A program made the position numbers and the translations under genes. The notes beneath the pieces were generated by a model. The model was not told the origin of the DNA and searched no databases. It saw only the letters and a list, made by a program, of their open reading frames with translations. From IMG/VR virus record IMGVR_UViG_3300006793_000133, positions 1 to 32,550 of that record: a DNA stretch of 32,550 nucleotides. One strand, given 5' to 3'. Below are positions 1-32,550 of this stretch, one piece after another (within the stretch, counting starts at the first letter, position 1; every line of letters starts with the position of its first letter). This DNA comes from a virus.

Positions 1-86
1 ATATCGAGAGTGACACTAACCAGGCGCTTAGTAGTTGTGTACATGTGTCTAGTGGCGAGATGTGTGATGTATACGTGTGTATTATA

Positions 87-269
87 TCATGCGTAATGAC
101 GATACGCAAGTGCCTCATATGTGTCATTATCTCGTGCGTATTCGTCGTCTTGCTGTATGTCTTCATCTAGTGCATTATATGATTGCACCCACATGTCATA
201 TGTCTCGTCGAGATTATATGATTGATTGTCATAATTATGTGTGTAACCTAGATCGTAATCGTCGTACAT
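87..269 (-). CDS. possible small acidic Asp/Tyr-rich protein
   Basis: A 60-residue open frame with a strikingly acidic composition (about 12 Asp and 11 Tyr) starts MYDDYDLGY. No function is recognised. A promoter-like pair (TTGCAA, 17 bases, TATAAT) lies about 35-60 bases upstream on the same strand, which is the main support beyond the open frame. No good Shine-Dalgarno sequence precedes the ATG. The opposite strand has a similarly long open frame with an unlikely Cys/His/Arg-rich composition, so this strand is the better choice. It may still be chance. Confidence 0.35.
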   Translation of the reverse strand: MYDDYDLGYTHNYDNQSYNLDETYDMWVQSYNALDEDIQQDDEYARDNDTYEALAYRHYA

Positions 270-466
270 GAGCTCGTCGAGATTTGATTTGTTTACTTTA
301 TGATTATACTGTATTTTCGACGAGATTGCAACCTTCTTGTCGCACCTATGTCTCGTCGAGATGCATAGTAGTATATATGTATATAGTCGAGATTTATGTC
401 ATTATTGTAACATATATCTCGTCTAGAAATCTCGTAGTGCCTATAAGATCTTCTAATCTCGTGGGA
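130..466. repeat. array of short palindromes, consensus TCTCGNCGAGA
   Basis: Full or near-full copies lie at 203-213, 272-282 (GCTCGTCGAGA), 315-325 (TTTCGACGAGA), 351-361 and 417-427 (TCTCGTCTAGA). Half sites lie near 130, 388, 430 and 457. A 16-base exact repeat occurs at 199-214 and 347-362. Each full site is two 5-base arms around one central base, like a dimeric-protein operator. Between 277 and 422 the centres are about 31-43 bases apart. The array brackets a promoter-like element at 303-331. A DNA-binding role is inference. Confidence 0.55.
303..331 (-). promoter_or_regulatory. sigma70-like promoter inside the palindrome array
   Basis: Read on the minus strand: TTGCAA at 331-326, a 17-base spacer, then TATAAT at 308-303. 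It would drive the possible acidic gene starting at 269. A palindrome copy overlaps the spacer, and others lie just upstream and just before the ATG, so the promoter looks built for repression or activation. Confidence 0.4.
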
Positions 467-484
467 AATTTCGCGCCCCGTGGG

Positions 485-513
485 TTGACAAACTCCGCGT
501 CTCATGCTACGCT
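485..513 (+). promoter_or_regulatory. weak plus-strand promoter candidate upstream of the GIY-YIG gene
   Basis: A perfect TTGACA at 485-490 is followed after 17 bases by TACGCT at 508-513, a poor -10 box. It lies about 200 bases before the TTG start of the GIY-YIG gene. The stretch from 514 to 690 is AT-rich, and I see nothing else in it except a TATAAA at 664-669 with no matching -35. Confidence 0.2.
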
Positions 514-694
514 CGCTAAACTTGCAATAAGAACACACAATACTCAGCAATACTCTACAATACCACATAATACACAATATTACTTAATGCTAATGAGAAT
601 CACCAAACATTTAATCAAAATAAAATAAAAATAACTCTCTTAGATAATTAAAATGTTAAATACTATAAAATGATCGTTATTTATGATACTTTTT

Positions 695-702
695 AAGGAG
701 GG
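695..702 (+). promoter_or_regulatory. strong Shine-Dalgarno fixing a TTG start
   Basis: AAGGAGGG lies five bases before TTG at 708. No ATG is in frame near the beginning of the GIY-YIG domain, so this ribosome site decides the start. Confidence 0.75.
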
Positions 703-707
703 ATATT

Positions 708-1436
708 TTGGGAATCATCTATCTAATCATCAACACAGAAACAGGACACAAATTCATCGGAAAGACCACACAAACACTCAATAAAGAATGGAAACACCAC
801 ATAGAGCGTTCAAAACGTATGTGTCCAGATTCATTACACTGTGCAATGAGAAGTTATGGTAATCATATCTTTAATATCAAACAAATAGATGAATGTAATG
901 AACATGAGTTAGAAGATAAAAGAATATATTGGATAGGTAGATATAACTCAGAATATAATAACAGTAACATTACTATTGAGAACAAACCTTCTTCATCCTT
1001 TGTAATTACGAAGAAACCAGAAGAAAAGAAACCTAAGTATCTCCCTACATTCACAAATGAAACCAGAGGTAATGGTAAGCATTCAGGTATACGTATTCAA
1101 GGGTTAAACATAGAAACAGGCATATCAAAAGAGTGGGAGAATGCAAGTGTAGCAGCAGAGGAACTTGCAGGTAATCCAAACCGTAATGCTAACATACTAT
1201 TATCAGCACGTAAGGGTTATGTTTCTTATGGTCATCGTTGGAAGTTATTAGAACATAAGACTAAAAAGAAAGCAGTCAAAGGTATCAATAAAGTGACCTG
1301 GGATGAGATCTTTTTTGAATCCCGTGCAGATGTTATTAGACAAATGGGTAAAGGTACACATGGTTCATCTCTTACCAAGGCACTTAAAAGTCATGGGCGT
1401 TATACATGGAGAGGTTATATGTGGTTTTATATCTAA
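708..1436 (+). CDS. GIY-YIG domain protein with NUMOD-like DNA-binding repeats (homing-endonuclease family)
   Basis: A 242-residue free-standing homing-endonuclease-type protein and the only confident plus-strand gene here. The GIY-YIG fold is at residues 1-80 (GIIY at 2-5, KFIGKT at 15-20, H31, YWI at 74-76). Two NUMOD-like modules follow, at about 120-180 and 185-242, each ending in a W-containing strand; such modules bind DNA. Compared with I-TevI (R27 and E75), the position before W28 is Glu (E27) and the one three before W75 is Arg (R72). Both catalytic residues therefore look replaced, with reversed charge. It starts at TTG with a strong ribosome site. It is convergent with the neighbouring minus-strand genes, only 16 bases from the next stop codon, as expected for an inserted mobile gene. 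It could be an inactive endonuclease or a DNA-binding regulator. Confidence 0.85.
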   Translation: MGIIYLIINTETGHKFIGKTTQTLNKEWKHHIERSKRMCPDSLHCAMRSYGNHIFNIKQIDECNEHELEDKRIYWIGRYNSEYNNSNITIENKPSSSFVITKKPEEKKPKYLPTFTNETRGNGKHSGIRIQGLNIETGISKEWENASVAAEELAGNPNRNANILLSARKGYVSYGHRWKLLEHKTKKKAVKGINKVTWDEIFFESRADVIRQMGKGTHGSSLTKALKSHGRYTWRGYMWFYI

Positions 1437-1452
1437 CCGCGAGTCACTCGTC

Positions 1453-1713
1453 TTACCACTTATGAATAGGACATTCGGCAGCAGTTAATCGAGTCTTCTG
1501 TTCAAGGAAACATCCACATTCACGGCATCTCTTTCTCATGCGATCAAAGTGTTCACATGCTTGGCATATATCATATCTTCGTTGTTTCTCATCACCTTCA
1601 ACAAAAAGATTATCACCATATAAGGAACTTGTGCCAACGTCCTTCATTAACTTAACTAAGTTTCTTCCCTGTTGTGTAATTGATGGATACTGTGAACTAT
1701 TCTCCTCCGACAT
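1453..1713 (-). CDS. small Cys-cluster (zinc-binding-like) protein
   Basis: 86 residues. The C-terminal half carries C-x2-C-x9-C-x2-C-G-C followed by a distant CP pair, typical of a small zinc ribbon or knuckle. The spacing matches the protein at 2310-2630, so the two are paralogues flanking an oxygenase gene. The N-terminal half is helical and lacks Cys. The start overlaps the end of the oxygenase gene by 17 bases. Exact function unknown; zinc binding is inferred from the cysteines. Confidence 0.75.
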   Translation of the reverse strand: MSEENSSQYPSITQQGRNLVKLMKDVGTSSLYGDNLFVEGDEKQRRYDICQACEHFDRMRKRCRECGCFLEQKTRLTAAECPIHKW

Positions 1714-2317
1714 TAAACCACCCCGTTATAACATACTTTATTCCGTCTAAAACTAATCCGCCACGATGTGCATGTGTTAAACCTGCTGGCCAGATTAATA
1801 ATGTTCCCTGTTCGGGTATAACTCTTTTGTGATAATACAGGAACTCAGTCTCACCTCCATCAAAATCATCATTCAAATAAAACATCCATACCATTGCTCT
1901 TGTGCATTGTGATAATGATGTATTCTCATCGTGCCATACATGATAACCACCACCAGCAGGTGTCTTCTGAACCTTCTGTGTGGTTGAATAAAATGTGCTC
2001 GTTTTTAAATGCCCGTACTGATGAATATATTCATCAAAACATTTCATTAAAACATCATTTAAATCGCGATCAACAAGACCATTCATATTCTGTGTCATAT
2101 TACAAAGTTCAATCGCATAATCAAATCGACCCGCAATTGAATTCTCAAATTGATCATCCTCACACCAAACAGAATTTGATCTCTGATAATGATCAAAGGA
2201 TTTCATTACACTATGACAAAACTCAGGATTAAGAGCATTCTTATATAATCCAATAAAGTTATCATATATCCCTAATGGAATATCATTTCCTTCTTCGGAT
2301 TTCTTTTCATCACTCAT
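1697..2317 (-). CDS. 2OG-Fe(II) oxygenase, prolyl 4-hydroxylase-like
   Basis: 206 residues. The double-stranded beta-helix core lies at about 105-203. The iron ligands appear to be H129 and E131 (HDE, an HxE variant of HxD) plus H182 or H184 in the THAHRG motif. K194 in the strand GIKYVITGW is the likely 2-oxoglutarate-binding residue. FYLNDDFDGGETEF before the second His is typical of prolyl hydroxylase-like enzymes. The substrate is unknown; such enzymes hydroxylate proteins or small molecules. The start overlaps the upstream Cys-cluster gene (ATGAGTGA), so the genes are translationally coupled. It is one of three oxygenases within 3.6 kb. Confidence 0.88.
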   Translation of the reverse strand: MSDEKKSEEGNDIPLGIYDNFIGLYKNALNPEFCHSVMKSFDHYQRSNSVWCEDDQFENSIAGRFDYAIELCNMTQNMNGLVDRDLNDVLMKCFDEYIHQYGHLKTSTFYSTTQKVQKTPAGGGYHVWHDENTSLSQCTRAMVWMFYLNDDFDGGETEFLYYHKRVIPEQGTLLIWPAGLTHAHRGGLVLDGIKYVITGWFNVGGE

Positions 2318-2630
2318 ATACCATACCTTCCTTCAATTTACCTTCAATACTATTATAGCATGTTGCAACGAATCCGTCAAAATCACAATCCCATCTTCCA
2401 TCAGGACAACGTTCTAAACATGACATAATCTTCCCATTAATATGACATCCACAAAGACTACACTTATTCTTTAATGGTTTCTTATGCTCACATTGATTAC
2501 AAATGTTCTGCCGCTCTTCCATTACATCAGGAGATGATACAAATGGTTGAGGATAATCTTCATGAATGAAATTCTTTAAAAATTCATATAAACGCTTTTG
2601 ATACTCTTCTTCGGTTTTGATTGGTTCCAT
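2310..2630 (-). CDS. Cys-cluster (zinc-binding-like) protein, paralogue of the 1453-1713 gene
   Basis: 106 residues. The central C-x2-C-x9-C-x2-C-G-C-x8-C-x3-CP pattern is nearly the same as in the protein at 1453-1713, but with an N-terminal helical extension and a C-terminal tail of about 30 residues. It is the first gene of a three-gene unit, Cys-cluster, oxygenase, Cys-cluster, joined by overlaps. No function is recognised. The shared cluster next to an oxygenase could mean a common complex. Confidence 0.75.
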   Translation of the reverse strand: MEPIKTEEEYQKRLYEFLKNFIHEDYPQPFVSSPDVMEERQNICNQCEHKKPLKNKCSLCGCHINGKIMSCLERCPDGRWDCDFDGFVATCYNSIEGKLKEGMVYE

Positions 2631-2649
2631 AATTAAAACATGATTTATT

Positions 2650-4044
2650 TTATGTAGTTACATTATTATTCGTTCCTCTTGCCATTTTAGTGGAACTAAG
2701 TTTAACTTGTGCTTTGGTATTTGAATATACTGCATGACCTTTACTTCCGGCAGATCCAGAACTTCGATTGAGAGATGCCTGACCATTTTGACCATGAAGA
2801 CCACCAATAGAACCGGCAGTACCATTGTTTCCACAATTAAAAGAATTTCCAGATACAACGCCATAACCAGAAACACTATTACAATTTGAACAAGTTCCTA
2901 CGTTTCCATTATTATGACCTCCGAAAACTCCTAAGTTATTAGCACCTTGTCCGGCACCACCATTTCCACCATTTCCTGCCGCAGATGCATTACCTTTGAA
3001 ATTATGTTGATAAAAACAGGTTTTATTAATCTGAGCAAAACAATTACTAGCTCCCCGACTTCGATTTCCACCGTGTTCACTTCTACAACGTGATCTATTA
3101 TCACTACCAGATGGTGAGGAATGATACCATGATCCACCTACACCAGCAATATTTTGACCTCCACAACCACCACTATTATTAGCATAACCTCCTAGTGCTC
3201 TTATATTAAGACCACTGCCACCAGAATATATGTTAACAGTTTTGGATGAATAAAACGTGCAATTTCTCCTATTTCCAGGATTACCATTTCTTCCCGAAAC
3301 ACCACCGCCACCGCCACCAAAAATGTGACCATTACCATTATTAATATTGATAATTGCACTTGTTTTAGACCTATTAGAACCTTGGGCAACATACATTGCA
3401 GTTCCTCCAGCCTTTCCATTAGGACTACTTTGTGTTCCACCAGTGCCACCAGTGGAAAATACACCTCTAGGACCATTATTAGAATTGTTTACACTATTTG
3501 GAAATGTTGCTCTATTTTGTCCTGAATCAATATCAATTTCAAGATTATATGCCGTTGCAGAAAATTTAAGTGCAGAACCAGTTGAATGAGCAAAATTACC
3601 TGTGCTTGAACCATTCGATTGAACATTAGTAAAACAACGACCAGAGATTCTTCCAGTCTTAGGAACATTACGTGCTAAATTTCCATTCCATGTTGATCCA
3701 GCACCACTACCAGAATGTAGTGAATACCTATCATTTGAACCAGTTTGTGTTACCAAATATGTTTTAAGCACACCATTATCATTCTCCCCACGAAAATCAC
3801 CAAAAGAATGATTACTTCCACTACTTTTAATGGTGCTGTTTTCAGTTGAATCAGGAACAAAATATCCTGTAGATTCTTTACCAAATTGAGAAGTGGATAT
3901 ATCTACATCCGTTTTTCTATAATATTTTGAAAATTTAATATTATTTGAATTACCACCAAAAAAATCTCTAACGGATTTTAAACTAATCGCACCATTACCA
4001 CCAAATTGTTTTGTTTGATTATTGGTATTTCCAGTCGTTGCCAT
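2650..4044 (-). CDS. glycine-rich tail fibre adhesin
   Basis: 464 residues, dominated by Gly, Asn and Ser. The N-terminus has the ISLKSVRDFFGG...IKFSKYYR pattern (residues 20-43) seen in many phage tail and adhesin proteins. About 195-435 is a series of Gly-rich turns with a run of six Gly at 243-248, as in the polyglycine sandwich of gp38-type T4-like adhesins. There are nine Cys, eight of them after residue 260. It should sit at a fibre tip and bind the host surface. A GATAAATA late promoter lies about 24 bases upstream. The name adhesin is inferred from composition and context. Confidence 0.75.
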   Translation of the reverse strand: MATTGNTNNQTKQFGGNGAISLKSVRDFFGGNSNNIKFSKYYRKTDVDISTSQFGKESTGYFVPDSTENSTIKSSGSNHSFGDFRGENDNGVLKTYLVTQTGSNDRYSLHSGSGAGSTWNGNLARNVPKTGRISGRCFTNVQSNGSSTGNFAHSTGSALKFSATAYNLEIDIDSGQNRATFPNSVNNSNNGPRGVFSTGGTGGTQSSPNGKAGGTAMYVAQGSNRSKTSAIININNGNGHIFGGGGGGVSGRNGNPGNRRNCTFYSSKTVNIYSGGSGLNIRALGGYANNSGGCGGQNIAGVGGSWYHSSPSGSDNRSRCRSEHGGNRSRGASNCFAQINKTCFYQHNFKGNASAAGNGGNGGAGQGANNLGVFGGHNNGNVGTCSNCNSVSGYGVVSGNSFNCGNNGTAGSIGGLHGQNGQASLNRSSGSAGSKGHAVYSNTKAQVKLSSTKMARGTNNNVTT

Positions 4045-4066
4045 TTATGATAAACAGAGTTTTTTT

Positions 4067-4573
4067 CTATTTATCAAGTAATTTATACTTGATTGCAATA
4101 GTGAAACGATGTCTACTTCGGAAACATGTTGCTCGGTGTAATAGTGCAGCATCAAATACTATCATACGATTAGGTATAGGTGGATATCCCTTAATAATTT
4201 CACCATCATATATTTGTGTTTCACCACCTTCATCCACTTGCCACTCATGATTGGGATAATAAAGGAAGGTTAAATCACCCTCCTCTCCATCAGTATGAAA
4301 ATATGGATTTTCTAATGGGGCAAAACAATTTATATACATCCTATAAATTTCATATCTTGAAAACTCCTCTGCCATGGATTTTTTAATCCGCAGTTCAATT
4401 AAAGGATAAATTTCTTCTGTTTCAGTAATATTATGAATCAATCCAGTTGGTGGTGTTTCTACACTATCAGTTTCACCATATGAATATGCACAACTTAAAC
4501 AATATTCATATATGAATCTATGTTCACGATCGGTAAAGTAATTATCCGATATTTTAGCAATATTATTACTCAT
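4067..4573 (-). CDS. 2OG-Fe(II) oxygenase
   Basis: 168 residues from the ATG at 4573, chosen because it overlaps the stop of the preceding gene (ATGAGTAA). The core shows H93-T-D95, the second ligand H146 (LLHRA) and R156 in the strand RHRFTIAIKY, a complete Fe and 2-oxoglutarate triad plus arginine. EGGETQIY at 116-122 is typical of the prolyl hydroxylase-like family. The substrate is unknown. It lies immediately upstream of the adhesin gene, so modification of a virion or host protein is possible but unproven. Confidence 0.85.
   Translation of the reverse strand: MSNNIAKISDNYFTDREHRFIYEYCLSCAYSYGETDSVETPPTGLIHNITETEEIYPLIELRIKKSMAEEFSRYEIYRMYINCFAPLENPYFHTDGEEGDLTFLYYPNHEWQVDEGGETQIYDGEIIKGYPPIPNRMIVFDAALLHRATCFRSRHRFTIAIKYKLLDK
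4068..4075 (-). promoter_or_regulatory. T4-type late promoter (GATAAATA)
   Basis: GATAAATA on the minus strand, about 24 bases before the adhesin ATG at 4044 and overlapping the end of the upstream oxygenase gene. The same eight bases precede both giant tail genes, which supports a late promoter read with the phage sigma factor gp55. Confidence 0.7.
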
Positions 4574-5243
4574 TAGTGTCATCCACCGTATCTTCATCTC
4601 CATTATCTTCATCAATATCAATAACAGAAATGTTAAATGAAATTGTGATTCTTGGATAATCTGGTGTTGGAATACCAGGACTTACTTCATGTTCAAGATA
4701 TGCAGGTATCATAATAAAATCACCTTCTTTAACATTTAGACTAATCTGATCAGTATAATTTCTCTTATCAAAAAATTCCCAACTTGATATCCTAATATGT
4801 CTTGTTGGATCCAACAGTTTTAATGGGGAATGCCTATTATGATCATAATTTAAAAAGTGAATACAGGCAAAATGGTTTTGAGTTTTCCAGTTGCCAAAAT
4901 GACAGTGTGCTTCTTGATATTCACCATTATCATAAAAATTATACCACATGTCAGTAATTTGTATAGAAAATGATCTATCAAAAAAATCTGCAAAGATTGG
5001 ATTATATTGTTTTGATAATTCTTTTCCAATAGGAGTAGAATCATCTTTCAATGAATCATTAAAGTCATCATCACTAAATGATGTTATTAATTTATCTGTT
5101 AACCAACCCTTTGGAGCAGTATGTTTATTACCTTTTTTATGCTCTTCAATTAAAGGAATAATTAATTCTTTAATTTTATTATTATCTTGGACAGAACCAT
5201 GATATATGTTTATTGGAAATATATGTTTTAAATAATTACTCAT
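4566..5243 (-). CDS. 2OG-Fe(II) oxygenase-like protein (HxH type)
   Basis: 225 residues, with the layout of the TIGR02466-type phage oxygenase-like family. W100-Y-N is followed by G-E-Y-Q and the metal motif H113-C-H115, then an iron ligand H185 (LEHEV) and R198 (PRITISFNI). HxH replaces the usual HxD. The tail after 205 is very acidic. It overlaps both neighbours by short start/stop overlaps, so it belongs to the same transcript as the next oxygenase and the upstream small genes. Enzyme class is likely, substrate unknown. Confidence 0.8.
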   Translation of the reverse strand: MSNYLKHIFPINIYHGSVQDNNKIKELIIPLIEEHKKGNKHTAPKGWLTDKLITSFSDDDFNDSLKDDSTPIGKELSKQYNPIFADFFDRSFSIQITDMWYNFYDNGEYQEAHCHFGNWKTQNHFACIHFLNYDHNRHSPLKLLDPTRHIRISSWEFFDKRNYTDQISLNVKEGDFIMIPAYLEHEVSPGIPTPDYPRITISFNISVIDIDEDNGDEDTVDDTNE

Positions 5244-5569
5244 TTGAACCTATCATAAACATTCATTTCTTCTAAATTTTTTCCATATTTGTTTTTTCTT
5301 GTGTGAACATATTGCAACTCATTCCATCTATTAGGATAACAAAGTAATAATGTGTGGATATACTTATGTCTTTCTAATTTGGTATACTCACAATTTGGTT
5401 TTGGTTTAACACCAAGTTCTATTGTAATATATTGAACATCTTTAAAGTATACCCATCCTTTGAAATTGCCCCAAATAACATAATCATCAACCTCTGGTTC
5501 ATATGATTGTTTAGGTTTAGCAATACGTTCTGAAGGTTTATTTGACATTTCTTTCCACATATCATTCAT
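5240..5569 (-). CDS. hypothetical protein, Trp/Tyr-rich
   Basis: 109 residues, joined to both neighbours by ATGA overlaps. The N-terminus is polar. The middle has a strand-rich, aromatic stretch (YVIWGNFKGWVYF at about 31-43). The related wording YTIWG also occurs in the next upstream protein. No function is recognised. Position puts it in the same unit as the HxH oxygenase. Confidence 0.7.
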   Translation of the reverse strand: MNDMWKEMSNKPSERIAKPKQSYEPEVDDYVIWGNFKGWVYFKDVQYITIELGVKPKPNCEYTKLERHKYIHTLLLCYPNRWNELQYVHTRKNKYGKNLEEMNVYDRFK

Positions 5570-5853
5570 AAAAATGCCATCTCTAAAGGGTTAAGATTAA
5601 GTTGCATTGCCGTATAAGGAGTTGTATTACTTATATGTATTTTACTTCCACACTTTTTGCAATTAATAGGTGCTGAATATTCTTTTTTCTTAGTATTATA
5701 GAATCCCCATATAGTATATACAGGTTTACTACTGTAAACATATTCTTTGTGATGATATAACCAGATTGCAAGAACGTTATTCTTGAATTGTTCAACTTTG
5801 TAAGAGTAGTTTTCTGGACATTGATGAGGAAAATCTGGAGGAAGTTCAATCAT
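5566..5853 (-). CDS. hypothetical protein with one CxxC pair
   Basis: 95 residues from the ATG at 5853. The frame stays open further upstream, but ATG 5853 forms the overlap ATGATTGA with the end of the preceding small gene, so it is the better start. Visible features are an aromatic core (WLYHHKEYVY) and C65-x2-C68 followed by GSKIH, possibly half of a metal site. Function unknown. Confidence 0.7.
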   Translation of the reverse strand: MIELPPDFPHQCPENYSYKVEQFKNNVLAIWLYHHKEYVYSSKPVYTIWGFYNTKKKEYSAPINCKKCGSKIHISNTTPYTAMQLNLNPLEMAFL

Positions 5854-6010
5854 TATCAGGAACTGCTTTAATCCTGCTGGGACTTGTACCCTCACTCAAA
5901 AGGTAATCAATTTTTTGCTTTGCATCTTCTTTAGTGAGTTTTCTAAACTCGCTATTAGGAACTTCCCAACCTGTTGTTGTAAATTCTAATACTTTATATA
6001 ATTGTTCCAT
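5846..6010 (-). CDS. small hypothetical protein (54 aa)
   Basis: Translated directly: begins MEQLYKVLEFTTTGWEV and ends RIKAVPDND. Start and stop fit the neighbours exactly: TAATG with the upstream gene and ATGATTGA with the downstream one. It looks like a compact strand-then-helix protein with a charged helix (KLTKEDAKQKIDYLL). It resembles small conserved cyanophage proteins from memory. Function unknown. Confidence 0.75.
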   Translation of the reverse strand: MEQLYKVLEFTTTGWEVPNSEFRKLTKEDAKQKIDYLLSEGTSPSRIKAVPDND

Positions 6011-6243
6011 TAGGTAGTAAATGCCTCTACAACACGGGATTGTTCTTCTACAGAAACTGTAATTTTTGGCGCTCGTTTTACTTGAGTGATAATGTTAGCA
6101 TCATGTTTACTGTCAGATTCATGACGCCAGTTCATTAATACATCATGACATTCATGGTCATCCTCTGCAACTACAACAACCATTCCACCGTATTCTGAAG
6201 AAGGGAATGGCACCCAATAGTCAACCAAATAAAGATTTTTCAT
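6010..6243 (-). CDS. small hypothetical protein (77 aa)
   Basis: Begins MKNLYLVDYWVPFPSSEYGG, an aromatic strand-rich start. A central acidic segment and a polar C-terminus follow. The stop overlaps the next ATG (TAATG), and the start overlaps the upstream gene (ATGA). Likely conserved in cyanophages by its look; function not recognised. Confidence 0.75.
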   Translation of the reverse strand: MKNLYLVDYWVPFPSSEYGGMVVVVAEDDHECHDVLMNWRHESDSKHDANIITQVKRAPKITVSVEEQSRVVEAFTT

Positions 6244-6464
6244 TGCCTCTTTTGTGTTTCCTTAGTAATGTTATCAGAGATTCTTAGATTAGTCAACTGC
6301 CTTTCCAATTCATATTTAATTGATGAGAGATGACTATAAAGGTGAGTTTTGAATTCATTATCTTTTGTAAGTTCTACAATATTATTCACTTGCCATAATG
6401 CTATGATCAAACGCATTCGCTCTTTTTCTTTAGGAGTTTCCTGATATCTGTCTCCATATGCCAT
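6240..6464 (-). CDS. small helical hypothetical protein (74 aa)
   Basis: Highly charged and predicted mostly helical (for example ERMRLIIALWQVNNIVELTKD). The end overlaps the next gene by ATGA and the start overlaps the upstream stop as TGATG. No domain recognised. Confidence 0.7.
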   Translation of the reverse strand: MAYGDRYQETPKEKERMRLIIALWQVNNIVELTKDNEFKTHLYSHLSSIKYELERQLTNLRISDNITKETQKRQ

Positions 6465-6622
6465 CAGAGAAACTCCTGCATAAAATAATCAACGGTTACT
6501 TCCATTTTGGCAGCAGTATTTTCGATAAAAGTATCCAATACCTCAGGAGCATCTTCTTTCACAATTACATACCATTGATACCACAATTCAGGATTAGTTG
6601 CAGGAGTGACTGAAGTTTTCAT
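6464..6622 (-). CDS. small hypothetical protein (52 aa)
   Basis: Begins MKTSVTPATNPELWYQWYVI and ends VDYFMQEFL. Two earlier in-frame starts exist (6652 and a longer one). ATG 6622 is preferred because it follows the upstream stop by one base (TGACATG). The C-terminal half is a helix with regular acidic residues. Function unknown; the start is uncertain. Confidence 0.65.
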   Translation of the reverse strand: MKTSVTPATNPELWYQWYVIVKEDAPEVLDTFIENTAAKMEVTVDYFMQEFL

Positions 6623-6623
6623 G

Positions 6624-6833
6624 TCAGAAGGAAGGTTCACAGATGGGGTCATTTTGGATTCCGAGAGAAGTTTGGTCCATATCATCATAGATATTTTTTA
6701 ATCTATCATAAAGAGATGGAGCACTACCGTAATTTTTAGCAATATAATATTCTTCGCTGTGATCTAAGAGTTGTAATGCAGAAAGAATGACGCCAATTTC
6801 TTGGACATTGAGTGATACATTTTTCTCAAACAT
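6624..6833 (-). CDS. small hypothetical protein (69 aa)
   Basis: Begins MFEKNVSLNVQEIGVILSALQ, a helical start. The remainder is acidic, with a YDRLKNIYDDM helix. It directly precedes the 52-residue gene. The 34 bases between its start and the next upstream gene are too few to show a convincing promoter. Function unknown. Confidence 0.65.
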   Translation of the reverse strand: MFEKNVSLNVQEIGVILSALQLLDHSEEYYIAKNYGSAPSLYDRLKNIYDDMDQTSLGIQNDPICEPSF

Positions 6834-6867
6834 CGTTCAATCTCAGTTGATTACATAGTTAATTATA

Positions 6868-7080
6868 TCACATACATTCAAGATCATATTTGGCATTTAT
6901 TTTCATAATTTCGATTAAACTACTCACCGCAGTTTTCATTGCTTCCCTTGAATACCCTGTGGCATAAGGATAACTACGTTCATTATTATTAGATGTGCTG
7001 TCCACATCATAACAAACACGAATTGCATCCTGCAAACCATCAATGATGGTTTCAATTTCGTAGTTATTAAGATTATACAT
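6868..7080 (-). CDS. small hypothetical protein (70 aa)
   Basis: From ATG 7080; a GTG one codon earlier is in frame, but the ATG overlaps the upstream stop (ATGTATAA). The sequence begins MYNLNNYEIETIIDGLQDAI. A helical start, a polar Ser/Asn loop and another helix follow. Function unknown. Confidence 0.65.
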   Translation of the reverse strand: MYNLNNYEIETIIDGLQDAIRVCYDVDSTSNNNERSYPYATGYSREAMKTAVSSLIEIMKINAKYDLECM

Positions 7081-7288
7081 CACTCAAATCCTCTTGTTGT
7101 TTGCGAAGAAATTCAATATCATTATTGATTTCTTGAACTTCAGATAGAAGTTTCATTTTATGCTTTGCAAGTGCGATAATACTCTTCTCAAGTTCATCAA
7201 TGTGATTTTGACGTTGCATAGTTAGTTGAGTTGGCACTTCACTTTCCCAAAAATCAATCCAATCTGAAGGATTTGCAGTAAAAGACAT
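7073..7288 (-). CDS. small coiled-coil hypothetical protein (71 aa)
   Basis: From ATG 7288 (MSFTANPSDWIDFWESE). The frame is open further upstream into the next gene, but this start leaves a clean gap of seven bases. Residues about 28-65 form a strong heptad-like helix (LEKSIIALAKHKMKLLSEV...). This suggests an oligomer or a partner-binding protein. Confidence 0.65.
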   Translation of the reverse strand: MSFTANPSDWIDFWESEVPTQLTMQRQNHIDELEKSIIALAKHKMKLLSEVQEINNDIEFLRKQQEDLSDV

Positions 7289-7295
7289 TTTTATA

Positions 7296-7544
7296 TCACA
7301 CAAATGATGGTTGTTGAAAATAAAGTCCAGCACACTTCATCATATCAATCAAAATAGATTGAATTTTTTCCAATTCCTCAACATCAACATCAGATTCCCA
7401 AAAATCTACCATATTGAACTCATCAAAATCTATTTTACCATCATTATGAATAGGTGCATAAAACAATTCACCTTCAGTGCAAACAGTATAAATGCATCCA
7501 TAGTCTTCACAAGTAACAAATACACCAGAAAGTTTGGGAGACAT
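7296..7544 (-). CDS. small hypothetical protein (82 aa)
   Basis: From ATG 7544 (MSPKLSGVFVTCEDYGC), two bases after the stop of the 46-residue gene upstream. The N-terminal part is strand-rich, with Cys at several places; the C-terminal part is an acidic helix. The phrase DFWESDVD recalls DFWESEV of the next protein downstream, hinting at a shared motif. Function unknown. Confidence 0.65.
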   Translation of the reverse strand: MSPKLSGVFVTCEDYGCIYTVCTEGELFYAPIHNDGKIDFDEFNMVDFWESDVDVEELEKIQSILIDMMKCAGLYFQQPSFV

Positions 7545-7546
7545 GA

Positions 7547-7687
7547 TCAAAAAAGGAGAAGTTGTTCAAATTCAAGATGATCACAGCATGTGTCATCGTC
7601 ATGTAGATCAATCATGTCAGTGTCAACATGACTGAATAGTTTGTCAAATAAGTCGTTAACGAACTCTTGATTGGATTGTTGAGTCAT
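7547..7687 (-). CDS. very small acidic protein (46 aa)
   Basis: Begins MTQQSNQEFVNDLFDKLF and ends EQLLLF; Asp-rich in the centre (DLHDDDTCCDH), with two adjacent Cys and two nearby His. It sits in an otherwise empty gap, two bases before the next ATG. Its first 32 bases overlap the end of the small membrane-protein gene. Confidence 0.55.
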   Translation of the reverse strand: MTQQSNQEFVNDLFDKLFSHVDTDMIDLHDDDTCCDHLEFEQLLLF

Positions 7688-7790
7688 AGTAGTGCATCAT
7701 TTTACTGTCACGCTCTGCTAAGAATAGCAGATAGCATGTGATAGTGACAAAGGCAATAATGCCACTTAAGAGAAACTGTGTTGCTCTCAT
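7656..7790 (-). CDS. single-helix membrane peptide (44 aa)
   Basis: Begins MRATQFLLSGIIAFVTITCY. Residues about 5-24 form one hydrophobic helix, followed by a charged, Met/His/Tyr-containing tail. The start overlaps the upstream stop as TGATG, the junction seen for other real genes here, which is the main support. It probably sits in the host inner membrane. Function unknown. Confidence 0.55.
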   Translation of the reverse strand: MRATQFLLSGIIAFVTITCYLLFLAERDSKMMHYYDSTIQSRVR

Positions 7791-8029
7791 CAAACTGCCA
7801 TGGGAGCATACTCAGAGCGAGGCATCTGGTCCATGTTGTAACCAGTCACCTCAGCACCGTTAGCAAGGCGTGTCTCCCACTCATTACGTGCTGTGAGCAT
7901 GGTTACAGTGCTATAGGATTTAGTGCCATTGCTGAAGGTAACACGCTTCTGGAAACGCTTGACGCCCTCGTCAGCAATGAATGCCTCAGGAAAGAAATCA
8001 ACAGTGCAGATGTTGTTGGAGATTTGCAT
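7790..8029 (-). CDS. small hypothetical protein (79 aa)
   Basis: Begins MQISNNICTVDFFPEAF. It is strand-rich, with a central TFSNGTKSYSTVTMLTARNEWETRL and a Met-rich C-terminus. The ribosome site AAGGAACCCC precedes the ATG. It is the first gene after an extended -10 promoter at 8053-8061. Function unknown. Confidence 0.7.
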   Translation of the reverse strand: MQISNNICTVDFFPEAFIADEGVKRFQKRVTFSNGTKSYSTVTMLTARNEWETRLANGAEVTGYNMDQMPRSEYAPMAV

Positions 8030-8052
8030 GGGGTTCCTTGGTTGATGAATTA

Positions 8053-8061
8053 ATTATAGCA
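8053..8061 (-). promoter_or_regulatory. extended -10 promoter (TGCTATAAT)
   Basis: TGCTATAAT on the minus strand, about 25 bases before the ATG at 8029 and after the end of the preceding gene. No -35 box is visible. The TGn extension can replace it. The identical nine bases recur before three other transcription units. Confidence 0.6.
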
Positions 8062-8099
8062 GGGTGGGATGCCTGTGGGGCAGGTGATGGTCCGGTTCC

Positions 8100-8282
8100 T
8101 CAGGCGTCCATACAAAAGTCTTCGGTTATGATGCCTTGCATTTCAGCAACCTTAGCAGTTGCCAAGCATTCCATGATACTGTAGGCAAGTTCTCCAGAAA
8201 CCATGTTCTCATCACAAAAATACCCAATTGTATCTTCAATCAATTCAATCAGTTGATCGTGCTGGTCTTGAGAGATTTGCAT
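8100..8282 (-). CDS. small acidic helical protein (60 aa)
   Basis: Begins MQISQDQHDQLIELIEDTIGYF and is mainly helical and acidic. It stands alone between its own TATAAT promoter and the next promoter downstream, so it is likely a single-gene unit or read through. Function unknown. Confidence 0.65.
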   Translation of the reverse strand: MQISQDQHDQLIELIEDTIGYFCDENMVSGELAYSIMECLATAKVAEMQGIITEDFCMDA

Positions 8283-8314
8283 GTGAAACGCAGTTGTTTG
8301 CTGATTACCTTGTA

Positions 8315-8320
8315 ATTATA
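8315..8320 (-). promoter_or_regulatory. -10 box (TATAAT) overlapping a stop codon
   Basis: TATAAT immediately after, and overlapping, the TAA of the upstream peptidase-like gene, about 33 bases before the ATG at 8282. No TG extension and no clear -35, so strength is uncertain. Confidence 0.4.
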
Positions 8321-8792
8321 CTGCCCTTAGGCGGTTTGAAAACGTCTGCTGTGCCACTTCTGATGCTGACACACCCCTTTTATCACTTAACCACTGATAA
8401 TATAACCTTATTTCTTCCTCCCGTGCCTCAATTTCATGTGGTTGATCCCAATAGTCGTAATTTTCAACAGGTTCTTGTGAATAACACATTTTTCCATATC
8501 GAAACCGCAGCGAACCATCTACCCACTGTGCCAGGTGGGTCAGTTCATGAAAAAGAGTTTTTATATACAACTCCTTAGACATGTGTGCCTGAAGTTCAAT
8601 TAGAAAGTGCCGTGGTCTATACCAACTGCCAATTACAGAACAATATCCAACAACCTTATCACGCTTGAGACCTTTATGAATAATGTCCACATCAATTTTA
8701 TGACGTGGAAAATACTCATTCAAAAACCAAGAGGTAACATCTTCACAGATGATTTTAGAATAACCGTATCCAGTAGTGTAGATGCTAGACAT
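8316..8792 (-). CDS. HExxH zinc metallopeptidase-like protein (SprT-like)
   Basis: 158 residues from ATG 8792, chosen because GGAG lies five bases upstream; the frame opens earlier only at a TTG. It has H82-E83-L-T-H86 in the context FHELTHLAQW, the zinc-protease helix. A likely third ligand lies in PHEIEARE (E120 or E122), giving an SprT/WLM-like minimal domain. These enzymes cut proteins, often DNA-bound ones. The phage role and substrate are unknown. The pseudo-catalytic possibility cannot be excluded by eye, but all core residues are present. Confidence 0.75.
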   Translation of the reverse strand: MSSIYTTGYGYSKIICEDVTSWFLNEYFPRHKIDVDIIHKGLKRDKVVGYCSVIGSWYRPRHFLIELQAHMSKELYIKTLFHELTHLAQWVDGSLRFRYGKMCYSQEPVENYDYWDQPHEIEAREEEIRLYYQWLSDKRGVSASEVAQQTFSNRLRAV

Positions 8793-8850
8793 GTGCTCCA
8801 ATGTAAAAACCAAATGAAAGATGATACAAATAAAAGTTTTTCTTTTGATG

Positions 8851-9009
8851 TCATGCTGGTGCTATATTCCATTCATCTGTTGGAACCATTGTTTTGATAA
8901 CGTGTTCAACATTTTCTATCCCATAAACTACAACTTGTTGAGTTGAAGAGTAACCACCTTTCTTCTCACGTTTCCATGAGATAACCCATCGATCACATGA
9001 TGTAATCAT
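8851..9009 (-). CDS. small hypothetical protein (52 aa)
   Basis: Begins MITSCDRWVISWKREKKGGY and ends WNIAPA, a compact basic-then-acidic beta-rich protein. The start overlaps the upstream stop by ATGA. Function unknown. Confidence 0.65.
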   Translation of the reverse strand: MITSCDRWVISWKREKKGGYSSTQQVVVYGIENVEHVIKTMVPTDEWNIAPA

Positions 9010-9173
9010 GATCTTTGCTCTCGTTCGTCAAGTGCTTCGTTGATAATTTGCTTTAACTCTATACGCTCTTCTGGTGTGAAAATTGTGCGAATTTTTACTG
9101 GCATAGGAGCATAACTACTTGGTTTCTTTGATTTACCAGGAAGACTCATACCTTGTGTGTCAATTTTGTTCAT
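9006..9173 (-). CDS. small hypothetical protein (55 aa)
   Basis: From ATG 9173 (MNKIDTQGMSLPGKSKKP), four bases after the upstream stop. A longer start at 9200 would overlap that gene. The N-terminus is basic and flexible. The C-terminus is a charged helix (TPEERIELKQIINEALDERE). Possibly a nucleic-acid or partner-binding tail; function unknown. Confidence 0.65.
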   Translation of the reverse strand: MNKIDTQGMSLPGKSKKPSSYAPMPVKIRTIFTPEERIELKQIINEALDEREQRS

Positions 9174-9177
9174 TGAA

Positions 9178-9564
9178 TCAGGCACCTTGATAGTATGCAT
9201 TACGATAGAGATAACCACCTGCCCAATCACAGTTTTCTAACACAAACTCACGCTCTTTGATGATTAAGAGGTTGAAACGTACACCTTTTGCTGGTGCTTT
9301 ATATGATGCTGCCTTGTAAACTTCACCAGTTTTTTTGTCAATGAAGGCGTGAACTGATTCAGTCTCACCATCCACACATTGCATCACTTTATGATACTTA
9401 CGACCAGAGATTAGTGCATAAGAATAGTTACGACCAGTTGGATGCTGTCTCTGATAATTTTGCTGGAGAGCATCACACAACATCAAAGAATACTTAGTAA
9501 CATTCAACTGAATGGTGTTGCGTGCATCCTGTTGAGCAACATAATCAGTGAAAGTGGAAGTCAT
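9178..9564 (-). CDS. conserved hypothetical protein (128 aa)
   Basis: Begins MTSTFTDYVAQQDARNTIQL. The centre has a strand pair around VHAFIDKKTGEVYKAASYKAP (residues about 71-91), followed by KGVRFNLLI, a pattern I associate with a widespread phage hypothetical family. It is the first gene after a TATAAT box at 9588-9593. The C-terminus is aromatic (GGYLYRNAYYQ). No enzyme motif seen. Confidence 0.75.
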   Translation of the reverse strand: MTSTFTDYVAQQDARNTIQLNVTKYSLMLCDALQQNYQRQHPTGRNYSYALISGRKYHKVMQCVDGETESVHAFIDKKTGEVYKAASYKAPAKGVRFNLLIIKEREFVLENCDWAGGYLYRNAYYQGA

Positions 9565-9587
9565 GGTGGTTTGCTTTGTATGAATGT

Positions 9588-9593
9588 ATTATA
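9588..9593 (-). promoter_or_regulatory. -10 box (TATAAT)
   Basis: TATAAT about 24 bases before the ATG at 9564 and two bases after a 9-bp hairpin, part of a repeated hairpin-promoter junction. No -35 box recognised. Confidence 0.5.
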
Positions 9594-9595
9594 GA

Positions 9596-9620
9596 GCATC
9601 CTGAGAGGGTTTCAGGATGC
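9596..9620 (-). terminator. perfect inverted repeat downstream of the 9631-10053 gene
   Basis: GCATCCTGA and TCAGGATGC form a 9-bp perfect stem with a 7-base loop, ten bases after the gene's stop. There is no run of T afterwards, so it may act as a weak terminator, an mRNA-stabilising hairpin or an operator for the promoter beside it. Confidence 0.5.
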
Positions 9621-9630
9621 CTTGGGGCAC

Positions 9631-10053
9631 TTAGGCAACTGTCCCTTCAGGGATCTCAACCTTTTCAGGTTGCTTATCATCATCAAATTGATTCATCTTT
9701 GTGCAAACCCATCTGTTATTAACTGTCCAGATGTAAGCATACTCTTCATTGTTCTCCTTTTCAAGAAAATCAAAGATGCTTTCATCATATCGTGGTTCAT
9801 TATCTTTGATAGATTCACCACGGGAAGTATAGTATTGGGGACCAGTTTCAGGCAGAGTTTCTTGGTTCCAACCCACATTAGTATGAAGAGAGGAAATGTT
9901 ACCACCGTCGATTAGATCAGCAACTTTTTCAGGAGTGTTGTAAAACTCATTTAGAACACGTCCATTAAAGGAAGGATAACCATCCCAGTGACAATAGACA
10001 GACATAATGCTGTCATCTTTGAGTTGGATACCGATGCGTGAACGAGTGCCCAT
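9631..10053 (-). CDS. conserved phage hypothetical protein (140 aa)
   Basis: From ATG 10053 (MGTRSRIGIQLKDDSIMSVY). The open frame continues 33 codons upstream, but that extra part is unlike the rest. The segment CHWDGYPSFNGRVLNEFYN (residues 21-39) is the characteristic core of a family seen in many phages; its function is unknown. The C-terminal half is acidic and aromatic. It lies between a strong terminator upstream and a hairpin downstream, so it may be a single-gene unit. Confidence 0.75.
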   Translation of the reverse strand: MGTRSRIGIQLKDDSIMSVYCHWDGYPSFNGRVLNEFYNTPEKVADLIDGGNISSLHTNVGWNQETLPETGPQYYTSRGESIKDNEPRYDESIFDFLEKENNEEYAYIWTVNNRWVCTKMNQFDDDKQPEKVEIPEGTVA

Positions 10054-10160
10054 TTTAAGAGAAAAAATGAATGGTGAGAGGGTGACCAGCGCCTCTGATT
10101 GGTTTAGTCTCTTAAAGAGAGGTCGTGATGGGAAGGTCTCCCCTCCACTCATCTAATATA

Positions 10161-10190
10161 CACGAAAAAGGGGGGTTTCATACCCCCCTT
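10161..10190 (-). terminator. rho-independent terminator
   Basis: An AAGGGGGG / CCCCCCTT stem (8 bp) with a 7-base loop is followed on the minus strand by a short T run. It lies about ten bases after the stop of the methyltransferase gene and ends the methyltransferase/nuclease-like unit. Confidence 0.85.
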
Positions 10191-10200
10191 GTGCCACTTC

Positions 10201-10704
10201 TTAAAGTGTCATATCTGAAGAGTAACTGAACTTAATATCACCATCCCACCCACGTTGAGTATGAACGGCAGCAAGTTGAAACCCTAATTGAGGCCATGGT
10301 TTCGTAGGTGTAGGCACGTTGTATATCTCTTTTAATGCAAATCCTGCCGATCTCATCTCACGTATTCTACGTTTTGTAGTATAGTGATTAATAGTTGTGA
10401 GATACACAATATTGTCAGCGATTTCCATACCATGTGCAAGGAATTTTTGCATCAAACTCCATGGTGGGTTGGTAATAATCCAATCTACTTTATTATTGTA
10501 AGTTAGAAAGTCTTTATCCTCTGCAAGTTCACACCACTCGTTATTATCACCAGGAAAGTTATCATAAAATGCACCTGTTCCCCTACTAGGGTCAAGAATG
10601 ACACCAGTAGGAGCAAAATGATTGATAATCTCCACTGCCAGATATTCTGGCGTCATGACAATATCCTTATCAGGAGTATTTTTAGGTGGACAAAATGCTC
10701 TCAT
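10201..10704 (-). CDS. N6-adenine DNA methyltransferase, small
   Basis: 167 residues. SAM-binding motif I is D38PSRGTGAF46, preceded by a motif X-like TPEYLAVEII. Catalytic motif IV is N79PPW82, followed by SLMQKFL. These define an N6-adenine methylase. At 167 residues it is small, with little room for a target-recognition domain. It overlaps the upstream gene by ATGA, so the two are co-translated. It probably methylates the phage's own DNA or host DNA; the recognition site is unknown. The partner's nuclease-like look raises the possibility of a restriction-modification-like pair. Confidence 0.85.
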   Translation of the reverse strand: MRAFCPPKNTPDKDIVMTPEYLAVEIINHFAPTGVILDPSRGTGAFYDNFPGDNNEWCELAEDKDFLTYNNKVDWIITNPPWSLMQKFLAHGMEIADNIVYLTTINHYTTKRRIREMRSAGFALKEIYNVPTPTKPWPQLGFQLAAVHTQRGWDGDIKFSYSSDMTL

Positions 10705-11306
10705 TTGTTGAACTTACGGGGGGCAGAAACTACAGTGTAATTAATATCTTTTTTTGTATATCTTACACCAGCAGCAATCAATTTGTCAATGTGAAGTGAA
10801 CATTGAACACGACGTTGATTCTTACTATCAACCTTTGGATTAAGTTTGAACAATGCACTGCTATCTTGTGCTTGTTCTTGAAGTGTCTGACGTTGAGACT
10901 TAGTGCTCAATTGTGCTCCCCTACCAGAAGGAATGCTCTTCACATAGTCAACAAATTTACGTACTTCTTGAATGTCCATCTTACCCCAGAGTGCCTTATC
11001 ATCGTCTGGAGTGATGAAGAACTCATACTCAGTATGAAATACTTTCTCTTTACCTACCTGAGTATACTGACCAACAATAAGACGATAGTTGGTGTGTGTC
11101 ATCTTACGGACAACATCTGAACAACAAATAGTATTGCTGCTGGTAGTTTTGATGCTACCGTTGTAATCAACTATAAATTCTTTGGATAAATCAAACTCAG
11201 AAGTATATCCGTTTGGTTTCAATGCATCATATTCATCTTTAGATATACCTGTGCGACCACGGATCACAAGATCTTCGTATGCGTTACCGTGTGCTTGGAC
11301 TTCCAT
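10701..11306 (-). CDS. hypothetical protein, possibly PD-(D/E)xK nuclease-like
   Basis: 201 residues from ATG 11306; the frame opens 11 codons earlier, past the -10 box. The first half reads helix (HGNAYED, E11), strand (EFDL, D39), strand (GSIKTTSS, K53), then CCSD and a hydrophobic strand (RLIVGQYTQ). This layout resembles restriction-endonuclease-fold enzymes, with S51-I-K53 in place of (D/E)xK. The C-terminal half is basic and could bind DNA. It directly precedes and overlaps the methyltransferase gene. Nuclease activity is a guess; the order of elements is what I see. Confidence 0.55.
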   Translation of the reverse strand: MEVQAHGNAYEDLVIRGRTGISKDEYDALKPNGYTSEFDLSKEFIVDYNGSIKTTSSNTICCSDVVRKMTHTNYRLIVGQYTQVGKEKVFHTEYEFFITPDDDKALWGKMDIQEVRKFVDYVKSIPSGRGAQLSTKSQRQTLQEQAQDSSALFKLNPKVDSKNQRRVQCSLHIDKLIAAGVRYTKKDINYTVVSAPRKFNK

Positions 11307-11327
11307 GATAAAGTGCCGTATGGATTT

Positions 11328-11333
11328 ATTATA
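11328..11333 (-). promoter_or_regulatory. -10 box (TATAAT)
   Basis: TATAAT about 20 bases before the ATG of the nuclease-like gene and six bases after a strong terminator. No -35 box; the terminator T-run occupies that place. Confidence 0.5.
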
Positions 11334-11339
11334 AAGCAT

Positions 11340-11360
11340 AAAAAAGACCCTATAAGGGTC
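11340..11360 (-). terminator. rho-independent terminator after cp12
   Basis: GACCC / GGGTC stem (extendable by one pair), loop TTATA, then six T on the minus strand. It lies 27 bases after the cp12 stop. Confidence 0.88.
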
Positions 11361-11387
11361 GGTGTAACAGTTATTAAACTGTCACAA

Positions 11388-11615
11388 TCAGTCTTCATAA
11401 ACTAAACATTCGGGTTCTGATGGATTGGCATCACAATACAATTCCAATGGTGTTGGATCATGATGATCACCTGCCGCAATTTCTGCTTTATGATGTTCAA
11501 CATAATCTTCTAGTTCATGCAGTTCACCTTCAATATGCCTCCTTTGTTGAGGAGAAATTGTTGGATTTTCAAGGATTTCTTTGTCCTTTGCAATGTGCGT
11601 CTCGATATTTTTCAT
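11388..11615 (-). CDS. cp12: CP12-like Calvin-cycle inhibitor (auxiliary metabolic gene)
   Basis: 75 residues. The C-terminus has the CP12 signature LELYC61DANPSEPEC70LVYED. The Cys pair forms the regulatory disulfide, and the acidic Tyr-containing tail docks on GAPDH. A charged helix (GELHELEDYVEHH, about 30-42) takes the place of the CP12 core helix. The N-terminal Cys pair of plant and cyanobacterial CP12 is absent. In the family, CP12 binds GAPDH and phosphoribulokinase and switches off the Calvin cycle. In cyanophages it is thought to push carbon into the pentose phosphate pathway, which fits the Gnd-like gene 3.1 kb away. A terminator follows directly. Confidence 0.88.
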   Translation of the reverse strand: MKNIETHIAKDKEILENPTISPQQRRHIEGELHELEDYVEHHKAEIAAGDHHDPTPLELYCDANPSEPECLVYED

Positions 11616-11636
11616 TGTGTTATTGTCTTTATATCG

Positions 11637-11792
11637 TTATTTATTTTGTTGTTTTGCTTTTTCTACCAAATAATCAGCAAGAGCTTCCATCCTTTCTGGA
11701 TGAATTGCACGAATACCTGCCTCTTTTAGGGCAATTTTCATGCTTTTTTCTTCATTTTCAGTCAATTTCTTGCCATTTTTTGGTAAAGTCAT
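11637..11792 (-). CDS. small basic helical protein (51 aa)
   Basis: From ATG 11792 (MTLPKNGKKLTENEEKSM). It is Lys-rich and mostly helical, ending EKAKQQNK. An AATAAATA overlaps its stop codon and could serve the cp12 gene, but the AT-rich codons explain it equally well. Function unknown. Confidence 0.6.
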   Translation of the reverse strand: MTLPKNGKKLTENEEKSMKIALKEAGIRAIHPERMEALADYLVEKAKQQNK

Positions 11793-11873
11793 AGATTTCT
11801 TGTGATGTGTTGATATTCTAACATTAGAATCCAATAGTATCTAGGAATTTAAGATTTTACTTACAATTTCTTA

Positions 11874-12098
11874 TTAATCGGTGAAAAAAGGTCCAAACTT
11901 ACCACTACTACCATCTTCACGTTCTTGTAACATATCCATGATTTCATCAAATTTTTTAGTTTGTTCCATATCCATTAAAAGTTGTGAAAGTTGTTTGACA
12001 ACTAGAGGTGTTTCATTCACAGCAGCGGATTTAATTGCAGCACGAATATGTGATTCTGCTTCCAAAAGATTATCTAGTGTTTGTTTAGAGAGTGCCAT
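11874..12098 (-). CDS. small helical hypothetical protein (74 aa)
   Basis: Begins MALSKQTLDNLLEAESHIRA. The body is helical and amphipathic, with a Gly-rich C-terminus ending KFGPFFTD. It starts one base after the stop of the 140-residue gene (TAA directly followed by ATG). Function unknown; looks conserved in cyanophages. Confidence 0.7.
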   Translation of the reverse strand: MALSKQTLDNLLEAESHIRAAIKSAAVNETPLVVKQLSQLLMDMEQTKKFDEIMDMLQEREDGSSGKFGPFFTD

Positions 12099-12521
12099 TT
12101 AATAATTACCGGGTGTCCATTCAAATCCACCTTTCTGGCGAATTTGTTCCAAATCCAAATCAGGTTCTTCTAAAAAGGGATTTTTGCGATTAGGATCATT
12201 GCGATCATAATCATAATAGTATTTAGATTTACCTTCAAGTTCTTTCACTCTATCGGCATAATATTGCTTAGTCCATCCATCATTCCAAGATGAGTTTGCT
12301 TCTATTCTCGCCTTAGTAAGTTCAAGACTCTCATTAACTGGCATTTTTTCACTGGTTGCATTTAAATTAAATGAATAGTCTTGTGATATAACTTTTCGAT
12401 TGAGATGATCAATATCTAGTTTTTGTAGAAGACGCTTTCCAAGAGAAACTTCTTTTTTATGCTCGCGTATATGATCTTGAATTACATTCTCAATTTTTTT
12501 ATAAAGATTATCAGAAGTCAT
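12099..12521 (-). CDS. hypothetical protein, charged and helical (140 aa)
   Basis: Begins MTSDNLYKKIENVIQDHIRE. The N-terminal half is helical and basic. The C-terminal third has a Tyr/Asp stretch (KYYYDYDRNDPN) followed by an acidic, proline-containing tail. Its start overlaps the end of the 53-residue gene by 11 bases. No motif recognised. Confidence 0.7.
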   Translation of the reverse strand: MTSDNLYKKIENVIQDHIREHKKEVSLGKRLLQKLDIDHLNRKVISQDYSFNLNATSEKMPVNESLELTKARIEANSSWNDGWTKQYYADRVKELEGKSKYYYDYDRNDPNRKNPFLEEPDLDLEQIRQKGGFEWTPGNY

Positions 12522-12672
12522 CTAATTCATCCATATTAATTTGTGATTCAATTATACTCTCGATTTCTTTAGATGTCAATTCATTCAAATGTTTCCACTT
12601 AGGATCATCTTTGTCCCATTCGAGAGTAAATGTTCCATCCTTATTTTGAGCAACTTTTAAACTGTCATTCAC
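12511..12672 (-). CDS. small hypothetical protein (53 aa), GTG start
   Basis: Begins (GTG)NDSLKVAQNKDGTFTLEWD, a beta-hairpin-like start. An acidic helix (SKEIESIIESQI) follows. The GTG overlaps the upstream stop (GTGA). The pattern resembles a small protein common in cyanophages. Function unknown. Confidence 0.7.
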   Translation of the reverse strand: MNDSLKVAQNKDGTFTLEWDKDDPKWKHLNELTSKEIESIIESQINMDELDDF

Positions 12673-12836
12673 TTTTCTTGTTTCCTAATTGTTTTTAATG
12701 ATTTCATTTCGGTTTTTATCATCTGATATGCATCTTCTGATGTAAGTTTATTTGCCATTTCCATAGCAGTAATAATTTCAACACGAGTTCCGAAATGAGA
12801 AAGTGCTTTTTCAAAGTTATCCAAATCTTCGTACAC
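12669..12836 (-). CDS. small helical protein (55 aa), GTG start
   Basis: Begins (GTG)YEDLDNFEKALSHFGTR and ends TIRKQEK, almost entirely helical. AAGGAGG at 12843-12849, six bases upstream, fixes the GTG start. The stop overlaps the next GTG, coupling the two genes. Function unknown. Confidence 0.72.
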   Translation of the reverse strand: MYEDLDNFEKALSHFGTRVEIITAMEMANKLTSEDAYQMIKTEMKSLKTIRKQEK

Positions 12837-12963
12837 TTCCAGCCTCCTTAGATGTAGTATTTACTTTTAATTCTAATTTAGTTATTTTTTCTTCTAAAAC
12901 TTTAATTCGATCTTCTAAATCACTTTTAAATAATTTTTTAAATGCTTTTTTAATTATTTTCAT
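12817..12963 (-). CDS. small basic coiled-coil protein (48 aa)
   Basis: From ATG 12963 (MKIIKKAFKKLFKSDLEDRI). A Lys/Phe-rich amphipathic start precedes a heptad-like helix (RIKVLEEKITKLELKV). Longer in-frame starts exist (13023 and beyond) but look less likely. The basic amphipathic start could associate with a membrane or nucleic acid. Confidence 0.55.
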   Translation of the reverse strand: MKIIKKAFKKLFKSDLEDRIKVLEEKITKLELKVNTTSKEAGSVRRFG

Positions 12964-13006
12964 CAGTGAGTTCGCTAACTTATTCTTTTGTATATATCGA
13001 TGTATA

Positions 13007-13258
13007 TTATTCACCAGTTGCATAGTGAATATGCAATTTATGTATTTCTTTTTGAACTTGAAGCATTTCATCTTGCAGGCGAGTGATTTTATCATCATGT
13101 GCCCTTAACCAATCATCGTTAAAGTTCTTTTCATAATCTGGTGGTGGAACATATCTGTCTTCTACCCATTCAGGCACAGTATCAGTCTTCCAAGGATAGA
13201 GATTATACTCTAACTCAGAAACTATACCCCACAACCAAATACGAATAGAGCGAATCAT
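13007..13258 (-). CDS. hypothetical protein with C-terminal coiled coil (83 aa)
   Basis: Begins MIRSIRIWLWGIVSELEYNLY, a short hydrophobic N-terminal segment with Trp. A Pro-rich middle follows. Residues about 57-77 form a heptad-like helix (ITRLQDEMLQVQKEIHKL). Joined to the upstream gene by ATGA. Possibly a peripheral membrane protein; function unknown. Confidence 0.65.
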   Translation of the reverse strand: MIRSIRIWLWGIVSELEYNLYPWKTDTVPEWVEDRYVPPPDYEKNFNDDWLRAHDDKITRLQDEMLQVQKEIHKLHIHYATGE

Positions 13259-13509
13259 AATTTACCACTGACAAAACCATCACCTACAACTCTAGTATAT
13301 TGTTCAAGTGTTCCATCTTGTTCACACTTAAGGTGCCATCGTGTCATAAGAGTTACATTATCTTTAACACCACCAGTAAGCATTTGACGACCTTCTTTAG
13401 TCATCGAAGAAAACAAACCATAACGAGTTTCCCAAACATAGAAACACTCATCAATAAGTTCGGCACCTTTTGGTATGATAACTTCCGATTGCGTATCAGT
13501 CTGAATCAT
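13255..13509 (-). CDS. hypothetical protein (84 aa)
   Basis: From ATG 13509 (MIQTDTQSEVIIPKGAELID), with GGAAG six bases upstream; a longer frame is open but lacks a ribosome site. The centre reads LFSSMTKEGRQMLTGG, with a charged RWHLKCEQDGTLEQYTRVV helix near the end. The C-terminus is VGDGFVSGKL. Function unknown. Confidence 0.7.
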   Translation of the reverse strand: MIQTDTQSEVIIPKGAELIDECFYVWETRYGLFSSMTKEGRQMLTGGVKDNVTLMTRWHLKCEQDGTLEQYTRVVGDGFVSGKL

Positions 13510-13723
13510 TGTTTTCTTCCGGTGGTTTTTTATTAAATCCAAATGGACCTACCTTAGTTTCAGACCTTTTCTTCATAACAACACCAGCAAGAGACTCCAT
13601 AATTTTCAGGATATCTTCTGCTTTTGCACCTTCACCAAGTTCTTTGGCAACATAGAAATACTTATCAAAAAACTCTTGACTATGCTCTTTGTAATCTTCA
13701 ACTGTAATTGGTTGGTCTTTCAT
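13496..13723 (-). CDS. small hypothetical protein (75 aa)
   Basis: Begins MKDQPITVEDYKEHSQEFF. Helical first half, then a basic, Pro-rich segment (GPFGFNKKPPEEN) and an acidic end. The start overlaps the upstream gene by ATGA, and the end overlaps the next by 14 bases. Function unknown. Confidence 0.7.
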   Translation of the reverse strand: MKDQPITVEDYKEHSQEFFDKYFYVAKELGEGAKAEDILKIMESLAGVVMKKRSETKVGPFGFNKKPPEENNDSD

Positions 13724-13878
13724 TTTCCACCTGTTTCGTAGTTTAGTTGATCATCTTGTTGCTTTAGAGTAGCACGTCTTACTCTATCATGAAGTTGCTT
13801 GAGTGCTTCAGTAACTTCGGGAGTTTCTTCCCACTCCCAAGTTTCACCACCTTTTCCAGTAAATTCTTTTTTAGTCAT
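13720..13878 (-). CDS. small hypothetical protein (52 aa)
   Basis: Translated from the gap: begins MTKKEFTGKGGETWEWEETP and ends LNYETGGK. It contains a Trp-rich acidic turn and a basic helix (LKQLHDRVRRATLKQ). Both ends form ATGA overlaps with the neighbours, strong evidence that it is real. Function unknown. Confidence 0.72.
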   Translation of the reverse strand: MTKKEFTGKGGETWEWEETPEVTEALKQLHDRVRRATLKQQDDQLNYETGGK

Positions 13879-14003
13879 GGATTTAAAGTTTTGTAGACGG
13901 CAGAGATGCTCATGTGTCCGTGAATGTATCCTGCAAGGATTATAGCAAAGACAGACAGAAATATCAAGCCCGTTGCGATTAGGTTAGGCAACGGTGAGAT
14001 CAT
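13875..14003 (-). CDS. single-helix membrane peptide (42 aa)
   Basis: From ATG 14003 (MISPLPNLIATGLIFLSVFA). Residues about 8-26 are one transmembrane helix, followed by GYIHGHMSIS. Two longer starts (14063, 14093) would extend deeper into the upstream gene; the shorter one overlaps it by only 20 bases. Likely an inner-membrane peptide; function unknown. Confidence 0.6.
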   Translation of the reverse strand: MISPLPNLIATGLIFLSVFAIILAGYIHGHMSISAVYKTLNP

Positions 14004-14232
14004 TAATTGTGTATTTGTTTTTTCTGAGTTTGTATCGTTTGATGTGTGCTTGTCTGTGTTCATTACAATCAAAATGGCAGATTCGATCTTCATTTCCGTC
14101 CCTATACTCTAAACGATAAGGGAATGCTTTGAATGGATGCATTTCTTCAGGAGTTAGTTTCTTTTTCTTGGGAGTTTTTGTTGAACTCTTTGCCTTTGCT
14201 TTTTTAGTTGTAGTAGTCTTCTTTGCTGCCAC
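13984..14232 (-). CDS. basic protein with Lys/Thr-rich N-terminal tail (82 aa), GTG start
   Basis: Residues 1-27 are nearly all Lys, Thr, Ala, Ser and Pro (AAKKTTTTKKAKAKSSTKTP), like a histone H1 or ribosomal-protein tail. A globular domain follows, with C52 and C56 separated by HFD and nearby His (CHFDCNEHRQAH). The start is GTG, with AAAGGA upstream. The tail suggests binding to nucleic acid, and the Cys/His group may bind zinc. Both are inference. Confidence 0.7.
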   Translation of the reverse strand: MAAKKTTTTKKAKAKSSTKTPKKKKLTPEEMHPFKAFPYRLEYRDGNEDRICHFDCNEHRQAHIKRYKLRKNKYTINDLTVA

Positions 14233-14234
14233 AA

Positions 14235-14450
14235 TTACTTGAATCCTTTGCCATTGTTTTTCTGGTCTAAAACTTCAATATGTGATAAAAATAGACCACG
14301 ATTCCACCATATTTCTTGAACTGTTTGCCAGTTATCTACTACAATGGATTCACCATTTTTACCGATAATTTTGTAGTTGTGTCGATCATATAGACCGTCA
14401 GATGTTTCAGTAAAATACTGAGGATCTTCAGGAGAAATTGTTTGTGTCAT
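14235..14450 (-). CDS. small hypothetical protein (71 aa)
   Basis: From ATG 14450 (MTQTISPEDPQYFTETSDG); the frame is open 12 codons further inside the upstream gene. The middle has a beta-hairpin (YKIIGKNGESIVVDNW), then a Trp-rich helix (QEIWWNRGLFL). Function unknown. Confidence 0.68.
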   Translation of the reverse strand: MTQTISPEDPQYFTETSDGLYDRHNYKIIGKNGESIVVDNWQTVQEIWWNRGLFLSHIEVLDQKNNGKGFK

Positions 14451-14601
14451 TTTTACGTGAGTCTTCCATGGCAAGTAAAGTTTCATAAGGAATCCATGCG
14501 GGTGGTTCGTTTTTGAATTGAACCTGAACTTCCTTAATAGTTTTTTCTAGAGATTTGGAATAAGTTGTCCTAGTGTTTTTGACGGAGGATAGCGGATTCA
14601 T
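14428..14601 (-). CDS. small hypothetical protein (57 aa)
   Basis: Begins MNPLSSVKNTRTTYSKSLEK and ends SRKNDTNNFS. A second ATG one codon earlier (14604) is equally possible, since AGGAAAGGAA precedes both. A basic helix is followed by PPAWIPYETLLAMED. The start overlaps the upstream stop. Function unknown. Confidence 0.68.
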   Translation of the reverse strand: MNPLSSVKNTRTTYSKSLEKTIKEVQVQFKNEPPAWIPYETLLAMEDSRKNDTNNFS

Positions 14602-14744
14602 CATTTCCTTTCCTCATGCCCGTATTCTATCACATATTTCTTGTGTTGGGTGTTTTTATCGCCATATTCATAGCATTGATAATTTTTCAGAGTTCCACCA
14701 AGTTGTTTGGCTACAATTTTTAAAAGTTTTTCTGTATCACTCAT
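14601..14744 (-). CDS. small hypothetical protein (47 aa)
   Basis: Begins MSDTEKLLKIVAKQLGGTL and ends YVIEYGHEERK. A helix is followed by a strand pair. It overlaps the Gnd-like gene by ATGA and the next gene at its stop, so it fits a continuous operon. Function unknown. Confidence 0.68.
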   Translation of the reverse strand: MSDTEKLLKIVAKQLGGTLKNYQCYEYGDKNTQHKKYVIEYGHEERK

Positions 14745-15211
14745 TTAACATTACCTGGTGATAAACTTTGAAAGATTTTAGAACAAGAATTAATAGCATA
14801 AGGTGCTCCATATACACCAGAGAAGATATATGAAATTCCCAACTTGGAGCAATACTTCTCAAGTTCCTGACATTTTGTTATGTCAGTATTACTATAATCA
14901 ATGATAATATCACCCTCTTCAAGTAAAGGTAGTAACTCATCAAGTGTGTCTTCTACCTTTACTTCTGGAAGTGTAATCTGAAAAATTCCAGGAATTCTAC
15001 CAGCACTAGTGTATTGCTTACTATCAGATTTAACTGCTCGAACAAGATACTCTAATGAAGTTACACATCCACTAATATATCCTGCTTCATATTGTCCACA
15101 GGCATTCTCATAATTAGTGCTACTGTAACCCCAGACTTCAATACCTTTTTCAATCATACGGCGAGACATACCCTCACCAGTACGACCTAACCCAATCATT
15201 CCTACTTTCAT
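14741..15211 (-). CDS. gnd: 6-phosphogluconate dehydrogenase-like protein, NAD(P)-binding domain only
   Basis: 156 residues from ATG 15211. The N-terminal Rossmann fold is clear: MKVGMIGLGRTGEGMSRRM with G7-L-G9-x-x-G12, then a strand ending WGYSST (residues 27-32) and EGDIIIDYSNT (about 100-110), as in 6PGDH and related beta-hydroxyacid dehydrogenases. The usual SGG loop reads SGVYGAPY. The protein stops soon after, so the all-helical C-terminal domain with the catalytic Lys is missing. A complete phage or bacterial enzyme is about 300-480 residues. It may be a degenerate auxiliary metabolic gene, a regulator or a subunit. The stop overlaps the next gene by ATGA, so the short form is not a simple assembly break. 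Confidence 0.75.
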   Translation of the reverse strand: MKVGMIGLGRTGEGMSRRMIEKGIEVWGYSSTNYENACGQYEAGYISGCVTSLEYLVRAVKSDSKQYTSAGRIPGIFQITLPEVKVEDTLDELLPLLEEGDIIIDYSNTDITKCQELEKYCSKLGISYIFSGVYGAPYAINSCSKIFQSLSPGNVK

Positions 15212-15259
15212 AATTACTTGAAAACCTCCACTATTTAAACACAAAATATGTAGTATGTC

Positions 15260-15493
15260 TCAGGAATGTTTTTGAAAACACACAGAGTTAAACCATCCTT
15301 CAATTCCTTCTAATCTCAACTTAGTGTGTTGCGAATGAACTTCTATATTTACAACTTTATATTTTCTACCAATAATACACATATAAGGATAATCATTATT
15401 ACCCCAGTTAATCTGTTCTTTAGTACATCCCAAATATTCTACCGTATCTCCAGATTTTGGACCAAAATAGGCATGTATTACATTATTCTTCAT
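15260..15493 (-). CDS. hypothetical protein (77 aa)
   Basis: Begins MKNNVIHAYFGPKSGDTVEY. It is strand-rich, with a small-barrel look (GDTVEYLG ... YKVVNIEVHS ... TKLRLEGIEGWF), as seen in SH3-like phage proteins. The end is 48 bases before the Gnd-like gene. The start overlaps the upstream gene by 11 bases. Function unknown. Confidence 0.68.
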   Translation of the reverse strand: MKNNVIHAYFGPKSGDTVEYLGCTKEQINWGNNDYPYMCIIGRKYKVVNIEVHSQHTKLRLEGIEGWFNSVCFQKHS

Positions 15494-15692
15494 TAATTTT
15501 TGATGATATTATTTTTTCTAATTCATTTACTTTGATAAACTCTTCGTATGCTTTCTCAGATCTTTCAATGAGAATACTAAGTATATCACCAACAATTATG
15601 CTATTATCAATAGAATCATCAAGATACTTATCAAGTGCTTCTTTTAAATACCGTTTTCTATGCCACTCAAATGAGTATGGTTTGTAGTCCAT
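15483..15692 (-). CDS. small helical hypothetical protein (69 aa)
   Basis: Begins MDYKPYSFEWHRKRYLKEAL and is almost wholly helical and charged. It is the first gene of a unit that starts at the extended -10 promoter 15717-15725 and runs toward the Gnd-like gene. Function unknown. Confidence 0.68.
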   Translation of the reverse strand: MDYKPYSFEWHRKRYLKEALDKYLDDSIDNSIIVGDILSILIERSEKAYEEFIKVNELEKIISSKINEE

Positions 15693-15716
15693 AATAGAGG
15701 TTTTTATTATGATGAT

Positions 15717-15725
15717 ATTATAGCA
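15717..15725 (-). promoter_or_regulatory. extended -10 promoter (TGCTATAAT)
   Basis: TGCTATAAT directly after the TAG of the upstream gene and about 25 bases before the ATG at 15692. It could transcribe the Gnd-like gene and the downstream small genes. No clear -35. Confidence 0.6.
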
Positions 15726-15887
15726 CTATGGGTTTCTAGGGTCAATGCCCAAATCATTAAGATATTCTATCCACCAATCTTGGTCTTTGATAAATCTCCA
15801 ATTAGGAACTTCTTGACCACGTTCTATAACATAATATTCATAGAGAGCATCATCGATAGTCTGTGCGATCTGTAAATTCTTCTTCAT
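15726..15887 (-). CDS. small hypothetical protein (53 aa)
   Basis: From ATG 15887 (MKKNLQIAQTIDDALYEYYV); longer starts overlap the membrane-protein gene more deeply. A helix is followed by a Trp-rich acidic segment (WRFIKDQDWWIEYLNDLG). It ends right at the next promoter. Function unknown; start uncertain. Confidence 0.62.
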   Translation of the reverse strand: MKKNLQIAQTIDDALYEYYVIERGQEVPNWRFIKDQDWWIEYLNDLGIDPRNP

Positions 15888-16059
15888 CTTCGTCAACATC
15901 TGCATATGCATTATCCACGAAGGGTCCTCGTTTTCGTAAATGTTCTTTTCCGACATAAGAGTTTTCTGAATTTACTGCAGATACCCACACCGCAAGTTTC
16001 ATTACAATAAAAATTAAAACCAGTGGTGTGAAGCAACCGATTAAAATTACTGGATTCAT
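15850..16059 (-). CDS. single-helix membrane protein with acidic tail (69 aa)
   Basis: Begins MNPVILIGCFTPLVLIFIVM; residues about 4-30 are one transmembrane helix. The tail is polar and becomes very acidic (ADVDEDEEEF). The start overlaps the glutaredoxin-like gene by ATGA. Function unknown. Confidence 0.68.
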   Translation of the reverse strand: MNPVILIGCFTPLVLIFIVMKLAVWVSAVNSENSYVGKEHLRKRGPFVDNAYADVDEDEEEFTDRTDYR

Positions 16060-16292
16060 AATAGTTTATTCTCTTGAAAGTAATGCAATGTATCTTTAAG
16101 GCCACCAATATGTTTATATCCAATAGCAACTTGAGGATATTCGGCACCTTCACCGAACTCAGAAACAAATGCTCTCTGGGTAAAATGATTATTTAATTTA
16201 TATTCTTGTATCTGACTATCAAGTTTTTCCAAAAGCATTCTAGCGCGTTCGCATTCTTGACTTCCGTTTGTATATATTACTATTGAATTCAT
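16056..16292 (-). CDS. glutaredoxin-like protein with altered active site
   Basis: 78 residues with a thioredoxin/glutaredoxin fold: strand IVIYT, active-site loop S11-Q-E-C14, helix ERARMLLEK, a cis-Pro in Y52-P53-Q-V, and GG at 63-64 in HIGGLKD. In glutaredoxins the first residue of the CxxC site is the nucleophilic Cys; here it is Ser, and only the second Cys remains. Normal disulfide chemistry is therefore doubtful. A glutathione-binding or non-standard monothiol role is possible. It overlaps the membrane-protein gene by ATGA. Cyanophages commonly carry glutaredoxin-like genes. Confidence 0.82.
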   Translation of the reverse strand: MNSIVIYTNGSQECERARMLLEKLDSQIQEYKLNNHFTQRAFVSEFGEGAEYPQVAIGYKHIGGLKDTLHYFQENKLL

Positions 16293-16309
16293 TAGTTTTC
16301 CTATGTTAG

Positions 16310-16609
16310 TTACAGTGTTCTTTCTAATCTATTAGTCGCTTGATCTGGAAAGTCTCTAGGACGACTATCAGTGGCATTATCAGTCCTAGGTGAACCTTCA
16401 TTTGCTTTCATTGTATGTTGATAATTTGCTCTTGGATATCTGATACAAAATGGATCAGGCATCCAATAAGTTACCTGCCATTCTTGTTCTGGATTTAACT
16501 CAAGGTGCTTCTCTACTGTATGAGAAAAACTACCAAGTTGTATATATCCATCATGACTAATACATCTACCATTACCAATATCAACTAGGAATAGCATTTT
16601 ACTACTCAT
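16310..16609 (-). CDS. hypothetical protein (99 aa)
   Basis: Begins MSSKMLFLVDIGNGRCISHD. The first half is strand-rich. The middle has TYWMPDPFCIRYPR. The C-terminal third is polar and probably disordered (ANEGSPRTDNATDSRPRD). The start overlaps the upstream gene by ATGA. Function unknown. Confidence 0.65.
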   Translation of the reverse strand: MSSKMLFLVDIGNGRCISHDGYIQLGSFSHTVEKHLELNPEQEWQVTYWMPDPFCIRYPRANYQHTMKANEGSPRTDNATDSRPRDFPDQATNRLERTL

Positions 16610-16737
16610 AGTATTTGTTGCTCTGGGTTAAGATTTTTCGCAAATTGGATAGGATCCTTTTCTGACTTATGTACCCAATGATAGCGCATCATCTCGAAAA
16701 TAGGATCCCACATGGTGATACAAACAAAATCAGTCAC
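16606..16737 (-). CDS. small hypothetical protein (43 aa), GTG start
   Basis: Begins (GTG)TDFVCITMWDPIFEMMRYH and ends LNPEQQIL. GGAGG at 16742-16746, four bases before the GTG, fixes the start inside the end of the upstream gene. An ATG at 16713 would give only 35 residues. A Trp/Met-rich helix is visible. Function unknown. Confidence 0.65.
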   Translation of the reverse strand: MTDFVCITMWDPIFEMMRYHWVHKSEKDPIQFAKNLNPEQQIL

Positions 16738-17044
16738 GTTGCCTCCAATCATCAGGTTTATCTTGCTGAAACCAATTCTTAATATCATCAGCATCAGTGA
16801 ATCCCGTTTTATGATTGGATGGATCGGGATCTCCTAAACCCATCCTATTCAGAAAATCATCTGTACTGCCCTCTTCAATCTGTTGAGAAGATTGCCTTCT
16901 TGCTTGTTGTAACCAATCACGAGCAGTAGTATGACTTTTTGCAAGTTTTTCTGCCCAGATCATGTCATCTAGTTTTACCTCTTCACCATTGGCAATACAT
17001 TTGCATATGAATTCCAGTCGTAGCCGATATTGAGTGGATAACAT
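16730..17044 (-). CDS. conserved helical hypothetical protein (104 aa)
   Basis: Begins MLSTQYRLRLEFICKCIANG. Residues 1-55 look like a compact helical domain (EEVKLDDMIWAEKLAKSH ... ARDWLQQARRQ). The rest is acidic and Asp-rich, ending in a basic Arg cluster. It has the look of a conserved cyanophage protein. Function unknown. Confidence 0.72.
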   Translation of the reverse strand: MLSTQYRLRLEFICKCIANGEEVKLDDMIWAEKLAKSHTTARDWLQQARRQSSQQIEEGSTDDFLNRMGLGDPDPSNHKTGFTDADDIKNWFQQDKPDDWRQRD

Positions 17045-17048
17045 AACG

Positions 17049-17294
17049 TTATGCTTCGTTACTTTTATTTATTTTTTCAATCAATCGTTCTGAAAGTTTT
17101 AAAGAACGACGATATATTAGATATTTTACCACAGGATTCCTAGGATTGTTAGTCAACCACCAAATCTGGCGTCTAAAATATACTTTTGCTAACTTTACGG
17201 TATAATAAAAAAAAGCAGCAGCACTTTCATCTGTTAAGATGAAGTATGCTACCACTGCAAATATTCCAAAGAATAACATGTATGATGAATTCAT
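17049..17294 (-). CDS. membrane protein (81 aa)
   Basis: Begins MNSSYMLFFGIFAVVAYFIL. Residues about 6-21 form a transmembrane helix, with a second hydrophobic stretch near 24-37 (SAAAFFYYTVKLAKV). A basic cytoplasmic-type tail rich in Arg and Lys follows. Both ends abut neighbours. Function unknown. Confidence 0.7.
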   Translation of the reverse strand: MNSSYMLFFGIFAVVAYFILTDESAAAFFYYTVKLAKVYFRRQIWWLTNNPRNPVVKYLIYRRSLKLSERLIEKINKSNEA

Positions 17295-17470
17295 TTAAAA
17301 TTATTATCTCTGCGTTCATCCAAATATTTTACAACTTCTTTTCGCCATTCCATCAACTCATTATAGCACTCTTGATTATGAGCACATGCTCTGAGTTTGC
17401 TGTCAGGTTTTAATACACTTTCATAAAAAATGTAGAATGCATCTTTTCTTTTTAATTGTTTGTTTGTCAT
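17291..17470 (-). CDS. small basic hypothetical protein (59 aa)
   Basis: Begins MTNKQLKRKDAFYIFYESVL and ends LDERRDNNFK. It is helical and basic, with Cys at 29 and 35. It fills the gap between neighbours exactly, with ATGA overlaps at both ends. Function unknown. Confidence 0.72.
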   Translation of the reverse strand: MTNKQLKRKDAFYIFYESVLKPDSKLRACAHNQECYNELMEWRKEVVKYLDERRDNNFK

Positions 17471-17709
17471 TTTAGTTTTTTCTTAGATGACTTTTGTTTA
17501 GCAGTTTTTATTTGATTGTTAATAAAATCTACAGATTGTTTGTATGTATTCATCACCTTTATTTGGTTACCATTATGTATAACCATGAACTTCTTACCAA
17601 AAGGAACCGCAGCCCACATGCCATCTTTAGTGCAATACCCCAAAGGATTGCCAGGATTTGGTTTAAGAATTCCTGGTCTAGGAATAAATGGTTTTAAAAA
17701 CTTATCCAT
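17467..17709 (-). CDS. hypothetical protein (80 aa)
   Basis: From ATG 17709 (MDKFLKPFIPRPGILKPNPG), overlapping the upstream stop by eight bases (ATGGATAA). A Pro-rich start leads into YCTKDGMWAAVPFGKKFMVI (about 26-45) and a helical, Lys-rich end. Looks like a conserved cyanophage protein; function unknown. Confidence 0.72.
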   Translation of the reverse strand: MDKFLKPFIPRPGILKPNPGNPLGYCTKDGMWAAVPFGKKFMVIHNGNQIKVMNTYKQSVDFINNQIKTAKQKSSKKKLK

Positions 17710-18115
17710 CAAGTGCTCCTAGAATTAGAATTAATATAAAGAATCCAAGTATACCACCAACAAGAAGTTGTGGTGAGAGGAATGGAATAAAAGAAAATAT
17801 AGAAACAATCCACTGCCAAAAACTAACAAAGAATGTAGAAACAATCTTCCATACTTCGATAGCAAGAATAACACCACCACCTAAAACTGCAAGTGCAAAA
17901 ATTCCGCCAGAACTTCCAGATCTTGATGCAGAATATCTTTCAGATTCATCAGAAGAAGAACATGAAACAGGATTACAATTGTTTACACTTTTTGCACCGT
18001 ACATTGATTTAACTTGTGCAATCGCAGCATCGCGAGTGATACTAGGAGTATCAAATTCAACGTATTCAAGTCTATTATCAACGGTGGTGATATAAGCACC
18101 CCAACGATGAGACAT
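17702..18115 (-). CDS. membrane protein with N-terminal soluble domain (137 aa)
   Basis: Begins MSHRWGAYITTVDNRLEYVE. Residues 1-45 are a small soluble domain, followed by a Ser-rich linker with C47 and C52. Hydrophobic segments at about 71-88, 91-112 and 116-133 suggest two or three membrane helices. It is the first gene of a unit driven by the extended -10 promoter 18142-18150. Function unknown. Confidence 0.72.
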   Translation of the reverse strand: MSHRWGAYITTVDNRLEYVEFDTPSITRDAAIAQVKSMYGAKSVNNCNPVSCSSSDESERYSASRSGSSGGIFALAVLGGGVILAIEVWKIVSTFFVSFWQWIVSIFSFIPFLSPQLLVGGILGFFILILILGALDG

Positions 18116-18141
18116 GATGGTGTTCCCCTGATTACTTTAAT

Positions 18142-18150
18142 ATTATAGCA
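18142..18150 (-). promoter_or_regulatory. extended -10 promoter (TGCTATAAT)
   Basis: TGCTATAAT about 26 bases before the ATG at 18115, directly after a hairpin at 18156-18172. No -35 box seen. Confidence 0.6.
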
Positions 18151-18155
18151 GAGTG

Positions 18156-18172
18156 GAGCAGGGTTTCTGCTC
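18156..18172 (-). terminator. hairpin after the helicase gene
   Basis: GAGCAG / CTGCTC stem (6 bp) with a 5-base loop, 14 bases after the helicase stop and just before the next promoter. No T run, so it may be a weak terminator or a transcript-end hairpin. Confidence 0.45.
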
Positions 18173-18186
18173 ATAATGTGACAGTT

Positions 18187-19362
18187 CTACTTCCGCACTA
18201 CGGAAATCGCTGGCTCTCCTTGCTGAAACACTGTATCAACCACTGCCTGAACGCTCCTAGCAGTGCTGATACCCACCTTATCAAACACTGGAACACATAC
18301 CAATCCAAACGTCTTCTCAGCGCCTCCTAGGCGGATCACACGCCCAATGCTCTGGGAAATACCGATATAATCCATATTCCGCATGAATAGAACTGCCTCC
18401 AGTCCCTTGACGTTGATGCCTTCAGATAGAATAGAGTGGTGCATCACAACAAAACGAGTGCTATCTGAACCCCACTGATTAAGAGTCTTAAAGAATACCT
18501 CACGGGACACTTTCTTGCCATTGATGATAGCACCAGTTTTGCTGGTAATATACATCCAGTTGTAACCACGCTCATACAACTGCTGACAAAAATCAGATTG
18601 AGTCACAAGACGCACAATCTGCTTGGTAGAACGTGCTGCAATTAGAATCTTATTGAGTGAGTTGGCATCAATAGTATCAAGCAGGTTCTTCTCATCAGAT
18701 TGCTTGAAATCACCCTGAGGAAGTTGCTGAACCACAACCTTAGGAGGAAGAATGTAACCTTCCTCAACCAGTTTAGGTGCAGGAATATTACAGATAACCT
18801 GTCCATAAACCTCAGGATCATTCATTCCTGGTTTGAAAACAGTCAGAGAATGCTTAGGAGTTGCTGTGAAGAAATAGCAACGATCAGCATCATTACTGAA
18901 GAACTCAGTCGCAGGAAAGAAGTTACGTTGAACTGAGTTATGTGCCTCATCAAAGTAAATGCAATTTACCTCAATGTCTGCCTCTTGAATGCGATGTAGG
19001 GAGTGATATGTGGTGAAGATGATGACATTCTCACCAGCAGTTCTTGCAGTGTTGTTAAACAGTGCAATCTGCTCTGGTTTGGTGCTACTGAAATACTCAA
19101 TCTCACCACTATGAACATGCATTACGTGAGTGTGAGTATTATCAATCACCTCAAGAAACTCTTTGCAGAGTTGTTCTGCTAGAAGAATGCGGGGAGCAAC
19201 AACAACAATAGTAGAACCGTTATCAATATACTTTTGATTCTCAATAATATCATGTATCATGCACATGGTCTTACCACCACCAGTGGGGATGATAACCTGA
19301 CCTTTGTCATATGCCAGCATCGCATTCAGTGCTTTCTTCTGGTGTGGGCGAAGGGTGACCAA
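18187..19362 (-). CDS. superfamily 2 DEAH-box helicase (UvsW-like)
   Basis: 391 residues. The start is TTG, fixed by AGGAG at 19368-19372, five bases upstream. Motifs in order: Q-like RPHQ (5-8), Walker A P26TGGGKT32, Ia (VVAPRIL), DEAH at 138-141, III (FTATP), V (SILSEGINVKG) and VI (QSIGRVIRLG). The set is complete, so an active ATP-dependent DNA translocase is likely. T4 UvsW and the helicase domains of type I/III restriction enzymes share this layout. UvsW itself is longer (about 500 residues), so the name is only a comparison. It follows the two methyltransferase-like genes but has its own promoter and an upstream terminator, hence is separately expressed. Confidence 0.88.
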   Translation of the reverse strand: MVTLRPHQKKALNAMLAYDKGQVIIPTGGGKTMCMIHDIIENQKYIDNGSTIVVVAPRILLAEQLCKEFLEVIDNTHTHVMHVHSGEIEYFSSTKPEQIALFNNTARTAGENVIIFTTYHSLHRIQEADIEVNCIYFDEAHNSVQRNFFPATEFFSNDADRCYFFTATPKHSLTVFKPGMNDPEVYGQVICNIPAPKLVEEGYILPPKVVVQQLPQGDFKQSDEKNLLDTIDANSLNKILIAARSTKQIVRLVTQSDFCQQLYERGYNWMYITSKTGAIINGKKVSREVFFKTLNQWGSDSTRFVVMHHSILSEGINVKGLEAVLFMRNMDYIGISQSIGRVIRLGGAEKTFGLVCVPVFDKVGISTARSVQAVVDTVFQQGEPAISVVRK

Positions 19363-19387
19363 GTGCTCTCCTGTCCTGTATGAACAT

Positions 19388-19396
19388 ATTATAGCA
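19388..19396 (-). promoter_or_regulatory. extended -10 promoter (TGCTATAAT) for the helicase
   Basis: TGCTATAAT 25 bases before the TTG start and directly after a terminator-like hairpin. No -35 box. Confidence 0.6.
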
Positions 19397-19398
19397 GA

Positions 19399-19420
19399 AA
19401 AGGGATCCCAAAGGAACCCC
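19399..19420 (-). terminator. terminator-like hairpin after the motif-I methyltransferase gene
   Basis: GGGGTTCC / GGGATCCC stem (8 pairs including wobble pairs), loop TTT, followed by four T on the minus strand. It lies about eight bases after the stop codon at 19429. Confidence 0.65.
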
Positions 19421-19428
19421 CTGTGCCA

Positions 19429-19836
19429 CTAGAAGAACTGTTCTACACCAACCGGTTCCCCAAAACCATAATCATATGTAAGAGCATCATGACACACATA
19501 ATGTGGGTGATCAATAGGAACACCAACTCTCTCACACATTTCTTTATGATTATCTTCCATCAATTCTACAGCATACAACATATTATCGAGAATGTGCTGT
19601 TCGGAATGATACTTAAGGAGTTCATTCTTGAGTGCAATAATAAAGTTACCCGAACCAGCAGAGTTATCCAAAAACTTTGATTCTGGATTCATTCTCTTCT
19701 CAATATCAATTATCTGAACCATTGCTTCACACATTTCCATTGGTGTGAATACTTCTTGAGTTTCAGCAATCCTTTCATCTGAACGCTCAATATTAGATCC
19801 AGTATCTTTATTATGTTGATTCTTATCAGTGCCCAT
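19429..19836 (-). CDS. N6-adenine methyltransferase N-terminal half (motifs X, I-III, no NPPY)
   Basis: 135 residues from ATG 19836. It shows motif X (TQEVFTPMEMCEAMV, about 26-40), SAM motif I FLDNSAGSGNF at 55-65, motif II (YAVEL, 88-92) and a motif III-like HDALTYDYGF at 117-126. In Eco57I-like gamma methylases NPPY comes soon after; here the protein ends within ten residues, without it. The upstream overlapping gene has NPPY but only a degraded motif I. The two may work as one split enzyme, or this one may be an inactive SAM-binding remnant. Longer in-frame starts lie inside the upstream gene. Confidence 0.8.
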   Translation of the reverse strand: MGTDKNQHNKDTGSNIERSDERIAETQEVFTPMEMCEAMVQIIDIEKRMNPESKFLDNSAGSGNFIIALKNELLKYHSEQHILDNMLYAVELMEDNHKEMCERVGVPIDHPHYVCHDALTYDYGFGEPVGVEQFF

Positions 19837-21184
19837 TTCCGTATCTTTCAGTGTATGCTTTAATGAATTTACCTTTGCCAAAATGAGGAATACCATTGGT
19901 AGTTCCTGTAGCAATCTTCCTCAAACTACCATCACCATTCTGCCCCATAGCAACAATACGTTGAAGGATTTCTTCTTTAGTAATATCGTCATCTGAGCGA
20001 ACACGAATGTAATTATGAGAAGAAGATTTCTCATAATCTAACCACGGTTTTCCATCAGCATTCTTTTCACCGGGCAAGAATACTTTACCAGATGCTCCAC
20101 CACCATCTCCACCGACAAAAATATCAGCATCATATCGGTTCTCATACTTAAGAAACTCGATATGTGGGTGATGCTTGTATTCAGGATCTAATTCACGTTG
20201 CTTCTCACCAATCTTCCACTCTTGAATACAAGCATCGATACTAGCAGCAAAATCATTATCAGCACAATCTTTAGTACTTACAATCTCAAGATCTCGATCG
20301 ATTTTATTAAAGTTATCAGAACCTTGCTTCACAGATTTAGGAAGCACGAGAATAATTTGTCCCTTCTTAGCACGAATACGATCAGCAGAATTATTCAAAA
20401 ACTTAAGTGCCAATCTACCACCTTTACCATAAGGAGGATTACCAATAACAGCATCAAAATCCATATCGTTGTATTCTTCTTCGGTAATTTTAGTAATATT
20501 ATCAGGAACATTTGCCATTCCTGAAGGATTCATATCATAATCTTTGTCAGTGTAGATATTTGTATATCCCTTTTTAGACAACGTGATAGAAAAATGTCCA
20601 AAGGCATCTTGTGGAATATAAATCATAGCATCTTTTGCCAGATTTTTCAACTTATCAATAATTTCTACTACGAGATGCAATTTAGGAGCACGAATTGCTT
20701 CAGGATTCTTCTCCTTAATCAGTTTTTTATGAGATTCTGGGGTGAATCCGAAAACTTTTTCTTGCTCATAAAATCTTTCATTGAGTTCGATTAGTTCTTT
20801 TTTAAGAAAAGAAATAAACTCGGAATAAGATGTAATCCACAAAGGTGCTTCTACAACTTCTGATGAACCTCCAAGAGTTGATTTCCTACAACCAGCAGCA
20901 AATAGTGCTGAACGAACATAATGATCTGTTAGGTCGACATGACAATCAAGATAATCATCAGCAACAACTTCCTCTGGAAGATGTGAATAATCTCTGTCAT
21001 CAAACCTTTTGAATCCTCGCTCTGCTTTTGTCATACCAACAAATGCACATATAGGATATTCACCCAGTTCAATCAATCTCTTGATTGATTTCTGCATATG
21101 AAAGTAAATCCTAGTATGCTTCGTATCTACTGGATTTCTATAGAAAGGATCTTCGACGTGAATAGCATCCATTAGACCATTCAT
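19826..21184 (-). CDS. DNA adenine methyltransferase-like protein with NPPY but degenerate SAM motif
   Basis: 452 residues. Catalytic motif IV N249PPY252 is followed by GKGGRLALKFL and a helix-strand QIILVLPKSVKQGS, typical of N6-adenine methylases. Where motif I should be, residues 188-200 read IYIPQDAFGHFSI, and a motif II-like acidic end is YTDKDYD (211-217). The glycine-rich SAM loop is therefore altered. The first 180 residues match nothing I know and could be a recognition domain. The C-terminal quarter is basic and glycine-rich (FVGGDGGGASGK). The 3' end overlaps the motif-I gene by 11 bases. A TTGACA promoter is upstream. Either a split methylase partner or a diverged enzyme. Confidence 0.8.
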   Translation of the reverse strand: MNGLMDAIHVEDPFYRNPVDTKHTRIYFHMQKSIKRLIELGEYPICAFVGMTKAERGFKRFDDRDYSHLPEEVVADDYLDCHVDLTDHYVRSALFAAGCRKSTLGGSSEVVEAPLWITSYSEFISFLKKELIELNERFYEQEKVFGFTPESHKKLIKEKNPEAIRAPKLHLVVEIIDKLKNLAKDAMIYIPQDAFGHFSITLSKKGYTNIYTDKDYDMNPSGMANVPDNITKITEEEYNDMDFDAVIGNPPYGKGGRLALKFLNNSADRIRAKKGQIILVLPKSVKQGSDNFNKIDRDLEIVSTKDCADNDFAASIDACIQEWKIGEKQRELDPEYKHHPHIEFLKYENRYDADIFVGGDGGGASGKVFLPGEKNADGKPWLDYEKSSSHNYIRVRSDDDITKEEILQRIVAMGQNGDGSLRKIATGTTNGIPHFGKGKFIKAYTERYGNGH

Positions 21185-21189
21185 AATGT

Positions 21190-21203
21190 AGTTAGAGCTA
21201 ACT
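21190..21203. promoter_or_regulatory. inverted repeat AGTTAGAGCTAACT before the methyltransferase gene
   Basis: Two 6-base arms around AG, a few bases before the ATG at 21184 and downstream of the -10 box. The position suits a repressor operator or a leader hairpin at the ribosome site; role unproven. Confidence 0.4.
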
Positions 21204-21222
21204 CTTCAACCTTAACAAAGGC

Positions 21223-21251
21223 ACTCTAGCAAGAACAGAGCACCTTGTCAA
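21223..21251 (-). promoter_or_regulatory. sigma70-like promoter (TTGACA, 17, TAGAGT)
   Basis: Perfect -35 TTGACA at 21251-21246 and -10 TAGAGT (4 of 6) at 21228-21223 with a 17-base spacer, about 40 bases before the methyltransferase ATG. It is the only promoter here with a perfect -35, so it is probably an early promoter read by the host polymerase. Confidence 0.55.
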
Positions 21252-21259
21252 GCCCCCTA

Positions 21260-24200
21260 TTAGTGCAGATCTACAAATGATCCACTTGCCTTCACTTGCA
21301 ATTTATTTGTAGTTATGTTATAAATGACTGAACCATCTGGAATACCACCAGCAGTATTCATTGTATTTCTGTTAGTAGTTGTCATTTGTGGGAAAGCAAT
21401 TGCTTCAAAATCAGAACTGTTTGCTGCTACAGTAACAATACCAACATAACTATCTTCACTGTTTGCTGTAGCAAGTCCAACTTTTAATCTGTTTTCTGGT
21501 TTAGAGAAGAACAATCCACCAATAACTTGTGTTCCACTACCAGATGGTAATGTTGGATCAGACATAGTTGCATTACTAGTGGTATTGATCATAGTTGTAA
21601 TCGTTTGCTGTGATAATGAAGGAACAATCATAGGACTGTTACATGCTCCAAGATCAAATGCACTACGTGGAACGTATGTGTTGATTCCAACCTTATATTC
21701 ATGTTGCCATGAATATTCTGCTTCTGGTCTCCCTTTCTTAAGAGTTGGAACTGAAGGATCATTAATACTATGCACAAAAATGCATGATCCACCATCATCT
21801 CCAACAACTGACATATTACCCGTATGAGATAATTCGCCATATGATACTGGGCTGAGATTGCCTATGGTAGCCAGATTTCTTTCATCAGAAGGTAAGACGT
21901 TTGTACCAATACCTAATACTCCAGCATTACCATCATGAGCAACTATTACAGTATTACTTATACTTGCGGAACCCAATATAGTTAAGGTATCGCCTGCTGC
22001 ATCTGTAAGAGTATCTTGTGCATCTGTGCCGATTGTTCCGCCAACTAATAAGGTTGCAATACCGACAGTAATCTTTAAATCATCAGAATTAATAATTGAT
22101 GAATTTAAAGTTGCAAATGTACTGACTCCAGTTGAATTAATATTGCCATCAATATTTGAATTAAATGGGACATTTGAACTTCCCAAAGTAACTTGATTTG
22201 CACCAGAACCAATAGTCAATATTCCAGTAATCACAGCATCATTAGAAACCAAAAGATCTCCAACAACATCCAATTCTTTTGTTGGTGCTGGGTTATTAAT
22301 ACCAACTAATTCATCATGAGTTATGTGTAATATTTCATTGCCACTAATTAAAACTTTAAAATTACTTGAAGTATTAATTCCACTTCCAGTTGCGAGATCA
22401 ATTGAAATATCTCCACCAGAATCCTTATTTGATATGTTAAAATTAGTTCCATCATAATTGATAGTTGAACTATCATCAGTATTTCCAATGTCACTTGCGA
22501 AAACAATTTTACTATTTCCAGTTTCTGAAATTAATTCTAGATCAGCATCATTATACTTTACAACCTGAATAGCAGATGATGGTGCTGATGTTCCAATACC
22601 AATACTTTGATCAGATGAAATGATGGTAAATGAAGTGCTTCCTGATCCAACAAATACGTTGTTAGTGATATCAACTGTGGATAAAGATAATCCAGCGCCA
22701 ATAATAACTCTATCTTCTGCAGAATTTAAAACTAGTTCACCAGATCTAGTATCAATTGTATTTGCAACTGATCCAATTCTTATTTCATCAATAAATGCCT
22801 GAGAAAATGCATTATTACTATCTCCAATAGGATGAGTTTTATCAGTATTTGGTAAGACCGAGTCACTGAATGTTACAACACCAACTGGAAAAAAGTTTGT
22901 AATTATAACACTACCATATGGTGCTGTTAATTCTAAATTCCCAGATTCTGCTCTAATTTCTTGGTCTGATCCAACACCAACTCTAATATTATCAACATAA
23001 AGTTCAGAATATCTAAGAGATGAAGAACCAAGAGGCACTGTTTGATCTACAGTTGGTGATAATGAAGTAATTGCATTTATATTGGTAACATTTAATGATG
23101 TTAGTGTAGTAACACCCGTAACATTTAAATCATCCTGAACAATAACTGTTCCTTGAGTAGAATCAATTAATAAAGAACCTTCTCTAGTTGATATTTTATT
23201 AGAAGCAGCAGCACCCACTGTTACTTCATTTAAGAATGCTTCTGCAAATGCAGTTCCAACTGAACCGATACCACTAGATTTATCTGAACTTGGAGTAAAT
23301 TCTGTATTAGTAGTAATAGTATCAATATTTAATGCTGTTAGTGTTGTAACACCTGTAACATTTAGATCATCTTGTATGATAACTGTTCCTTGAGTAGAAT
23401 CTAAGATTAGAGATTCACTTCTAGTAGAAACTGTATTTGATGAAGCAGAACCAACTGTTATTTCTCCAATAAATCCCTGTGAGAAAGCATTATTATTTGC
23501 TCCAAGAGCAGCATTTTTATCAGCATCAGGTGCTATAGATGTATCAACAACTATAGAAGAAGATGTTACGTCGCCTGTAACTGTAACATTACTACCAATA
23601 TTTGCTGTTCCAGATACTATCAAGTTATCATCAATGGTGGTTGTTCCACCAGCAGAATCAATGATTAAATTGCCGGAAGTAGTATCAATTTCATTATTAT
23701 CGGTAATTCCAATTTGAATATTATCAATAGTTGCACCAGCACTTGCATCAATTGCTCCTGCAAAAGTTGATACTCCACTAGTTGTTAATTTCTGTACTAC
23801 AATTTCAGTTGCAGTGATGTCTGTAATTGTAGAGATACCAATTGTTGCATCTGATGCAGATACACTAGTTAGTGTCGATACACCAAGAATAGATGAATGT
23901 CGAGAAACTTGAAAATCACCAACTACTGTTGCACCAACTCCAGTAGTTTCAAATCTCTTAGTATTATCGTAATATAGTGCAGCAGATCCATCAATGTTAA
24001 AATCTGCCATAGATTCCGAAGAACCATTTTTAATAAACACTCCACCATCAGATGATGAAATATTTAAATTGCCAGTTCCAGTATCGCTAATATATGAATT
24101 GCTTCCATCATGATATATTTGTAAATCTTCATCGGTTCCGATATATATCTTCTTATCATCAATTAAATATACACTTCCGGCAAGTCCAACATTACCAATA

Positions 24201-24952
24201 AAAGTAGAGACTCCAAGTGTAGTCACACCAATAACATTTAAGTTATTAGATACTGTTGTATCGGTTGCCGATAATGTGGTAATAGTTCCTGTGGTGGAAT
24301 TAATGGTGGCAATAGTGCCAACACCACTAATAACGAGATTTGTTGCCCCAATCTCATCTAATCCAGAAAAAGATGATGGAAGTCTTTCACTATCTAAATT
24401 TCCTGATGTAATATTATCTGCTGTAATTCCAGTAATACCTAAACCAGAACCAATAAATGATGATGCAGTTATAATACCAGTCGTTCTAATATTTCCTCGT
24501 GTGGAATCAATTCCAACACCAAAATGAAGAGGATTATCTGGATTTCCACCAACTTGGAAAGTTTGTATTGGATTTGTGGTCCCCACACCAACCGGACCAA
24601 CATTGTAGATACTGGTATATCCAAGACCAGGATCCACATCAACCCATTGTGATGTTGGAAGATTTTCTAGGAATGTAGCATCTCCTATAAAAGTAGTTGC
24701 ACTTATAATACCATTTTGTGCGGATATTGTAATCCCAGTTCCAATATGAATTTCATCTGCAAAAGTTGATATACCAGAAACAAATAAATTGCTGGTAGTT
24801 ACAATTCCAGTAACATCAATCTTTCCACGAACATCTAGATCTGCTCGTGGAATTGTTGTGCCAATACCAACCAGATTGCCCCTGACGATCAGATCATCAA
24901 CATCAACCTGAACACCATTCCTAAAGTTAAATGACTTATTATAATTGGGCAT
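21260..24952 (-). CDS. giant repeat-containing tail fibre-like protein (1230 aa)
   Basis: A virion protein built of repeated short beta strands. The N-terminus (MPNYNKSFNFRNGVQVDVDD) leads into GIGTTIPRADLDVRG. Modules with the pattern DDLNVTGVTTL and GSLLIDSTQGTVI repeat many times. An HDGSNSYISDTGTGNLNIS segment is shared with the 2339-aa protein. The C-terminus has GSVIYNITTNKLQVK, typical of phage fibre ends. No S74 chaperone is seen. It probably forms a trimeric fibre or tail decoration and helps bind the host. A GATAAATA late promoter lies directly upstream. Exact role, fibre or baseplate, cannot be told from sequence. Confidence 0.78.
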   Translation of the reverse strand: MPNYNKSFNFRNGVQVDVDDLIVRGNLVGIGTTIPRADLDVRGKIDVTGIVTTSNLFVSGISTFADEIHIGTGITISAQNGIISATTFIGDATFLENLPTSQWVDVDPGLGYTSIYNVGPVGVGTTNPIQTFQVGGNPDNPLHFGVGIDSTRGNIRTTGIITASSFIGSGLGITGITADNITSGNLDSERLPSSFSGLDEIGATNLVISGVGTIATINSTTGTITTLSATDTTVSNNLNVIGVTTLGVSTFIGNVGLAGSVYLIDDKKIYIGTDEDLQIYHDGSNSYISDTGTGNLNISSSDGGVFIKNGSSESMADFNIDGSAALYYDNTKRFETTGVGATVVGDFQVSRHSSILGVSTLTSVSASDATIGISTITDITATEIVVQKLTTSGVSTFAGAIDASAGATIDNIQIGITDNNEIDTTSGNLIIDSAGGTTTIDDNLIVSGTANIGSNVTVTGDVTSSSIVVDTSIAPDADKNAALGANNNAFSQGFIGEITVGSASSNTVSTRSESLILDSTQGTVIIQDDLNVTGVTTLTALNIDTITTNTEFTPSSDKSSGIGSVGTAFAEAFLNEVTVGAAASNKISTREGSLLIDSTQGTVIVQDDLNVTGVTTLTSLNVTNINAITSLSPTVDQTVPLGSSSLRYSELYVDNIRVGVGSDQEIRAESGNLELTAPYGSVIITNFFPVGVVTFSDSVLPNTDKTHPIGDSNNAFSQAFIDEIRIGSVANTIDTRSGELVLNSAEDRVIIGAGLSLSTVDITNNVFVGSGSTSFTIISSDQSIGIGTSAPSSAIQVVKYNDADLELISETGNSKIVFASDIGNTDDSSTINYDGTNFNISNKDSGGDISIDLATGSGINTSSNFKVLISGNEILHITHDELVGINNPAPTKELDVVGDLLVSNDAVITGILTIGSGANQVTLGSSNVPFNSNIDGNINSTGVSTFATLNSSIINSDDLKITVGIATLLVGGTIGTDAQDTLTDAAGDTLTILGSASISNTVIVAHDGNAGVLGIGTNVLPSDERNLATIGNLSPVSYGELSHTGNMSVVGDDGGSCIFVHSINDPSVPTLKKGRPEAEYSWQHEYKVGINTYVPRSAFDLGACNSPMIVPSLSQQTITTMINTTSNATMSDPTLPSGSGTQVIGGLFFSKPENRLKVGLATANSEDSYVGIVTVAANSSDFEAIAFPQMTTTNRNTMNTAGGIPDGSVIYNITTNKLQVKASGSFVDLH

Positions 24953-24968
24953 TTCCCTTCTTTTTAGT

Positions 24969-24976
24969 TATTTATC
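24969..24976 (-). promoter_or_regulatory. T4-type late promoter (GATAAATA)
   Basis: GATAAATA directly after the stop of the 2339-aa gene and 17 bases before the ATG at 24952. It lets the smaller tail gene be transcribed separately, late in infection. Confidence 0.7.
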
Positions 24977-27900
24977 TCATAATTTATTTTCTAGATCTTT
25001 AACTTTCAGATTCAGTTCCTTAATTGCTTCAATGAGAAGTGGAATAAGTCTTTCATAACGAACTGCTTTATATCCATCATCCCTAGTAGTAACAATACCA
25101 GGTAATCCAAGTGCCTCAACTTCTTGTGCAATAACACCAGTATCAGCGCCATCATGTGAAGATGCTTCATTCCAATCATAGGTGTTTCCACTGATACCCA
25201 TAATCTTATTGAGAGGATTATCAATAACTTTAATGTTATTCTTTAATCTTTCATCAGATGAATGGAATGCAATGATATCACCACTAACTCTCAATTCGCC
25301 AGTAATGTAAGCACCCGCACTAATCGTTTGGATTCTTATACTATTGTTGTGGAATAGTTCTACTCCACCATCTTTGAAGCAGTTGATATATTTTTCATTG
25401 CCAGTGAAAGAACTAAGTGTAAGGAAATTTTGTGCCCTTAAGAACAATCCACCAGTTCCCGAATCATCAATATATGAATTGGAACCATCATGGAAGAGGC
25501 GTAAATCATTACTATTACCAAACGTTGCTTGTTCGTTATCATTTAAATGTAATCCATTTGCAGTGATAGTGTCATTAACATTTAAAGCATTTTGAATAGT
25601 AACAGCATCTAATGTTGTATTACCGTCAACATCAAAATTGCCATCAACGGTCATATTACCATTAACACCAACACCACCATCAACTTGTAGAGCACCAGTA
25701 TTTGGATTTCCAATAGTGTTGCTAGTTGTATCAGTTATGCGTGTAACACCACCAATAGTAGTATTGCCGTTATCGGTATCAACAATAAACTGAGTTACAT
25801 TACTGCCATTTCTAATTGTAAAGTTCTCATTAGAACCTTGAACAAACAAACTGTCATTGATAATAGTTTGACCACCAACGGTAAAAGTACCCGCAACTGT
25901 TCCACTTCCATCAACAGTCAGAGTATCAATCTTAGCAGTTCCATCAATGTAAAGATTTCTCCATTCTAAAGTAGATGCACCTAAATCTCTTGCACTATCA
26001 GTAGAAGGAACTAGGTGACTATCAAACCTACCTGTAGCAGTAATAGTATCACCAGTTGCATTGCCAAGATTTACACTACCATTCAGATTAGTAGTGCCAG
26101 CAACAGTTAATGTTCCTGAAATATCAACATTATCATTGATGTCTATTGTTCCACCAGCAGAATTAAGAATCAGATTTCCAGTTGCAGTATCAATTGTATT
26201 ATCATTATTTCCATTAGCAATTCTAATTTCACCGATGTGTGCTTCGGAGAATGGTCGTGCTGCTGTTCCAACATAGGCACCCTCATCAGCATCTGGGATG
26301 ATGCCAACATTAACAGTGATAACATCACCGAATGAAGTAGTTCCATTTACATTGAATGTGCCAGTAACTATAAGATTGTCATCAATTGTAGTTGTTCCAC
26401 CAGCAGAATCAATGATTAAATTACCGGTGCGAGTATCAATTTCACTGTCACCAGTATCGGCAATTCTAATATTACCAATATGTGCTTCAGAGAATCTTAG
26501 AGATGATGTTCCGAGATATGCACCCAGATTAACATCAGGAATGAATCCTGAAGTCGAATTTGTTTCACCAGTAATAGTGACACCTGTAGCAGATGTTTCT
26601 AATTTCTTATTATTATCATGATAAAGTTCTACTGATCCATCATCATTTACGACGATACTATCTTCACCATTTCTGGCTTGGATATAGATATTTGAATTAT
26701 CATTAGTGCCATCGTTTCTAAGGTATAAATCTCCAGTTTCATTATCAATGAAACCATTGGAACCATTATGATAAATTTCTAAATCACCATCAGCTCCAGC
26801 AGGGGGTGTTGATCCGAATAGTGCTTTTACACTATCCTCATGTCTTGTGTTTGACTTGAATGTAGTTAAACCAATAACGTTTAGATTGTTATCTAAAGTA
26901 GTATCAAGGTTTACACGGAAGTTATCTTCAATCCTAACTTCAGTTCCATATCCAACAGCACCAGCATCAGTATCATTCTCGTTTCTTACACCAAGAATTA
27001 AATCACCAGTAATACCACGGATGGTTCTATCCGCTTCTTCAGTGCCACCTGCAACACCTTCAGTTCCGATACCAATACCTGCTGCCCAAACACCCGACCA
27101 TTCATGACCAAGTTTTCCTAAGAAGGCACCTTCTTTTACATCAGCAAATAATCCACTATTGAATTGAACACCACCAGTAAATCTGGCAGTTCCACCAACA
27201 CCAAGATCTCCACAAATATTGACATTCTTTTGAACACCAATTCCACCTTGAGTTACAATTGCACCAGTTGTGCAAGAAGTTGATTGTGTATCATTCTTAG
27301 ATATAAGTCGTCCTGTAAGAATTAAATTATCAGTTAGTTTTAATTCATCATTAATAATAACGTTCTCGTTAAAGGTAACAGGACCATCAAACTGAGATAA
27401 GATTTGGTTAGAACTTCCACCTTCAACAAGAATTCTTTCTTTAACAATAACCTCGTCAAATACAACTGATAATCTGGAAGGATCCTGACCAGTGATAGTT
27501 GGGATGGGAATATCAAATGTTTGTTGCTTACCCGAGGAAGCAGAATACTTAGTATTACCAATAAAGAAATCACCATCACTGTTCATACCAGTATAAACAA
27601 CCTGACCAGCAGATTTTTCTTGTGACTGAGCAAGGAAATCTTCTCTTTCACTAAGTGTTCTTACTTGAACTTGTGGAAGTGATGTTGAATAGTTACCAGG
27701 ACCATATCCAAGATACTCAAAGGTATGTCCAGAAGCACGAAGAATTGAAGGTCTGCGAAGTTCTGTTGCTAATGGTTTGATCTTTTTGACCATTGAGTTT
27801 TGAGAATGTTCTGCTTTCTGTGTGCCAAGATATGCACGAATCGCAGAAATCTCGTTAGTTCCAGAACCAGTAAGAGTGCTACTTGCAACTCTCATAATTT

Positions 27901-30900
27901 CATTGTTAACCTGAATGAAACTACCAAGTGGGAATCTAGCAGTAGTTCCAACGCCAACAGTTCCTTGCTCAGAATATGTGGAGATTGCAAATGTAGATAC
28001 ACCAGCAACGGAATCTGCTGTTACATTATTGACAAGAACACCAGATTGGTTATCATAGAATGTAATACTTCTAGATCCAAGATTCTCACCATCAGGACCC
28101 GAAGAGAAATCATTAGCATTAAATCCATGCTTTAGAATACGACTTGCAGTAGAACCAACTTCATTTAAAACTGTGAAGGTTGTGATTGCAGCAGAATCTT
28201 TAACGATAAAGTCGCCAAGATTATTATCAGAATTATCTAATACTCTAAAACGATTACCAGAAACTAAACCATGAGCAGTATTAGTTGTGATAGTTGTGAT
28301 ACCAGCAATGGTGTCATATACGCGAGTATTTACAGATGCTGAAGGTCCAACGTTAAATACAACTTGATTCTCAAAGATCTCTGGATCTCCAGTTGTTCTT
28401 GCAATAGCAATTTCATTTCTAGAAGGAATAGAAGAAATTCTATAAAGACCATCAGTTACAGTTCCAAGTCCAGTAACTTGAAGTGCATTATTAACCGGAG
28501 ATGAAATATTTGAAGTATCAACAGTAATTGATGCACCAGAATATCCTAAGAAGAATAATGAATCCCCATTAGAATATCCAGAACCAGAAGATTCTATTTC
28601 AACAGAGGAAATTGATCCACTCGATACTACAATATTTGCTGTTGCACCATTCCACGTTAGAAATGTATTTTCATTATAAAGTCTTATGTTGAAGTATGAA
28701 CCATCAACGAATCCACTACCAGCATTTAATGTATTATATCCAACAATACCATTGAATCCATGATCTAATTTAGTCGTAATTGTTGCAACACCAACGGAAG
28801 ATGATGTTGTTGATTGAACTTCTGGAGTAATACCAAACTTTTTAACTAAGAGATCTGATGTCTCTCTAGTAATACTCTTTTTAAGATCATTAGTCTCAAC
28901 TTCGCCAAGTGGGAATCTCTTAGCAAAAGATTTAGCAGAATTGGGATTATCTTCATGATTATCACGATCTAACTGTGGATATAAATCTACAACGTTTTGC
29001 TCATATTCATGGTCCGTAAATTCCTCAGAAATTTGATTGGATGCATTCAGAACATAGAGATGAAAAATACCATCCGAAACATTCTCTTGATAAGATTGAA
29101 TGGTATCTTTTCTATAAACATAGAAGTTTGTCTCTAAGTCATTTCTTTCAAATCTAGGAAGATTTGTATCTCTTGCTGTTGGACCAGAGAAAATACCAAC
29201 ATTATGAGTAACACCATCTCTATCCAATATTGGATATGTGAAGGTCATTCTATCGAGAATATCTTCAACAACAAAATCACCATTATAACCAGTAACACCT
29301 AAACCTGCTAGGTTAGTTGATGATTTGATATTTTTAATTAAGACCCTATCACCAGAATTTAAATTATGTGGTTGTTCAGTAATAACAGTCACTGCGCCAG
29401 CAGATGATGTGCAAGTGCTAATAAAATGATTATTTCTCTTATACTTACTATCTTGACTTGTAATTGAAGATAATGTGAACTCTGAATCTGTCAGTGCTCC
29501 TGTTGTACTAGAGTCTTGGAAAATAAATCCTTCTTGTGGATCTTTTGCACCAATGGATTCTTTTGGAATTACATAGCGAACTTTATAAATCTTTTCATCA
29601 ATACTTCTATTATCAGCAATTCTCTTGAAGAACGTAACATCAGTTCTTGGTTCACCGAAACCAACTGTTCCTAAAGTATCAATTTGATTGTAAATTTCAT
29701 TATTCTGATTTACATATAAGAACCAGTTATTGTTATTTGAGTCATATTGAATTGGAGATCCAATCTCACCAGAATCTCTTTCAGAAACTCTAGAAAGAAT
29801 TCTTAGATTTGAACCACCATACAACTTCAATGGTAAAGAATTAGAAGCATTTGTTAACGATGATGCTATCTGAATTTGAGTAGCAGTTTGAGTTGTGATG
29901 ACATAATAAGTTCTATTTGGTTCTAATCCTTCTGGAAGATCAGCATCATCACTAATAATAATTACTTTCTCACCAGTTCTTAAATTATGATTTGTATTTA
30001 AAGTTAATGTATCGTAACTAGGAGACTGTGTGATTACACTTACAGTAAATTCTTTAGATGAAGAATTTGATCCAGTTGGTGAAAGTTGTGTGGATGATAC
30101 ATCACTATCAGTCATCAAGATATCTGCTTCTACAATATCCTGTGATGCTCCAGCTGGCAAATCTAGATACAATTTATCATCTTTTCTTGCACCTACTCTA
30201 TAACCAGAGATTAGATTTGGTGGAATATTATCCTTAGTATCAAATCCAAAGAGGTATAAATGACTAGTAATACCAACAGATGTTGTTAAACCAACATCAA
30301 TCGAAATCCAATCAACATTTGTTTCTGTTGTTGGAATAGATCTTGGTGTAATTATTGATGTAATATATCCAGTATCATCTTTTACAAATGCTTCCTTCTT
30401 AAATCCATCAGCTACGAGAGATATTTGACCAAAGTTTGAGTTGGAGTTTGTGATCGATGCATCAGCACCAGATTCTGCAACAAAATGTCTATTGAAACCA
30501 ATAGCAAACACGGAAACAATTTGTAGAATTGAATCATTCTTAATTGTAACGTGACCACTTAACCATCCGTTTCTATAAACTGCCTGCTGATCTAAATGAT
30601 AAACAGTATCTGAATTAGTTGATGCAGAACCACTAGATAATTCAGATCCTGTTACCTTCTTAATACTAATACCATTATAAGTACGTGTGATTGGATTATA
30701 CTTAACAAACGCACGATCATCCTTCTGAAGTGAGACTGCTGTGAATTGAGCCACAACCATTGAACGGAAACCATCGGCTTTTCTGCCGTCGGCCAACATT
30801 CCATTCATACCCCATACAGAACGTAAAGAGCAGTTAAAGATATATGGTGATGCACCCTTAACAGTATCGGTCTCAATGGTTATTGTACCTGATCCAGTAG

Positions 30901-31996
30901 GATCTGCAGGTAGGTCATTTCTTACAAATGGCAATAGATATGTAAATCTCTTTGGACCTGTTACAGAGGCGACAGTCGTTGAGATATTGTAATCGTCAAT
31001 ATTAACACCACGAATCTTAATCGGTGTTCCAACATTTAACTCATGATCTTCTACAGTTGTAACTGTAATTGTTGGTGCAGGAGTTGCACCATCTCCAGAG
31101 ACAATATCCGAAATGGTAATCGGGTCAGCAGCAAATGCTCCAACAATTTCCCATTCTGGTCTTTCTTTTGCGAAAGCATCTGGAGCAAGTGGGAATTTCT
31201 GTGCAGAAGGAATCTGCCTACCCGAACCTTCATTGAAGGCATTGGATAATTTTCCATAATACATGTCCAAGTCAGTTAAATCATAACCACCTGGAACATT
31301 TACACCATCGGCATACTCAAAACAAGTGAGTTTATGGTGGGAGAATGTTGGTCTTGATAAGTTACCTGATCCACTAGTAAATACTCTATCATTTGTATAT
31401 ACCAATCCAGTTTCATCAGCATCAAAGAAACTGAATTGCCAAAAATAACATAGACCTGTTACACGAAAAATTGCAGAGTATGGAACTGCATCATCTGTTG
31501 GGTTAGGTACATATTTTGGTCTAACTCTAGTCTTTCTTAAATCTAAACCAACAATAGAAGTACCACGAGGGATGATAACACCACCCTCAACACTATTAAA
31601 CTTATAAAGAATATTATCTTCTTGTGTTAAATCAAAATTCGATTCTAAATTTAAACTAAAAACGTCAGAAGCAGGAGATGTTGTATTACCGTTTGGTGCT
31701 ACTGCTTCTGCCAATGCTGTTCCTGTTTGGCGAATACCAAAACCAGGTCTATTATCGATTACATGTTCGCCGGGAAATACAAGAACTGTAGTTCTTGCAT
31801 TATTATCGTTATTATTACCAACTAAAAACGAAAATCTAGAAGCTTCAATTAATGCTCTTTGAATTGTTTTGAAGGGTTTTGTCAAGGAGTTGCCTTGATT
31901 AGTAATGCTATCAGTAGCATCAAGGTCATTCGAGTTTACATATAGAATTCTACCTTCATAGTTTTTGATAAAATTCTCTAGCTTATTGAGAGGCAT
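24977..31996 (-). CDS. giant tail fibre-like protein with C-terminal peptidase S74 chaperone (2339 aa)
   Basis: The longest gene in the window, 7 kb. The N-terminal segment (NSLTKPFKTIQRALIEASRF, about 36-55, then VLVFPGEHV) resembles right-handed beta-helix or pectate-lyase-like starts. The middle alternates beta-rich domains with repeat modules similar to the 1230-aa protein (HDGSN, GNLIIDSAGGTT). The last about 94 residues are an intramolecular chaperone: S2247-D-E-R-L-K-N-N-I, a conserved GVIAQEVE and a C-terminal coiled coil. The S74 Ser normally cuts the chaperone off after the trimer folds. It is probably a long host-contacting fibre. A late promoter lies 34 bases upstream of the ATG. 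Confidence 0.82.
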   Translation of the reverse strand: MPLNKLENFIKNYEGRILYVNSNDLDATDSITNQGNSLTKPFKTIQRALIEASRFSFLVGNNNDNNARTTVLVFPGEHVIDNRPGFGIRQTGTALAEAVAPNGNTTSPASDVFSLNLESNFDLTQEDNILYKFNSVEGGVIIPRGTSIVGLDLRKTRVRPKYVPNPTDDAVPYSAIFRVTGLCYFWQFSFFDADETGLVYTNDRVFTSGSGNLSRPTFSHHKLTCFEYADGVNVPGGYDLTDLDMYYGKLSNAFNEGSGRQIPSAQKFPLAPDAFAKERPEWEIVGAFAADPITISDIVSGDGATPAPTITVTTVEDHELNVGTPIKIRGVNIDDYNISTTVASVTGPKRFTYLLPFVRNDLPADPTGSGTITIETDTVKGASPYIFNCSLRSVWGMNGMLADGRKADGFRSMVVAQFTAVSLQKDDRAFVKYNPITRTYNGISIKKVTGSELSSGSASTNSDTVYHLDQQAVYRNGWLSGHVTIKNDSILQIVSVFAIGFNRHFVAESGADASITNSNSNFGQISLVADGFKKEAFVKDDTGYITSIITPRSIPTTETNVDWISIDVGLTTSVGITSHLYLFGFDTKDNIPPNLISGYRVGARKDDKLYLDLPAGASQDIVEADILMTDSDVSSTQLSPTGSNSSSKEFTVSVITQSPSYDTLTLNTNHNLRTGEKVIIISDDADLPEGLEPNRTYYVITTQTATQIQIASSLTNASNSLPLKLYGGSNLRILSRVSERDSGEIGSPIQYDSNNNNWFLYVNQNNEIYNQIDTLGTVGFGEPRTDVTFFKRIADNRSIDEKIYKVRYVIPKESIGAKDPQEGFIFQDSSTTGALTDSEFTLSSITSQDSKYKRNNHFISTCTSSAGAVTVITEQPHNLNSGDRVLIKNIKSSTNLAGLGVTGYNGDFVVEDILDRMTFTYPILDRDGVTHNVGIFSGPTARDTNLPRFERNDLETNFYVYRKDTIQSYQENVSDGIFHLYVLNASNQISEEFTDHEYEQNVVDLYPQLDRDNHEDNPNSAKSFAKRFPLGEVETNDLKKSITRETSDLLVKKFGITPEVQSTTSSSVGVATITTKLDHGFNGIVGYNTLNAGSGFVDGSYFNIRLYNENTFLTWNGATANIVVSSGSISSVEIESSGSGYSNGDSLFFLGYSGASITVDTSNISSPVNNALQVTGLGTVTDGLYRISSIPSRNEIAIARTTGDPEIFENQVVFNVGPSASVNTRVYDTIAGITTITTNTAHGLVSGNRFRVLDNSDNNLGDFIVKDSAAITTFTVLNEVGSTASRILKHGFNANDFSSGPDGENLGSRSITFYDNQSGVLVNNVTADSVAGVSTFAISTYSEQGTVGVGTTARFPLGSFIQVNNEIMRVASSTLTGSGTNEISAIRAYLGTQKAEHSQNSMVKKIKPLATELRRPSILRASGHTFEYLGYGPGNYSTSLPQVQVRTLSEREDFLAQSQEKSAGQVVYTGMNSDGDFFIGNTKYSASSGKQQTFDIPIPTITGQDPSRLSVVFDEVIVKERILVEGGSSNQILSQFDGPVTFNENVIINDELKLTDNLILTGRLISKNDTQSTSCTTGAIVTQGGIGVQKNVNICGDLGVGGTARFTGGVQFNSGLFADVKEGAFLGKLGHEWSGVWAAGIGIGTEGVAGGTEEADRTIRGITGDLILGVRNENDTDAGAVGYGTEVRIEDNFRVNLDTTLDNNLNVIGLTTFKSNTRHEDSVKALFGSTPPAGADGDLEIYHNGSNGFIDNETGDLYLRNDGTNDNSNIYIQARNGEDSIVVNDDGSVELYHDNNKKLETSATGVTITGETNSTSGFIPDVNLGAYLGTSSLRFSEAHIGNIRIADTGDSEIDTRTGNLIIDSAGGTTTIDDNLIVTGTFNVNGTTSFGDVITVNVGIIPDADEGAYVGTAARPFSEAHIGEIRIANGNNDNTIDTATGNLILNSAGGTIDINDNVDISGTLTVAGTTNLNGSVNLGNATGDTITATGRFDSHLVPSTDSARDLGASTLEWRNLYIDGTAKIDTLTVDGSGTVAGTFTVGGQTIINDSLFVQGSNENFTIRNGSNVTQFIVDTDNGNTTIGGVTRITDTTSNTIGNPNTGALQVDGGVGVNGNMTVDGNFDVDGNTTLDAVTIQNALNVNDTITANGLHLNDNEQATFGNSNDLRLFHDGSNSYIDDSGTGGLFLRAQNFLTLSSFTGNEKYINCFKDGGVELFHNNSIRIQTISAGAYITGELRVSGDIIAFHSSDERLKNNIKVIDNPLNKIMGISGNTYDWNEASSHDGADTGVIAQEVEALGLPGIVTTRDDGYKAVRYERLIPLLIEAIKELNLKVKDLENKL

Positions 31997-32029
31997 CGTA
32001 TTATATTGACCAGAATATTTTCTATGATT

Positions 32030-32037
32030 TATTTATC
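32030..32037 (-). promoter_or_regulatory. T4-type late promoter (GATAAATA)
   Basis: GATAAATA 34 bases before the ATG of the 2339-aa gene, in the short gap after the small gene at 32046-32357. Confidence 0.7.
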
Positions 32038-32045
32038 CTAGAAAA

Positions 32046-32357
32046 TTATCCCATCAAATCTTCATCGTCAAAATATTGGATTAGATCATCTGGTAGTTCA
32101 TCTCGATTTCTTACTACTATGGTATCAAAACATGGATGGCATTCTTCCATGATCAGATAATTTGATCCATAGTATACATCATCAATGTCAAATTCCCTAT
32201 TTTTATTTGCTTCATCTATAAGATCTCTATCATATAAATGACCAACAGGCAATTCATCAAATGTAAATGGAATTCCATTTAAACAATACATTTTGACAAT
32301 TTTACTACCGTCATTAAACCAATTAAATGATTGCTGTACCGTATATGAGCCAGTCAT
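32046..32357 (-). CDS. acidic hypothetical protein (103 aa)
   Basis: From ATG 32357 (MTGSYTVQQSFNWFNDGSKI); a TTG four codons earlier lacks a ribosome site. Asp/Glu-rich, especially the end (FDDEDLMG). Cys at about 25, 73 and 76 (ECHPC). An AATAAATA precedes it by 20 bases. It lies between the tRNA genes and the giant tail gene. Function unknown. Confidence 0.68.
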   Translation of the reverse strand: MTGSYTVQQSFNWFNDGSKIVKMYCLNGIPFTFDELPVGHLYDRDLIDEANKNREFDIDDVYYGSNYLIMEECHPCFDTIVVRNRDELPDDLIQYFDDEDLMG

Positions 32358-32376
32358 AATACTCTGCAAGTGGTTT

Positions 32377-32384
32377 TATTTATT
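32377..32384 (-). promoter_or_regulatory. late-promoter-like AATAAATA
   Basis: AATAAATA about 20 bases before the ATG at 32357 and five bases after the end of the tRNA-Leu gene. It differs from the other late boxes only in the first base. The surroundings are very AT-rich, so chance is possible. Confidence 0.4.
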
Positions 32385-32388
32385 TTAA

Positions 32389-32473
32389 TGCGAGTAGGGA
32401 GACTTGAACTCCCACGAGATTAATTCTCAACAGATTTTAAGTCTGGTGCGTCTACCGATTCCGCCATACTCGC
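32389..32473 (-). tRNA. tRNA-Leu (anticodon UAA)
   Basis: 85 bases with the long variable arm of class II tRNAs. The acceptor stem GCGAGTA / TACTCGC is perfect. The anticodon loop CTTAAAA gives UAA. The T arm reads GGGAG-TTCAAGT-CTCCC. Discriminator is A, and no CCA is encoded. It reads UUA codons, common in this AT-rich genome. Confidence 0.95.
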
Positions 32474-32477
32474 TTAG

Positions 32478-32550
32478 TGCTTCCTGAGAGGATCGAACTC
32501 TCCTTAGGCAAATTATGAGTTTGCTGCATTCACCAGATTGCTAAGGAAGC
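32478..32550 (-). tRNA. tRNA with CAU anticodon, probably Met elongator
   Basis: 73 bases. Acceptor stem GCTTCCT / AGGAAGC is perfect; D stem GCA / TGC; anticodon stem GCAAA / TTTGC with loop CTCATAA; T arm GAGAG-TTCGATC-CTCTC; discriminator A. CAU can mean elongator Met or, with lysidine, Ile for AUA. Sequence alone does not settle this. Four bases separate it from tRNA-Leu. Confidence 0.88.

Follow-up and report, generated by a model that had tools for sequence, protein, structure and literature searches.

A putatively nuclease-dead GIY-YIG homing endonuclease next to a conserved palindrome array in a cyanophage-related virus fragment

The usual expectation for a homing endonuclease is decay after its fixation. 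Is a homing endonuclease that carries the opposite charge at both of its catalytic positions still able to cut DNA, is it on its way to being lost, or has it been kept for another task? This question is raised by an open reading frame in the window, by which we mean the whole stretch of 32,550 nucleotides that was analysed (IMG/VR record IMGVR_UViG_3300006793_000133), a 32.5-kb virus fragment related to Synechococcus phage S-SKS1. The features under discussion are the following.

129 to 456: ATCTCGT half sites around the palindrome array
203..427 (no strand): array of CTCGWCKAGAT-type palindromes, with sites at 203, 272, 315, 351 and 417 and a partial one at 382
485..513 (+): sigma70-type promoter, TTGACA-N17-TACGCT, reading into the GIY gene
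695..701 (+): Shine-Dalgarno sequence AAGGAGG, upstream of the TTG start
708..1436 (+): GIY-YIG / NUMOD-IENR1 protein, 242 aa, nuclease-dead candidate (homology, alignments, predicted structure)
708..968 (+): GIY-YIG domain, aa 1-87 (match to I-TevI 1ln0, alignments)
981..1082 (+): linker, aa 92-125, low confidence (pLDDT < 50)
1089..1253 (+): putative DNA-binding module 1, about aa 128-182, I-HmuI/NUMOD1-like (matches to 1u3e_M and the DNA-binding domain of I-TevI; relatives with NUMOD1 and I-HmuI_NUMOD-like matches)
1269..1433 (+): putative DNA-binding module 2, about aa 188-242 (elements arranged as in module 1, strand-hairpin / two-helix / strand; repeat assigned by inspection)

Fold and catalytic positions of the window protein

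The reading frame is real, with its TTG start, the ribosome-binding sequence at 695-701 and a product of 242 aa, and the identical protein is carried by three other metagenome contigs; a search of bacterial genome contigs found no relatives. The product is a full-length I-TevI-type GIY-YIG protein. It matched the I-TevI catalytic domain of PDB 1mk0, which is the E75A structure, with a phmmer E of 6e-4, and in an AlphaFold2 model built with 46 relatives the GIY domain reached a pLDDT of about 90-94 over residues 1-80 and aligned with I-TevI 1ln0 at Z 12.7 (1.9 Å over 85 residues). With Y5, H31 and N84 kept as well, this bears out the preliminary description, which had called the rest of the fold intact. 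A C-terminal modular DNA-binding domain is also predicted, since residues 113-184 of the model matched the DNA-binding region of I-HmuI (Z 8.2) and residues 122-182 the DNA-binding domain of I-TevI (Z 5.3). Pfam found GIY-YIG only, and below threshold, in the window protein itself, while in its relatives GIY-YIG, NUMOD1 and I-HmuI_NUMOD-like were all matched, so that the NUMOD-like modules first noticed by eye appear to be genuine repeats.

The active site of I-BmoI and I-TevI comprises Y6, Y17, R27, H31, E74 (I-BmoI) or E75, and N87 or N90, and in I-BmoI, where E74 holds the metal, R27A and E74A are catalytic mutants (PMC3161791). As assigned from two independent alignments and the structural match, these six positions read Y, F, E, H, R and N in the window protein. 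The replacements that had been read from the sequence are thus correct: R27 is E27 (GAA, 786-788), E75 is R72 (AGA, 921-923) and Y17 is F16 (TTC, 753-755), while H31, Y5 (equivalent to Y6) and N84 (equivalent to N90) are kept. An apparent loss of N90 was an alignment artefact, and realignment gave the invariant Y83-N84 as the equivalent. Since both catalytic charges are lost, the arginine as well as the metal-binding glutamate, the canonical hydrolysis mechanism would be unavailable to the window protein, and we infer from these residues that it does not cleave DNA.

Other genes of the window were noted in passing. Three 2OG-Fe(II) oxygenase genes lie within 4 kb (1697-2317, 4067-4621 and 4566-5243, minus strand), with two DUF6171-like cysteine-rich small proteins between or beside them (1453-1713 and 2310-2630, the latter match below threshold), and 2650-4044 (minus strand) encodes a glycine/asparagine-rich protein of 464 aa with no Pfam match, possibly structural (tail or adhesin-like).

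Loss of the catalytic arginine among relatives

We gathered 65 relatives by protein search, from isolate phages and around the palindrome array. R27 was kept in 22 of them and lost in 43, where it was replaced by E (32), I (5), V (3) or, in the rest, T, Q or A. All 22 proteins that keep R27 also have E at position 75, as compared with 8 of the 43 that lack it (Fisher p 5e-11), the remainder carrying T, L, K, V, R, M or Y there; from this distribution, R27 was lost first, with position 75 drifting afterwards. Change in the family is confined to the two catalytic charges only, as Y6 and N90 are present in 65/65 relatives and Y17 and H31 in 62/65 each. At the two catalytic positions, the isolate proteins of ACG-2014f and S-CAM7 read V/V and E/M. 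The isolate cyanophage genes at L014 2986-3696 and L015 2989-3687, labelled 'cox1-i7 protein', 'HNH endonuclease' or hypothetical, lack both catalytic residues, with this pair of readings (V/V and E/M); their endonuclease annotation is therefore doubtful, and a good number of the cyanophage genes labelled as endonucleases are likely to be misnamed.

The change at position 27 was repeated. A tree built with both catalytic columns masked requires R27 status to change a minimum of 7 times, and AU tests rejected a single E27 clade, and with it a single origin of E27, for the whole protein with these sites masked (p 2e-14), for the GIY domain alone (p 6e-4) and likewise for the C-terminal part alone. 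Because the two parts reject it separately, a swap of one domain does not account for this result. In the whole-protein tree, well-supported groupings join intact and dead proteins as sisters (catalytic pair in brackets), namely L146 (RE) with L114 (TE), L010 (RE) with L116 (QE), and L026-L035 (RE) with L037-L039 (EL); the L055/L180 and L200/L022 groupings are less certain or tree-dependent. Loss of R27 is thus recurrent, in several independent lineages.

Dead relatives nevertheless remain under constraint. Their frames are intact and dN/dS between them is about 0.06-0.25, with values of 0.19 for the window and L004 (Fisher p 5e-17), 0.16 for L074 and L053, 0.12 for L119 and L084, and 0.06 for L120 and L154. 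The GIY half tends to outpace the DNA-binding half in dead pairs, and the reverse holds for pairs with intact catalytic residues (median dN(GIY)/dN(C-term) 1.56 vs 0.53, Mann-Whitney p 0.024), a modest test in which the pairs were hand-picked from the tree and 4 of the 13 dead pairs run the opposite way. At 72 oriented array loci without the gene we found no decayed remnants of it, the sole match (L092) being a short piece close to where its contig begins. The dead genes are not in decay, and neither the relaxed selection nor the broken frames of a pseudogene were found.

These results bear on two readings, both of which are disfavoured by the data. One holds that the gene is passing through the ordinary degeneration of the Goddard-Burt homing cycle, as a useless endonuclease drifting to loss. 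Its patchy presence and absence would fit, as would the loss of a catalytic residue as the expected first step, but such drift sits poorly with the low dN/dS between dead relatives, with large dead clades that are about 50% diverged and still have intact reading frames, with the clean empty sites, and with an E27 that is nearly constant while position 75 varies; we regard it as unlikely. The other, already raised in the preliminary description, is that E27 and R72 have traded roles, or that other residues supply the arginine and the metal ligand, so that the protein still cuts or nicks. The remaining active site (Y6, H31, N90) is indeed conserved, and E27 occurs with R in L020 and with K in L021, L025 and L093. 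Against this, the 32 proteins with E27 have at position 75 T (13), L (9), E (3), R (2), K (2), V (2) or M (1), T and L are unable to bind metal like Glu, a basic partner does not occur more often with E27 (4/32) than with the other replacements of R27 (4/11, p 0.17), and no alternative conserved Arg or Glu was found among the relatives. Position 75 varies freely with E27 and no covarying pair emerged from the 65 relatives, so we rejected charge-swap covariation, and we rate a compensated nuclease the least probable of the readings considered. The description of the charges as swapped holds for the window sequence, but not for the family, in which T or L, and not a basic residue, usually occupies the second position.

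The palindrome array, the promoter and the insertion place

The palindrome array that had been noticed beside the gene is real, with 12 matches in the window as compared with 3.5 expected, a number reached by 0 of 100 shuffles. The same layout of array and promoter lies upstream of the gene in many relatives, and of the 41 loci for which a promoter was called, 40 have the GIY gene on the same side and strand as the promoter. Loci that have the gene and loci that lack it have right-hand neighbours in common, and these lie about 0.7-1.2 kb farther from the array when the gene is present; the gene is therefore an optional insert, a mobile element found downstream of the array at a roughly fixed site. 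Most array loci have no GIY gene, which makes it dispensable.

The array itself does not depend on the gene. At least 166 distinct arrays were collected, 72 loci without the gene have one of the same motif and similar copy number, and the motif does not differ between arrays beside a dead gene, arrays beside an intact one and arrays with neither. In S-SKS1 (208 kb), where no significant match to the window protein was found (best E 0.012), the palindromes and a cluster of half sites occur at one locus, and after them come a promoter and three TTATCCACA-type boxes. We therefore rejected the array as a feature existing for the window protein; its presence in phages without the gene makes it a phage element that is neither created by the protein nor maintained for it. 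The proposal that the array is the target of the protein is weakened accordingly: the protein may use it, and its operator could also lie elsewhere.

Taken by itself, the array belongs to a conserved cyanophage intergenic element (window 129-513; L017 8431-9063, i.e. about 150,835-151,464 of S-SKS1) in which the CTCGWCKAGAT array comes before a sigma70-type promoter and tandem repeats; some phages have TTWTCCACA boxes as well. We propose this region, which the present analysis brings to light, as a candidate replication origin or early promoter region; a search of the open-licence PMC literature found no paper on the array. Variants were seen in the upstream 700 bp of L018, where the sites are CTAG-centred (ATCTAGTCTAGAT), and of L037 and L039, which have ATCTCGT half sites only. 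Another setting was seen in L024, where 1-2523 holds a PhotoRC-II RNA and, downstream of it, a psbA gene that contains two group I introns (Rfam matches at 309-530 and 1271-1499), and where an E27/E75 GIY relative (1774-2523) lies behind the second psbA intron, preceded by repeats of TTTTCCACA, which we take to be the cyanobacterial DnaA-box consensus. No psbA exon follows this relative, so the contig may be chimeric.

Two further readings turn on this place. The protein could belong to a replication-origin complex, binding an origin marked by the array and modulating replication rather than transcription. The single occurrence of the array in S-SKS1, with its promoter and three boxes, is what such an origin might look like, and DnaA-type boxes are about 8-fold enriched below arrays; yet they occur in only 19 of 112 arrays and nowhere in the window, many phages with an array have no gene, and the GC skew of S-SKS1, in which almost all genes are on one strand, has no turning point. 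We consider this improbable, if a little less so than a compensated nuclease. Alternatively, the dead protein might act as a site shield, competing for the recognition site of its intact relatives and so guarding the phage or the integrated allele against the active version of co-infecting phages. Intact and dead versions do share their insertion place in closely related phages, and there is a precedent in Odn, a nuclease of the GIY-YIG superfamily that attacks iterons at a replication origin (PMC8263062), but an allele that bears the insert is normally already without an intact homing site, which makes shielding unnecessary there. This too seems unlikely to us, though slightly less so than degeneration.

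A putative DNA-binding regulator and its known counterparts

On balance we favour the reading that the window protein, a homing endonuclease that would no longer cut, has been retained as a DNA binder, most likely to regulate, or autoregulate, the array/promoter region. Its ancestor would have been a free-standing GIY-YIG homing endonuclease that inserted downstream of the cyanophage palindrome-array/promoter region; in this lineage the catalytic Arg would have become Glu, the metal-binding Glu being lost afterwards, while purifying selection kept the remaining fold and the two C-terminal DNA-binding modules. Transcription of the gene would start at the sigma70-type promoter that follows the array, and the protein would bind inside the intergenic region and tune that promoter, both the binding site and the effect being suggested by analogy with I-TevI, which binds its own operator and represses its own promoter (PMC2988022). 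An upstream promoter on the same strand, as an autorepressor of that kind would have, is present (485-513). The idea of a dead endonuclease retained as a DNA binder, put forward in the preliminary description, has thus gained family-wide recurrent loss, intact reading frames and a dN/dS well below 1, and its regulatory part stays conjectural.

More tentatively, cyanophages may have repeatedly and convergently converted this homing endonuclease into a non-cutting regulator of the array/promoter (possibly origin) region, the change of Arg27 to Glu being an off-switch favoured by selection and not random decay; we regard this as possible rather than probable. What is new would be that catalysis was lost repeatedly, and under selection, within one phage family, and not a charge swap, and we found no paper in open-licence PMC on a naturally dead GIY-YIG phage regulator. 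The family offers a natural series of the same gene at one genomic place, from catalytically intact through loss of one residue to loss of both, in which selection persists after catalysis should be gone, so that domestication of a selfish nuclease becomes directly testable.

Among known systems, I-TevI of the phage T4 td intron resembles the window protein in its GIY-YIG fold, linker and C-terminal DNA-binding modules, and in being encoded behind its own phage promoter and moonlighting as a DNA-binding autorepressor (PMC2988022). In contrast to I-TevI, the window protein has E and R for R27 and E75, is free-standing and not intronic, and has two IENR1/NUMOD-like repeats with no zinc finger identified. 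I-BmoI has the same six active-site positions (Y6, Y17, R27, H31, E74, N87; PMC3161791) and is active, whereas the natural state of the window protein is equivalent to its R27A and E74A mutants. The best PHROG match is phrog_3404 (E 1e-28). Full-length isolate homologues are the 'cox1-i7'/'HNH endonuclease' proteins of ACG-2014f and S-CAM7 (28-30% identity), which differ from the window protein at the catalytic positions as given above and in which no HNH motif was identified. Odn, the origin-directed nuclease of phage ICP1, is likewise of the GIY-YIG superfamily and tied to a repeat-bearing replication region (PMC8263062); it differs in keeping the catalytic Arg and Glu and cutting, and in a DNA-binding part that resembles a replication initiator rather than NUMOD/IENR1.
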